Source: a virus. Taken from it: DNA of 42,907 nucleotides. Positions 1 to 42,907 of the stretch are shown here, piece after piece; the stretch's first letter is position 1, and every line of letters begins with the position of its first letter. The notes beneath the pieces are model-generated. The model made no database searches. It had not been told where the DNA came from and was given only the letters and a program-made list of their open reading frames with translations. The stretch covers positions 64,001 through 106,907 of the IMG/VR virus record IMGVR_UViG_3300011013_000001; one strand, written 5' to 3'. A program made the position numbers and the translations under genes.

Positions 1-965
1 CCCGCCTCGCCAGCGACGAATGGCTGAGTCTTACCGCTCGGCATTACTTCACGACCACCGTCAATAATAGACAACAGTTCAGCAAAACCATGCTGAGCGG
101 ACAACGCCGCTTCGCCCCAATCCTTGGCCTTGTACCGTTTCGCCCCCTTCCCTTGAGCCTTCGGAGCGCTACGCGTAGCGGCAACCCTACCAGAGGCAGC
201 AGTACCTTTAGGGACTTGTACTTCCTCGTATTCACCTGTTTCAGGATTCCACCGCTCTTCGGTAACGAATCCTTGAGAGAGTTTGGTACGAGGATGGTTC
301 AAAGCATCACTGACGCTCGCTCCTGCTTCTAGCGGTTTGATTCCGTCTTCGTCTTCGTCTTCGTCAACATATTCACCTGTGACAGGGTCCAATCTACGAC
401 CGGAACTTGCACCTCCTCCAAGCAAACTTAGCGGTTCACTGTCGTCACCAGCATAACCACCGAACGATTCTTCACTCAACGGGTCTACGCCACCGTGCTC
501 AATACGAACCCAATTCTCGTAGTCCTCGGGGTGCTGTTCCTTGATTTGACGCAAATGTTCTAAATCACTGCCCGGCTTGTCCTCAGCGAACGGGTTTTCC
601 TCAGCATCCTCCTCAGCCAGCGGGTCACGGCCGTACTGCTCGTGAACCCAATCATCGTACTCGTCAGGATACTCCTGCCGCATCTGACGAATATAGTCTA
701 ACTCGTCTCCATAATCCTCGGTAGCCCACTCAGACGCCTGTTCTAGACGCTTGGCTTTCTCTCGCTCGGCCTCCTCTCTATCGTGAGCATGCAACCGCTC
801 AGCAGCCCTTCTCGCAGGTCGCTCCTGTACGATTTCATCACGCTTCTCATCAATCAAACCCTGCAACCATTTTGAGCGCGCCACGTCCTCTTCCACACCC
901 TTAAGGGTCAACCAAGCGGAGCGCAGCGGGTCGGCCATCAACCGCCCGACACCCTCCGTAACCAT
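1..965 (-). CDS. Large acidic protein of unknown function, 3' end outside the window
   Basis: An uninterrupted minus-strand frame runs from ATG at 965 to the left edge, giving 321 codons with no stop, so the gene is partial. The start has a purine-rich GGAGGGGGG about 10 nt upstream; an in-frame ATG at 938 is an alternative. The protein begins MVTEGVGRLMADPLRSAW, then is charged and probably helical, rich in Glu, Asp and Arg. It contains two similar segments (QMRQEYPDEYDDWVHEQYG and QIKEQHPEDYENWVRIEHG), a DEDEDED run, and the phrases LDPVTGEYVDE and WNPETGEYEEV. The TGEY/TGEF phrase also occurs in other proteins of this window. It is divergent to the metallopeptidase-like gene, 27 bp away. 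The family is not recognised; a virion or injected protein is only a guess from size and low complexity. Confidence 0.75.
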   Translation of the reverse strand, partial: MVTEGVGRLMADPLRSAWLTLKGVEEDVARSKWLQGLIDEKRDEIVQERPARRAAERLHAHDREEAEREKAKRLEQASEWATEDYGDELDYIRQMRQEYPDEYDDWVHEQYGRDPLAEEDAEENPFAEDKPGSDLEHLRQIKEQHPEDYENWVRIEHGGVDPLSEESFGGYAGDDSEPLSLLGGGASSGRRLDPVTGEYVDEDEDEDGIKPLEAGASVSDALNHPRTKLSQGFVTEERWNPETGEYEEVQVPKGTAASGRVAATRSAPKAQGKGAKRYKAKDWGEAALSAQHGFAELLSIIDGGREVMPSGKTQPFVAGEA

Positions 966-992
966 CAAGGTTGCGACCCCCCTCCGCCCACT

Positions 993-3719
993 ATGATACG
1001 CCTGACGAAGGGAATCTTCAACAGAAAGCGCAATCATCCTCCAAGCCAGCACACCCTACCTATGCACGATGAATCGTTAGACGAAACAGGAGGCTGGACA
1101 GGTGTCAAGCCGGTGCAACAATGGCATTCCGGTAGCAAACCTGACGTAGTCCGAATAATGAGTGGTAAGCCTGACAAAGACAGGCGAATGTGGACGGGGG
1201 TCGGGGCAGACGAAAAAGCCAAAACCGATGCAAGAAGATGGGGGCGCGGTATGACACAAGGCGGACCGGGTGGCTATCTCGTAGGAGTCAGAGGCAACGA
1301 ACCTCAAGGAGAAATGGCACACGGGCCTGTAGACACCGGAGAAACCGAAGAGACAGGTATGCGAGCGATACAAGGCGAAAACATAGACCCACGTTCGCTT
1401 GTCTTTCAGTCTCTAGCAGCACCGCCCGCTCAGGTGATGAGCGAAGCGCCGCACTCCGAAGAAGAGAAGGGGCAAGCGCGCGAACGCCTGAAACAAATTG
1501 AGCGAGAATTAGCAGAAGGAGGAGAGTTGGACGAAGACGAGTTCAATGAATTGAACACCATCCTGCAATCAAAACCCGAACCCGTAGGACCGCAATACCG
1601 CTATGATGATGAAGCGAACGAGTGGGTTCTCGTCAAACAATATGGACAAGAGCCATCTTTTGAGACTCGGCAGGTTGAGGAAGCGCCACCGGAGACAGAT
1701 GATTCGCTTGATGTAGGGACAGGCGTGTCTATGGAAGAGAATGACCAGTGCTGTGAAGAAGCGAGAACCGCATGGATTGAGTATTTGACCCAATATAGTG
1801 ACACTGTTCCGAGTATCGGTTATTCGTGGTTTATGGAAGATGCTAACCAGAATTGCGAGGAACTGAGGGCGTCCATTGAAGTATGGAACGATAACAACTG
1901 GGGCACAGATATCGCCCCAACCTTAGATGAAATACCGCCCAAAATACTCCAAGAGTGGGACGCCTGTGCCGGACAGCAGTTCTCCGGTGATACATTCACA
2001 GCAGGCCACGGCAGCGCGGGCGTTCTCGTATCCAAGCACGCCACGTCACCGAACGCCCTACGACACAAACGAGCGTACCAAGCGGAATACCAAAAGAAGC
2101 CGGACCGTATCAAGTACCGTGAGGAGTTAATCAGAGAACGCCGTAAGCGCGGCGTCTATGGCAAAGGCGGCAAGGATATGTCGCACACCAAACAGCACAC
2201 CCTCGTAGCAGAAGACCCTCACGCCAACCGTGCTCGCCACTTCAAAGGACGCGGCACGCTCAAATCGGTCGGAGTAAGAAAATCAGAGAACTCCGACAAC
2301 TATGCCGACTTCCAAGAGGTGCTACAGAACCTACCAAAGAAAGACCGATATGACTTGGACGATGTACCCGAAGACGAGATGCGGGCGGCTATGGATGCGA
2401 TACGGAGCAAAAACCCTAACATCAATTGGAAAAGACCGCCACTGTGGGTCTTTGATGCCTTGGTTGAAGCGTTGGGGCCAGCACAGCAGGCACGGCTAGA
2501 AGAGAAAAATAGAATAGCGGAACAGGCGAGACAGGTACGGGAAGCGCAGAAAAAGACTCATGATGACCTCGTGAACATGCTCGCGGGTACCACTGAAACT
2601 CATCCCAGCCCTACCGTGCAAGCAGCCTTGAGCGAAATGCGCGACCATATCCACAATACAACGCAGCCCCATACAGGCCCATGCAGGATATGCTCGGGGA
2701 ACGAATGGGGACCAGAACCGGGAACAACGGATTGGAACCCCCGTGAACACTGCACCGCTTGTGGCTACGGCCGTCCCCTCTACCACGAAGGCTTCGCTGA
2801 AGAGATACTGCAAAGACAAGACCCCGACTACTTACATCCTCACTTGTACGATATGCCCGAAGACGCTCAGAACTACCAAGCGATTATGCAGATGGCCGCC
2901 GACAAGATGCAGAAATCGGTCGGAGTAAGAAAGTCAGACAATCCTACCGACTCCCTCGTTGAAGGTGAACCCGAGTGGCTCTATGACGGTCATAAACCAA
3001 GCCGGTCATTCTATGATGGGAACTTTGATGTAGTCAATGTCGGTGAGCGGGGGATATGGAATTACGCAGACCAAATCAATCGTAAAAGGCTCCAAGCAAT
3101 TCCGTGGGAACCCAGCATGACTCACGAAGAAAAAGAGGAAGCGGATAGGCAACACGAAGAAAACACAGAAAAGATATTCGCGGAGGCCCCCGGTAATATG
3201 TTCGGCCGAGTCGCGGCTCACGAATACGGTCACGCAGTCACTGCTGATGAGGTCAATGATTTTTTGAGGGAGAAAGGTATTGTCGGTGAATACAGCACAA
3301 CCCCAAAGGCTACCGCCGCTACTGAACATGCGGCCTATACAGCACAATTCCCCGAGTCCGGCTATCTTGCTACGAAAAACATGCTCCAACAAGTCATGAG
3401 TCAAGTCACAGACTCATTCAGACGAAAACAAAAGAAAGAGAGAGAAGCCGCTGGGATGGGTAGTGGCTTTGATTGGAACACAGATAGATATACTGAAGCC
3501 AAAGAGCGAGTGATGGCCGAACTACCCGACCACCTCCGCTCGTTATATGCGGTGGTTCAGCGAGCGGGGAGAGCAGGGGCAACCCTCAAAGAAAAGGAAC
3601 AGGCGTATCGTGAAATGATGGGTGCGAGAGCGCGCGACTCAATGTTGCGGCGACAGACTCTTACTTCGGGCCAATGGCCGGGCAGAATAGCCGTGGCTCG
3701 CAGAAAGCACCAACAGTGA
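993..3719 (+). CDS. Large multidomain protein with HEYGH zinc-metallopeptidase motif
   Basis: A 908-aa frame. Around residue 743 it has AAHEYGHAVT, the HExxH zinc-binding and catalytic signature of metallopeptidases; a Glu in TEHAAYT about 35 residues on could be the third ligand. Near residues 350-420 is a basic segment (RHKRAYQAEYQKKPDR, then YGKGGKDMSHTK) of a kind I associate with phage proteins. The phrase KSVGVRK followed by an acidic S/D-E/D-N stretch occurs twice, before about residue 430 and about residue 650. Two Cys-rich patches (CRICSGNEWG and CTACGYG, about 570-600) may bind zinc. No Shine-Dalgarno precedes 993, so the true start may lie downstream, for example ATG 1062. The function is unknown; a virion-associated or processing protease is possible. 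The HExxH match is the only strong functional clue. Confidence 0.7.
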   Translation: MIRLTKGIFNRKRNHPPSQHTLPMHDESLDETGGWTGVKPVQQWHSGSKPDVVRIMSGKPDKDRRMWTGVGADEKAKTDARRWGRGMTQGGPGGYLVGVRGNEPQGEMAHGPVDTGETEETGMRAIQGENIDPRSLVFQSLAAPPAQVMSEAPHSEEEKGQARERLKQIERELAEGGELDEDEFNELNTILQSKPEPVGPQYRYDDEANEWVLVKQYGQEPSFETRQVEEAPPETDDSLDVGTGVSMEENDQCCEEARTAWIEYLTQYSDTVPSIGYSWFMEDANQNCEELRASIEVWNDNNWGTDIAPTLDEIPPKILQEWDACAGQQFSGDTFTAGHGSAGVLVSKHATSPNALRHKRAYQAEYQKKPDRIKYREELIRERRKRGVYGKGGKDMSHTKQHTLVAEDPHANRARHFKGRGTLKSVGVRKSENSDNYADFQEVLQNLPKKDRYDLDDVPEDEMRAAMDAIRSKNPNINWKRPPLWVFDALVEALGPAQQARLEEKNRIAEQARQVREAQKKTHDDLVNMLAGTTETHPSPTVQAALSEMRDHIHNTTQPHTGPCRICSGNEWGPEPGTTDWNPREHCTACGYGRPLYHEGFAEEILQRQDPDYLHPHLYDMPEDAQNYQAIMQMAADKMQKSVGVRKSDNPTDSLVEGEPEWLYDGHKPSRSFYDGNFDVVNVGERGIWNYADQINRKRLQAIPWEPSMTHEEKEEADRQHEENTEKIFAEAPGNMFGRVAAHEYGHAVTADEVNDFLREKGIVGEYSTTPKATAATEHAAYTAQFPESGYLATKNMLQQVMSQVTDSFRRKQKKEREAAGMGSGFDWNTDRYTEAKERVMAELPDHLRSLYAVVQRAGRAGATLKEKEQAYREMMGARARDSMLRRQTLTSGQWPGRIAVARRKHQQ

Positions 3720-3730
3720 AGGTAAATCGT

Positions 3731-3760
3731 GTGTTATATTTTTTTTACATAAAATAACAC
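3731..3760 (+). terminator. Probable terminator after the metallopeptidase-like gene
   Basis: GTGTTAT (3731-3737) and ATAACAC (3754-3760) form an inverted repeat around a run of eight T (3739-3746), 12 bp after the stop codon. Archaeal transcription usually stops at T tracts, so this is a reasonable 3' end for the 993-3719 transcript. Confidence 0.5.
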
Positions 3761-3805
3761 TACTCCGCACGAAAAATTAGATTTCGTTCGCGTGATGCTA
3801 AGAAC

Positions 3806-4086
3806 GGTAAATGAGCGCTCGTAGAGCGCTCCTCCGGCTAAGGGGGGAGCGTGGTAAATGCCCTGTGGCGGAGCGCGGTAAATGGCAAGCGCGCTCGGCC
3901 ACGCTCAGGCACGCTCTCAGCCCTGCATACAGGCGCGCTCATACGCTCACGGTAAGGCCAACGTGCTCGCTCATACACCCGTGTAGCGCACGCACTACGC
4001 ACGCACTGCGCAGGCGCTTTGTGCACGGGTTCGTATACTACGAGCGCTCTAACGAGCGCTCTCGTTCCCTCACCATATGGTTGGTT
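3806..4086. repeat. Non-coding, GC-rich repeat region with paired GAGCGCTC palindromes
   Basis: The gap 3720-4284 holds no credible gene. GAGCGCTC, itself a palindrome, occurs at 3813-3820, 3824-3831, 4042-4049 and 4054-4061. The two pairs are close to reverse complements of each other, so the region could fold back on itself. Inside are three GGTAAATG copies (3806-3813, 3853-3860, 3877-3884), two preceded by GAGCGYG, and an inverted pair ACCCGTG (3977-3983) / CACGGGT (4024-4030). It ends in TATGGTTGGTT (4076-4086), an 11-mer found again after the palindrome at 5285-5467. This may be a replication origin, partition site or structured RNA; the sequence alone does not decide. Confidence 0.6.
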
Positions 4087-4140
4087 CTTCAACCGTTTTA
4101 CTTGTCCCGCGCGCCGATGTGAATGGAATAGAGCGGTTCA

Positions 4141-4215
4141 TTTTTGGCTCTAAGTAATCATTTAATTCAGTCCAAAAAGCGAGATTTTGGTCGGGTTGGT
4201 TATAAAGCAACCACA
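4141..4215 (+). promoter_or_regulatory. Promoter P1 with TATA box and class A upstream boxes
   Basis: TATAAAGCAACCACAGCA starts at 4201 and matches the other four main promoters. Upstream are TTTTGGCTC (4142-4150) and GAGATTTTGG (4181-4190), both shared only with the promoter at 17028. A start site about 25 nt after the TATA box would give a leader of several tens of bases before the ATG at 4285. Confidence 0.8.
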
Positions 4216-4284
4216 GCAAACAGGAGTCAGCCCCAACGGTGAAACAAACGAAAGCCGGAGCGGGTGAAAGGAGAAAAAGATAAT

Positions 4285-5097
4285 ATGAGCATGAATGAAG
4301 AACAGTTAGGACAGATACGACAGGCGTATGAGCCGGTCGTCAGACAGTGCGTCAGCATAAGCGAGGCGAATGGTAAAACCATTACCTTGAACGGTGTAGC
4401 GCCCGCTAAAACGGGCGCGTCATGGACGCACATAGAAGCAGCAACGGGAGCGAGCGAGCACAGCATAACGAGCGTGTGCAAGGCCTTGAGAGTATGGGTC
4501 GGGCAAACTGACACACAGACGAACGGCTTTAACGCTGAAAAGGTAGCGAGCACCTTCAGGAATTGTGCGTTTTGGGGCGACCTATTCGCTGATGTAATAC
4601 CGACACCGGCGGGAGCGGCACCTATGCCGACACCACAACCGGCACCACAACCGACACCACAACCGGCACCAACGACTCAAGGGGTAAACGATTTAACACC
4701 AATTGAGACGGTCGAAATTGAAACACATAAAGGAGAATGGTTTGCTCGCATGAAAAACGATACCAAAGCATACAAAACTTGGAGTGCGGCTATGAACGGA
4801 GCGACTAACTCGCTTCTAACTAACGTGCTAAGATTCCCTCAAGGTGACGAAGGAAAATCTGTGCGAGCGTCCGTGAAAGAACACTTAGTAGCGATGAACG
4901 AAGACAATATGCCGTTCTTAACCGAACTGCATAGGAACTTAGTCAGCACCACAGCGAGCGGAGTTGGAGCAGTAACCGCCTTCATCCGTGACCATGTATT
5001 AACAGTTGGAGCCATTTACGGAGCAACTGAGAACACAGGTTCAACTCGTAAACAAATGTTTGACGCATCAGCGTTTACAGCATTCAACCGAAACTGA
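4285..5097 (+). CDS. Single-gene unit: candidate HTH protein with Pro-rich linker
   Basis: 270 aa starting MSMNEEQLGQ. I chose ATG 4285 over the in-frame GTG at 4264 because GGAG at 4270-4273 lies at the right distance. Residues about 40-65 (ASWTHIEAATGASEHSITSV) read like a helix-turn-helix. Residues about 105-130 are a Pro/Thr/Gln/Ala linker (TPQPAPQPTPQPAP). The C-terminal half has no recognisable family. It is the only gene in the window flanked on both sides by long repeat-rich non-coding DNA, has its own promoter and terminator, and is not in an operon. That setting would suit a replication initiator, partition protein or transcription regulator acting on the adjacent repeats, but this is inference. 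Confidence 0.8.
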   Translation: MSMNEEQLGQIRQAYEPVVRQCVSISEANGKTITLNGVAPAKTGASWTHIEAATGASEHSITSVCKALRVWVGQTDTQTNGFNAEKVASTFRNCAFWGDLFADVIPTPAGAAPMPTPQPAPQPTPQPAPTTQGVNDLTPIETVEIETHKGEWFARMKNDTKAYKTWSAAMNGATNSLLTNVLRFPQGDEGKSVRASVKEHLVAMNEDNMPFLTELHRNLVSTTASGVGAVTAFIRDHVLTVGAIYGATENTGSTRKQMFDASAFTAFNRN

Positions 5098-5140
5098 GTG
5101 CGCTTGATAACGAGCAACTAACACAAAGTAATGCGAACAC

Positions 5141-5189
5141 GGCCTTCATGGGGTCGCCTCCGGGCGGCTTCATGGGGGCCATTTTTTTT
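5141..5189 (+). terminator. Hairpin and T8 terminator after the HTH gene
   Basis: GTCGCC, loop TCCG, GGCGGC (5153-5168) forms a 6-bp stem with one G-T pair, enclosed by GGCC (5141-5144) and GGCC (5177-5180), and is followed by eight T (5182-5189). A direct repeat CTTCATGGGG flanks the stem. It lies 44 bp after the stop at 5097. Confidence 0.6.
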
Positions 5190-5284
5190 ATTGCGTGGGC
5201 GTGTGTGCCTACGCTATCCTATTCAACGGACGTGCTGTTCAATCCTCCTTGTTCTTTTTGGCACGTCCCATTATCAGCGTTTGA

Positions 5285-5467
5285 GGTTAGGCTACGCTAC
5301 GCGTGCCGATTCGTGCGCCTTGTTGCTTCGTATCTTATACGGCGAAGCCCTTATCCCATTCAATCATCATGCGTCCTTATCGCTATCGCTTGACGCACGA
5401 TTCAATCATTCAATTGCTTCGCCTTGATACGAAGCGTAGCGCACTACTCTCGCAGCGTAGCCTAACC
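5285..5467. repeat. Long nested palindrome (five concentric stems)
   Basis: Five inverted pairs share nearly one centre near 5380: 5285-5298/5454-5467 (14 bp, GGTTAGGCTACGCT); 5313-5318/5439-5444 (GTGCGC); 5325-5334/5426-5435 (GCTTCGTATC); 5341-5348/5416-5423 (GGCGAAGC); 5370-5375/5392-5397 (TGCGTC). The apical loop is about 16 nt. ATTCAATCAT is repeated directly at 5358-5367 and 5400-5409. TATGGTTGGTT follows at 5469-5479. Short frames cross it but none looks coding. It could be a cruciform at an origin or a structured RNA of about 183 nt. From 5480 to 5700 I see nothing further. Confidence 0.75.
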
Positions 5468-5703
5468 GTATGGTTGGTTGTAATTTTCAAATTGGTGGCA
5501 CGTGCGCATGACGACAAACCCACCCGCCAACGTTCCCCCTTCTCTCTCGGCTCCTTGTTTCCATCAATCCTTGCAGGGTGTAACCTCGCGCGCCCGTTAG
5601 TGTATCACAGTATCATTACGACCCCGTAGTGGTTGAGCGTGCATGGCGATTCGTTCGTCCCGCTCCTCGCATTATCTATAGACCGTGACACTGCGCCGAA
5701 AAC

Positions 5704-5894
5704 GTTTCCAATGTTTCCAATGTTTCCAACGTTATTATTAGAATTGGAAAGATAAAAGCGCGCACTTGTGTTTATGTTTCTTGTTTATTGTATATCTCTT
5801 TATTATATATTATACAATATATAGGAATAAAACGAGAAACAATAATCATTCCAATTACAAGAATAATAGTGGAAACATTGGAAACATTGGAACA
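5704..5894. repeat. Inverted clusters of 9-bp iterons around an AT-rich core
   Basis: GTTTCCAAT is repeated in tandem at 5704-5712, 5713-5721 and (GTTTCCAAC) 5722-5730. The reverse complement, ATTGGAAAC, occurs at 5877-5885 with variants at 5868-5876 and 5886-5894. Between the clusters lies AT-rich DNA (about 5765-5860), including TTATATATTATACAATATATA. Iterons facing each other across an AT-rich core is a common origin layout. The right cluster also ends only 15 bp before the promoter at 5910, so it may be an operator. A 24-bp piece (5861-5884) recurs exactly at 25480-25503. Confidence 0.75.
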
Positions 5895-5935
5895 AGGAGC
5901 GGCCGGCTTCTTTATAAAGCAACCACCACAAAACT
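5895..5935 (+). promoter_or_regulatory. Promoter P2 (class B) of the small-gene operon
   Basis: CGGCTTCTTTATAAAGCAAC lies with its TATA core CTTTATAAAGCAACCA at 5910-5925. It is followed by CCACAAAACTGCG, similar to the stretch after the other promoters. The iteron cluster ends just upstream. The first gene starts at 5982, leaving a leader of about 45 nt. Confidence 0.85.
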
Positions 5936-5981
5936 GCGATTGCTGACCAAAATGAAAGGTTGGCCTTAGAGGTAACAAAGG

Positions 5982-6377
5982 ATGATAGAGAATGAGAATG
6001 TATTGAGCGATTCGCCTGACGGCGATGGGGAAAGCGCACACTTCAGTAAAGTGATGCGAGACAGTAGCGGCCGTTTCATAGCGAAGCGCCCGACAGTATC
6101 ACAACTGTCTGTGCGTTGGGCGCGTGGCGTTGATTGGTTTGAGTCGTTGGACTTGTTAGTCCTTCGGACATACCCTGTGCGTCACGTATTGATTGAAGGA
6201 GTCAGCAGTAAGGTGGCGGCCGCTTGCGGTCGTGACGCTACGGGCGTGTGCGGTCTAGTGCTACACGGTGCTCAGACTGAGATTGGGGTGAACAGTGTTG
6301 TTCGCATCACCAACGGTCGCGTACGCATTAGCAACGGCGAGGTAGTAATCAACGGTCACATGGAGTTGGTTGAATGA
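5982..6377 (+). CDS. Unknown protein, possible OB-like C-terminus
   Basis: 131 aa, first gene of the P2 operon. GAGGT at 5970 sits 8 nt before the ATG and supports the start. The C-terminal 40 residues alternate hydrophobic and polar residues with three Asn-Gly turns (RITNGRVRISNGEVVINGH), which suggests an all-beta fold; an OB-fold is possible but not shown. The segment SSGRFIAKR near residues 28-36 is basic. The stop overlaps the start of a 20-codon gene (ATGA). Confidence 0.75.
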   Translation: MIENENVLSDSPDGDGESAHFSKVMRDSSGRFIAKRPTVSQLSVRWARGVDWFESLDLLVLRTYPVRHVLIEGVSSKVAAACGRDATGVCGLVLHGAQTEIGVNSVVRITNGRVRISNGEVVINGHMELVE

Positions 6378-6436
6378 GCAGACTGATACTTCGCATTGAG
6401 ACTGACGAATGGGTGTACGAGGAGTGGAGCGTATGA
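6374..6436 (+). CDS. 20-residue mini-gene coupled on both sides
   Basis: ATG at 6374 overlaps the preceding stop (ATGA), and its own stop overlaps ATG 6433 of the next gene in the same way. The product would be MSRLILRIETDEWVYEEWSV. Double coupling and the exact filling of the gap argue that it is translated. It may be a small peptide or only a ribosome bridge between its neighbours. Confidence 0.5.
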   Translation: MSRLILRIETDEWVYEEWSV

Positions 6437-6936
6437 GTCAGTTACGCTACGCTGGTTCAATCAGCATACCTGTTGAGGTTAACCCACGACCACAGGACAC
6501 ACACGGTTGCATTGGTATTGAGAGCCTGCACTGCACGCTACTACTACCGAAGCAACTCAAGGCTGTTAAGAAGACGCACGAGCAGACATATCAAGAGACC
6601 ATGTCCAACAAAGACATGAAAGCGTATGTCAAAGAGGTTGTCGCTAACCATCCCGACCCACCAATGTTGGTGTTGGGTAGCAACACACACCTTGCTACTC
6701 GTGTTATAGCAACTCATGATGAGCACGGAGAATTGCTTAGTTCGTATGAAAAGCGCACATACTTCCTTAAGGTATTCAACCAAGAGGAGATGCAGACATA
6801 CCTTGACACATTGACAGACGCGCTTGGCATTCCTAATGTTGAGCGCTTCTTCCATGTATCTATTGCTAACAATACAGGTAAGCCCACCGATTCTATCGGT
6901 GACATTAACGCTGACGACTTGGGGGTGAGTAAGTAA
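6433..6936 (+). CDS. 2H phosphoesterase-like protein
   Basis: 167 aa from ATG 6433; a GTG at 6409 would give a longer form but the ATGA overlap favours 6433. It contains two motifs of the 2H phosphoesterase superfamily: LHCTLLLP (His33, Thr35) and FHVSIANNTG (His141, Ser143). Members of this superfamily cleave 2',3'-cyclic phosphates, 2'-5' linkages or cyclic oligonucleotides. The FHVSIAN-N/L-TG form followed by DSIGDI resembles versions I know from tailed phages. Some phage 2H enzymes (Acb1) destroy CBASS signal nucleotides, so a role against a cyclic-nucleotide defence, or in RNA end repair, is possible. Which substrate is used cannot be read from sequence. Confidence 0.75.
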   Translation: MSQLRYAGSISIPVEVNPRPQDTHGCIGIESLHCTLLLPKQLKAVKKTHEQTYQETMSNKDMKAYVKEVVANHPDPPMLVLGSNTHLATRVIATHDEHGELLSSYEKRTYFLKVFNQEEMQTYLDTLTDALGIPNVERFFHVSIANNTGKPTDSIGDINADDLGVSK

Positions 6937-7244
6937 TGACTGACTCGCAAGACATTGAGAACGGATACGAAACGAAACATGGATGGTGGCTGACCGTTGA
7001 ATACAAGAGCGGTGAGGTCACGGTATTCGCGTTAGATGACAAACCTTTGTCGCTTTCTCCTTTACGAGAACGCTTTGGGCGAGAGGGGAGCGACTTAGAG
7101 ATGGTGAGCAAGATGAAGATGAGTCTTGGGTGGTGCGCACGGTTAGACGAGGCGGGCTACCTTGACTGCACGGATTGGCTCGGCCCTTACGAATCTATAG
7201 AACAGGCAACCGAAGCGCTGGCTGATGACTTGGAGGTGGAGTAA
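6936..7244 (+). CDS. Unknown protein, 102 aa
   Basis: Starts MTDSQDIENGYETKHGWWLTVEYKSG; its ATG overlaps the previous TAA by one base. A beta-rich N-terminal half is followed by a helical acidic tail (YESIEQATEALADDLEVE). No family recognised. It directly abuts the next gene (TAA then GTG). Confidence 0.75.
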   Translation: MTDSQDIENGYETKHGWWLTVEYKSGEVTVFALDDKPLSLSPLRERFGREGSDLEMVSKMKMSLGWCARLDEAGYLDCTDWLGPYESIEQATEALADDLEVE

Positions 7245-7679
7245 GTGACTACTTACACAGTTGAATACATTAACACACCGTTAGTCACACGGGCAGCCGT
7301 GATGACCGATTATGATGGAGTAGAACACAAGGTGACGCTCGGCGCGCAATTCGTTTACTGTGACGAGTATCTTAGTAGCACTCATAGTGTGACCGAAGAA
7401 CAGGACGCTGCGCTTCGGCGTTTAGACGTGTTCGTTCTTGACGGTAACGGTAACGATTGGTTTGACGATGGCAACTACCACAGGCCGAAGGGCATGAGTG
7501 CTTGCACGGGTATAAGCGAGCACGCTTCAACTATAGAATGCGTGATTGCGCTGATGTCCCTGCTTGATGACATCGGTGGTGCGTTCAGCGTCACCTCTCT
7601 CTCAAACATCACGAGCGGGCCGTCCTATTGGCTTGACGACTACACAGATTCCATACTCAAAGAGGAGGTGGTCGTGTGA
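7245..7679 (+). CDS. Unknown acidic protein, 144 aa
   Basis: GTG start placed directly after the preceding stop. The protein is acidic, with a DGNGNDWFDDGNYHRPKG loop near residue 65 and ends DDYTDSILKEEVVV. No domain recognised. Its stop overlaps the GTG of the next gene. Confidence 0.75.
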   Translation: MTTYTVEYINTPLVTRAAVMTDYDGVEHKVTLGAQFVYCDEYLSSTHSVTEEQDAALRRLDVFVLDGNGNDWFDDGNYHRPKGMSACTGISEHASTIECVIALMSLLDDIGGAFSVTSLSNITSGPSYWLDDYTDSILKEEVVV

Positions 7680-7891
7680 CCACAAAGAAAGACGGGCCAC
7701 CCAAACCTTATGCAGAAGTAATGATGGTTTCGTGTGCTTGGCGATGGGTTCCGGCTCATTGGGTAGATGAATACACAGGAAGCCTATACACAACTCAACA
7801 ACCTAAACGATATGTTCGTGGGCGTTGGGTATCGTATGTTGTTCATCGTGTGCATAAAATAATAGAATTATCAGATGAGGTGGTCGCGTGA
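7676..7891 (+). CDS. Unknown small basic protein, 71 aa
   Basis: GTG start overlapping the previous TGA. It has several Trp and Tyr residues (CAWRWVPAHWVDEY, YVRGRWVSYVVHRVH) and is more basic than its neighbours, so nucleic-acid binding is possible. No family recognised. Confidence 0.7.
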   Translation: MTTKKDGPPKPYAEVMMVSCAWRWVPAHWVDEYTGSLYTTQQPKRYVRGRWVSYVVHRVHKIIELSDEVVA

Positions 7892-8193
7892 GTGAGTCAG
7901 TATTTCCTTACACGCTACCCTGCGGCGCTGTTGTCATAGACGAGCGAGTGCTGATACAATGGCCTGAGAGCCAGCGGATAATGGAACACCCTCGGGCTGT
8001 GCTTGAGTTAGATGTGGACACTTACAGTCCGTGTGCCTATTGGGTTCCCGCTAATGTGTGGGAGCGATACAAGGACGGTTACTACGAGTGCGAGCACTTG
8101 GATTATGCGACAGACTTAGACGGTAACTACTGCTTAGGCTGTGGCTTACGCGAAACAGATTCCCCCAATGAGCGGGAAGGTGATATTGAATGA
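7888..8193 (+). CDS. Small protein with C-terminal zinc-binding motif
   Basis: 101 aa, GTG start overlapping the previous stop. Near the end CEHLDYATDLDGNYCLGCG supplies Cys, His and a CxxC pair, a likely zinc site. The N-terminal part (MSESVFPYTLPCGAVVIDERV) has no recognised domain. Confidence 0.75.
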   Translation: MSESVFPYTLPCGAVVIDERVLIQWPESQRIMEHPRAVLELDVDTYSPCAYWVPANVWERYKDGYYECEHLDYATDLDGNYCLGCGLRETDSPNEREGDIE

Positions 8194-8555
8194 GTGAAAA
8201 TGATAAAGCAATAGAGATTGAGCGAAGCGCTGATGGCGTGGGAGAATGTGTGCCGGCGACAATACTTGTCGGTTACGTGCGAAAAATTAACGAAGGTAGA
8301 GCGTTGAAACTATCAGTGAACGTGAGTGCGTTTGAAGATTGCAGCACTTATACTGTGGCTGATGGTCAGTCGTATGTGTCGTTGACTATGAACGCTGCCA
8401 GCGTGAGTAAGGTATTGAGCGGCGAGAGAGCGGTGACGACTTTGGGTCATACGATGGAAGGTGATGGTCACGAATGGGAACACGAGAGGACTAAAGACAA
8501 CGTGTCTTATTTCACATGCACGGACTGCGGTGCTGCTAAGGTGGTGGAACTTTGA
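8190..8555 (+). CDS. Small protein with C-terminal zinc-ribbon-like tail
   Basis: 121 aa, ATG overlapping the previous TGA. The tail GHEWEHERTKDNVSYFTCTDCG gives two His and a CxxC pair, a typical zinc arrangement. The first 80 residues look mainly beta. Function unknown. Confidence 0.75.
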   Translation: MSENDKAIEIERSADGVGECVPATILVGYVRKINEGRALKLSVNVSAFEDCSTYTVADGQSYVSLTMNAASVSKVLSGERAVTTLGHTMEGDGHEWEHERTKDNVSYFTCTDCGAAKVVEL

Positions 8556-8803
8556 CTAAGATGACTCACCATCGCGAATCGTACGAGAGCGTGTGCGATG
8601 CGGCGAACTTGTATCTCGGGCCTGAGATGATTCAGAACGAGGGCTTCGTGCCTGACAGCGACCTGCTTAGTAAGCATTGGCTTACTTACATTGAGGAGCA
8701 CAAGTGCGACTTAGTGTCAGCGCTTGACGCTGATACTATCGCTGAACAGATACTTCTGACCGCCGACACCATTGACGCTGCCCGTATGGAGGCGAGCGAA
8801 TGA
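8552..8803 (+). CDS. Unknown acidic protein, 83 aa
   Basis: A TTG at 8552 overlaps the preceding stop; ATG 8561 is the alternative start. Mostly helical and acidic (LSKHWLTYIEEHKCDLVSALDADTIAEQ). No family recognised. Confidence 0.65.
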   Translation: MTKMTHHRESYESVCDAANLYLGPEMIQNEGFVPDSDLLSKHWLTYIEEHKCDLVSALDADTIAEQILLTADTIDAARMEASE

Positions 8804-9012
8804 CAGTTATGAGTAGAGAAGAGAAAATGAATGTGTTGATTCGTAATGATATTGAATCAATTGAACAGTCAATGACGTTTAACGATACAGAGTTCTTGTG
8901 GGCTGTCTTGTCAGGTGATGGTTGGGTTCCTTATAATCAATTAACAGATGAGCAACTTGATGCAATATACAATGAAACGATAGGTGATGAAGAATCGGGG
9001 GCGAGCATTTGA
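8800..9012 (+). CDS. Unknown acidic protein, 70 aa
   Basis: ATG overlaps the preceding TGA. Begins MTVMSREEKMNVLIRNDIES and is helical and acidic. No domain seen. Confidence 0.65.
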   Translation: MTVMSREEKMNVLIRNDIESIEQSMTFNDTEFLWAVLSGDGWVPYNQLTDEQLDAIYNETIGDEESGASI

Positions 9013-9212
9013 TTGGGCCACAGGCGTATGAAAATCTGTTCTATGTGAAGCCGGTCGCTGTCAAGTATCATACGGTTGAACACGATGGCGTCCGTTTCTT
9101 CTATCACATTGATTGGGAGTTGTTTGACACGGCTGACGATTTCAAAGCGTGGTGCGCTGAGGACGTGGCCGAGCGTGGTGGCATGTATGCCGACAAGCGG
9201 GAGAGTGTGTGA
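9009..9212 (+). CDS. Unknown small protein, 67 aa
   Basis: TTG start overlapping the preceding stop. Rich in aromatic residues (VRFFYHIDWELFDTADDFKAW). No family recognised; the alternative of a later start cannot be excluded. Confidence 0.6.
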   Translation: MIGPQAYENLFYVKPVAVKYHTVEHDGVRFFYHIDWELFDTADDFKAWCAEDVAERGGMYADKRESV

Positions 9213-9760
9213 GCATGGGCGAATACATTGAGTTGAAGAACGGCGTGCAAGTCAAGTTAGGCACTTGCGATGATTGGAGGTATTACACCTACGATGAATG
9301 CGTGGAGTTTTTGACTGACGGTAAGGCGTACGCGCGTGATTGGCGGTCACTCATATCGGCTATGAATCCTGATGACGATTTCAACCCGTTGTTCCGGCAC
9401 CCTGCTTTGCCTGTGACTAACAATATGTTCACGACACAGATGGCTACGCTACCGAAGGGTATGCTTCGTGACGCTCCGCACAAGGAGATAGCGATGTATA
9501 ATTCCGCTAAGGGTGGCGGCTACGGTATCAACATATTCGTAGAGTGTCCGCAGGACGGGACGGGCAGGACTCGCACGAGTACTAACAACGACTACGACTT
9601 AGTGCAACTGCACGGACAGAAGATGATAGATGGAGCGCTCGTTGATGTGTTCGCTTGCGGTCGTTGCGGCTGCGCGTTCACGCTTGACGAGGGTGACGGA
9701 GATTTGAGGGACGCGCTTGCGAGCGTGTTCGGATTGGATGGAGTGGTGGTGGTCGCGTAA
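9209..9760 (+). CDS. Unknown protein with CGRCGC motif, 183 aa
   Basis: GTG start overlapping the previous stop; ATG at 9215 is the alternative. Near residue 150 the protein has FACGRCGCAF, which could be half of a zinc knuckle. The central part contains MYNSAKGGGYGINIFVECP. No family recognised. It is the last gene before the hairpin at 9793. Confidence 0.7.
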   Translation: MSMGEYIELKNGVQVKLGTCDDWRYYTYDECVEFLTDGKAYARDWRSLISAMNPDDDFNPLFRHPALPVTNNMFTTQMATLPKGMLRDAPHKEIAMYNSAKGGGYGINIFVECPQDGTGRTRTSTNNDYDLVQLHGQKMIDGALVDVFACGRCGCAFTLDEGDGDLRDALASVFGLDGVVVVA

Positions 9761-9792
9761 GCGTATCGTCATTGGCTTCTATCCTGACAGCG

Positions 9793-9836
9793 TTAGCCTC
9801 GCGTCTTGGTGATTTTCACCTATGGCGTGGGGCTAA
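9793..9836 (+). ncRNA. Strong RNA hairpin between two genes of the P2 operon
   Basis: TTAGCCTC pairs with GGGGCTAA, then GCGTC with GGCGT (two wobble pairs), then GGTGA with TCACC around a 3-nt loop; the total is about 18 base pairs. It lies in the only sizeable gap (9761-9886) of the operon. It is not followed by a T tract, so it is more likely an RNA processing or stability element, or a cis-regulator, than a terminator. Confidence 0.6.
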
Positions 9837-9886
9837 TGATGACTGTGCCTTTTCCGGCCTTAAAGGATATTAGAAGGTGAAATGAA

Positions 9887-10171
9887 ATGAATAAAGAGAG
9901 TGATAAGAGAACGGATGACGAGCGCCATAAAGCGCTGATGGAGAGTATGAGAGCGGATAAGGCGGCGTGTAATGCGCGTGGTCATGTTCGTAGATACGAC
10001 ACGGAAATAGAATATCGTGGTGTTTTAGGGATGGAGAAGGCGCGCTACAAGGTGGCCGCCGATGCGTTTTACAAGAACCCAAGTCCTGAGAATTGGCGAG
10101 TGTTGCAGGAATGTATGACGTATTACCAAAACATACGCCACAACTGTTCGTGGGAGCGTGATTCACAGTGA
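9887..10171 (+). CDS. Unknown charged helical protein, 94 aa
   Basis: GAAGGTG 12 nt upstream of the ATG is a good ribosome site. The N-terminal half is strongly charged (ESDKRTDDERHKALMESMRADK). No family recognised. It restarts the chain of overlapping genes after the hairpin. Confidence 0.75.
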   Translation: MNKESDKRTDDERHKALMESMRADKAACNARGHVRRYDTEIEYRGVLGMEKARYKVAADAFYKNPSPENWRVLQECMTYYQNIRHNCSWERDSQ

Positions 10172-10575
10172 GCGATAAAAAATACAAGGGGGGCATGAGC
10201 GATGAATTGGTCGCTGGTGTTGAAGCAGGGCTGAAAGGACGATACGATGTCGGGGCGGTGGAGAGCGAAGTTGATTTCCTGTGCGGTGCGATGAGCGCTG
10301 CGGAGTCGCTCGGTTTTTGGCCGCCGCCGCCGCATTGGATATTTTCGCCCATAAGTGGTGACAGTATCATTGAGGGGCAAGAGTTGAAGGACACGGTGGA
10401 GATTGAACTTGAGCGGTGCGATTTCTGTAACGGAGCCGTGCCGGTCAGCAGAAGTGTGCGCATCGGTGACCAAGAGTGGGAGTTGAAGCCTGAGTGGGGC
10501 GAGTCTGCTATGTTACTTGACGATGGTGATAACAGACTATGCGAAGACTGTTTCAGTGACGAGGTGAACGAATGA
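10168..10575 (+). CDS. Zinc-ribbon protein, 135 aa
   Basis: GTG start overlapping the previous stop. Two CxxC pairs, CDFC near residue 90 and CEDC near 128, spaced about 38 residues, form a probable zinc ribbon. A PPPP run occurs in FWPPPPHWIF. Function unknown. Confidence 0.75.
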   Translation: MSDKKYKGGMSDELVAGVEAGLKGRYDVGAVESEVDFLCGAMSAAESLGFWPPPPHWIFSPISGDSIIEGQELKDTVEIELERCDFCNGAVPVSRSVRIGDQEWELKPEWGESAMLLDDGDNRLCEDCFSDEVNE

Positions 10576-10967
10576 GCGACAATTGTGACAGTTCGCTCGC
10601 TTATGTAGCGAACGATGGTGACTATTGCCCACGCTGTAAGAGTAAGGAGATTGAAGCGGTTGATTATTCGTATGACGCTGGTATGTATTTCCATGAACGA
10701 AAGTGTTTGCACTGTGATTTCAATTGGAGCGATGAATATACGCTCGTATCGTATTACAACATTACCGACCAAACGGACAGCGGCGAGCGCTTGACCGATT
10801 TCCTGCGCGCTACTATCCGGCAGTTAGCATCGGAGTTGAGTGACGTGAAAGCGCAAGTTGAGCAGATAGACGAGATAGTCAGACAGGCAACCACAGATAA
10901 CGCACCAAGACATAGTGCTGGTGATTACTTGAACATGATTGCGAGAGTAAGGGGGTTGACAGAATGA
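10572..10967 (+). CDS. Zinc ribbon plus C-terminal coiled coil
   Basis: 131 aa. CPRC near residue 19 and CLHC near 47 form a zinc ribbon in the first half. Residues about 75-110 (FLRATIRQLASELSDVKAQV and onward) have a coiled-coil heptad pattern, so the protein may dimerise. ATG overlaps the previous TGA. Confidence 0.75.
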   Translation: MSDNCDSSLAYVANDGDYCPRCKSKEIEAVDYSYDAGMYFHERKCLHCDFNWSDEYTLVSYYNITDQTDSGERLTDFLRATIRQLASELSDVKAQVEQIDEIVRQATTDNAPRHSAGDYLNMIARVRGLTE

Positions 10968-11194
10968 TGGTCACGTTACCATTAATGAACACTGATGATA
11001 CTATCACGATTGGTAGCAGTCACGTGTTGAGCATCAAGGATTTTCGCGAAAAGGACGGTAGTATTAGACCGAACGCTGCGAGTATTTTGTTGAGCGATGG
11101 TAAATACGTCTTGGTTGGTGTTTCAAGGAGCGAAGCGGTCGGCTACTTTATAAAGCAACCACAGCAAGATGAGTCCAACCTCAAGGGGGAATAA
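10964..11194 (+). CDS. Unknown small protein whose 3' end contains promoter P3
   Basis: 76 aa starting MMVTLPLMNTDD, with the ATG overlapping the previous stop. The last 20 codons coincide with the P3 promoter: the TATA core encodes YFIKQP. A gene end fixed by a conserved promoter is unusual. No family recognised. Confidence 0.65.
   Translation: MMVTLPLMNTDDTITIGSSHVLSIKDFREKDGSIRPNAASILLSDGKYVLVGVSRSEAVGYFIKQPQQDESNLKGE
11137..11170 (+). promoter_or_regulatory. Promoter P3 (helicase operon), inside the preceding gene
   Basis: GGTCGGCTACTTTATAAAGC begins at 11137, with the core CTTTATAAAGCAACCA at 11146-11161, followed by CAGCAAGATGAGTCC. The next gene starts at 11197 with AAGGGGGA before it. 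A start site about 25 nt after the TATA box leaves about 20 nt of leader including the ribosome site. Neither class A nor class B upstream boxes are present. Confidence 0.8.
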
Positions 11195-11196
11195 AT

Positions 11197-12669
11197 ATGT
11201 TTAGAATATACAAATGGCAAGCGCAAGCGTTTGAGAATTGGAAGAGAGCGGACTACCTTCGGTCAAGTCGTTGGGATATGAGCGAGGGTCGCGTGATTGA
11301 GAACAGGAAGCAGGGCGGCACGGTCAGCGTGACTACGGGTGGGGGCAAGACCTTGCTCGGATTCATGGCGGCGTTTGATTGGTTGGATAACGGCGGCGAA
11401 CAGGTTGTCGTAGTCGTGCCGAGCAAGCGGTTGTTGTTTCAATGGCGTGACGAGTTTGAGGAATACGGTGAGTCGCCTGTGTGTTGGGGCGGGGGCTACG
11501 GTCGCCCGTCTGTCGCAGGAGCGAGAGTTGTAATCGGAATCGTCAACAGCATGAGAGCATGGACTGACGGGAACGGCGCACGACTGCTAATCGTTGACGA
11601 GTGTCACCGAATCGGTAGCGAGAAGAACGCCGTGATACCCAGCGTGATAGCGCACGATGCGGTGCTTGGTCTGTCAGCCACACCTGAGCGTAGTGATGGC
11701 CGAGACGTGACCACGCTCACCGGCCCGATTTGTTTCAAGTTAGACTATCGCGAAGCGTTGAGCGAGGGAATCATCCCTGCGTTCACGCTGAATGCTGTCG
11801 CTGTTCCGCTGAACGGGTTTGAGTCGGGTGAATACTACACGCTGACTAAGAAGATTGCCGTCATCCACGACCAACTCGGGGCGGAGTTCGGAGCGGGTGC
11901 TAACTTCTTTGCGTTGCCGCACGACAGTAGCAACCTCGTGCCGATTTTCAAAGCGTTGTGCAACAAGCGCAAACGTTTAGTGAACAACAGTAGAGGGCGC
12001 AAGGATTTTCTTGACACTTTGCTTGCGAAGCACGCCAACGATAAGGTGTTGCTGTTCCACGAAAGCGTCAGTGATTTGAACGCGTTGTTCTCTCACTACA
12101 AGGACGAGTATGACCCTGCGATGTATCATTATCAGATGGACGACAACGAAGCGCAGTTTGACCGATGGAAGCGAGGCGACACGAACCTTTTGTTGTCGTG
12201 CCGAGCGCTGAACGAAGGGATGAACGCACCGGAGACCGATGTAGCCATCATGCTTAGCGGCACGAACGGTGTCCGGTCACGGATTCAGACGCTAGGTCGC
12301 GCACTACGCGGCGAGAACGCTGTCATCTATCTTGTTTACACGCCTAACACAACTGACGTGAAAGGCTTGGCGGGTCTTGTCGGTCGTGGTGGTGTGCCTA
12401 AGAGTTTGGTAAGTCATTACGATTGGACGGGAGGTAATATGCTGAGTGCGCCTGAGCCTCAGTGGTTTGCTCTCGCTCCTGAACCCACCGAAGAGGGTAG
12501 AGCAGACACGCCTGAACACCTGCGCCTGTTCCCTCGTTCACCCTTACCCACGATTGAAGCGGCGCTCGGCAGACAGAAGAGCGTGGTTATTCAGTCGGTT
12601 GATATACCGATACCGATACCGATACCGATACCGATACCGATACCGAAGGAGGTGATGCACAATGAGTAG
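11197..12669 (+). CDS. SF2 DNA helicase, XPB/Rad25-like
   Basis: 490 aa. Motifs in order: Q-motif-like YKWQAQAFENW (5-15), Walker A TTGGGKT (46-52), DECH box (134-137), SATPERSDG motif III (160-168), and in the second RecA domain ALNEGMNAPETDVAI and QTLGRALRG (motif VI). This is the layout of XPB/UvrB-type SF2 helicases, which open DNA using ATP. The short domain between motif III and the second lobe carries a thumb-like insert. The C-terminus is odd: seven Ile-Pro units encoded by a CCGATA repeat, then KEVMHNE. It heads the P3 operon beside a second, SNF2-type helicase. Confidence 0.9.
   Translation: MFRIYKWQAQAFENWKRADYLRSSRWDMSEGRVIENRKQGGTVSVTTGGGKTLLGFMAAFDWLDNGGEQVVVVVPSKRLLFQWRDEFEEYGESPVCWGGGYGRPSVAGARVVIGIVNSMRAWTDGNGARLLIVDECHRIGSEKNAVIPSVIAHDAVLGLSATPERSDGRDVTTLTGPICFKLDYREALSEGIIPAFTLNAVAVPLNGFESGEYYTLTKKIAVIHDQLGAEFGAGANFFALPHDSSNLVPIFKALCNKRKRLVNNSRGRKDFLDTLLAKHANDKVLLFHESVSDLNALFSHYKDEYDPAMYHYQMDDNEAQFDRWKRGDTNLLLSCRALNEGMNAPETDVAIMLSGTNGVRSRIQTLGRALRGENAVIYLVYTPNTTDVKGLAGLVGRGGVPKSLVSHYDWTGGNMLSAPEPQWFALAPEPTEEGRADTPEHLRLFPRSPLPTIEAALGRQKSVVIQSVDIPIPIPIPIPIPIPKEVMHNE
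12607..12642 (+). repeat. CCGATA microsatellite encoding an Ile-Pro tail
   Basis: Six perfect tandem copies of CCGATA, in frame, give alternating Ile and Pro near the helicase C-terminus. It runs straight into GAAGGAGGTGATG, the ribosome site of the next gene. Copy number could vary between genomes without a frameshift because the unit is six bases. Confidence 0.95.
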
Positions 12670-12964
12670 ACACGAAGTAATGCTAACAATAGAAGACATA
12701 GCAAAGCGCCGATTGGTATGGGCTAAGCAACTGCTAAAGAAGAATGAGGAGTTGAAAGAGGTAGAGGGTGACCTATACACTGAACTAAGCAACCTTAACG
12801 GAGACAACGAGAAGTTAGAAGCGGAGGTTGAACGGTTGCGTAAGCGCGAAGCGACCTTTGATACTTTCATTGATTCACTTGATGTTCATAACGAACATGA
12901 GTGGATGCTTATTGAACGGATAGATGAGATACATGAGAGACTACATGGAGGCGAGGAAGAATGA
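12662..12964 (+). CDS. Coiled-coil protein, 100 aa
   Basis: AAGGAGGTGATG shortly before the ATG is a near-perfect Shine-Dalgarno. Residues about 25-65 (LLKKNEELKEVEGDLYTELS, then NEKLEAEVERLRKRE) form heptads typical of a coiled coil. It lies between two helicase genes and could bridge or regulate them. No family recognised. Confidence 0.8.
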   Translation: MSRHEVMLTIEDIAKRRLVWAKQLLKKNEELKEVEGDLYTELSNLNGDNEKLEAEVERLRKREATFDTFIDSLDVHNEHEWMLIERIDEIHERLHGGEEE

Positions 12965-14922
12965 GCGTAGCAGTTGAGCGTTACAGCGAAGAGTGGAACG
13001 GCAACACATACAGCCGTGTCTCATTCATCTTTCCTTACAACGATGCTGCGAAGAATGCCCTCAAGACTGCGCTACCTTTCCCCGCGTGCAAGTGGGATGG
13101 TGTGCGTAAGGGTTGGGGTGTGCGTGACACGCCCGCCGATTTACAGACAGCGGTGGCGGCTCTCGCTCCGTTCTACAACTTCGCTCCGTTGGTCAGCGCT
13201 TTGCCTGTGGTTGAGGCTCCGCCTCTCGCATCGTTCAGCGCACCGGACACCATCATTCTTGACTACCCGTTCCGTCCGAATTGGAAAGAGGTGAACGGGG
13301 CGGTCAAGTCGCTCGGCAACGCCAAGTTCAATATGCAGACTAAGGTTTGGAGCATACCGCTACACGCGGCACACCAAATCGCTACGGCTATTGAACCTCA
13401 CTACGCTGAACTCGCCGATGCTATTCGGTCGCTTGAACAGGTGACTACGCACGTTGACGCTGCGAGTGAACGGGTGAGCCTATCGCAAGCAGTGAAACTT
13501 GAGGACGAGAGCGCTGTCCTTGCGATGGTCGCTCCGCAGGGCAAACCGTTCCCGCACCAACTTGTCGCTCCGGCCATGTTCACGGCAGGGGGGCAACACA
13601 GGCTACTCATCGCTGACACAATGGGGTTGGGCAAGACGCTTCAGGCGCTGATGTGTATTGATGCTGCGCAGTTCAAGCGCACACTGATTGTATGTCCGGC
13701 GAACGTCAAATATACTTGGCTCGCTGAATGCGAGAAGTGGTATCAGTGGCACACGCGTAGCGTGATTCGCAACGGCAAGGACGAGGTTCAGCAGACCGCT
13801 TTCACTGTCATTAACTACGAGTTGCTGACCACTAAGTTGAGCGAGTTACAGGCGAACGACTACGATTGTATTGTGTTTGACGAGAGTCATTATCTCAAGA
13901 ACAAGGACACTGCTCGTACTAAGTCAGCACTCACCCTCGCCAATTGGCCTACGGTTAGCGGACTCATCTGTTTGTCAGGCACACCTATCCTCAACAGGCC
14001 TGCCGAGTTCTACAACGTGTTGCGTATGCTCATGCCCGGAACGTTCGCCAATTGGTTTGACTTCGTGAAGAAGTATTCAGGAGCATACAAGGGCGACTTC
14101 GGTTGGGTGACGAGTGGTGCTACTAACATAGACAAGTGCGAAGACGGCGTGACCTTACCGCTCAATCATTTGCTACGCGATGTAATGTTGCGCCGCACTT
14201 ATGACGATGCGGGGATAGCCGAAACGATGCCTGACCTTGTTCAGCAAATTGTAATGGTTGACCTTAGTGATAAGGACAGGAAACTCCACGACTCAGAACT
14301 TGACAGGTGGATGGATGAATACGATAGGCTGTCCGCACTCGGTTCGCTCCCGCAGGGTTATGCTCTTGAGATGCTGACCGCACTGCGCCACCTATGCGGA
14401 CGCATGAAGGTTCAACACGCTGTTGATTGGGCTACTAACTATCACGAGCAGACGGGCAAACCTCTCGTGGTTTTCGCTCACCATCGCGACGTGATTCTCG
14501 GAATCCATGACGGACTCAAGGGACGCACTGCTACGATTACAGGCGAGACTGCATCCGAAACGCGCCAGCAATATGTTGACCTGTTCCAAGCGGGTGACCT
14601 TGACTTCCTTGTGTGCTCAACGCTTGCAGCGAAGGAGGGTATTACACTAACGAATGCTGATACAACTCTGTTCGTTGAACGCGAGTGGGTTCCCGCATGG
14701 GAGCAACAGGCGGCCCACAGGGTCAGGCGTATGTCGCAGGAGAGTAGCGTGTGTCACCAAGTCATCCTGTCTGCGGTTAATTGTATTGACGAGCATTTTG
14801 ACAAGGTGGTAGCGGCTAAAGCCGAAGTGATTAAGCGGGTGCTTGACGGTGACGCTGAGGAGAGAGCGCAGGGTGACATCGTGAAGAGTCTCCTTGCATC
14901 CTTGACGGGGGTGGTAGCGTGA
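12961..14922 (+). CDS. SNF2 helicase with two HARP-like domains (SMARCAL1-like)
   Basis: 653 aa. The N-terminus has two similar segments, about 18-72 (FIFPYNDAAKNAL to KWDGVRKGWGVRD) and 98-150 (LDYPFRPNWKEVNGAVKSLG to KVWSIPL), that read like tandem HARP domains. HARP domains in SMARCAL1 allow strand annealing and fork reversal. The helicase core follows: GLGKT (222-226), DESH (307-310), SGTPILNRP, then the second lobe with VVFAHHRDVI and HRVRRMSQ (motif VI). It is an ATP-driven DNA remodeller, likely acting on replication forks or recombination intermediates. ATG overlaps the coiled-coil gene's stop. Confidence 0.88.
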   Translation: MSVAVERYSEEWNGNTYSRVSFIFPYNDAAKNALKTALPFPACKWDGVRKGWGVRDTPADLQTAVAALAPFYNFAPLVSALPVVEAPPLASFSAPDTIILDYPFRPNWKEVNGAVKSLGNAKFNMQTKVWSIPLHAAHQIATAIEPHYAELADAIRSLEQVTTHVDAASERVSLSQAVKLEDESAVLAMVAPQGKPFPHQLVAPAMFTAGGQHRLLIADTMGLGKTLQALMCIDAAQFKRTLIVCPANVKYTWLAECEKWYQWHTRSVIRNGKDEVQQTAFTVINYELLTTKLSELQANDYDCIVFDESHYLKNKDTARTKSALTLANWPTVSGLICLSGTPILNRPAEFYNVLRMLMPGTFANWFDFVKKYSGAYKGDFGWVTSGATNIDKCEDGVTLPLNHLLRDVMLRRTYDDAGIAETMPDLVQQIVMVDLSDKDRKLHDSELDRWMDEYDRLSALGSLPQGYALEMLTALRHLCGRMKVQHAVDWATNYHEQTGKPLVVFAHHRDVILGIHDGLKGRTATITGETASETRQQYVDLFQAGDLDFLVCSTLAAKEGITLTNADTTLFVEREWVPAWEQQAAHRVRRMSQESSVCHQVILSAVNCIDEHFDKVVAAKAEVIKRVLDGDAEERAQGDIVKSLLASLTGVVA

Positions 14923-15563
14923 AGTGGAATCCTAACACAGGTGAGTTTGTCAAACAAAAAGTGCTGAACCTGTACGCGGGCATCGGTGGTAACCGCCGTC
15001 TTTGGGGTGACGACTACGAAGTCACAGCCGTTGAGTACGACCCCGACATCGCCGCAGTCTATCAAGCGCATTTCCCTAACGATGAGATGGTAATAGGTGA
15101 CGCGGTTGAGTATGTCCTTGAACACTACAAGGATTTTGATTTCATTTGGGCAAGCCCACCATGCCCCACGCATAGCCAATACAGATACTATGTTGGTGTG
15201 AAAGGTAAGGGGTTTGACCCTGTAATACCCGATATGACTTCGCTCTACGGGCTTATCATTTTCCTCAAGCATCACTACGAAGGCCAATGGGTAGTGGAGA
15301 ACGTTCGCCCATACTACGAGCCGCTGATACCCGCGCAGAAGGTGGGCCGGCACTATGTTTGGTCCAACTTTGACATACCCGCTATCAAAAGTAAGCCTAC
15401 GCTCATCGGTAAGCGCAACAAGATAAGCGAGATGGAAGAGGCTATGGGTTACGACCTATCGTCATTCAAAATACCTAACAAGCGGCAGATTCTACGCAAC
15501 TGTGTTGAAGGTGAACTTGGTTTACATATACTCAAGGCTGCATTCTTGGAGGTGGTAGCGTGA
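14919..15563 (+). CDS. Cytosine-5 DNA methyltransferase, compact
   Basis: 214 aa from a GTG start. Motif I is LNLYAGIGGNRRLW (16-29), the PC motif IV is ASPPCPTHS (catalytic Cys82), ENV motif VI is at 127-129, and KRQILRNCVEGELG near the end looks like motifs IX/X. The enzyme would transfer methyl from S-adenosylmethionine to carbon 5 of cytosine. At about 214 aa it is short, so the target-recognition domain must be small. The first 10 residues, MKWNPNTGEF, precede the catalytic domain and recur on the next protein. It could protect viral DNA or mark it. No cognate restriction enzyme lies next to it. Confidence 0.88.
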   Translation: MKWNPNTGEFVKQKVLNLYAGIGGNRRLWGDDYEVTAVEYDPDIAAVYQAHFPNDEMVIGDAVEYVLEHYKDFDFIWASPPCPTHSQYRYYVGVKGKGFDPVIPDMTSLYGLIIFLKHHYEGQWVVENVRPYYEPLIPAQKVGRHYVWSNFDIPAIKSKPTLIGKRNKISEMEEAMGYDLSSFKIPNKRQILRNCVEGELGLHILKAAFLEVVA

Positions 15564-15994
15564 AGTGGAACGCTGACACAGGTGAGTTTGAGGTGGAGCA
15601 CGAGGCAAAGAAAGACACCATGAAAAGGGAGGTTGGAAAGACCATTGGGAGTGCGCCTCGCGCTCCGGTTACCACGAAAGGGGGTGACGAGATAAACCTT
15701 AGCACTATATTCTCAATGCTCCCTGACCATATTTTGTATGACGATACCGAGTTCCCTCGCACGCTTCCTGAAGCGGAGGCGAGGGTTCTCGCCTCTCTCG
15801 CCATTGAGTGTATCGGTGGCGATATTCTCCACAAACCACCATACTCAGGCTACGCACAATGGACTGATGCGCAACAGCGCAGGTTCCGCAAGGCTGAAAT
15901 GAACATCGCCCTTCGCTTGCTACGGATTGCGGGGAAGAGACACCCTGCGCCGGAGACGCAGGAACATGACGAAGGAAACAATTTACCCTTGTAG
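15560..15994 (+). CDS. Unknown protein carrying the MKWN-TGEF N-terminal tag
   Basis: 144 aa, GTG start. It begins MKWNADTGEFEVEHE; its first 10 residues match the methyltransferase N-terminus at 7, and 20 bp around both starts are identical (14910-14929 and 15551-15570). The rest is unlike the methyltransferase: a helical region (PEAEARVLASLAIECIGGD, then RRFRKAEMNIALRLLRIAGK). No family recognised. Confidence 0.75.
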   Translation: MKWNADTGEFEVEHEAKKDTMKREVGKTIGSAPRAPVTTKGGDEINLSTIFSMLPDHILYDDTEFPRTLPEAEARVLASLAIECIGGDILHKPPYSGYAQWTDAQQRRFRKAEMNIALRLLRIAGKRHPAPETQEHDEGNNLPL

Positions 15995-16283
15995 TATTGA
16001 ACATGATGGACGATGGACGACCGCTAACGGTCGCAGAATATCGCTGATAGGTCAGCATTTTGACACGCCGAATGGGACGGAGTGGCGTGAAGAGGAGATT
16101 AGGTTCGTTAGCATAGCGGCTGAATCAATAGACGAGTGTCCCGAATGCGCCGCGCCTGTATCTAATAGCGCGCCGATGCTTGAAGGCGTGGCGCATCAGA
16201 TTTACCCATGTTGCGTGTGCGACAATTTCGTATGGTCAAGACGTAAACTTGTATCAAATGAAATGGCGGAGGAATACGCATGA
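15966..16283 (+). CDS. Zinc-ribbon protein, 105 aa
   Basis: Begins MTKETIYPCSIEHDGRW; I prefer ATG 15966, with an AGACGCAGGA upstream, over an earlier in-frame start at 15927 that would lie inside the previous gene. CPEC near residue 59 and CCVC near 83 form a zinc ribbon. Overlaps the previous gene by 29 nt. Confidence 0.75.
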   Translation: MTKETIYPCSIEHDGRWTTANGRRISLIGQHFDTPNGTEWREEEIRFVSIAAESIDECPECAAPVSNSAPMLEGVAHQIYPCCVCDNFVWSRRKLVSNEMAEEYA

Positions 16284-16975
16284 GCGTAGCATGGAGTCCT
16301 GAACAGTCTGATTTAGATTGGACTCTAAAACAATTAAACGCTCTCGGTGTTGACGAAGTATGGTCAACGGGCGAGATGCAATACAAACGGACGGGAGTGA
16401 AAGAGTTGTCTCTTCTCACCCGAACTGAGCGTGCCGGTGAAGCGCACGCACGATTACTCACAGTGTTGAGTGAACTCGGTTGGTCTTGTGACGATAGCGG
16501 AGCGGCTATCACACCTGACGACCCGATGGAACAGATGCTACACGCTCAGCGAGAGGCCCAAGATTGGGCCTGTCCAAGCGAAGACTGCGACACACGCCTT
16601 GTTGATTGCGGGCTTGAGAAAGCGCGATGGGTTTCACACGGTTTGCAGTTAGCGGTCAACCCTAATACAGGCGATGAGACGGAGGCGGAACGCTGGCTCG
16701 TGCATCTTAGATGCGTGGATTGCGCTGAGGATATTCGCATGAATCCGCTTGACTACGCCCTGATAGCGGGCGATGATTTGTTTCACACATACACTACGGC
16801 TACCCATGTTTATCATACCCTATCACGCGAAGCGTTAATCGCGCTCGTGGATGCTGGCGAAGGTGACACGGGAACCGCATTAGGTAGTCGCGATTTAGAT
16901 GGTGACTTATTGCCACCCCACCTTCAAGGCACTTTTTGTTTGATTTCTGATAGGCTTGAATCAGAAGAGGAATAA
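16280..16975 (+). CDS. Unknown protein with zinc-ribbon-like centre, 231 aa
   Basis: Last gene of the P3 operon; ATG overlaps the previous stop. Cys residues in CPSEDC (about 98-103) and CVDC (about 151-154) would suit a zinc site. NPNTGDE near residue 133 resembles the TGE phrase seen in other proteins here. No family recognised. Confidence 0.75.
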   Translation: MSVAWSPEQSDLDWTLKQLNALGVDEVWSTGEMQYKRTGVKELSLLTRTERAGEAHARLLTVLSELGWSCDDSGAAITPDDPMEQMLHAQREAQDWACPSEDCDTRLVDCGLEKARWVSHGLQLAVNPNTGDETEAERWLVHLRCVDCAEDIRMNPLDYALIAGDDLFHTYTTATHVYHTLSREALIALVDAGEGDTGTALGSRDLDGDLLPPHLQGTFCLISDRLESEEE

Positions 16976-16980
16976 CTCTC

Positions 16981-17055
16981 ATTTTGGCTCAAAACCTGAG
17001 ATTTTGGGCTGACCAAACGGTCGGCTTCTTTATAAAGCAACCATCACTATCAGAG
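16981..17055 (+). promoter_or_regulatory. Promoter P4 (class A)
   Basis: TTTTGGCTC (16982-16990) and GAGATTTTGG (16998-17007), both shared with P1, precede CGGCTTCTTTATAAAGCAAC; the core CTTTATAAAGCAACCA is at 17028-17043. The gene start at 17085 leaves a leader of about 30 nt. The gap 16976-17084 holds no gene. Confidence 0.85.
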
Positions 17056-17084
17056 GTTAGCCGGGAACGGCGGGACTGATAAAA

Positions 17085-18953
17085 ATGAGTAATAACAGAA
17101 TGGTAATCTTCGGGAGACCCGAAGGTAGTAATGAAACGGCTGTGCGCATAGCGTACGAAGCGGCGAACGGTGAGATGCGGGTATGGATTCCGCAAGGAGC
17201 AGTGGCCTCTCGTATAATTTGTGCGGACGGAGAACGAACGGCATATGTGTTGAGTGAAACGCAGATAGATGACAATACGTTTGACCCTGCACAGGTGTTC
17301 GTGGGTGAGTATACGCCTATGGCTCCTGTGAAGAGTAACGATGTAGAGTTTGTAGACGCGGTTGAGCAGGGAGTGGAAGAAGCAAACCTGCGTCACCTTA
17401 TCAAAATGCAGAAAGAACAGAACGCTGAGACACTGAGCAACGTAAGCGAGGCTGTAGCGGAGGCACTACCCGTGCCTATACCTATACCTAACCTCGTTGA
17501 AGACGTGGACGATGAGCCTGTCGCTGAACTAATCATAGACGAAGAGGCTATCGCCACAGGATTCGTTGGGCAGAACACAGGCGCAGTTCAGGAGACTGTT
17601 GATATTGACAGTGATGACTACGATGACAGCGTGCCACAGTTCGCACAGGCTTCACCTGAGACTGCTGGTGACACTAACACTGCATGGGGTAGCGCGCTGC
17701 TCAAGGGAGACAGGGACAGACACGCTGTACCTTGGCGCTTCGTGCCCACTAAAGTACCTGCGTACGTGATGACGCAAGCAGACGCTGAGTCTGCACCGGT
17801 ACCAATGAGGGTTAACAAAGCGAACGGTGAACCGGCCGCTTATCACATCATGAACCCCACGCTCGCTAACGAAAATCAACCTGCGGGTGCCCATCTTGGG
17901 ACTGTCAGTGACTCGTATCACTTGCTACCACACACAGACGTATTTGACCCTATTATGAAATACGGAGACCAAAAGGGTCTCAAGACACACGTGACTTCAT
18001 ACAACCAAGGAGCGAAGGGCCGGTGCGATATTGACGTGAGCCAAGCGACTCAGTCGCGCCAATTAGCAGCACAACGGTTGAAGGAGAAGGGGCACAAGTG
18101 GCTTGACACAAGCACTTTCAGTGACAACCTAGACAAGTTAGACGGCCTGTACAAATACGGGTTCGCTATCCACAACAGCGTAGACGGCAGTGGTGCATTG
18201 TCCGTGCAAGGACAAGCACTCAGGGTTTACTGCAATAACCTTGCAGTCATGGGCGGCGTGGACACCATTGTTCGCCTACGACACAAGAACGGAGTCATGG
18301 ACAACATTGATTGGGACGCGTTCGGTGAGACCATCGTCAACGCCACCGTTGAGTTGCAGGAGTGGCTCGTCAACCAAGAGTTGTTATCATACATACCGAT
18401 TGACGCTCAACTGTTCAACAAACTAACTGTAGTCGGTAGCAAAATCAACGCGCTCACCCTTCCACGAGTGAAGGTTGAGGACGAAAAGACAGGCAAGTTC
18501 TCGTTACAGGGTGCCCACATGTGGCGCGTCATTGGTAGCGGTTACGTTAACCCGAACACAGGAGGCAGCGGACGTGACCTTCCTTTCGTCAAGGTTGACA
18601 AGCAGCAGAACGGTACAGCGTACCACGCCCTACAATGTTTCACCGGAGCGATTACACACAAACCTGAATGGGTTTCAGCGGACGGTAAGAGCAAGATGGC
18701 GGGCAACACGTTGTCCATTGACGGCATGACCAAGAAGTTGACATCAGTGAACAACATGTTCACCGGACTAGGAGAGAGTGTATACAGCGCGTACCTTGAG
18801 CACACAGGTCAAGAGAAGTTGAGCCAAGCGGATTTGCCACTCGTGGCTGAGTTCGTAAGGCAGAACCCTGACGTTATTGAAGTCGCTATCGGCGGCCGAA
18901 GCACAGCACTATGCGACGTACCAACCGTTGAGGAGTCATTGATGATTGCGTGA
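17085..18953 (+). CDS. DUF932-like (phage/plasmid-like) protein, 622 aa
   Basis: First gene of the P4 unit. The C-terminal two thirds (from about residue 215) read like the DUF932 family found in phages and plasmids: LGTVSDSYHLLPHTDVFDPI near residue 270, and later VYCNNLAVMGG and WLVNQELLSYIP. The family's function is not known. The N-terminal 200 residues are acidic and low in complexity, with PVPIPIPN at about 128-136, a motif similar to the helicase tail and the PCNA N-terminus in this window. A role linked to replication is suggested by neighbours only. Confidence 0.75.
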   Translation: MSNNRMVIFGRPEGSNETAVRIAYEAANGEMRVWIPQGAVASRIICADGERTAYVLSETQIDDNTFDPAQVFVGEYTPMAPVKSNDVEFVDAVEQGVEEANLRHLIKMQKEQNAETLSNVSEAVAEALPVPIPIPNLVEDVDDEPVAELIIDEEAIATGFVGQNTGAVQETVDIDSDDYDDSVPQFAQASPETAGDTNTAWGSALLKGDRDRHAVPWRFVPTKVPAYVMTQADAESAPVPMRVNKANGEPAAYHIMNPTLANENQPAGAHLGTVSDSYHLLPHTDVFDPIMKYGDQKGLKTHVTSYNQGAKGRCDIDVSQATQSRQLAAQRLKEKGHKWLDTSTFSDNLDKLDGLYKYGFAIHNSVDGSGALSVQGQALRVYCNNLAVMGGVDTIVRLRHKNGVMDNIDWDAFGETIVNATVELQEWLVNQELLSYIPIDAQLFNKLTVVGSKINALTLPRVKVEDEKTGKFSLQGAHMWRVIGSGYVNPNTGGSGRDLPFVKVDKQQNGTAYHALQCFTGAITHKPEWVSADGKSKMAGNTLSIDGMTKKLTSVNNMFTGLGESVYSAYLEHTGQEKLSQADLPLVAEFVRQNPDVIEVAIGGRSTALCDVPTVEESLMIA

Positions 18954-18955
18954 GC

Positions 18956-18969
18956 GGGGCTTCGGCCCC
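18956..18969 (+). promoter_or_regulatory. UUCG hairpin between DUF932 and next gene
   Basis: GGGGC, loop TTCG, GCCCC: a perfect 5-bp stem with a very stable tetraloop, just after the stop at 18953. The following bases are CTCACCTTTC, too weak a T tract for a sure terminator. It may instead trim or protect the upstream message. Confidence 0.5.
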
Positions 18970-18999
18970 CTCACCTTTCACACAAGGGAGTGAAAAGAA

Positions 19000-19356
19000 A
19001 TGAATGGAGAAATTAAAGAAAATGAACCGACAGGCGATTGCCCGTGCGGTGGTGACGAGTGCCCTTCCGCTTTCGGTTGGGTTTGGAAGAGCAGTGACCT
19101 TGGTAACAGTATGCACAGGGGTAAGATATGGACTGAGGTTTGCCCGTGCTGGGACACTGACGAGCGAGCATGGAACGCTGAGACAGGCGAGTTCGTGGCG
19201 GCCGAGCCGCCCGTTCCGCCGGGCATGGATGAAGAGAACTTCCACAGGTTCCGCCAAAAGGTATGGGACAACGTGAAGCAAAGTACTACTGACCTCGCTA
19301 TGAACATGAAGCACGAGACTCGCAGAGGAGCGGACGATGGGACGGTGTTGGAATGA
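19000..19356 (+). CDS. Cys-rich small protein with WNAETGEF motif
   Basis: 118 aa with AAGGGAGTG before the ATG. CPCGGDEC near residue 14 and CPCW near 48 are probable metal ligands. WNAETGEF near residue 58 repeats the motif found at the methyltransferase N-terminus. Function unknown. Its stop overlaps the PCNA start. Confidence 0.75.
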   Translation: MNGEIKENEPTGDCPCGGDECPSAFGWVWKSSDLGNSMHRGKIWTEVCPCWDTDERAWNAETGEFVAAEPPVPPGMDEENFHRFRQKVWDNVKQSTTDLAMNMKHETRRGADDGTVLE

Positions 19357-20177
19357 GTGATGATATTCCCATACCTGTACCTAAAGACTACGGGTTCACC
19401 ATAGGACAGCAGACTCAGGTGAGCCACGGTTCGCTTGAAGTTGGGTTTGATACAGGGGCGAACGAGTATTGGTATCGGTTGGAGAGCGCTGCTCTTCGCC
19501 GCTACCTTGACTTCGTTGCAGTATGTAGCGAAGAAGTGTGGTTGTATTTCACTGAATCAGGAATCTTCACTAGAGCGGTTGACAATTCATTCGTTGCGAT
19601 GGCGGAGGTAAGTTTCCACGGTACCGATACTACTGATGAAGTCATAGGAGTAGTAGGCGTTGACGTGAAAGATTTGGTAAATTGTATTGACAAAGACGAG
19701 AAGCACATCACTCTCGTACCGCAACACGAGTTCAGTGAACTGTTGGTGGTCAACGATAACTGTATGACCACTCTCAAAGCGTATGACGAAGAGCCGGTTA
19801 CACCGAAGACACCTGAACTTGACCTGACTACTTTCACTACGATTGGCAGTATTCAGTTTGATAAAGCATGCAAGCGCATGAAGAGCGTGGGTGACGATTA
19901 CGTAATCCGTACAACTGAAGGTGGACGCGTGAAATTGATATGCAAATCAGGTAGCATAACGCGTGAGTATAACCTGTCGGATACATATGCAGGCGACCCT
20001 GCTCGTGCTCAGTATAGTGGTCAGTACCTGCTAGGGTTGTGCAAAGCAATACCGACGACCAAGAATGCTGCTATTGATTTACTGATAGAGTGGGAAGACG
20101 ATAAACCGTTGATGGTCACAGGTAAAGACGACCTCGTGCGATGGCAATACATGCTCGCTCCAAGGGAGGAGTATTAA
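19353..20177 (+). CDS. PCNA sliding clamp
   Basis: 274 aa. The segment LRRYLDFVAVCSEEVWLYFT followed by SGIFTRAVDNSFVAMAEV matches the first domain of archaeal PCNA (the RFTEEGL-RAVDPANVAM pattern). Later YSGQYLLGLCKAIP matches the YSLDYL-KAI strand-helix, and the end WQYMLAPREEY fits the LAPR end strand. The clamp rings DNA and tethers PolB and other enzymes. Unlike typical archaeal PCNA (about 245 aa) it has an N-terminal extension of about 25 residues containing IPIPVPKDYGF. A second clamp candidate is at 30669. Confidence 0.85.
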   Translation: MSDDIPIPVPKDYGFTIGQQTQVSHGSLEVGFDTGANEYWYRLESAALRRYLDFVAVCSEEVWLYFTESGIFTRAVDNSFVAMAEVSFHGTDTTDEVIGVVGVDVKDLVNCIDKDEKHITLVPQHEFSELLVVNDNCMTTLKAYDEEPVTPKTPELDLTTFTTIGSIQFDKACKRMKSVGDDYVIRTTEGGRVKLICKSGSITREYNLSDTYAGDPARAQYSGQYLLGLCKAIPTTKNAAIDLLIEWEDDKPLMVTGKDDLVRWQYMLAPREEY

Positions 20178-20405
20178 ATGACACACTTTCTGAAATGCAG
20201 ATACGAAGAGACGTACCCTGACGGTGTACACATATACACTTTCAAAGGTGAGTGCGAGGAGACAGGCTTGTCGGTAAGCGTTGAGTTGTTCGGGCCGGAT
20301 TTGTTCAGATACAATCAAGGAGAACTTATCCAAGACGCGTTCCCTTACATTGACGCTAACCATCGTGAGTGGATGATGACAGGTCGTTTGGGGGTGAGCG
20401 CGTGA
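20178..20405 (+). CDS. Unknown small protein, 75 aa
   Basis: Directly follows PCNA (TAA then ATG). Begins MTHFLKCRYEETYPDG and looks beta-rich. No family recognised. Confidence 0.7.
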   Translation: MTHFLKCRYEETYPDGVHIYTFKGECEETGLSVSVELFGPDLFRYNQGELIQDAFPYIDANHREWMMTGRLGVSA

Positions 20406-20917
20406 AGTGTAAAAATTGTGACGAGAGGACAGCGGAATACCCGTGCGGGTCATGCGAAGACTGTGTGACGCCTTACGTGCGAGGGCGAGCCGATGATAAT
20501 ACTGTTCACGCTTCGTTCTTGGACAGGGCGCGGCGCACGATACAAGAGTTGCTGGACATCATTCAGCAGGAAGTTTACCCTGCGCTCAACAGAGTACCGG
20601 ACGGGGATTTTCGTACGATTGAGGATGCTCAGATGGAAGTGTTAGACCTTAAGGTTGACTTAGAGCAAGGGTTGACCGACATTACTCTGTCACCTGAGCG
20701 CGACCCTGCGGAGGTTCGGGCAAACCTGAAAGAGATGGTGGATGGGATGAACGAACATTGGGTTAAGACAGCGGAGCGAACTACACCTGTGTACAAGCAA
20801 GGATTCCTGAACCCCATAAAGGTTCCATACCCTGAAGGTTGTCACCCTGTCACGCGCGTAGCGAGCGAGAGTGCTCCTTTCGTGTTGATTGATTCATGGA
20901 AGCGAGGTGACGCCTGA
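20402..20917 (+). CDS. Zinc-binding N-terminus plus helical protein, 171 aa
   Basis: GTG 20402 overlaps the previous stop and gives MKCKNCDERTAEYPCGSCEDC, with three CxxC pairs in the first 21 residues. A longer reading from 20369 would overlap the previous gene and is less likely. The rest is helical (FLDRARRTIQELLDIIQQEV). Function unknown. Confidence 0.75.
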   Translation: MKCKNCDERTAEYPCGSCEDCVTPYVRGRADDNTVHASFLDRARRTIQELLDIIQQEVYPALNRVPDGDFRTIEDAQMEVLDLKVDLEQGLTDITLSPERDPAEVRANLKEMVDGMNEHWVKTAERTTPVYKQGFLNPIKVPYPEGCHPVTRVASESAPFVLIDSWKRGDA

Positions 20918-21375
20918 TGTGGTATTTCGGTGACCCTTGTTATGTGGTTGATGATTGGGTAGCGTTTTGGACTAAACTCAAGAAAAACGATTGGAAGGAT
21001 GGTGAGATTGAATGGTGCGGTCAGACGATAGAGATTATGTCTAACGGTGGTGACGGCGTTTGGAGATTTGAAGGTCTTGATACAGCATACGGCAACGAGT
21101 TCGGCGTGGACGCGGGTATCTTCTGCGCTATGCCTATGTCTGTGTTAGACAAGACGGTTGAGGAAATTAGAGAGCGCGACTTAGGTATGCTCTTTAAGCA
21201 AGAGCCTGAAGTGTATGTCAAGAATGGTATCGTTTTCATTAACGACACACCCGACTCTTCCGCCGAAGAGTGCGAGGGGTGTAATAGCGTTGATGATAGC
21301 GGTAATTTTACTTGGTGTAACTGCGGCTACGCTTTTTGTTTTGGTTGCGATTGTACGGAGTGTGAGGAAGCATGA
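20917..21375 (+). CDS. Unknown protein beginning with GDPCYV motif, Cys-rich tail
   Basis: 152 aa starting MWYFGDPCYVVDDWVAFW. The GDPCYV start resembles small proteins seen in phages and large DNA viruses, function unknown. The C-terminus has many Cys (CEGC, CNCG, CFGCDCTEC), likely binding one or two zinc ions. ATG overlaps the previous stop by one base. Confidence 0.75.
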   Translation: MWYFGDPCYVVDDWVAFWTKLKKNDWKDGEIEWCGQTIEIMSNGGDGVWRFEGLDTAYGNEFGVDAGIFCAMPMSVLDKTVEEIRERDLGMLFKQEPEVYVKNGIVFINDTPDSSAEECEGCNSVDDSGNFTWCNCGYAFCFGCDCTECEEA

Positions 21376-21632
21376 ATACAGACAAATACGAAGGGCATAG
21401 CGAAGATGAAGAAACTTGGAGTAAGTATGCGAATTGGGCTACTGAGAGATACCCTAGAGATGCGGACGAACAACTCATAGCAGACGAACAACTCATAGCA
21501 GACGCACCACTTCTCCTCGCAGAAGTCAAGCGGTTGCGTGAAGCGATTGCTGATATTGCTATCAACATGGAGGCGGCTGACGAATCATACATGGGTGGCT
21601 TCATTGAAGATTTGAGGAAGGTGATAGAATGA
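21372..21632 (+). CDS. Tandem family member 1: DTDKYEG-type tag plus coiled coil
   Basis: 86 aa. N-terminus MNTDKYEGHSED carries the tag; the middle has DEQLIADEQLIADAPLLLAE, in which an 18-bp unit is duplicated in tandem; then VKRLRE begins a short coiled coil. The LIADAPLLLAEVKRLRE phrase is one I associate with phage proteins of unknown function. First of five adjacent related genes. Confidence 0.8.
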   Translation: MNTDKYEGHSEDEETWSKYANWATERYPRDADEQLIADEQLIADAPLLLAEVKRLREAIADIAINMEAADESYMGGFIEDLRKVIE

Positions 21633-21986
21633 TTGATACAGACAAATACGAAGGACAGATTGAGTTTGATTATGTATTGAAAGAGATTGAAGTTGGCGTA
21701 GATATATCCGAAGGCAACTACGACATACTACGATACTACCGAGATGAATACAAAGACCTGCTCGCAGAAGTCAAGCGGTTGCGTGAGCAAAACAAATTGA
21801 TGGTGGATTACTTTCGCTTCATGCGTGATGGTGGATTCACTGACGATGATTGGAGAACAGTAAATGAATGGATAGGAGATGATTGAATGATTGATTTAGA
21901 TATGTTAGAAGAATTATACAACGATGATATTAGTAGAGCAAGCGAGTGGATTCCCGACCTGCTCGCAGAAGTCAAGCGGTTGCGTG
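21516..21986 (+). repeat. 25-bp coding repeat in three adjacent genes
   Basis: CTCGCAGAAGTCAAGCGGTT plus GCGTG occurs at 21516-21540, 21761-21785 and 21962-21986 without a mismatch; a fourth, slightly diverged copy lies near 22356-22378. Such identity points to recent duplication or gene conversion. Confidence 0.9.
21629..21886 (+). CDS. Tandem family member 2: MIDTDKYEG tag plus coiled coil
   Basis: 85 aa. MIDTDKYEGQIEFDY at the start and DLLAEVKRLREQNKL in the centre, joined by unrelated sequence. The coding DNA for LAEVKRLR (21761-21785) is identical over 25 bp to members 1 and 3. ATG overlaps the previous stop. Confidence 0.8.
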   Translation: MIDTDKYEGQIEFDYVLKEIEVGVDISEGNYDILRYYRDEYKDLLAEVKRLREQNKLMVDYFRFMRDGGFTDDDWRTVNEWIGDD

Positions 21987-22081
21987 AAGTGATGAGTAAG
22001 GTGGTAACAATTCTTGGACCTAATGAAATTGATGCAGAAGAATTACTCATTAGTGCTTTGACGGAGAGTGAGAAAGAATGA
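21887..22081 (+). CDS. Tandem family member 3: coiled coil with a decayed tag
   Basis: 64 aa. Begins MIDLDMLEELYND, only partly like the tag, followed by DLLAEVKRLREVMSKV with the same 25-bp coding repeat (21962-21986). Shows that the coiled-coil part can occur without the full tag. Confidence 0.75.
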   Translation: MIDLDMLEELYNDDISRASEWIPDLLAEVKRLREVMSKVVTILGPNEIDAEELLISALTESEKE

Positions 22082-22230
22082 TTGACACAGACAAATATGA
22101 AGGACACATGGATTGGTATGAGGATGGGTATTGTCCTAAGTGTGATGAGAGATGGAACATTGATTCTCACGCATGGCATTGTCCTACTTGTGATGCAAAA
22201 TTGATTGAGAGGGTGAAGAAAAATGATTGA
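22078..22230 (+). CDS. Tandem family member 4: tag fused to a zinc ribbon
   Basis: 50 aa, MIDTDKYEGHMDWYEDGYCP and on, with two CxxC pairs (CPKC and CPTC) and His residues, a complete zinc ribbon. It has the tag but no coiled coil. ATG overlaps the previous stop and its own stop overlaps the next start, so it fits the coupled series. Confidence 0.75.
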   Translation: MIDTDKYEGHMDWYEDGYCPKCDERWNIDSHAWHCPTCDAKLIERVKKND

Positions 22231-22501
22231 CACAGACAAATACGAAGGACATACACCTGCTCATGCTTGGCGAATGGCTGATGGTTCGGCTATGTTCATG
22301 CAATCGGCTAACAATAATGCTGATGCACAACTCATAGCAGACGCACCACTTCTCTTAGCAGAAGTCAAGCGGTTGCGCCGTGTCATTGAGGACATTGAAT
22401 CCATGATACCTGACAACCACGAAGAGGTAAGCCCTGTCTTGAGCGATATTCTTAGTGAATGTCACAGGGTGCTACCCATGTTCAACGAGGTGATTGAATG
22501 A
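22223..22501 (+). CDS. Tandem family member 5: tag plus coiled coil
   Basis: 92 aa. MIDTDKYEGHTPAHAW, then DAQLIADAPLLLAEVKRLRR, a near copy of member 1 in this part. The tail (SPVLSDILSECHRVLPMFNE) is helical. Overlaps the next gene by an ATGA junction. Confidence 0.8.
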   Translation: MIDTDKYEGHTPAHAWRMADGSAMFMQSANNNADAQLIADAPLLLAEVKRLRRVIEDIESMIPDNHEEVSPVLSDILSECHRVLPMFNEVIE

Positions 22502-22638
22502 AAATGAAGTGTCCGCATTGTAAGACAGGCGCTCTGCGCCTCAAGGATTACAAAACGGTAGGGCGCATAGCGTCCCTAAAGCGTAGCACAGGCAAACTCG
22601 TTTGCGACAACTGCGACCACGTGGAAGTGTTCAAATGA
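22498..22638 (+). CDS. Zinc-ribbon mini-protein, 46 aa
   Basis: MKMKCPHCKTGALRLKDYKT at the start and CDNCDHVEVFK at the end: a compact, basic zinc ribbon of the kind that binds nucleic acid. Both ends overlap the neighbours by four bases. Confidence 0.75.
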   Translation: MKMKCPHCKTGALRLKDYKTVGRIASLKRSTGKLVCDNCDHVEVFK

Positions 22639-22991
22639 GGCATAAACTGAGCGTGAAGAAACACCGGTTCACTGTCATACTTGATAAGTTCGTAGACTTC
22701 TTGGAAGAGAACGAACCCATGACCACTAAGGAATTGATAAACGAGTGGTGCGATTGGTGGGAAGAACACCGCGAGCATATCAAACAGACGAAGGACAGGC
22801 ACCTGATGAGTGCTTATCGTAACCTACCCGGTACCCAAACCTTGGCTAACCGTATATCTTGCGACACGCGCTTCGCTAACATTTCTCCTATCTATTGGGA
22901 CGAGAAGCAACAACGACATAAAACCACGACCGCCCAATGGGTTTTAAAAGACAGCCAACCTGCGGAAGAGCAGGTGGTTGACGATGAGTGA
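22635..22991 (+). CDS. Candidate winged-helix protein, 118 aa
   Basis: ATG 22635 overlaps the previous stop. The region LDKFVDFLEENEPMTTKELI is typical of the start of a winged helix, and RNLPGTQTLANRISCDTRFA could be the recognition part. The protein at 31420 has a similar pattern (HGPMSANELS, then MILSQLMVGRPKMF). Likely DNA-binding; function unknown. Confidence 0.7.
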   Translation: MRHKLSVKKHRFTVILDKFVDFLEENEPMTTKELINEWCDWWEEHREHIKQTKDRHLMSAYRNLPGTQTLANRISCDTRFANISPIYWDEKQQRHKTTTAQWVLKDSQPAEEQVVDDE

Positions 22992-23262
22992 ACAAGTGTA
23001 CGGGGTATGGCCGGGTAAAGGGAAGCGAGGACAGGGGTACGAGCACCGGCTGACCTTTATGATATATCGCGGCGAGTTGCGGGTTGATATTAGGGAATGG
23101 CGTAGCGTGACGCACGAAAATCCCGGCCCGACTCGTAACGGTTGGAGACTGAACCTTGACGATGCTAAGGAGTTGCATACTGAATTAGGCAACCTGCTTG
23201 AAGACGCCGTGCAGCGCGAAGCCGCGCTACGACTCAGTGACCATTTAGAGAGTGATGACTGA
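22984..23262 (+). CDS. PC4/Sub1-like single-strand DNA-binding protein
   Basis: 92 aa from ATG 22984. RGELRVDIREWRSV followed by GPTRNGWRLNLDDAKEL matches the PC4 pattern (IREYY, then P-KKGISL-EQWKEL). PC4/Sub1 proteins dimerise and bind single-stranded or melted DNA, and act in transcription and replication. Its place close to the ligase-like gene and PCNA suits a DNA role. Confidence 0.65.
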   Translation: MSEQVYGVWPGKGKRGQGYEHRLTFMIYRGELRVDIREWRSVTHENPGPTRNGWRLNLDDAKELHTELGNLLEDAVQREAALRLSDHLESDD

Positions 23263-23360
23263 TGCCATGCGTCAGATGCAGACGAGAGCGGGTAGTTCAC
23301 CCACTACGAGGTTTGTGCCACCAATGTTTAGGACGTGTTAAACTTGAGCGGAAAGGCTGA
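23262..23360 (+). CDS. 32-residue zinc-finger mini-protein
   Basis: ATG overlaps the previous stop by one base. MPCVRCRRERVVHPLRGLCH followed by QCLGRVKLERKG gives CxxC, CxxxC-like ligands and a strong positive charge. Overlaps the next gene's proposed start by 26 bp. Confidence 0.6.
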   Translation: MPCVRCRRERVVHPLRGLCHQCLGRVKLERKG

Positions 23361-23724
23361 GGCTAAACTCAAGACCCGCCTGCTGTACGCGCAGGGTGAA
23401 GAGTCTCTCAAACTCAGACTGCGGTTCGTGGCCGACCTGTTATCGGTACCGAAGCATGACACAAGTGACGCTATGTCATTAGCGTTAGCGCTACGGAAAA
23501 AGGGGGTCGGGCGGTTACTGCACAACCTGTTCATTGATTGCCTGTATGTCGTAGCGCGAGTGCGCGAGTTACCGATTAGCCACTCGGCTATCAAACGGGC
23601 CACTGCTCAAACGTTTGACCTCGGCTTACGCGCACGCCTGTCTTGGTTACCCGACAACCGTGACCTTGTATGTTTCATGTATGATTGTACACCTGAGCAT
23701 CTTGCTGAATCCTTACAGGGGTGA
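23335..23724 (+). CDS. Unknown basic helical protein, 129 aa
   Basis: Starts at GTG 23335 (TTG 23344 is an alternative). Helical and basic (KAEAKLKTRLLYAQGEESLK, then LRKKGVGRLLHNLFIDCLYV). The end FMYDCTPEHLAESLQG is followed closely by the ligase-like gene. No family recognised; a relation to the ligase DNA-binding domain was considered but not supported. Confidence 0.7.
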   Translation: MLNLSGKAEAKLKTRLLYAQGEESLKLRLRFVADLLSVPKHDTSDAMSLALALRKKGVGRLLHNLFIDCLYVVARVRELPISHSAIKRATAQTFDLGLRARLSWLPDNRDLVCFMYDCTPEHLAESLQG

Positions 23725-23730
23725 ACGTGA

Positions 23731-25107
23731 CTGACTTCGTTAGAAAAAGCGGCGCGGCTTGCTACTCTCCTCCGGCGCGATGCCGACAAGAGCAAACGAG
23801 TTCTGTATGCTCACGTTCAGCGGTTCTCTCGTAACCACCCGCCCGGTGACGTGGCGGAGATTGCCGAGTTCTTTTACGGTCACAAAGTAATGAGCGTGGA
23901 TACGCTGATGGTGACGGTCGGGACGTATGTTGGCATTCACGGTGAAGAGTGGGACGTGCTACTTGACAGCGAAATCCGGCGCGCTCGGAGCATAGTTCCA
24001 CTGCTTGCGAGCGAGTCGCCCATCAAGCCGAAGCGACCCTTGCGCCTGTCTGTACCACAGGCGACCCTCCTGTTATACGATTTACAGAAAAGAGACAGGC
24101 GGGGCACAGTCATCAGTCAGATTTTTGAGAGAGTTAGCAGGGAAGAAGCGATGCTCCTTTGGGCTAGAGTGTTGGGGGAATACCCCCCTGTACGCAAACG
24201 CAATTTTCTGAGAGCGATAGCCAAGTGTAGTGGCTACGCTGCCGAGCGGTTGGGGCAAGCGTGCAAAACGCATGGGATAGGCGCTGTCGTTAAATCGGCT
24301 CTTGACGGCTCGCTACCCCGCTCCCACGAAATCGTGGCTGGAGTCCCATTCTCGCCCGCCGTATATACCCGATGGGTTAATTGGCAACCGCCTTACGAGC
24401 ATACTCTTTACGAGGCAATATCCACGACTCGCGCCTTCGTGCATAAATCCCCTGACGGTGTTTGGGTGTTCCGCCGTTCAGGTGAGAGATGGGCACCGCA
24501 CCCTCCACTTGAAGGGTTGCCTGACTGTGAAGAAGTGGTGGCTGAAGTGGAGCAGCGCGGTGACAAACTCGTGTTAGCGGACTTACTACACTCGTCCGAG
24601 CATCCTCAGAATTGGAAACGCCCGTGTTCCGAGCGGCTGAAATTGGCTCGCTCGCTGCGTGATTCCGACCAATTATTGAGCCTGTTACGCAACCTTGAGC
24701 GTAACACCACCTTGCGCCTATCAGATGCTGGCGCTCCTTATTTTGATTCCAACGGCGAAGGAGGCTGTATAGCACCTTCGTCCCTCTTTGAAGTCCCGTT
24801 GCTACTCACACGCGTTCGCGTGGTTGACGGCATGGGCGAACTGTGCCTATCGGCAGCCGATGGGTACGACTACGAGCAGGTGGCATGCGTCCCCTGCGAC
24901 CCTCAGATTCTCCGTGTTCCGCGACTACGCGGACACCTTACCTCACGATGGGTTGACATCGAAGCACTTGGCGTTATCATCGTGTGCATCGCTTTCGGGT
25001 ATGACGGCGAAAGCATAGACGGGTGCTCACCTTTGCGCCTTGACGGTTCGCTCGGATTAAGCGACACTATTCAAAAGGGTGACCTCTTCGCATTATCAGA
25101 TGCGTAG
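23731..25107 (+). CDS. ATP-dependent DNA ligase-like protein without catalytic lysine
   Basis: 458 aa if it starts at CTG 23731; the first ATG/GTG option is GTG 23851. The 40 upstream codons look like real protein (LTSLEKAARLATLLRRDADK), and GGGGTGA sits 5-8 nt before the CTG. LRLSVPQATLLLYDL, then FERVSREEAMLLWARVLGE and NFLRAIAKCSGYA, match the N-terminal DNA-binding domain of archaeal ligases. GVPFSPAVY then TRAFVHKSPDGVWVFRRSGE matches the region around motif I, but where ligases have Lys in KYDG this has AIST (229-232). ADLLHSSEHPQNWKRPCSER fits motif IV, and the end is OB-like. The lysine pattern of motif V is also absent. It is probably unable to ligate by the usual route. Confidence 0.6.
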   Translation: MTSLEKAARLATLLRRDADKSKRVLYAHVQRFSRNHPPGDVAEIAEFFYGHKVMSVDTLMVTVGTYVGIHGEEWDVLLDSEIRRARSIVPLLASESPIKPKRPLRLSVPQATLLLYDLQKRDRRGTVISQIFERVSREEAMLLWARVLGEYPPVRKRNFLRAIAKCSGYAAERLGQACKTHGIGAVVKSALDGSLPRSHEIVAGVPFSPAVYTRWVNWQPPYEHTLYEAISTTRAFVHKSPDGVWVFRRSGERWAPHPPLEGLPDCEEVVAEVEQRGDKLVLADLLHSSEHPQNWKRPCSERLKLARSLRDSDQLLSLLRNLERNTTLRLSDAGAPYFDSNGEGGCIAPSSLFEVPLLLTRVRVVDGMGELCLSAADGYDYEQVACVPCDPQILRVPRLRGHLTSRWVDIEALGVIIVCIAFGYDGESIDGCSPLRLDGSLGLSDTIQKGDLFALSDA

Positions 25108-25453
25108 CGATGACTTCTATCTTGCATGGCTTGCACGCGAAGCACGATTCACCTGCGTTATCAGATTCGCTCCCGAGAGACCTCTCGGTTACAGACCCCT
25201 GCGTCACGTGGTAGTATCTATCCGGCCTGAACCTGAATTACAGGCGTGGCTCAAAACCAAAGGAATAGAAAACAGGTTTGTTGGTGACGCCGCAGGTATC
25301 AGAAAAATCCTGCACCTCCTTGCTCCTGTCTCTGATTTTGTTAAGGATAAAAAAGGCATGGAAAAAATAACAAAGATGGTAGTCAAACCCCTACGGGGTT
25401 TGAAGCATGAGGAGTTGTTCCAATCATTCCGACGTTTCTTGTATTATTCTTAG
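25100..25453 (+). CDS. Candidate degenerate LAGLIDADG-fold protein
   Basis: 117 aa from ATG 25100; GTG 25079 is an alternative. YLAWLAREARFTCVI near residue 7, followed by HVVVSIRPEPELQAWLK and a C-terminal helix, recalls one LAGLIDADG half domain, although the acidic residue of the motif is missing. LAGLIDADG proteins are homing nucleases or DNA binders. Overlaps the end of the ligase-like gene. The codons for KPLRG lie in a perfect hairpin (25384-25402). The family call is weak. Confidence 0.5.
   Translation: MRSDDFYLAWLAREARFTCVIRFAPERPLGYRPLRHVVVSIRPEPELQAWLKTKGIENRFVGDAAGIRKILHLLAPVSDFVKDKKGMEKITKMVVKPLRGLKHEELFQSFRRFLYYS
25384..25402 (+). promoter_or_regulatory. Perfect hairpin inside the 3' end of a gene
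   Basis: CAAACCCC (25384-25391) and GGGGTTTG (25395-25402) pair fully around TAC, about 50 bp before the stop codon and 150 bp before promoter P5. There is no T tract close behind. It may slow transcription or mark the 3' end of the P4 transcript. Confidence 0.5.
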
Positions 25454-25479
25454 AATTAGAATTGTTATTATTGTTATAG

Positions 25480-25504
25480 GAATAATAGTGGAAACATTGG
25501 AAAG
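25480..25504. repeat. Second iteron site, exact 24-bp copy of 5861-5884
   Basis: AGTGGAAAC (25487-25495) and ATTGGAAAG (25496-25504) are two iterons in the same orientation as the right cluster near 5880. The match to 5861-5884 covers 24 bases without mismatch. AT-rich DNA with ATTATTGTTATAGG lies just before. It stands about 50 bp upstream of the P5 TATA box. Confidence 0.85.
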
Positions 25505-25540
25505 ATAATAATTCTTCAAAAAATCTATCAAATGGTAACA

Positions 25541-25580
25541 AATATGGTCGGCCTCTTTATAAAGCAACTGTGGCAAATGT
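25541..25580 (+). promoter_or_regulatory. Promoter P5 (class B) of the replication operon
   Basis: GGTCGGCCTCTTTATAAAGC starts at 25546, with CTTTATAAAGCAACTG at 25554-25569. The ATG at 25587 lies only about 30 nt after the TATA box, so the transcript is probably leaderless or nearly so. Confidence 0.85.
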
Positions 25581-25586
25581 CAGTTT

Positions 25587-26564
25587 ATGACTCAAAATGA
25601 GACTGTTTGGAGAGAAAGATACAGGCCGACAAAATTGACACAACTTATCGGGTTAGACAAATTGACCGCTGACATAGCGTCATGGGGGACAACAAACAAT
25701 TGGCCTGCCGCGCTGCTTTTTGCTGGACCACCCGGTACAGGTAAGACTACGACAGCCGGAGTAATTGCTAACGAGATGCTCGGCGAATCCCTTGTCGCTA
25801 ACTTCCACGAGACTAACGGCTCAGACGAGAGAGGTATTGATTTCATCCGTGACAACATTAAGCAGATGGCGCGAATCAATCCGTTGGGTTGCCCCCGCAA
25901 GGTGATACTACTCGACGAGGCTGACGGGTTGACTAAGCCTGCGCAGGAAGCGCTACGCCGCACGATGGAGAAGTATAGCGACAAGAGCATGTTCATTCTC
26001 ACGGCTAACAATAAGCATGCCATCATCCCTGCCATCCAATCTCGCTGCGTAACCTACGACTTCACACCTTACACAGTAGCAGAAGTGGCCGACCTCATGG
26101 GTCGTCTTATGGCGCAAGGGGCGCACATGCCCCTAGGGTGGTCTGAGTCTTACGACCTACTCCATTCAGCCACAGGCGGTGACTTGCGTCAGTGCGTTGA
26201 CCTTTTACAATCTACTGCTAAAGAACCCGAAGCACTGCACGAGAGGCTCGTTGGCCTGTCCCGTGACTTATCCAATCCCGCGTTATCAATAGCGGCGGGT
26301 GACTACGAATCACTACGCGTTGAACTGAAGCGTTTGGCCGAGGGGCACCTCTCCAACTTGGAGATGCTGCGCCGGCTTCATCAGTTCGTTAGGACACTCG
26401 GTATGGATGCCGGGCAGTTCACATCTTATTCCGTTGTATGGGGGGACTTTGTAATGAAGGCGACCACATGGCCGTTAGGGGCAGAAGAGTTCATAGACTA
26501 CTTCGTGGCGTCCCTACAATCCCCCGTGCAGCGGGAACTAGAAACCGATAAAAAAGGAGTATGA
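25587..26564 (+). CDS. Replication factor C small subunit (clamp loader)
   Basis: 325 aa. WRERYRPTKLTQLIG at the start is the RFC box II pattern. Walker A GPPGTGKT is at 47-54, Walker B LLDEAD at 108-113, and the SRC motif at 152-154 in IQSRC. The C-terminal part forms the collar. RFC opens and loads PCNA using ATP. No large subunit is present in the window, so the loader is either made of small subunits only or borrows the host's. First gene of the replication unit. Confidence 0.95.
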   Translation: MTQNETVWRERYRPTKLTQLIGLDKLTADIASWGTTNNWPAALLFAGPPGTGKTTTAGVIANEMLGESLVANFHETNGSDERGIDFIRDNIKQMARINPLGCPRKVILLDEADGLTKPAQEALRRTMEKYSDKSMFILTANNKHAIIPAIQSRCVTYDFTPYTVAEVADLMGRLMAQGAHMPLGWSESYDLLHSATGGDLRQCVDLLQSTAKEPEALHERLVGLSRDLSNPALSIAAGDYESLRVELKRLAEGHLSNLEMLRRLHQFVRTLGMDAGQFTSYSVVWGDFVMKATTWPLGAEEFIDYFVASLQSPVQRELETDKKGV

Positions 26565-26569
26565 AAAAA

Positions 26570-27892
26570 ATGGATACAGAAAATGTAACAATATGGCCGG
26601 ATGAAGTGAATGAGAGGCTCTCATGGTGGAGCGAGAACAACGGGAAGACGCTTGAAGAAGCGCAAGAGTTGTTCACGGTATACCTGCGAGAGAAACTTGG
26701 CATTGATAATCCGAGAGACGAAGACGAAGATTTCCTCGTGGACAGCGCGGAATCTTTTGTTGTTGAAAGAAGAACAGGCGGGAGCAGGCAGAAGACGGTG
26801 ACCTTTGTAGGTTATTTCGTTGGTGTTGATAAGAAGGTGACCGACAGGCGAGAAGGTGACAGAGAGGCGGCAGTCAATGCTGCTCGGCAGAACTTGAACG
26901 CGGCAATCGCTAACGGAATCGTTGGACGCGGGTACGTGGATAACGGGCGTTGGATGATGGAAACGAACAAGGGCATAGTGCAGACTGAAGACAGTGCTGA
27001 CGGCGATGACCCATGGTGGCTCGTACGTGATGGTGACTTGAACCTTGCAGTGTTGCAGACAAACGCTGAGTGGTCGTCCTACGGCAAACCGATTCGTCCT
27101 ACAATGTGGGCACGAACGTACTATTTCCTTGGGAACACACAAGACGCGTTTGAGGACAGTGTCAAACTATGGGCAATCCGTGTCAGCGACCCGACTGAAC
27201 CACCGTCATTCGCCGTAGCGATTGGTCACCCTGTCAAGTGCAAGGTGATGCCGCCACGCGAGAACCAACAGACAGACATTCCGTTCGTGACTGCTGCTAA
27301 CAAGTTCATGACAACCATCCAATACACTGATGATTTCGTGGACGAGGCTGAGCGAGCGTTCCTCGCACCTGAGAAATTATGGACAGGGCACGAGTTGTAC
27401 ACGCCCCTACCTGAACTTGAAGAGGTATTCCACAGTGACAGCAAAATGGTACCCGGTATCGCTAACGCAATCGGACCGCTTGTCATCGTGAAGGGCAAAG
27501 TCACTGACGTTAACCGTGAAGGTTGGGACGACACCTACGGGACAGACCCAACAGGTAAGAGATACCCAATGCGAATCTCATCGTTCGCTCTACAGCGAGC
27601 GTTCCCTGACGGACTGCGCCGGGAAGTATCGTGCTTATTACACGGTCACCTTGTTCAGAGCAACCACGCTTTTGAGTACCGTGATGGTGACCGATGGTTA
27701 CCTTACGCTGACAAGTCTACCGTGTTCATCTTCGGCAGACTTGGCATGCGCACAATCAACAACGATGACGGGACCACAGACGAAATCCCAAAAATCAACG
27801 CACTTGGAGTGTACGCCGTTCCTCGCCTCGTAATACCTGCGGGCGAGGGTGGTGACACCTCCCTTAACCAATACGGAGGCGGGTTGAAGTGA
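26570..27892 (+). CDS. Probable OB-fold replication protein, 440 aa
   Basis: I place the start at ATG 26570 because AAAGGAG is well spaced from it; ATG 26561 is too close. The segment GPLVIVKGKVTDVNREGWDD, later VSCLLHGHLV and STVFIFGRLGMRT, has the alternating pattern of one or two OB-folds. Together with its position between RFC and a RecA-like ATPase this suggests a single-strand DNA-binding (RPA-like) role. No zinc finger is present. The fold is inferred, not proven. Confidence 0.65.
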   Translation: MDTENVTIWPDEVNERLSWWSENNGKTLEEAQELFTVYLREKLGIDNPRDEDEDFLVDSAESFVVERRTGGSRQKTVTFVGYFVGVDKKVTDRREGDREAAVNAARQNLNAAIANGIVGRGYVDNGRWMMETNKGIVQTEDSADGDDPWWLVRDGDLNLAVLQTNAEWSSYGKPIRPTMWARTYYFLGNTQDAFEDSVKLWAIRVSDPTEPPSFAVAIGHPVKCKVMPPRENQQTDIPFVTAANKFMTTIQYTDDFVDEAERAFLAPEKLWTGHELYTPLPELEEVFHSDSKMVPGIANAIGPLVIVKGKVTDVNREGWDDTYGTDPTGKRYPMRISSFALQRAFPDGLRREVSCLLHGHLVQSNHAFEYRDGDRWLPYADKSTVFIFGRLGMRTINNDDGTTDEIPKINALGVYAVPRLVIPAGEGGDTSLNQYGGGLK

Positions 27893-28884
27893 GTGGATTC
27901 GCAAGCATGAAGAAAGCCGCTAACGTAGTTGAAGAAGAACCACCTGAAATAGTCGTGCCTGAACAGGCCGACCTGCCGGAAGTTACTACCATGACTCCCG
28001 AAGCGCGTACAGGCATTTGGGGTGAGATTAAGGAAGCCGCTGGGAACAGCGACCACAACCACACCTTCATCCTCGCTTGGGGAGATGAAGGTACGATGAA
28101 GACCGGTTGCGTCATGGACGCTCTAACCGAAGCAGACCTCAAGAACAACGGGTGTATTCTCGCAGTGGACTTTGACGGCGGGTCAGCGGCTTGCCGCTCG
28201 GCTCACCACCGAGACAAGTTACCACATATCCGCGTGCTCTCACCATGGGTGATGAGCGGCGAAGGCCGAACCACCTTTGACTACCCTGCCACCCATGACC
28301 GGGTCATGGATATTGGTCGCGCTGCCATTGAGTGGGCGCATAAGCAACAGTCGTCCGACTACAAAGGTGACCGCTTGAAGTGGTTTGTAGTGACCGGGCT
28401 TGACCAATGGAATGAGGTCGCAACTAACTGTATGAAAATCATTGACTTGGGTTCAGCATCTGACGGAATCTCCGCTACAGTGAACGCTCACCAACTCGTA
28501 GGCAACCGCTGGAATTGGAATATCCGATACACTCGGTACCACCAACTGTCTGCAATTTGTACAGCGCTCATGACGCTGGGTGTTAAGGTGTACCTTGAAA
28601 CTCACGAGCAGGTAGTGTACGAAAACAACAAAGAGACCCTCAACAGCAAACCTGCTTGCGAGAAGAATCTAGTCAACAAGGTCAACCAAATCATTCACTT
28701 TGAGCGCGACGAAGAGCGCGACGATGACGGTAGCAAGACAGGCGTAGTCAATTATCAGGCTACGTTTGAAAAGAGCAAGACCAATTTCAATCTGCAAGGG
28801 CAACGCCGACTCATCGGAGTTACGCGCCCTGACGCACCGGGTGTATTCCACGGTCTACCTGAACTGAGTGGTGATGAACTGTGA
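27889..28884 (+). CDS. RecA/Sak4-like ATPase
   Basis: 331 aa, GTG start. Walker A GDEGTMKT at 65-72 (GxxGxxKT), Walker B-like CILAVDFDGG near 89-98 and a second hydrophobic strand FVVTGLDQW. The size and layout fit phage Sak4-type recombinases (RecA core, AAA_24), which anneal or exchange strands together with a single-strand DNA-binding protein such as that encoded just upstream. An acidic N-terminus of about 35 residues precedes the core. Confidence 0.75.
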   Translation: MSGFASMKKAANVVEEEPPEIVVPEQADLPEVTTMTPEARTGIWGEIKEAAGNSDHNHTFILAWGDEGTMKTGCVMDALTEADLKNNGCILAVDFDGGSAACRSAHHRDKLPHIRVLSPWVMSGEGRTTFDYPATHDRVMDIGRAAIEWAHKQQSSDYKGDRLKWFVVTGLDQWNEVATNCMKIIDLGSASDGISATVNAHQLVGNRWNWNIRYTRYHQLSAICTALMTLGVKVYLETHEQVVYENNKETLNSKPACEKNLVNKVNQIIHFERDEERDDDGSKTGVVNYQATFEKSKTNFNLQGQRRLIGVTRPDAPGVFHGLPELSGDEL

Positions 28885-29195
28885 ACCACGAATGCCCCGT
28901 GTGCGGTGGCGTTGATACGATTGTCACTCGCTCTATGAGCAACACGCTGTACAAGCACTGCACCGTTCAAGGATGCAATTGGGAGTATACTACTCAAAGT
29001 GTAAACGATTACTCGTGGGTCACGCCTGCGATAGAACGCCGAATAGTGAAGTTCATCGTAGAAGATTTCACTACCGAGGAACTGTTAGCGATACCGGGAG
29101 TGTATATTGCGGTAGTCAATACTGTGAACGCTGAAGTGATAGACCACTACAGCGACCGCTTACCTGTACCTGAAATTGGGAGTGAGGAAGAATGA
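28881..29195 (+). CDS. Zinc-ribbon protein, 104 aa
   Basis: GTG start overlapping the previous stop. CPVCGG near the start and CTVQGC near residue 27 form a zinc ribbon of the kind found in transcription-factor S-like proteins. The C-terminal half is helical (ERRIVKFIVEDFTTEELLAI). Function unknown. Confidence 0.75.
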   Translation: MNHECPVCGGVDTIVTRSMSNTLYKHCTVQGCNWEYTTQSVNDYSWVTPAIERRIVKFIVEDFTTEELLAIPGVYIAVVNTVNAEVIDHYSDRLPVPEIGSEEE

Positions 29196-29332
29196 GTGAT
29201 AGACTTACTTGCTACAACGTGAACTGTCGTGTGAACGAATACTTCCGTATGGATATGCAAGACCGGGAAGAGACCGCATGGTCGCATTTGGATTCTAACC
29301 AATGCCCCGGTTGCTCGGAGGTGGGTGAATGA
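29192..29332 (+). CDS. Zinc-binding mini-protein, 46 aa
   Basis: MSDRLTCYNVNCRVNEYFRM and then CPGCSEVGE: two Cys pairs, spaced about 28 residues. The ATG overlaps the previous stop and its stop overlaps the next start. Confidence 0.7.
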   Translation: MSDRLTCYNVNCRVNEYFRMDMQDREETAWSHLDSNQCPGCSEVGE

Positions 29333-30672
29333 GTGAAGGTATTGAATACCCTGCCTTACCCGATGAAGTTCTGTCAACTCGTACTAACATGAATATCAGT
29401 AGTATCAAATCGGCTATGGAGCGCGGACAACTCATTATCAATGAGGCGTATCAACGCGAGGCAGTCCAACGCTCTAAACCTGACTTCAGGACCCGGCTTA
29501 TAGAATCGGTGTTGATGAACTTCCCAATCCCACCTATCACTATACTCAAAACGCCGAGCGGTCAGCCTGATGAGATTCTTGACGGGCAGCAACGTGTGAC
29601 TACAGTCTTAGACTTCATGAAAATTGACGGCTCGTTCTCTATCAAGGGCGAAGCGCTAATGAAATTAGATTATGATATATTCAGTAAAAAGAAGTTCAAG
29701 GATTTACCCGAAGAGTATCAATGGCGCATAGAAAATTACAAGATAGGTGTAGACGAAGTCAGGGAGACTGACGATTACCCTGCTGAGGATATTTATACAA
29801 TCATGAATACTAATCGTATTGATATGAAACACGAAGAACTAATGAAATCTCGTTACTGTCGTGAGGACGCTTATCAGTTGCTCGCTGAATATAGCGAGAG
29901 TGAGCCATGGTTATCTTCGGTAGCGGCTAAGAGAAACAGTCGTTGTAAAGCGACAGGGTTGGCATTCAAGGCACTGATGTCTATTGATTATGGCAACGCT
30001 CTACCGTCAGGTTCCCAAGGTAAGTGTTTGGAGTGCTATATGGAGAGAGTTCTACGAGGGAATAATCCCACGCCCGGTAATGTATTGAGAGCGAAACTAC
30101 AATCAACCTTGAGGTTGCTCAAATCTGTTTTCGGTGACACTCCTTCTATGAAAATAGATTATGTAATCCCGTCCAATACTAAACTGTACAGTATTAACTT
30201 TTACATACTGTTCTATTGCATCCGTAGGGCTAAAACTGAATACAGTTCTCAAACAATTGAGTCTAACGCTGGCGCTATTAGAGAAGGCTTCTATGCTTTT
30301 GTTAACGAACACCGTTACGATTATTTGGAAAACCGTGCCCTTTCAGGTAAGGCTATATCAAAACGCAACTTGCACTGTTGGGACAACTTCTTTCACCCGT
30401 TATTGGAATTATTGACAGAAGACGAGCCTACCCGTGATGAGCGTAGGATTTTTACACCCACTCAGCGAGTTGTGATTATCGGTAAGGCGTTGGAAGAGGA
30501 AGGTGGCATATTCTGTCACTACTGTAAAAACGAAATTATGTCCGTTGATTCAGTGGAGATAGACCACATAAAACCGTGGTCGGAAGGCGGTAAAACCGTT
30601 ATAGAGAACGGAGCAGTGATTCATTCATCGTGCAACAAAGAGCGACATCATGCAAGAGGTGAGGAAGAATGA
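29329..30672 (+). CDS. DUF262 (GmrSD-like) protein with C-terminal HNH nuclease
   Basis: 447 aa. NEAYQREAVQRSK and EILDGQQRVTTVLDF (DGQQR at 85-89) are the ParB-like DUF262 signature. At the C-terminus CHYCKN, then EIDHIKPWSEGGKTVIENGA and SCNKERH form a complete HNH nuclease with zinc-binding Cys. DUF262-HNH proteins occur in type IV restriction (GmrSD) and other defence systems and cut modified or foreign DNA using nucleotide hydrolysis. Here it lies in the replication operon, so it could attack host or rival DNA or act in viral DNA processing. Confidence 0.85.
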   Translation: MSEGIEYPALPDEVLSTRTNMNISSIKSAMERGQLIINEAYQREAVQRSKPDFRTRLIESVLMNFPIPPITILKTPSGQPDEILDGQQRVTTVLDFMKIDGSFSIKGEALMKLDYDIFSKKKFKDLPEEYQWRIENYKIGVDEVRETDDYPAEDIYTIMNTNRIDMKHEELMKSRYCREDAYQLLAEYSESEPWLSSVAAKRNSRCKATGLAFKALMSIDYGNALPSGSQGKCLECYMERVLRGNNPTPGNVLRAKLQSTLRLLKSVFGDTPSMKIDYVIPSNTKLYSINFYILFYCIRRAKTEYSSQTIESNAGAIREGFYAFVNEHRYDYLENRALSGKAISKRNLHCWDNFFHPLLELLTEDEPTRDERRIFTPTQRVVIIGKALEEEGGIFCHYCKNEIMSVDSVEIDHIKPWSEGGKTVIENGAVIHSSCNKERHHARGEEE

Positions 30673-31415
30673 CTCGCGTGACTGTAGATAAGGACGACCT
30701 GCGCAAGTTCGTGCAATCGTTCGGGCACAACGTGATTGACCTGAAACTGAGCGCTCACGAGTTCAGCCTCAACGGTGGCGTAGCCATGCCAACTCATTTC
30801 TTCACTCAACGAATTAGTGCTACTGTTGATGAGGCGGGTGAGTTCATCATACCCGACATCTCTAAGGTGGTAGCGTTTCTACGAGCGTGTGATGGTAATA
30901 CTATCACAATGTGGCAGAGACCCGGTCGCCCGCTCCACTTGAGCAACGGTAGCACCGAAGTAACGATACCGGCAGTGGACGGCGTACGCAGTTCTGAACG
31001 GTTGTCGGTCATCGCTAAACTCGTTAGCGCTAGTATTGAGAACGAGTGGAGTGAGTGGGCTGGTGAAAGGTTGAACTGTCACGGCAAAATCACGGATACC
31101 AATTCTCTCCTGCCTGTATCACGGATGGTTAGCGTGGTCGGTAAAGACAAAGTGTTCACTACAACGTTCGCTGAGGATGGTATCACGTTCTCAGCAGGCG
31201 ACAAGAGTGATGCGCAGATGAGCGTAACCATAGAGGCGGAGACCGGTGTGGTACCCGAGGGCGGAGTGTCAAACACCTTTGGTGGATGGCTGCCTGTTCT
31301 GCTGAACGCGCTACCGGCCGGACCTTGTTATGTGTATACAGGCGAAGACAGCGTCATGGTGTTCAGTCATGCTGAGAAGGAATGCTTGTTGGTCGTAGTA
31401 CCGCAGGGGGAGTGA
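30669..31415 (+). CDS. Candidate second sliding clamp
   Basis: 248 aa. The pattern is that of a clamp built of two or more similar domains: VTVDKDDLRKFVQSFGHNVI, then RISATVDEAGEFIIPDISKV, then FLRACDGNTITMW, repeated in looser form later (VFTTTFAEDGITFSAGD, then ending in PCYVYTGEDSVMVFSHAEKE). It is closer in feel to the phage T4 gp45 type than to PCNA. It stands near PolB, two genes upstream. No strong single motif exists in this family, so the call needs structure prediction. Confidence 0.5.
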   Translation: MTRVTVDKDDLRKFVQSFGHNVIDLKLSAHEFSLNGGVAMPTHFFTQRISATVDEAGEFIIPDISKVVAFLRACDGNTITMWQRPGRPLHLSNGSTEVTIPAVDGVRSSERLSVIAKLVSASIENEWSEWAGERLNCHGKITDTNSLLPVSRMVSVVGKDKVFTTTFAEDGITFSAGDKSDAQMSVTIEAETGVVPEGGVSNTFGGWLPVLLNALPAGPCYVYTGEDSVMVFSHAEKECLLVVVPQGE

Positions 31416-31419
31416 GGCT

Positions 31420-31686
31420 ATGCCTACTAAGAAAATAGGAAAGCGGACCAATCAAAAACTCATTAGAAGGATGCACGAAGTGTTGTTTCAGCACGGGCCT
31501 ATGAGCGCCAACGAATTGTCCTGCAAAATCTATGACCTTTACCCCAATTTCAAAAGGTTCCATCGTAGCGCCATGATACTAAGTCAATTGATGGTCGGGC
31601 GACCTAAGATGTTCAAGTCACTCGGTGTATCTTCTACTCATCGGTGTTTACTGTGGGAAGCGTTACCGCGAGGTGAAGAGGAATGA
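31420..31686 (+). CDS. Candidate winged-helix protein, 88 aa
   Basis: GGGGGAGTG precedes the ATG at a good distance. LIRRMHEVLFQHGPMSANEL followed by AMILSQLMVGRPKMFKSLG reads like a winged helix, similar to the protein at 22635. Basic N-terminus. It lies between the second clamp and PolB and overlaps the PolB start; perhaps a regulator or accessory factor. Confidence 0.65.
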   Translation: MPTKKIGKRTNQKLIRRMHEVLFQHGPMSANELSCKIYDLYPNFKRFHRSAMILSQLMVGRPKMFKSLGVSSTHRCLLWEALPRGEEE

Positions 31687-34040
31687 TTTGCGACCAATTC
31701 TTTCAGCGTGGTAGCGACAACCCGAGCATATACACTCGGTATCGTGACGCTAACGGTGACGTAATTTCTCAAACGCGCGACGACTTCAAGTCCTTCTTTT
31801 GGGTGGACGCCGAGCGTACGCCTGATTGGAAGATTGACAAAATGGTGAAACAGTATCCGGGTACTACCGTGATGCGCGATGTACGAGCGACAGGTTTGGA
31901 CGGCAGACCGCTGATGAAGGTGGAGTGTTATACCCCGAAGGATATGTATAACATGCGCGGGTTCTTCGGTAAGACTTACGAGGCCGATATTCGGTTCCCT
32001 GATAAGTTCATCATTGATAACTACACTGAGTTACCTCGCTGGTCACCCCGTAAGTGGTGGTTTGATATTGAGTGTGACACAGGCGACGACAACTTCTCCA
32101 CTATCATAGCGGTAGTGGACTCCGACCTTGACACGCCTGTCGTGTTCGCGTGGGCGGACGAGCGAACCAACTGCCCGTTCACCGTAGACAAAACGAAAGT
32201 GCAGACTATCGCTTGCGAAGTGAGAGGCGTGGAGTATGAGTTACGCTTAACTGATAGTGAAGACTCCATGCACGATTCGTTCGTTGAGTTCTTCTTGGAA
32301 CGTGACCCCGATATGCTCGTAGCGCACGGCGGAATGTTCTTTGATTTCCCTCAGTTGTGGAAACGGATGAAGGACCCGAACGTCCTCTCACCGGTAGGCA
32401 AGTTCCGCAAACCGGAAGGCGGACACTACCAACGCAGAAACGGTGCCACCAACTACACGGCTCAGCCGATAGTAGGTCGGTGGTGTTTTGACACAAGTGC
32501 GCCGGCAACGAGCGGTACAGGCTTTGAACGGGTATGGAAGGATAGCGGTAAGGGTCAACTTGCTTCGCGCAAGTTGAACGATATTGCCGAAATGCTTGAC
32601 CTCGGTAGTAAACTGACTGAAGAGATTGAAGATATGGACGTGCACAACGGATGGTACGAGTATTGGTCAGACTACGTAGACTACTGTCTGCTTGACGCAG
32701 TACTCCTGCGTGACATTGACCTGTCGCAGAACGTGACCGACTTCTTCGTGGAGATGGTCCGCTTATGCGGTGTGACATTTGAGAGTACGGCCAACGTGAC
32801 CAACTTCGGTCGTGGCCTTCTTATGAGGCGTACATCACTCAAGGCTCCGAGCAGGATGAAGAGCGAGCGTGATGACCTTCAAGGTGCCGAAGTCGGCCTC
32901 TCTTTTGTTAGAGGGCGACACGAAGGCGTGGGCATTTACGACTACAAAGGGTTGTACCCGAGTCTGATTCTCGGCAACAATCTATCGTTTGAGACCAAGC
33001 GAAGCGGGCCGGGCGTAGGCGTCAAAATGATGGAGAACGGTACGTATTGGGACCAAACGAAAAAGGGGTTGCTACCCGAAGTCATTGAATATCTGTTTGA
33101 CTATCGTGACGAATGCAAGGCTAAGGCCCGTGACGACACACGTTCGCCTGAAGAACAGTTAGCGTGGCAGACCACCGAGAAAGCAGTCAAGCGAGTTATG
33201 GCGTCACTGTACGGCATGACCGCTCACGCAGGCTACGGTTGGGCGGACGCTGATATTGCCACCACCATTACGAGCGAAGGACGCCGCGCCATCCATATTC
33301 TCAGCCGTCATGCTGAGCGTAAGGGTTACCCTACTTTGTACGGCCACACTGATAGCGCGTTCCTCAAAGTGCCTCGTGAGGAGGCTGACGCTTTAGCCGA
33401 AGAGTTGACCCAATCCGTGCAAGCGGAGACGGGCAACGACAAACTATTCGTGGAACTTGAAGAGTGGATGCCGTATTGGTTACTCGTCAAGAAGAATCGC
33501 TATGTCGGTAAGAACGAGGCTGGTAAAATGAAAGTGGCCGGCTTCGCTATGAAAGCGAGCACTTCGTCTAAACTTAGCAAGCGAGTGCAAGAGACCGCAT
33601 TCAATTTGATTTGCGATGGTGCAGACGAGAACGCAGTGACCAAGGATATGCGGGCGATAGTCCGTGAAATCAAGGACGGGGAGATACAGGCGAGCGAGGT
33701 CTGCACGACCACGCGGCTCGGTATGGATTTAGACAAATACAAAACGCTGTCCGGCGCGAGCCGGGCTGCTGATTATTACAACAAACACATCTGCAACGGT
33801 GACGAACCATATGGTGCAGGTGACAGCGTGTCGTGGGTACACGTGAGCAGGGTTCCTGCTGACAAGCCTGACACGGATATTGTTGCGTTCAAGGACGAGG
33901 GCGACCTTAGCGGGTTCGTCATTGACCAAGCGACAATAATCAAGAAAATGGTGACGGCGAAATTGAAGTCGTCATACGATACGCTCGGGTGGGATTTAGA
34001 TGCCGCTTCGGGTGCCCCTATTCCCAAAAGGTATTGGTGA
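31683..34040 (+). CDS. polB: Family B DNA polymerase
   Basis: 785 aa. Exonuclease motifs: Exo I WFDIE (Asp128, Glu130), Exo II-like HGGMFFDFP (215-223), Exo III YCLLD (Tyr334, Asp338). Polymerase motif A DYKGLYPSLI (420-429), motif B KRVMASLYG (503-511), motif C YGHTDS (553-558). Two unusual residues: Ala507 where most have Asn in KxxxNSxYG, and His555 where most have Asp in YGDTDS. The key catalytic Asp420 and Asp557 are present. It copies DNA with proofreading and would be tethered by a clamp. No intein is seen. Confidence 0.95.
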   Translation: MICDQFFQRGSDNPSIYTRYRDANGDVISQTRDDFKSFFWVDAERTPDWKIDKMVKQYPGTTVMRDVRATGLDGRPLMKVECYTPKDMYNMRGFFGKTYEADIRFPDKFIIDNYTELPRWSPRKWWFDIECDTGDDNFSTIIAVVDSDLDTPVVFAWADERTNCPFTVDKTKVQTIACEVRGVEYELRLTDSEDSMHDSFVEFFLERDPDMLVAHGGMFFDFPQLWKRMKDPNVLSPVGKFRKPEGGHYQRRNGATNYTAQPIVGRWCFDTSAPATSGTGFERVWKDSGKGQLASRKLNDIAEMLDLGSKLTEEIEDMDVHNGWYEYWSDYVDYCLLDAVLLRDIDLSQNVTDFFVEMVRLCGVTFESTANVTNFGRGLLMRRTSLKAPSRMKSERDDLQGAEVGLSFVRGRHEGVGIYDYKGLYPSLILGNNLSFETKRSGPGVGVKMMENGTYWDQTKKGLLPEVIEYLFDYRDECKAKARDDTRSPEEQLAWQTTEKAVKRVMASLYGMTAHAGYGWADADIATTITSEGRRAIHILSRHAERKGYPTLYGHTDSAFLKVPREEADALAEELTQSVQAETGNDKLFVELEEWMPYWLLVKKNRYVGKNEAGKMKVAGFAMKASTSSKLSKRVQETAFNLICDGADENAVTKDMRAIVREIKDGEIQASEVCTTTRLGMDLDKYKTLSGASRAADYYNKHICNGDEPYGAGDSVSWVHVSRVPADKPDTDIVAFKDEGDLSGFVIDQATIIKKMVTAKLKSSYDTLGWDLDAASGAPIPKRYW

Positions 34041-34045
34041 ACAAA

Positions 34046-34285
34046 ATGGATAAAGAAAGAAAAATAGACAAAGTAAAGAACTGGATTGGGCGCTTGAGAA
34101 AGAGCGAACCAAAAGAGGTGAACGTAAGAGAGAAGTCTCACAAGGTGCTGACCATGGACAACACGGTCGCTACTAAACTGACTCACTTTGACCCGCACAT
34201 GATGGTACCTGCGTCACAGACACAGGTAGAAGATTGGCAGGTTGATGTCGTGACCGGGCTACTGAACCGGGAGGTGGACGAATGA
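34046..34285 (+). CDS. Unknown small basic protein, 79 aa
   Basis: ATG 34046, with AAAAGGT about 12 nt upstream. MDKERKIDKVKNWIGRLRKS is a basic amphipathic helix. Immediately downstream of PolB, so perhaps a polymerase accessory factor. No family recognised. Confidence 0.65.
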   Translation: MDKERKIDKVKNWIGRLRKSEPKEVNVREKSHKVLTMDNTVATKLTHFDPHMMVPASQTQVEDWQVDVVTGLLNREVDE

Positions 34286-34578
34286 GGTGTGAAGTGACAG
34301 TACACTACCTGCAAGGTGAAGATGTGCTAACCCAGCGTGGGTCACTCGTGCCGGTAGGCGGCCCGTTTTCTGACTGCATAGTGATTGAAGTGGATGATAC
34401 CCATGTGGTATTCATCCCGAACAAAGTAATCAAGATAGTGGTAAAGGAAATGCCTGACTTCTTCATAATTGAAGAGGAGCATCTTCACATGATGAAAGAG
34501 ATGCACGACAGGCAGATGTTTGACGCTCACGCTCAGGTAGAAGAGAATGTTGACAATGACGGGGTGTATTTCGCATGA
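34282..34578 (+). CDS. Unknown small protein, 98 aa
   Basis: ATG overlaps the previous stop. The first half is beta-rich (CEVTVHYLQGEDVL, then SDCIVIEVDDTHVVFIPNKV), possibly a small barrel; the second is acidic and helical with many His and Met. No family recognised. Confidence 0.7.
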   Translation: MRCEVTVHYLQGEDVLTQRGSLVPVGGPFSDCIVIEVDDTHVVFIPNKVIKIVVKEMPDFFIIEEEHLHMMKEMHDRQMFDAHAQVEENVDNDGVYFA

Positions 34579-34892
34579 GTGTCGGGGAGTTTGACGAGTT
34601 CTCCCGATGTTCTGATTGCGGGTACGAACCATACGCCTGTACATGCCACGGGCCGGAGTGCACGTGGTGCGGAACTAGGAGCACCGAGTGCGAGAAGGTA
34701 GGCAGCAAGGGAGAGTATGTCTGCGAAGGTTGCATGGATGATGCCACTGCTATATGTGTAGCGTGTGGTGAATTAGACGTGAAAGAGGATATGAAGAGCA
34801 GAGAGAACATGGCAGGCCAAGTGCTACACTTCTGCGGGTTTAACTGCATCCAAGAATACGGGCGTCATCAGTTAGTGAGGGATTACCAATGA
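34575..34892 (+). CDS. Cys-rich multi-zinc protein, 105 aa
   Basis: Five or more CxxC or CxC units (CSDC, CTC, CTWC, CEGC, CVAC), and CGFNC near the end, enough for two or three zinc ions. It is likely a protein- or nucleic-acid-binding adaptor. ATG overlaps the previous stop. Confidence 0.75.
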   Translation: MSVGEFDEFSRCSDCGYEPYACTCHGPECTWCGTRSTECEKVGSKGEYVCEGCMDDATAICVACGELDVKEDMKSRENMAGQVLHFCGFNCIQEYGRHQLVRDYQ

Positions 34893-35803
34893 GTAGTAGT
34901 TACAAATGGAAACCCGGTGACAAGGCTATTATCCGCGTGAGCAAATCAACGCTCGGTTCGGTTGATTGGTGTCTGCAACAACTATGGTTAGACAAGACGC
35001 TGCCGGTGGAAACACAGGCGACTGAGGCCATGACCGTTGGGAACGACGTTCACAACGCGCTTGAGCAGTTCTATGTTCACTGTGAACAGGAGAACGACAA
35101 CGTGCAAGTGGCTAAGGCTGCCATGCTCAAGGGTAACACCAAGACAGCGTACGACGCTCTCGCTCCGCTGTTTCCTACGGGGGACGAAATGGAAGAGAAT
35201 ATGTGGCGCGATGTCAGGGACAGCGAGCGGCCGTTCTATACTGCACCGTACAACCTTAACAGGGAATGGTTGATTCGTCATGAGATGAACCGCCTGCTTC
35301 ATATCGGAGACGAGGAGTTTGAGCCGGTCGGTAACGAGTTGCGCGTTGACGCTCCTCACGAATACGAGGTTGAAGGGTTTGGTAAGGTGAAGGTTCACTT
35401 TGTCGGAATCATTGACAGGATATTTGATGACGGTGACGGCGGCCTCGCTCTAATGGAACTGAAGACAGGGAAGTGGCACCCGCGCAAGCGAGCGCAGATG
35501 CGTCGCGAGATGGCTTACTACAAGTTCCTACTTGAGATTGCTAACCCTGATGATTTGCCCGACAATATCCGTGGTAAGAAAATCACTCATTGGGGTTGGA
35601 GGTTCCCGAAGGCTGACCATTGGCATTACGAGAAAGCGCAGAAGCGGGCTGAGACTGCCATGCACCGCAGGTTGACCCAACTGCTTGAGGCTTACCTGAA
35701 CGAGAACTTTGAGCCTACTAAGGACGACTTCAAATGCGGGTGGTGCGACTTCATGCAGTATTGCCCGAAGTACAGTCCGTACGCTACCGAGGTGGTATCG
35801 TGA
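34889..35803 (+). CDS. Cas4/RecB-like nuclease with Fe-S cluster
   Basis: 304 aa. The PD-(D/E)xK core shows as GIIDRIFDD (Asp176) and LMELKTGK (Glu190, Lys192), with His55 in VGNDVHNALE as in Cas4/AddB. Cys28, Cys283, Cys286 and Cys292 (CGWCDFMQYC) are placed to hold a 4Fe-4S cluster. Such enzymes resect DNA ends. No cas genes or repeats are nearby, so a role in viral replication or recombination is likely. Confidence 0.88.
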   Translation: MSSSYKWKPGDKAIIRVSKSTLGSVDWCLQQLWLDKTLPVETQATEAMTVGNDVHNALEQFYVHCEQENDNVQVAKAAMLKGNTKTAYDALAPLFPTGDEMEENMWRDVRDSERPFYTAPYNLNREWLIRHEMNRLLHIGDEEFEPVGNELRVDAPHEYEVEGFGKVKVHFVGIIDRIFDDGDGGLALMELKTGKWHPRKRAQMRREMAYYKFLLEIANPDDLPDNIRGKKITHWGWRFPKADHWHYEKAQKRAETAMHRRLTQLLEAYLNENFEPTKDDFKCGWCDFMQYCPKYSPYATEVVS

Positions 35804-35928
35804 GTGATTGCAAACATGAACCGAAGTCAAAGGCTAACTATGGTTATTTCCCACCGTTTGTTTGTAGGCATTGTGGAGTTGCATTGGAGTATGTTAGGAC
35901 TGCTTCATGGGAGGCGGTGAGCGAATGA
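35800..35928 (+). CDS. Zinc-binding mini-protein, 42 aa
   Basis: GTG 35800 overlaps the nuclease stop. MSDCKHEPKSKANYGYFPPF and then CRHCGVALEYV supply Cys, His and CxxC. The frame is open further upstream but would run inside the nuclease gene. Confidence 0.65.
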   Translation: MSDCKHEPKSKANYGYFPPFVCRHCGVALEYVRTASWEAVSE

Positions 35929-36209
35929 ACACTATGAGCAGGCAATTCTGCACATTCGTTCAAGTAGTGCTCCAAGACCAAATCCACGACGCCATAGTCA
36001 ACGTCCGATTCGGCTTCGCTCGTAACAAGCGCGACCGGTTTGATACCGACCATGACGGGTTCAACATCACGTTTACGATTGACCCTGTCTATCTGCACGA
36101 CCCGGGCGAGGTGGCTAAACTGTGGGGGAAGTTGAAGGATTGGGTGGAAGGCTGGAACGACTATACGCCTGAACAAGCGATACCGGAAGGTGAGTCTGAT
36201 GGGGAATAA
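35925..36209 (+). CDS. Unknown protein, 94 aa
   Basis: ATG overlaps the previous stop. NVRFGFARNKRDRFDTDHDG and GFNITFTIDPVYLHD are its clearest stretches; the fold looks alpha/beta. No family recognised. Confidence 0.7.
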   Translation: MNTMSRQFCTFVQVVLQDQIHDAIVNVRFGFARNKRDRFDTDHDGFNITFTIDPVYLHDPGEVAKLWGKLKDWVEGWNDYTPEQAIPEGESDGE

Positions 36210-36321
36210 GAGAGGCGAACGTGAGAACGGAACGGAAAAACACTGCGGCATTCGCATAGCGAGTAAGTGGAAGTTCTGCCCGATGTGCGGTGCTAAGAGA
36301 GTAACGAGGTGGGTCAGGTGA
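36199..36321 (+). CDS. Zinc-binding mini-protein, 40 aa
   Basis: GGAAGGTGA just before the ATG is a good ribosome site. MGNKRGERENGTEKHCGIRI and then CPMCGAKRV give a basic protein with three Cys. Overlaps both neighbours. Confidence 0.6.
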   Translation: MGNKRGERENGTEKHCGIRIASKWKFCPMCGAKRVTRWVR

Positions 36322-37400
36322 AAACCGAGTCACCGCTACGCTTTGACTTCCCGCGTGAGGTTGGCCTGTTCCGCAAAGTGATTCATACTCCTCAAGAGTT
36401 TGAAAAGTATTGGTCTCGCCTGAATCATGCGTCATGCGCCTACATGAGCGTTTACGGATTCCGAGCGGTCAAGCCTGCCGGTAACAGGGCGGAGTATAAC
36501 ACAGCCATCATCAACAACTTCGTGTTGGATTTCGACTGCAAGGCGCGGAGCAACGGTCAGGTGTACGACGTTGAGGGTGATACCGTCATAGACGAAGTAC
36601 GCCGATTGCACCAACTCTTGATGGAGAAGGACGTTCACCACTCAGTTTGGTTCAGCGGCAACGGGTTCCACGTTTGGGTGACCCTGAGCAAGACGCACCG
36701 GCCTGCTACCGGCGGCGAAGTGTCCCGCATCAAAGCGGCAGGCAAAATCGTGCTGAACGGCTGGCGAGAAAATCTCGGCCTCAAGTGCGTTGACCCTACC
36801 GTGCCGTTTGATATGGCGAGGCTAATTCGGATTCCTAATTCGTACAACGCTAAGCAACACGTAGGCCGATGGAGCATTCCACTCAAGAGCGAGGAATTGT
36901 TGTCGTGGTCGTGGGACGAGGTGTGTCATAGAGCACAGTCGCCCCGCAACACTCATTTCGCGTACGGTTCGCTCGGTGTTGACTTGCCGATTGAGCAGGT
37001 GCACGAGCGCAATTTCAGCACGTTCGCCCGACCGATGAAGTTTGAGACCGTCAAGATGGGCAACATCAAAATCTTACCGTGCCTTGAACAGGCGGCCTGC
37101 CAAGTCGGTAGTAACCCGCCGCACGACGCGCGGTTCTCGCTAGTAGCATACCTCGCAGCACGCCTGCGCAGATTCCTACCTGTTGAGCAGATATACGGGC
37201 CGCAACTTGACGAGCACGTTGAGCGAATCGTAGCGTATATTGAGTCGCTTCAATGGGCTGACTTTGATTACGGTGTTACGAAGTACCAAGTGAACAACAT
37301 AGTCAAGCGAGGCTACTCTCAACATTGTAGCACGCTGTACGACAAAGGGTTCTGCATCGGCAAATGTCAGTTGTGGGACGGCACGGGGGCGTTTGAATGA
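36318..37400 (+). CDS. Archaeo-eukaryotic primase with PriL-like Fe-S tail
   Basis: 360 aa from GTG 36318, which overlaps the previous stop. The catalytic DxD is LDFDCK (Asp71, Asp73), followed by WFSGNGFHVW (113-118), the SGxGxH motif of PriS. The C-terminal third has four conserved-type Cys (PCLEQAAC and later HCSTLYDKGFCIGKC) like the Fe-S domain of PriL. Both parts on one chain make this a fused primase that would act without a separate large subunit. It makes the primers for PolB. Confidence 0.88.
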   Translation: MKTESPLRFDFPREVGLFRKVIHTPQEFEKYWSRLNHASCAYMSVYGFRAVKPAGNRAEYNTAIINNFVLDFDCKARSNGQVYDVEGDTVIDEVRRLHQLLMEKDVHHSVWFSGNGFHVWVTLSKTHRPATGGEVSRIKAAGKIVLNGWRENLGLKCVDPTVPFDMARLIRIPNSYNAKQHVGRWSIPLKSEELLSWSWDEVCHRAQSPRNTHFAYGSLGVDLPIEQVHERNFSTFARPMKFETVKMGNIKILPCLEQAACQVGSNPPHDARFSLVAYLAARLRRFLPVEQIYGPQLDEHVERIVAYIESLQWADFDYGVTKYQVNNIVKRGYSQHCSTLYDKGFCIGKCQLWDGTGAFE

Positions 37401-37795
37401 CTCGCTTGTGCAAGTGGTGTAACGAGCCTTTGCCCGAAGGCTCTCATCATCATCGTAAGTACTGTGTCGGTGACTGTAAGTCTGAACATAAGGAACAATA
37501 CATGCGTGAGTACTACAAGAGACCCGAAGTTAAAGAGCGGGTGCGTAAGTATCAGCGTAAATACAGGCTACTCCCCGAGGTCAAGGAGCGAAGGCGTGGG
37601 TACCAGCGTAAGTATAGGCAACGCCCCGAAATAAGGAAGAGGCGTAATGAGCACATGCGAAGCCCTGAAGTGAGGAAGAGGATTGAAGAGCGTGAGGCCG
37701 AGAAAGCCGAGCAAGAACTGCTCGCAACGCTTCTAGAAATGGGGTTCAGCGATGAGACCATGAACGAGTTTGGGTTTGAGAGGGTGAGCGAATGA
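37397..37795 (+). CDS. Zinc finger plus basic PEVKER repeats, 132 aa
   Basis: CKWCNE and CVGDC near the start form a zinc finger. Then PEVKERVRKYQRKYRLL is repeated about three and a half times with decay (PEVKERRRGYQRKYRQR, PEIRKRRNEHMRS, PEVRKRIEE). Each unit is basic and helical, suggesting DNA binding in register. Function unknown. Confidence 0.75.
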   Translation: MTRLCKWCNEPLPEGSHHHRKYCVGDCKSEHKEQYMREYYKRPEVKERVRKYQRKYRLLPEVKERRRGYQRKYRQRPEIRKRRNEHMRSPEVRKRIEEREAEKAEQELLATLLEMGFSDETMNEFGFERVSE

Positions 37796-38517
37796 ACCCC
37801 CTACTCATTGATAGCAACGAACGTGGGGCGCTACCTGAAGCGATTGAGCGAAGGTGCGCGAGTTACAAGCCTACCATCCCTGTCGCAAGGCAGAAGTTGG
37901 TGGTTGGCGATTACATCTGCGGAGAGGTATGTATTGAAGCCAAGACGATTGGAGACTTCATTGACTCTATGCGGAGCGGTCACCTGTGGCGTCAACTTGA
38001 CAACATGGACGCCAACTACAACCTGTTCGGGTTAGTGGTTTGGGGCGAGATTGCCGGCTATGTGAGGGAGGTCCAACAGCGCGGCGGCAAAGCCTCGTAC
38101 GGGCGTGTCCTGAAAGAACTCAATGGTGGGCTTGCGAGGGTCGTAGCCGACTTCGGTTGTATCATAAACCGGTCAGCCAACTTGAGCGAAGCCGCTTATT
38201 TCCTGTCGGCGTTGCACCAAAAATGCAACAAGCCGGCATCACGCCATGGAGCGAAGGCAGTGCGCCGGGTCAGCACGAATGATGTGCGACTTGACGCAAT
38301 CCTGACGATACCGGGCATCGGCCAAGAAATGGCTGAAAATATATTAGCCTCTTGCGGTAGCATTGAGGAGGCTGCGTGCGGCGAATGTCTGCGCGGTGTT
38401 CCCCGGATGGGGAAAGTGCTACGCAATCGGGTGGTTGAGGTTCTCACGAGTGAGAGTCCTGTAACCGTCCAATCAAAGTCTCGCCTACCGGCGAGCAAAG
38501 GGAGTGGAAACACATGA
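37792..38517 (+). CDS. XPF/ERCC4-type nuclease with helix-hairpin-helix domain
   Basis: 241 aa. DSNERG (7-12) and VGDYICGEVCIEAKTIGDFI (38-57) correspond to the ERCC4 nuclease core, although the usual ERK is EAK here (Glu49, Lys51). The C-terminus has LTIPGIGQEMAENILASCGS, a helix-hairpin-helix. Such enzymes cut branched or flapped DNA. It lies between primase and helicase in the replication unit. Confidence 0.85.
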   Translation: MNPLLIDSNERGALPEAIERRCASYKPTIPVARQKLVVGDYICGEVCIEAKTIGDFIDSMRSGHLWRQLDNMDANYNLFGLVVWGEIAGYVREVQQRGGKASYGRVLKELNGGLARVVADFGCIINRSANLSEAAYFLSALHQKCNKPASRHGAKAVRRVSTNDVRLDAILTIPGIGQEMAENILASCGSIEEAACGECLRGVPRMGKVLRNRVVEVLTSESPVTVQSKSRLPASKGSGNT

Positions 38518-39908
38518 AAGACTGGAAAAAATATAGAGCAGTAAAGAAGTATGGAATAATAGAAGATTATGTAGAGAGATTCGGGCTAACGTCATTCAAT
38601 AACGACTTACCTGCACTCTTATCTTTCTTCTATGTGAACGGACAAGTCGTGGTTGACAGTATCAGGGTGCCGATATGGGCATCCATGCTTGACCCGCGTA
38701 TACACGTGTTTTGGATTCAACCGACGCGTACCGGGAAAACGATAGCATGGGAGTTCATCAGTGAGGTGCTTGAAGCCTCCGGCGTGGAAACTGTCGGTTA
38801 CGCGAGCACCACAGACGCCGGACTCATCGGAACTGTTTACGAAGAGAAGGACGGTAACGATACTCTCGTCATAACCAAGGAAGGAGCACTCGGTGGTAAG
38901 AAGGCGCTGAACTTTGATGAGGGTAGCGTGTTGCTACAAGGCGACAAGAAGGCTCACTCAAACGAGACGATTTTGTACCTGCAACAAGCGATGAATCCTA
39001 TTGGGAGTAAGAGTAACATACTCACAAAACCTATGGCTAAAGGGACTGTGGAAACACAGTCGTCCGCGTCGCTATGGATTACAACTTACCCGCCGCAAGG
39101 TGTCAAGGACATCGTGTTAACTAAGGGGTTGTTTCAGCGAGTGTTACTATTCGTAGTTCATTGGGACGATGACGACCGAAAAGAAGTCAGTCTCCGTAGA
39201 ATGTCGGGCGCGTTCAAGAACGTCATGGGCGGCGCTATAAGCACCGAAGACTTGGCCGCCCACTTCTTAGAAGTGAAAGACAGGTGTATGTCAAGGATGC
39301 TTGAATTGGCAGAAGTCACCCGCGAAGAATGGGACCAAATGACTCGCTACGAGCAGTTTGATGTGGCGGAGTTAGTTCGCTACGAAATGTTCAGCACGGA
39401 CCGTGAGTGGGACGCTACGCTACAGGACTGCGTGGACGAGTTCTACGGGCTGCTAGTCGGTTTGCCGCAGAACATGAAAGAGTTGGTGGCTTCGTTCATG
39501 CCAAACATTGAGAACCATTTGATACTGTTTGCTACCCATCTCGCTCTAACCGAAGGCGTTTGGGAAGTCCGCGGTGAGCATTTGGAAATGTCGCTTGAAA
39601 TTATTTACGACCTGTATTCAAACCTCATCTCATGGCTGGAAACCGATGTGGAAATGGGGCAAGCACGCAAGAAGAAATTGGCTACAATAGCGTCATGGAA
39701 GAACGCATACGAAGCCTGCGCCAAGGTTGACCTCGGTGACAAGTATGGTGATGGTTGGGTGTCTAAGACCAAACTGTTCAAACAATACATGAAGCGTGAG
39801 GAGATTACACAATCAAGTACCTATAACCGATATAAAGTAAGCAGTGATTGGTTCAAGGAAACGAAGAGCGGTAAAATCCAATACGTGAAATGGGTCGGGG
39901 AGCAGTAG
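38514..39908 (+). CDS. AAA+ ATPase, likely replicative helicase
   Basis: 464 aa. Walker A PTRTGKT (70-76), Walker B ALNFDEG (130-136), a sensor-like LWITTYPPQ (187-194) and FQRVLLF with a candidate arginine finger at 208. The arrangement recalls MCM-like or DUF3987-type helicases. Its C-terminal region (KTKLFKQYMKREEITQSSTY) looks like a winged helix. Position after primase and nuclease supports a replicative helicase role, but the subfamily is unsure. Confidence 0.7.
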   Translation: MKDWKKYRAVKKYGIIEDYVERFGLTSFNNDLPALLSFFYVNGQVVVDSIRVPIWASMLDPRIHVFWIQPTRTGKTIAWEFISEVLEASGVETVGYASTTDAGLIGTVYEEKDGNDTLVITKEGALGGKKALNFDEGSVLLQGDKKAHSNETILYLQQAMNPIGSKSNILTKPMAKGTVETQSSASLWITTYPPQGVKDIVLTKGLFQRVLLFVVHWDDDDRKEVSLRRMSGAFKNVMGGAISTEDLAAHFLEVKDRCMSRMLELAEVTREEWDQMTRYEQFDVAELVRYEMFSTDREWDATLQDCVDEFYGLLVGLPQNMKELVASFMPNIENHLILFATHLALTEGVWEVRGEHLEMSLEIIYDLYSNLISWLETDVEMGQARKKKLATIASWKNAYEACAKVDLGDKYGDGWVSKTKLFKQYMKREEITQSSTYNRYKVSSDWFKETKSGKIQYVKWVGEQ

Positions 39909-39927
39909 TCAGAAGATTGAAGCAGTG

Positions 39928-39960
39928 CGGCCGCTTCCGCGCTTATAATGCAACCAATCC
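39928..39960 (+). promoter_or_regulatory. Degenerate copy of the shared promoter
   Basis: GCGGCCGCTTCCGCGCTTAT followed by AATGCAACCA resembles the P2 element, but the TATA box is altered (TTATAATGCAACC). The ATG inside it is the start of the exonuclease at 39948, so transcription from here could not serve that gene's start codon; it might serve the thermosome. Confidence 0.35.
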
Positions 39961-40550
39961 TCGCTCTTGATATTGAGACCGCGAACTATTCGTGGGAAGT
40001 GGGTGGATGGGACAAGACTCACCTGTTTGAGCCGACCGTTGTCGCCACATGGGATGATGACTGTGCCCATGTGTTTTCTAAGCAAGAGTTGGAATTGGAC
40101 GATGCCGTCTGTCACCCGCTTCATCCTCGCGACCTCGGTGAACATCTCCGTAAGCATATGGACGCCGGCGGTGCGATTGTCGGTCACAACCTCGCCGGAT
40201 TTGACCTGCCTATACTGCGCGACGCTCTTGACTGTCATGAGGCGGGCGTAATTTTAGGGAACCAAGACAGGTATCTGAAAGACACGAGTCGCCTGTTCCG
40301 TTCCGCCGCTAAGCATAGTGCCCCGCTTGACGAGTTGTGCAAACATACTCTCGGTGGCGGCAAAACTCTCATGAGTTCTGTAGACGCGCCTGAAGCATGG
40401 CGTGAGGGTAGATTCAACGAAGTCGCTAAATACTGTATCGCTGACGCACGGTTGGCGTACGACCTGTACGCTCACGGACGCAAAGACGGAGTCGTCAAGG
40501 CTCGGTCGCGTGAAACAGGAATGGTAGTTGAGGTGCAAGTAGAATGGTAG
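39948..40550 (+). CDS. DEDDy 3'-5' exonuclease
   Basis: 200 aa. ExoI LDIET (7-11), ExoII GHNLAGFDLP (Asp86) and ExoIII YCIAD (Tyr162, Asp166) define the DEDDy group of the RNase H-like exonucleases. It would trim 3' ends of DNA or RNA. The start lies inside a degenerate promoter copy and has no ribosome site, which may mean weak expression, but LDIET must be near the N-terminus, supporting the start. Confidence 0.85.
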   Translation: MQPILALDIETANYSWEVGGWDKTHLFEPTVVATWDDDCAHVFSKQELELDDAVCHPLHPRDLGEHLRKHMDAGGAIVGHNLAGFDLPILRDALDCHEAGVILGNQDRYLKDTSRLFRSAAKHSAPLDELCKHTLGGGKTLMSSVDAPEAWREGRFNEVAKYCIADARLAYDLYAHGRKDGVVKARSRETGMVVEVQVEW

Positions 40551-40593
40551 CCTTTTTCTTCGTTCTTCCGTGTGTTAAACAGGAGTGAATAAA

Positions 40594-42099
40594 ATGACAG
40601 AAAGACGAGAGGCCCCAAAGGGGCGTGAAGCACAGATGAGCAACATACGAGCGGCGATAGGGATTGCAGATGCGATTCGGACTACGCTCGGCCCTGCGGG
40701 GTTTGACAAAATGTTGGTGAACGAAGGACTAGGTACGCTTGTGACCAATGACGGAGTGAGCATTCTCCGCGAGATGGACATAGAGCATCCGGGAGCGCAG
40801 ATGATGGCAGAAGTCGCCAAGACGCAAGAGGCTACCTGTAAGGACGGTACTACGAGTGTAGTGGTTCTCGCAGGCCAACTGCTTGCGGTCAGCGAGGTTT
40901 TGCTGACTCGTGGTGTCCACCCGTCAGACGTGATACGGGCGTATCAGGAAGCGGGTCAATTGGTGTTGTCCGATTTGGGCGATGACCATTGGTTGACCGA
41001 TGTTAGTATTGAGGACATAGCGAAGACTGCGTTGCGAGGCAAAGCGGCTGAGTCTGACCTTGACCGTGCGGCTGGCCTGTGTGTTGAAGCGGCTGAAAAG
41101 GCCGGCGGCAACCTTGACCGAATCCGTGTAGTCACCCAAACGGGCGGAGCGCTGACAGACAGTAGCGTCCACCCGGGTATTATTCTAAACAAGTCGTTCG
41201 TAAGCGAAGACGGCCCCCGCAGAATTGAGGGGCCTGTGTTGCTACTTAACGGCGGGCTTGACGGTTTTGATTACTCGCAAGTCCAAATGCAGGTGAACGA
41301 CGTCCAGCAGATGCATGCACTCCAACAGCAGGAGCATCAGATTCTATCAGAAGCCGCCGCTCTCGTAGCCGGTGCTGCTGAGGGTGGCGCGGTATTCGTT
41401 CGCGACCGAGTCCACGAGGCTGTCAGCCATTACCTGCAACAGCAGGGTATCCCGCTAATCACTTCGCTGCAAGTCAGCGATATGGAAGCGTTGAGCCGAC
41501 TGACCGGTTCACCGATTCATCACCGGATTACTGATGTCATAGACACGCCTGAATCTGCTGTCATAGAAGAGAGAGCGATTGGTGACCTGCGCTATGTAAC
41601 AGTTGACGGTGAAGGTGAGGCTGTAACCTTGCTAATCCGCGGTGCTACCCGCCAAACCATTGACGAGTTTGAGCGAGCGTTTGATGACGCCGTGGGTGTC
41701 ACTTGCCTGTACTACAACGACAGCCGAGCAGTGCCCGGTGGCGGTGCTGCGTATTCGCATCTCGCTCGTCTTGTAAGGAGAAGGGCACAGGAGACTGTAG
41801 GCCTGTCTGCTCGCGAGCGAATGGCTATTGAGGCGTTCGCTGACGGGTTAGAAGTAATCCCTGCAACAATTGCTACTAACGCTGGCATGGACGCTCTTGA
41901 CGTTGTCATGGAACTGCGTAGCCTGACCGACCTTCAGCGTGGCCTGTATATCAACGGGGCAACTCGCGGTATAGAGAATATGGTGAGCAAAGGGGTCGTA
42001 GAACCCCTCGCTCTTGTTGAGCAAGTCATATCGTCAGCCCTTGAAGTCACAATTGCAATTCTCCGTATTGACGACATTATGGGCAGGCGGAAAGAATGA
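40594..42099 (+). CDS. Group II chaperonin (thermosome subunit)
   Basis: 501 aa from ATG 40594 with AGGAG at 40581-40585; a GTG at 40585 overlaps that site. TTLGPAGFDKMLV, VTNDGVSIL, MDIEHPGAQMM and KDGTTSVVVLAGQLL are thermosome signatures; AVPGGGAAY near residue 380 and GLEVIPATIATNAGMD follow. Asp54 and Asp84 of the ATPase site are present. It lacks the usual Gly/Met-rich tail, ends DDIMGRRKE and is about 40 residues shorter than host thermosomes. It would fold proteins in a double ring, alone or with host subunits. Confidence 0.93.
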   Translation: MTERREAPKGREAQMSNIRAAIGIADAIRTTLGPAGFDKMLVNEGLGTLVTNDGVSILREMDIEHPGAQMMAEVAKTQEATCKDGTTSVVVLAGQLLAVSEVLLTRGVHPSDVIRAYQEAGQLVLSDLGDDHWLTDVSIEDIAKTALRGKAAESDLDRAAGLCVEAAEKAGGNLDRIRVVTQTGGALTDSSVHPGIILNKSFVSEDGPRRIEGPVLLLNGGLDGFDYSQVQMQVNDVQQMHALQQQEHQILSEAAALVAGAAEGGAVFVRDRVHEAVSHYLQQQGIPLITSLQVSDMEALSRLTGSPIHHRITDVIDTPESAVIEERAIGDLRYVTVDGEGEAVTLLIRGATRQTIDEFERAFDDAVGVTCLYYNDSRAVPGGGAAYSHLARLVRRRAQETVGLSARERMAIEAFADGLEVIPATIATNAGMDALDVVMELRSLTDLQRGLYINGATRGIENMVSKGVVEPLALVEQVISSALEVTIAILRIDDIMGRRKE

Positions 42100-42347
42100 G
42101 CATAGCGGACGAAGTCGCTCGGCTTGAGGAAGAGAACGCCCGACTGCGCGCCGCGCTACAACAGGTAGTGTCAGCGATAGAAGGGGCAGGAGCCGCTCTT
42201 GCAGGAGAGACACCTGAACCTGTGGCAGCCCCGCCGCCCGTAGAGAACACGCCTGAACCTGAACAACCTAAAATAGAAAAGAAAGGAGTACCCGGCGGAG
42301 CGTACAAGGTCAGTGCGGCTGACGTTATGGCGGGTAGGATGCTGTGA
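42096..42347 (+). CDS. Coiled coil with Pro-rich region, 83 aa
   Basis: DEVARLEEENARLRAALQQV is a clear coiled coil, followed by a Pro/Glu stretch (PEPVAAPPPVENTPEPEQP) and VPGGAYKVSAADVMAGRML. ATG overlaps the thermosome stop. It may help assemble or target the chaperonin. Confidence 0.75.
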   Translation: MSIADEVARLEEENARLRAALQQVVSAIEGAGAALAGETPEPVAAPPPVENTPEPEQPKIEKKGVPGGAYKVSAADVMAGRML

Positions 42348-42535
42348 TTAGTGGGGTGGAAATCGCTCTCGCTGTTTGCGGGTTGTTCCTCGTCTCTATT
42401 ATTCTCACTCTTGGTATTCTTTCAATGTGGGCGTTATGCGCCGAACTGTTGTCATGGCTACGAACTAAGCCCCCTCTTCAAGACGGGGATGAAGACCAGC
42501 CCGCATCATCTGACACCCAAAACGAATCTTCGTAG
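42344..42535 (+). CDS. Single-span membrane protein, 63 aa
   Basis: GTG start overlapping the previous stop. Residues about 5-30 (VEIALAVCGLFLVSIILTLG) form one transmembrane helix; the tail is polar and acidic. The 3' end overlaps a minus-strand gene by 71 nt. A holin-like role is possible but not shown. Confidence 0.6.
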   Translation: MISGVEIALAVCGLFLVSIILTLGILSMWALCAELLSWLRTKPPLQDGDEDQPASSDTQNESS

Positions 42536-42746
42536 TGCTGTCCAGCGCCCAAAACGACCCTTCGCCGGGTGTATTGGCTTCTATGTAAGCGCACAACTCC
42601 TTCCGGCTCATATCTTGCAGGTCCTCATCAATCTCCACGCCTAAAATCGTGTGGTCGTCAGGATACTTGACCCTAGCCTCAGCGAATAAATACAACTTTT
42701 CCAGCGATTTCATGATGGCCCGGTACAACCACAGGCCACTCGGCAT
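42465..42746 (-). CDS. Unknown small protein, 93 aa
   Basis: Minus strand; ATG at 42746 overlaps the stop of the gene at 42746-42907. MPSGLWLYRAIMKSLEKLYL and later YIEANTPGEGSFWALD; alpha/beta, no family recognised. Convergent and overlapping with the membrane-protein gene. Confidence 0.6.
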   Translation of the reverse strand: MPSGLWLYRAIMKSLEKLYLFAEARVKYPDDHTILGVEIDEDLQDMSRKELCAYIEANTPGEGSFWALDSTTKIRFGCQMMRAGLHPRLEEGA

Positions 42747-42907
42747 CACTCATCGCTCCTATACAGGTGTAACCGGTTGGATAAATCGGCCTCTAATTCT
42801 TCTGAACTAATCTCAATTTCCACTAATTCACCCCAACGAGCCATATCATACGCGAGCCATACAATCATAATAAGGCAACCAATAAGAAACCCTAATACCA
42901 ATTCCAT
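42746..42907 (-). CDS. Small membrane protein at the right edge, possibly incomplete
   Basis: Minus strand; an ATG lies exactly at the window's last base, so a longer start outside is possible. MELVLGFLIGCLIMIVWLAY is one transmembrane helix, then a polar acidic tail. It is the first gene of a minus-strand unit that continues beyond the window. Confidence 0.6.
   Translation of the reverse strand: MELVLGFLIGCLIMIVWLAYDMARWGELVEIEISSEELEADLSNRLHLYRSDE

Follow-up and report, generated by a model that had tools for sequence, protein, structure and literature searches.

The surface ocean abounds in magroviruses, members of the realm that also includes the herpesviruses. To our knowledge no magrovirus has been cultured, so that the start of their replication can be approached from sequence only. 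In the iteron origins of plasmids and phages, head-to-tail units adjoin an AT-rich stretch. Archaeal chromosomal origins, for example oriC1 of Sulfolobus, use Orc1/Cdc6 and contain origin repeats (ORBs) inverted around an AT-rich DUE (PMC12141716); the ORB repeat reads TCCA[CG]T[TG]GAAA[TC][GA]AAGGGGT (PMC4164010). The origins oriS and oriL of herpes simplex virus are served by the origin-binding protein UL9, an SF2 helicase initiator (PMC12543377). Magrovirales are tailed viruses of marine Poseidoniales with ~90-110 kb of dsDNA that encode PolB, a PCNA-like protein, RFC and a chaperonin, and transcribe their replication and structural modules in opposite directions (PMC10768690, PMC12999244). 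An origin is not described in these two papers or in PMC10160649 (the 2017 founding magrovirus paper lies outside this scope). Here, we describe a composite locus that is real, conserved and apparently new to the literature. Its sequence makes it rather probable that the locus is an origin region, in which an element that we call C would be the iteron-flanked unwinding site.

The stretch of DNA analyzed, hereafter the window, comprises bases 64,001-106,907 of the IMG/VR record IMGVR_UViG_3300011013_000001, which is the final 42.9 kb of a record of 106,907 bp; positions are those of the window unless the record is named. The first 123 bases of the record are identical to its last 123, which means that it either was assembled in circular form or has redundant termini. 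Encoded in the window are a family-B DNA polymerase (PolB), an RFC-type AAA clamp loader, a PCNA-like protein, a Cpn60 chaperonin and two SF2 helicases (ResIII/DEAD and SNF2), while the gene for the large terminase (TerL) lies outside it, ~16 kb from the locus. Genes run leftward below ~65.0 kb of the record and rightward above, and the locus sits between these divergent blocks, with the early (replication) genes following element C on the same strand and the SF2 helicase genes (at 11197 and 12961) shortly downstream of it. The genome length, the identical ends, RFC and TerL, together with the opposed replication and structural modules, the PolB replisome and Cpn60 that descriptions of Magrovirales share (PMC10768690, PMC12999244, PMC10160649), indicate that the source virus matches the description of a magrovirus-like tailed virus. 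No named magrovirus was present among the phage-collection matches listed, and chaperonin searches, meant for a comparison with the origin of the host, did not find a Poseidoniales host genome.

Table 1. Features of the composite locus and its second copy (window positions).
Feature	Position	Strand	Relatives or source
T-tract, left edge of element A	3740..3747	+	poly-T tracts at same edge in relatives
Element A, GC-rich repeat array: 3x GGTAAATG, 4x GAGCGCTC	3806..4065	+	
CTCCGGCTAAG, conserved core of element A	3832..3842	+	pattern scan of 47 records
Palindromic motif site 1, CCATATGGTTGG (consensus CCRTAYGGNTRG)	4073..4084	+	
Early-type archaeal promoter of gene X, GTTATAAAGCAACCAC	4199..4214	+	
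Gene X, 270 aa, place conserved, sequence not	4285..5097	+	
Element B, nested 183-bp hairpin	5285..5467	+	hairpins and terminator-like T-runs in that place in relatives
Palindromic motif site 2, CCGTATGGTTGG	5466..5477	+	
Element C, AT-rich core between inverted 9-bp iterons	5701..5892	.	
Left iterons, three head-to-tail units TTTCCAATG/TTTCCAATG/TTTCCAACG	5705..5731	+	
AT core, 17% GC, lowest-GC 70-mer of the record	5777..5846	.	
Right iterons, inverted units CATTGGAAA/CATTGGAAC	5868..5892	-	
Early-type promoter of first early operon, TTTATAAAGCAACCAC	5911..5926	+	
Element C2, further, degenerate copy of C, preceding the RFC gene	25417..25505	.	

The repeats on which the original prediction was built (GAGCGCTC, GGTAAATG, the 183-bp nested palindrome, the inverted 9-bp iterons and the AT core, which could be located) all exist, and most of them occur nowhere else in the full record (Table 1). 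Four of the 12 GAGCGCTC sites in the 106.9 kb fall in element A (3813, 3824, 4042, and 4054), as do three copies of GGTAAATG (3806, 3853, and 3877), of which one further copy exists elsewhere in the record. It had also been noticed that TATGGTTGGTT follows both the GC-rich repeats and the palindrome, and the copies at 4076 (after A) and 5469 (after B) are indeed the sole two in the record, even when one mismatch is allowed. The consensus CCRTAYGGNTRG likewise occurs in the record at 4073 and 5466 only. Element C combines tandem repeats with an AT-rich region, three 9-bp units standing to the left and two to the right. The iterons lie within 48-nt arms (5706-5753 and 5845-5892) that are 85% complementary and make element C the top inverted repeat of the record, with a score of 32.6 vs no more than 17.8 among 60 simulated genomes; its single-strand DNA fold has a z of -9.2. 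Six TTTCCAATG-type units are found within 220 bp at C, and the second-best cluster holds two. These properties make C a probable initiator-binding and unwinding site.

Relatives' loci were retrieved through PolB, which gave 47 loci including that of the virus itself; PolB identity to this virus is 57% for G016, 52% for G001 and 44-46% for G010, G011 and G012. The loci L010 and L011 were rejected as relatives, since at 99.98% identity they are the same virus population. The shared order consists of a poly-T edge, an element A carrying CTCCGSCTAA, CCRTAYGGNTRG, a promoter, gene X, element B, a second CCRTAYGGNTRG, an AT-rich core and the early genes. This layout is common to at least nine other virus records, either fully or up to the limits of their contigs: it is in one piece in G016, L118, L121, L134, and L135, interrupted by contig ends in G001, G010, and G011, and partial in G015 and in G012, which covers B to C only. 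Independent test loci were fetched by two neighboring helicase-type genes and scanned for motifs afterwards, and the four that extend across the region (L118, L121, L134, and L135) all fit the layout. Each has exactly two CCRTAYGGNTRG, 1.18-1.48 kb apart, with an AT-rich core ~200 bp past the second that is the lowest-GC 70-mer in three of the four and ties for lowest in L121. The distance from site 2 to the AT core is about 180-310 bp, and among the 70-mers of each record the core ranks first for low GC in G016 and G012, second in G011 and third in G001. Genome-wide, CCRTAYGGNTRG is confined to the two expected places in G001 and in G011, and G012 has it at the single place that its contig covers. 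In G010 one of the two places has it and the other differs by one change; in G016 two of its three places are the expected ones. Contigs not covering the locus lack it. The more distant relatives L124-L127 lack CCRTAYGGNTRG, and the layout is therefore confined to a subset of the group. The contigs of G001, G010, G011, G012, and G015 end within the A-X-B region, as if assembly were hindered or the populations variable.

Within this fixed order the sequences themselves change. The core CTCCGGCTAAG has a single match, every time inside element A, in 5 of the 47 records (G000, G001, G010, G015, and G016), and the reversed control pattern has none in the 47; variants are CTCCGCCTAAG in G011 and L121 and CTCCGGCTAA in L134 and L135. 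The repeat unit of element A varies by lineage, being GGTAAATG here, GCGTAAC in G010 and G011 and TGCGGAAAG in G016, and so do the iterons of C, which are TTTCCAATG here and of GTTGTCCGA type in the G010 group. A string of 20 nt, TCTATAGACCGTGACACTGC, is shared without mismatch by the B-C spacer of this virus (5675-5694) and element A of the distant relative L118 (~3301-3322), and the first 11 bases of the string recur at 19,988 of the record. Taken singly, the inverted arms of C in the relatives do not rise above background, as those of this virus alone do, and inverted symmetry was rejected as a general signature of C. Conservation of the repeats in relatives had been named beforehand as the test that could overturn the original prediction, and the locus withstood it: layout and two short motifs are kept between viruses with ~45-57% identical PolB, even though the iteron sequences are not.

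Gene X shows the same combination of fixed place and changing sequence. Positional counterparts are present in G016, G001, G010, G011, L118, L121, L134, and L135, and they fall into groups without detectable similarity between them; homology across lineages was rejected after a profile comparison (E 0.14, probability 0.4%). The helix-turn-helix that the original prediction had seen in the 4285 protein was not borne out, as Pfam gives no match to this protein at E<=1 and PHROG marginal matches only, and no DNA-binding domain is recognizable in the gene X of this virus. Its fold model is uninformative (pLDDT 39.6), and a better gene X model (pLDDT 54.8) has no PDB match at E<=0.001. From the sequences compared we infer that a lineage-wise change of A units, iterons and gene X is what would be expected of a co-evolving protein-DNA recognition system. 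The promoter motif TATAAAGCAAC has five copies in the record, all on the + strand and all in the early half (4201, 5913, 11149, 17031, and 25558), and TATATAAAGCAAC is its counterpart in the G010 group, with 3-10 copies per record. It is probably the early promoter of these viruses.

Compared with the known systems, the locus resembles archaeal Orc1/Cdc6 origins (PMC12141716) in having inverted repeats around an AT-rich core that adjoins replication genes. It differs in that its iterons depart from the ORB consensus, their sequence is lineage-dependent and the element is duplicated, and it has in addition the paired CCRTAYGGNTRG palindromes and the GC-rich array. No ORB was found in the window with up to three mismatches, no orc1/cdc6 among the window proteins scanned, and no match to the Orc1/Cdc6 lid or MCM in five viruses, for which the Cdc6_lid control was leaky (over the cut-off in 3 of 14 genomes). 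Because Orc1/Cdc6, MCM and ORB matches are lacking in these scans, the locus is not a canonical archaeal origin. The likeness to plasmid and phage iteron origins lies in the head-to-tail 9-bp units by an AT-rich stretch; here, however, two inverted blocks surround the core and no Rep protein was recognized. With oriS and oriL of herpes simplex virus (PMC12543377) the locus shares inverted sites around an AT-rich spacer and the occurrence of more than one copy per genome. UL9 is an SF2 helicase, and the SF2 helicases encoded shortly after C here may be compared with it by way of analogy.

An origin is the most likely function since layout and two short motifs are kept across divergent viruses, and this part of the original prediction, which had left the choice between origin and partition locus, can probably stand. 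The GC-skew check that it had proposed places the cumulative minimum at 65,066 of the record, near the locus, but is not independent evidence. Codon position 1 carries the skew, and position 3 and four-fold sites show almost none or an inconsistent one, so we rejected it as coding-driven, marking the change of gene direction. As it follows gene direction, GC skew cannot decide on an origin.

Contrary to the earlier impression that no other part of the window is alike, element C2 is a degenerate iteron/AT copy of C, the similarity between the two being reached by none of 1000 shuffles. A homologous second copy of C exists in all five viruses tested; it lies upstream of RFC in this virus, G001 and G016, and G010 and G011 carry it in their late region, where G015 has the same element. 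In the G010 group it is the second copy, an element homologous to their C, that has the clearest inverted 9-bp iterons. Two origins, or an origin and a promoter under one initiator, would both fit these copies. Both C and C2 have genes downstream and promoters nearby, which would also suit a role in transcription alone, and the main rival explanation, which we hold to be rather unlikely, is a hub of transcriptional control where early and late genes part. Transcription would then be terminated or attenuated at A and B, a regulator, perhaps X, would use the palindromic pair as its operator, and the first early and RFC operons would be switched on by C and C2 as operators or AT-rich promoter elements. 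Such a role would agree with the position between divergent gene blocks, with the T-runs that end the B-type hairpins of relatives in a terminator-like manner, with TATAAAGCAAC after both C and C2 (the promoter of this type that follows C2 lies at 25556) and with the second copies at RFC. However, the second copies of G010, G011, and G015 are not at RFC, so that the regulated gene would differ among viruses, and a 48-nt-arm palindrome around a genome-minimum GC core goes beyond what accompanies the other early promoters of the record.

It is quite improbable that the locus serves DNA packaging (pac) or marks a genome end, with A as a terminase-binding repeat array. Although A is built of repeats that have a conserved core and lies next to the late genes, and several contigs of relatives end inside the locus, the record is continuous through it and has its 123-bp identical ends elsewhere, the large terminase gene is distant, packaging needs neither an AT core nor iterons, and related magrovirus genomes assemble as circles (PMC10768690, PMC12999244). 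Structured non-coding RNAs from A and/or B, with C independent of them, are very improbable: the folds of A and B are better than those of shuffled sequence (z -4.5 for A; -76.5 kcal/mol and z -5.4 for the RNA of B), but Rfam gave no credible match and covariation among relatives is weak and inconsistent, and A and B were rejected as conserved RNAs. A partition or segregation locus, with centromere-like repeats and a binding protein, is extremely improbable in spite of the repeats around a small gene and the paired palindromes that bracket X, because magroviruses are described as lytic and lacking an integrase (PMC10768690, PMC12999244) and Pfam links gene X to no partition family.

If the locus is an origin, a virus-encoded initiator would bind the iterons of C and melt the AT core, in the manner of Orc1 on the ORBs of archaea (PMC12141716) and of UL9 on herpes simplex oriS (PMC12543377), and a helicase together with the viral PolB, PCNA-like protein and RFC would be loaded there. 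This initiator might be the product of gene X or a downstream SF2 helicase. The paired CCRTAYGGNTRG sites would probably bind a dimeric protein that sets the activity of the origin and/or the transcription of X, and C2 could act as a second origin or as an initiator-controlled promoter of the RFC operon. More tentatively, magrovirus genomes may possess two homologous iteron/AT origins, the main one under a composite module (the CTCCGSCTAA array and the CCRTAYGGNTRG pair around a fast-evolving gene), with a virus-encoded initiator unrelated to Orc1/Cdc6 and perhaps an SF2 helicase as in herpesviruses. A conserved and duplicated origin candidate with defined motifs offers a target for read-depth peaks in metagenomes and for pulling out the initiator, and new magrovirus genomes could be oriented by it. 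Were the initiator something other than Orc1/Cdc6, these viruses would possess their own kind of archaeal replication start.

Two genes of the window may be mentioned in addition. In this virus, element A is separated from the divergent late gene by a 908-aa gene (993-3719), and a stretch of ~80 residues of the protein encoded there (PHROG 6437) is found at other positions in relatives. Inside the replication block, the gene at 29329-30669 encodes GmrSD_N and HNH nuclease domains.

What the first reader, a model, noticed from the sequence alone, without database searches (positions are those of the whole stretch)
23731..25107. DNA-ligase-like protein that lost its catalytic lysine
The order of features fits archaeal ATP-dependent ligases, yet KYDG reads AIST and the motif V lysines are missing. 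It may be a structural or DNA-end-binding protein derived from a ligase, or it may have moved its active site. Neighbouring PC4-like and PCNA genes fit a role on DNA.
Basis: partly seen in the sequence, partly recalled or inferred. Interest (0 to 1): 0.75.

Follow-up and report, generated by a model that had tools for sequence, protein, structure and literature searches.

The report
Lysine-less DNA ligase of magroviruses
Viruses of abundant ocean archaea carry, inside their DNA-copying gene cluster, a protein that folds like a DNA ligase but has lost the lysine needed to seal DNA; it is kept by natural selection across many viruses, so it probably does a structural job on DNA, and the published claim that these viruses bring their own working ligase needs rechecking.

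Summary
Window 23731-25107 encodes a 458-aa protein predicted to have the full three-domain fold of archaeal ATP-dependent DNA ligases: Foldseek's best match is a Thermococcus ligase (E 1.4e-14) and all 50 listed matches are DNA ligases. Profile comparison agrees (P 3.7e-6; best of 28 controls 0.054). No Pfam, NCBIfam or PHROG model recognises it. The motif I lysine is alanine, and no lysine in the protein is well conserved in its family, so a relocated lysine is unlikely. The virus is a magrovirus (Poseidoniales archaea). 27 relatives were aligned; 25 also lack the lysine. The gene order from pseudo-ligase through RFC-S to PolB is kept in 17 of 18 contigs checked. Close pairs show strong purifying selection (dN/dS 0.04-0.17). 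A second lysine-less ligase-like domain ends a giant protein beside the prohead protease; it is probably what the literature calls the magrovirus "ATP-dependent DNA ligase". No intact ligase was found in this 107-kb record. Best reading: a non-catalytic, ligase-derived DNA-binding part of the viral replisome that depends on the host for sealing. Ligase-derived and inactive: about 0.9. The specific nick-holding role is inferred: about 0.4.

The parts
23731..25107 (+). Lysine-less ATP-dependent-DNA-ligase homologue (P0001, 458 aa), probable CTG start
   Evidence: Open frame; AF2 + Foldseek/VIA to archaeal ligases; hhalign to ligases; homologues in other magroviruses
23734..24330 (+). DNA-binding-domain-like helical region (about residues 2-200, net charge +11)
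   Evidence: Helices in the model, hhalign to the Pfu N-terminal domain, charge; boundary approximate
24004..24021 (+). LASESP motif (residues 92-97), nearly invariant in the family, on the loop that in Pfu ligase carries the PCNA-binding QKSFF
   Evidence: Conservation; hhalign register; QKSFF 103-107 from PMC6212441. Equivalence of function is inferred; it is not repeated in other window genes
24331..24786 (+). Nucleotidyltransferase-like region (about residues 201-352)
   Evidence: Model strands, fold match; boundary approximate
24415..24426 (+). Degenerate motif I: AIST where ligases have KYDG
24715..24783 (+). Region equivalent to motifs IV-V (RLSDAGAPYFDSNGEGGCIAPSS), without the lysines
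   Evidence: Manual alignment; lower confidence than motif I
24787..25104 (+). OB-fold-like region (about residues 353-458)
   Evidence: Model and fold match; boundary approximate
25079..25453 (+). Small conserved gene of unknown function overlapping the end of the pseudo-ligase gene and next to it in 17 of 18 contigs
   Evidence: Synteny, alignment A5; no confident family or PDB match
25587..26564 (+). Replication factor C small subunit (clamp loader)
   Evidence: Pfam AAA and PHROG clamp loader E 2.7e-48; synteny
31683..34040 (+). Family B DNA polymerase of the same gene cluster
   Evidence: NCBIfam, 46 relatives in viral contigs besides the near-identical contig, synteny

Best explanation
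The gene encodes a pseudo-ligase: a protein descended from an archaeal-type ATP-dependent DNA ligase that kept the three-domain clamp (DNA-binding domain, nucleotidyltransferase domain, OB domain) but lost the chemistry for forming the lysine-AMP intermediate. It most likely works as a non-catalytic part of the magrovirus replisome: it docks on duplex DNA or a nick through the basic DNA-binding domain and the ligase-like clamp, possibly attaches to a sliding clamp or another partner through the conserved LASESP loop, and holds or marks the nick so that a real ligase (the host's, since none was found in this record) seals it, or so that it is not sealed too early. Shown by computation: fold, homology, lysine loss, purifying selection, fixed place in the replication gene cluster. 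Inferred: DNA or nick binding, sliding-clamp binding, hand-off or protection.
For: Three-domain ligase fold with 441 of 458 residues aligned. Profile homology P 3.7e-6 with clean controls. Lysine replaced (Ala in P0001; mostly Ile/Val in relatives) and no well-conserved lysine elsewhere. dN/dS 0.04-0.17 for the 47 pairs of 72% identity or more with a defined estimate. Conserved order pseudo-ligase, 25079 gene, RFC-S, 26561 gene, 27889 gene, 30669 gene, PolB in 17 of 18 contigs with a recognisable copy. Basic DBD. Invariant LASESP on the loop used for PCNA binding in Pfu ligase. No PF04675, PF01653 or RNA-ligase match in this record, and the only KxDGx[RK] motif in a long open frame lies in the 653-aa helicase-like ORF. 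Precedent that a catalytically dead ligase can have a structural role and promote another ligase: Lig4 and Lig3 (PMC9638927).
Against: No binding data. The fold comes from a prediction with 14 sequences and pTM 0.56, so domain placement is uncertain. The PCNA gene nearby could not be confirmed. LASESP is not a known PCNA-binding motif. Two close relatives (L015, L077) have a lysine at the motif I position (KSSG / KSNG), although the aspartate and the motif IV/V lysines are missing there too.
Confidence: 0.5

Rival explanations
1. A competitor or inhibitor of the host ligase: the dead protein occupies nicks (and perhaps the sliding clamp) to block host Okazaki-fragment joining or to keep nicks open for viral recombination or packaging.
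For: Whole clamp fold kept without catalysis, the design expected of a dominant-negative ligase; it evolves faster than its neighbours (23-31% identity against 39-61% for PolB in the same contigs), as proteins facing the host often do.
Against: Synteny ties it to viral replication genes; a virus with its own PolB and RFC also needs its nicks sealed.
Confidence: 0.2
2. It is still an enzyme: another nucleophile is used, or it only performs the last step on DNA already adenylated by another ligase.
For: Lysine mutants of some ligases can still seal pre-adenylated nicks (own knowledge); two relatives, L015 and L077, have Lys in the motif I register.
Against: No well-conserved lysine; motif IV and V lysines also lost; the lysine in L015/L077 is not shared by their relative L050 at 74% identity.
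Confidence: 0.1
3. The nucleotidyltransferase fold was recruited to bind a nucleic-acid 5' end or nucleotide, as in snurportin-1, whose cap-binding domain is a lysine-less guanylyltransferase-like fold (own knowledge).
For: 14 of 32 members of the second, structural-module ligase-like domain match Pfam's snurportin cap-binding domain, best E 1.8e-6, which hints at the same kind of re-use in these viruses.
Against: [quoted passage not shown]
Confidence: 0.1
4. A decaying remnant gene without function.
For: One relative, L035/L096, is split by a stop or frameshift, possibly an assembly error.
Against: dN/dS 0.04-0.17 and long intact frames in the 27 aligned relatives.
Confidence: 0.02

Closest known systems
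Archaeal ATP-dependent DNA ligase (Thermococcus gammatolerans 9dfa, Pyrococcus furiosus 2cfm)
   Same: Predicted DBD - NTase - OB architecture along nearly the whole length; about 16-17% identity in the structural alignment
   Different: About 100 residues shorter; motif I Lys is Ala; motif IV/V lysines lost; PIP-box loop reads LASESP instead of QKSFF; below Pfam detection
Ligase-like C-terminal domain of the giant protein in the magrovirus structural module (same record, 39400-45297, minus strand)
   Same: Ligase NTase-OB fold; no Lys at the motif I position in 62 sequences
   Different: No sequence link found to P0001's family (hhalign P 0.11); no DNA-binding domain in the folded stretch; detectable by PF01068; next to prohead protease; 14 of 32 members match the snurportin cap-binding domain
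Catalytically inactive DNA ligase IV in end joining (engineered K273A mutant)
   Same: Structural role of a dead ligase on DNA ends, promoting another ligase (PMC9638927)
   Different: There a laboratory mutant of an enzyme; here a natural, lineage-wide loss in a replication gene cluster
Halogranum tailed virus 1 DNA ligase (R4T9C5)
   Same: Archaeal tailed-virus ligase of similar size and fold
   Different: Recognisable by tblastn with Pfu ligase, whereas the magrovirus family is below that level; no sequence match between magrovirus members and phage records

Membership tests
ATP-dependent DNA ligase (archaeal type) | Three-domain fold DBD - NTase - OB | tested here: met
   AF2 model, Foldseek E 1.4e-14, VIA Z 17.8 over 441 residues
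ATP-dependent DNA ligase (archaeal type) | Detectable sequence-profile homology | tested here: met
   hhalign P 3.7e-6 against 11 archaeal ligases, controls at best 0.054; not seen by Pfam/NCBIfam/PHROG
ATP-dependent DNA ligase (archaeal type) | Motif I catalytic lysine (KxDG) | tested here: not met
   A229 (AIST) in P0001; absent in 26 of 28 sequences; L015 and L077 have KSSG/KSNG without the Asp
ATP-dependent DNA ligase (archaeal type) | Motif IV and V lysines | tested here: not met
   RLSD and CIAPSS at the equivalent places (manual alignment); only one lysine of P0001 lies in a column with Lys in 40% or more of relatives
ATP-dependent DNA ligase (archaeal type) | Self-adenylation and nick sealing | not testable with these tools
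   Needs an assay
Non-catalytic nick- or end-binding ligase derivative | Binds nicked or broken DNA | not testable with these tools
   Only indirect: fold and basic DBD
Non-catalytic nick- or end-binding ligase derivative | Kept by selection | tested here: met
   dN/dS 0.04-0.17
Sliding-clamp client | PCNA-interaction motif | tested here: inconclusive
   No canonical PIP box seen; conserved LASESP on the corresponding loop

The most novel reading that the evidence does not exclude
Many magroviruses carry two dead ligases, one in the replisome and one in the structural module, and have no working ligase of their own; the replisome one is a dedicated nick-holding factor, a natural 'nick guard' that controls when host ligase may seal viral DNA.
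Probability: 0.25. Interest if true: 0.82.

Novelty: new variant of a known kind. Interest (0 to 1): 0.62.

Why it matters
ICTV profiles and a survey credit magroviruses with an ATP-dependent DNA ligase and hence with little need of host replication factors. The sequences found here have no motif I lysine in the one domain that family models detect, and a second, undetected ligase homologue in the replication module is also lysine-less. If right, these abundant ocean viruses depend on host ligase, and a naturally inactive ligase offers a clean system to ask what a ligase does on DNA besides sealing it.

Tried and rejected
Direct searches failed: Pfam, PHROG, NCBIfam and PDB sequence searches with P0001 or its alignment found nothing; tblastn in phage records found only chance hits or none. 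A relocated lysine was rejected because no lysine is well conserved. Decay was rejected by dN/dS. LASESP as a motif shared by several replisome proteins was rejected: it occurs once among the window's genes. Direct ancestry between the two lysine-less proteins is not supported (hhalign P 0.11). The most divergent group (L038-L046) is linked to the family (hhalign P 6.6e-18) but not directly to ligases (P 0.16). Global hhalign after residue 288 is unreliable, so motif IV/V statements rest on manual reading. ON649702 and OR863078 are not in the held collections, and two papers describing magroviruses that I tried by DOI are not in the library, so identity of the published ligase with the giant protein rests on PMC7318539's note that the ligase gene and the prohead protease gene lie on one short read. 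Literature searches for a described lysine-less viral DNA ligase found none; the library is partial.

Full report
What it is. The window is the last 42.9 kb of a 106,907-base virus record. Its PolB has 46 relatives in other viral contigs, 44-61% identical in nearly all, and the gene set (PolB, RFC-S, primase-like, ERCC4 nuclease, thermosome) matches published descriptions of magroviruses, tailed viruses of Poseidoniales archaea. A second contig, IMGVR_UViG_3300009703_000172, carries the same protein at 100% identity.

Checking the protein. The frame 23731-25107 gives 458 residues. No family library recognises it. Relatives were found by looking upstream of RFC and PolB in other magroviruses and by scanning with the alignment. 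27 relatives, 23-30% identical to P0001, were aligned.

Fold and homology. AlphaFold2 on 14 family members gave pLDDT 79.8 and pTM 0.56. All 50 best Foldseek matches are DNA ligases, led by Thermococcus gammatolerans, E 1.4e-14; VIA-align 2 aligned 441 of 458 residues at Z 17.8. Independently, hhalign of the 28-sequence family against 11 archaeal ligases gave P 3.7e-6 over the DNA-binding domain and the start of the nucleotidyltransferase domain; 20 column shuffles, 2 reversals and 6 other window families gave 0.054 or worse.

Lost chemistry. The hhalign register places Pfu EIKYDGAR on EA-ISTTR; counted from the glycine position, the lysine is Ala229. Relatives mostly read EIVRGKR. Two close relatives, L015 and L077, have Lys in the register but no Asp and no motif IV/V lysines. 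Only one lysine of P0001 (K296) falls in a column with Lys in at least 40% of sequences. This argues against a moved lysine.

Selection and context. The 47 pairs of relatives at 72% identity or more with a defined estimate give dN/dS 0.04-0.17. In 17 of the 18 contigs examined where tblastn finds the pseudo-ligase, the order pseudo-ligase, 25079 gene, RFC-S, 26561 gene, 27889 gene, 30669 gene, PolB is kept; L100 lacks a recognisable 25079 gene. In a divergent group (L038-L046) a related protein (hhalign P 6.6e-18) sits at the corresponding place, upstream of RFC-S. The pseudo-ligase changes faster than its neighbours.

No intact ligase found. PF04675, PF01653 and RNA-ligase profiles find nothing in the magrovirus records searched, and PF01068 finds only the C-terminal domain of a giant protein. 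In this record that protein (39400-45297, minus strand) lies between the prohead protease and portal genes. Its domain folds like a ligase NTase-OB and has no lysine at the motif I position in 62 sequences (14 of them have a lysine one residue upstream, SKWYDG). [quoted passage not shown] A KxDGx[RK] scan of the record finds no ligase-like frame; the one long-frame hit is in a helicase-like ORF at window 12961-14922. Most records are fragments, and a very diverged active ligase could be missed.

How it may work. The retained clamp fold, the basic DNA-binding domain (+11) and the replisome cluster suggest binding of duplex or nicked DNA without sealing. LASESP is nearly invariant and falls on the loop that carries Pfu ligase's PCNA motif QKSFF, which suggests, without proof, a sliding-clamp or other partner site. 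Inactive ligase IV promotes repair and helps ligase III, so hand-off to host ligase is my first choice, with nick protection or host-ligase competition as rivals.

Limits. Structure is predicted only; motif IV/V assignments are manual; PCNA identity of 30669-31415 is unconfirmed; no biochemical data exist; host ligase was not examined; two papers on magroviruses could not be read.

Noticed in passing
G000:C1:39400-45297 minus strand (outside the window; partly L001, L004, L005): Giant protein (1966-codon frame) between prohead protease and portal genes ends in a ligase-like NTase-OB domain without the motif I lysine; relatives in 217 viral contig stretches; 14 of 32 members also match the snurportin cap-binding domain.
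   Followed up: partly
window 25079-25453: Small conserved gene overlapping the pseudo-ligase gene; its FFLAWLAR..RF..SVHF start resembles by eye a degenerate LAGLIDADG-like domain, but no library confirms it.
   Followed up: partly
window 29329-30672: GmrSD N-terminal domain joined to an HNH nuclease inside the replication cluster; not detected near this place in the other magroviruses compared.
   Followed up: no
window 21372-22501: Neighbouring small ORFs share M(I)DTDKYEG and/or LLAEVKRLRE motifs, probably tandem paralogues.
   Followed up: no
window 23731: Probable CTG start codon preceded by AGGGGTGA; otherwise the gene would lose its first 40 residues, which relatives share.
   Followed up: partly
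L015 and L077, motif I region: Two close relatives read KSSG/KSNG, with a lysine in the catalytic register but no aspartate and no motif IV/V lysines.
   Followed up: partly
window 12961-14922: 653-aa helicase-like ORF contains KWDGVRK, a ligase-like motif I by chance or part of a HARP-like domain (own reading).
   Followed up: no
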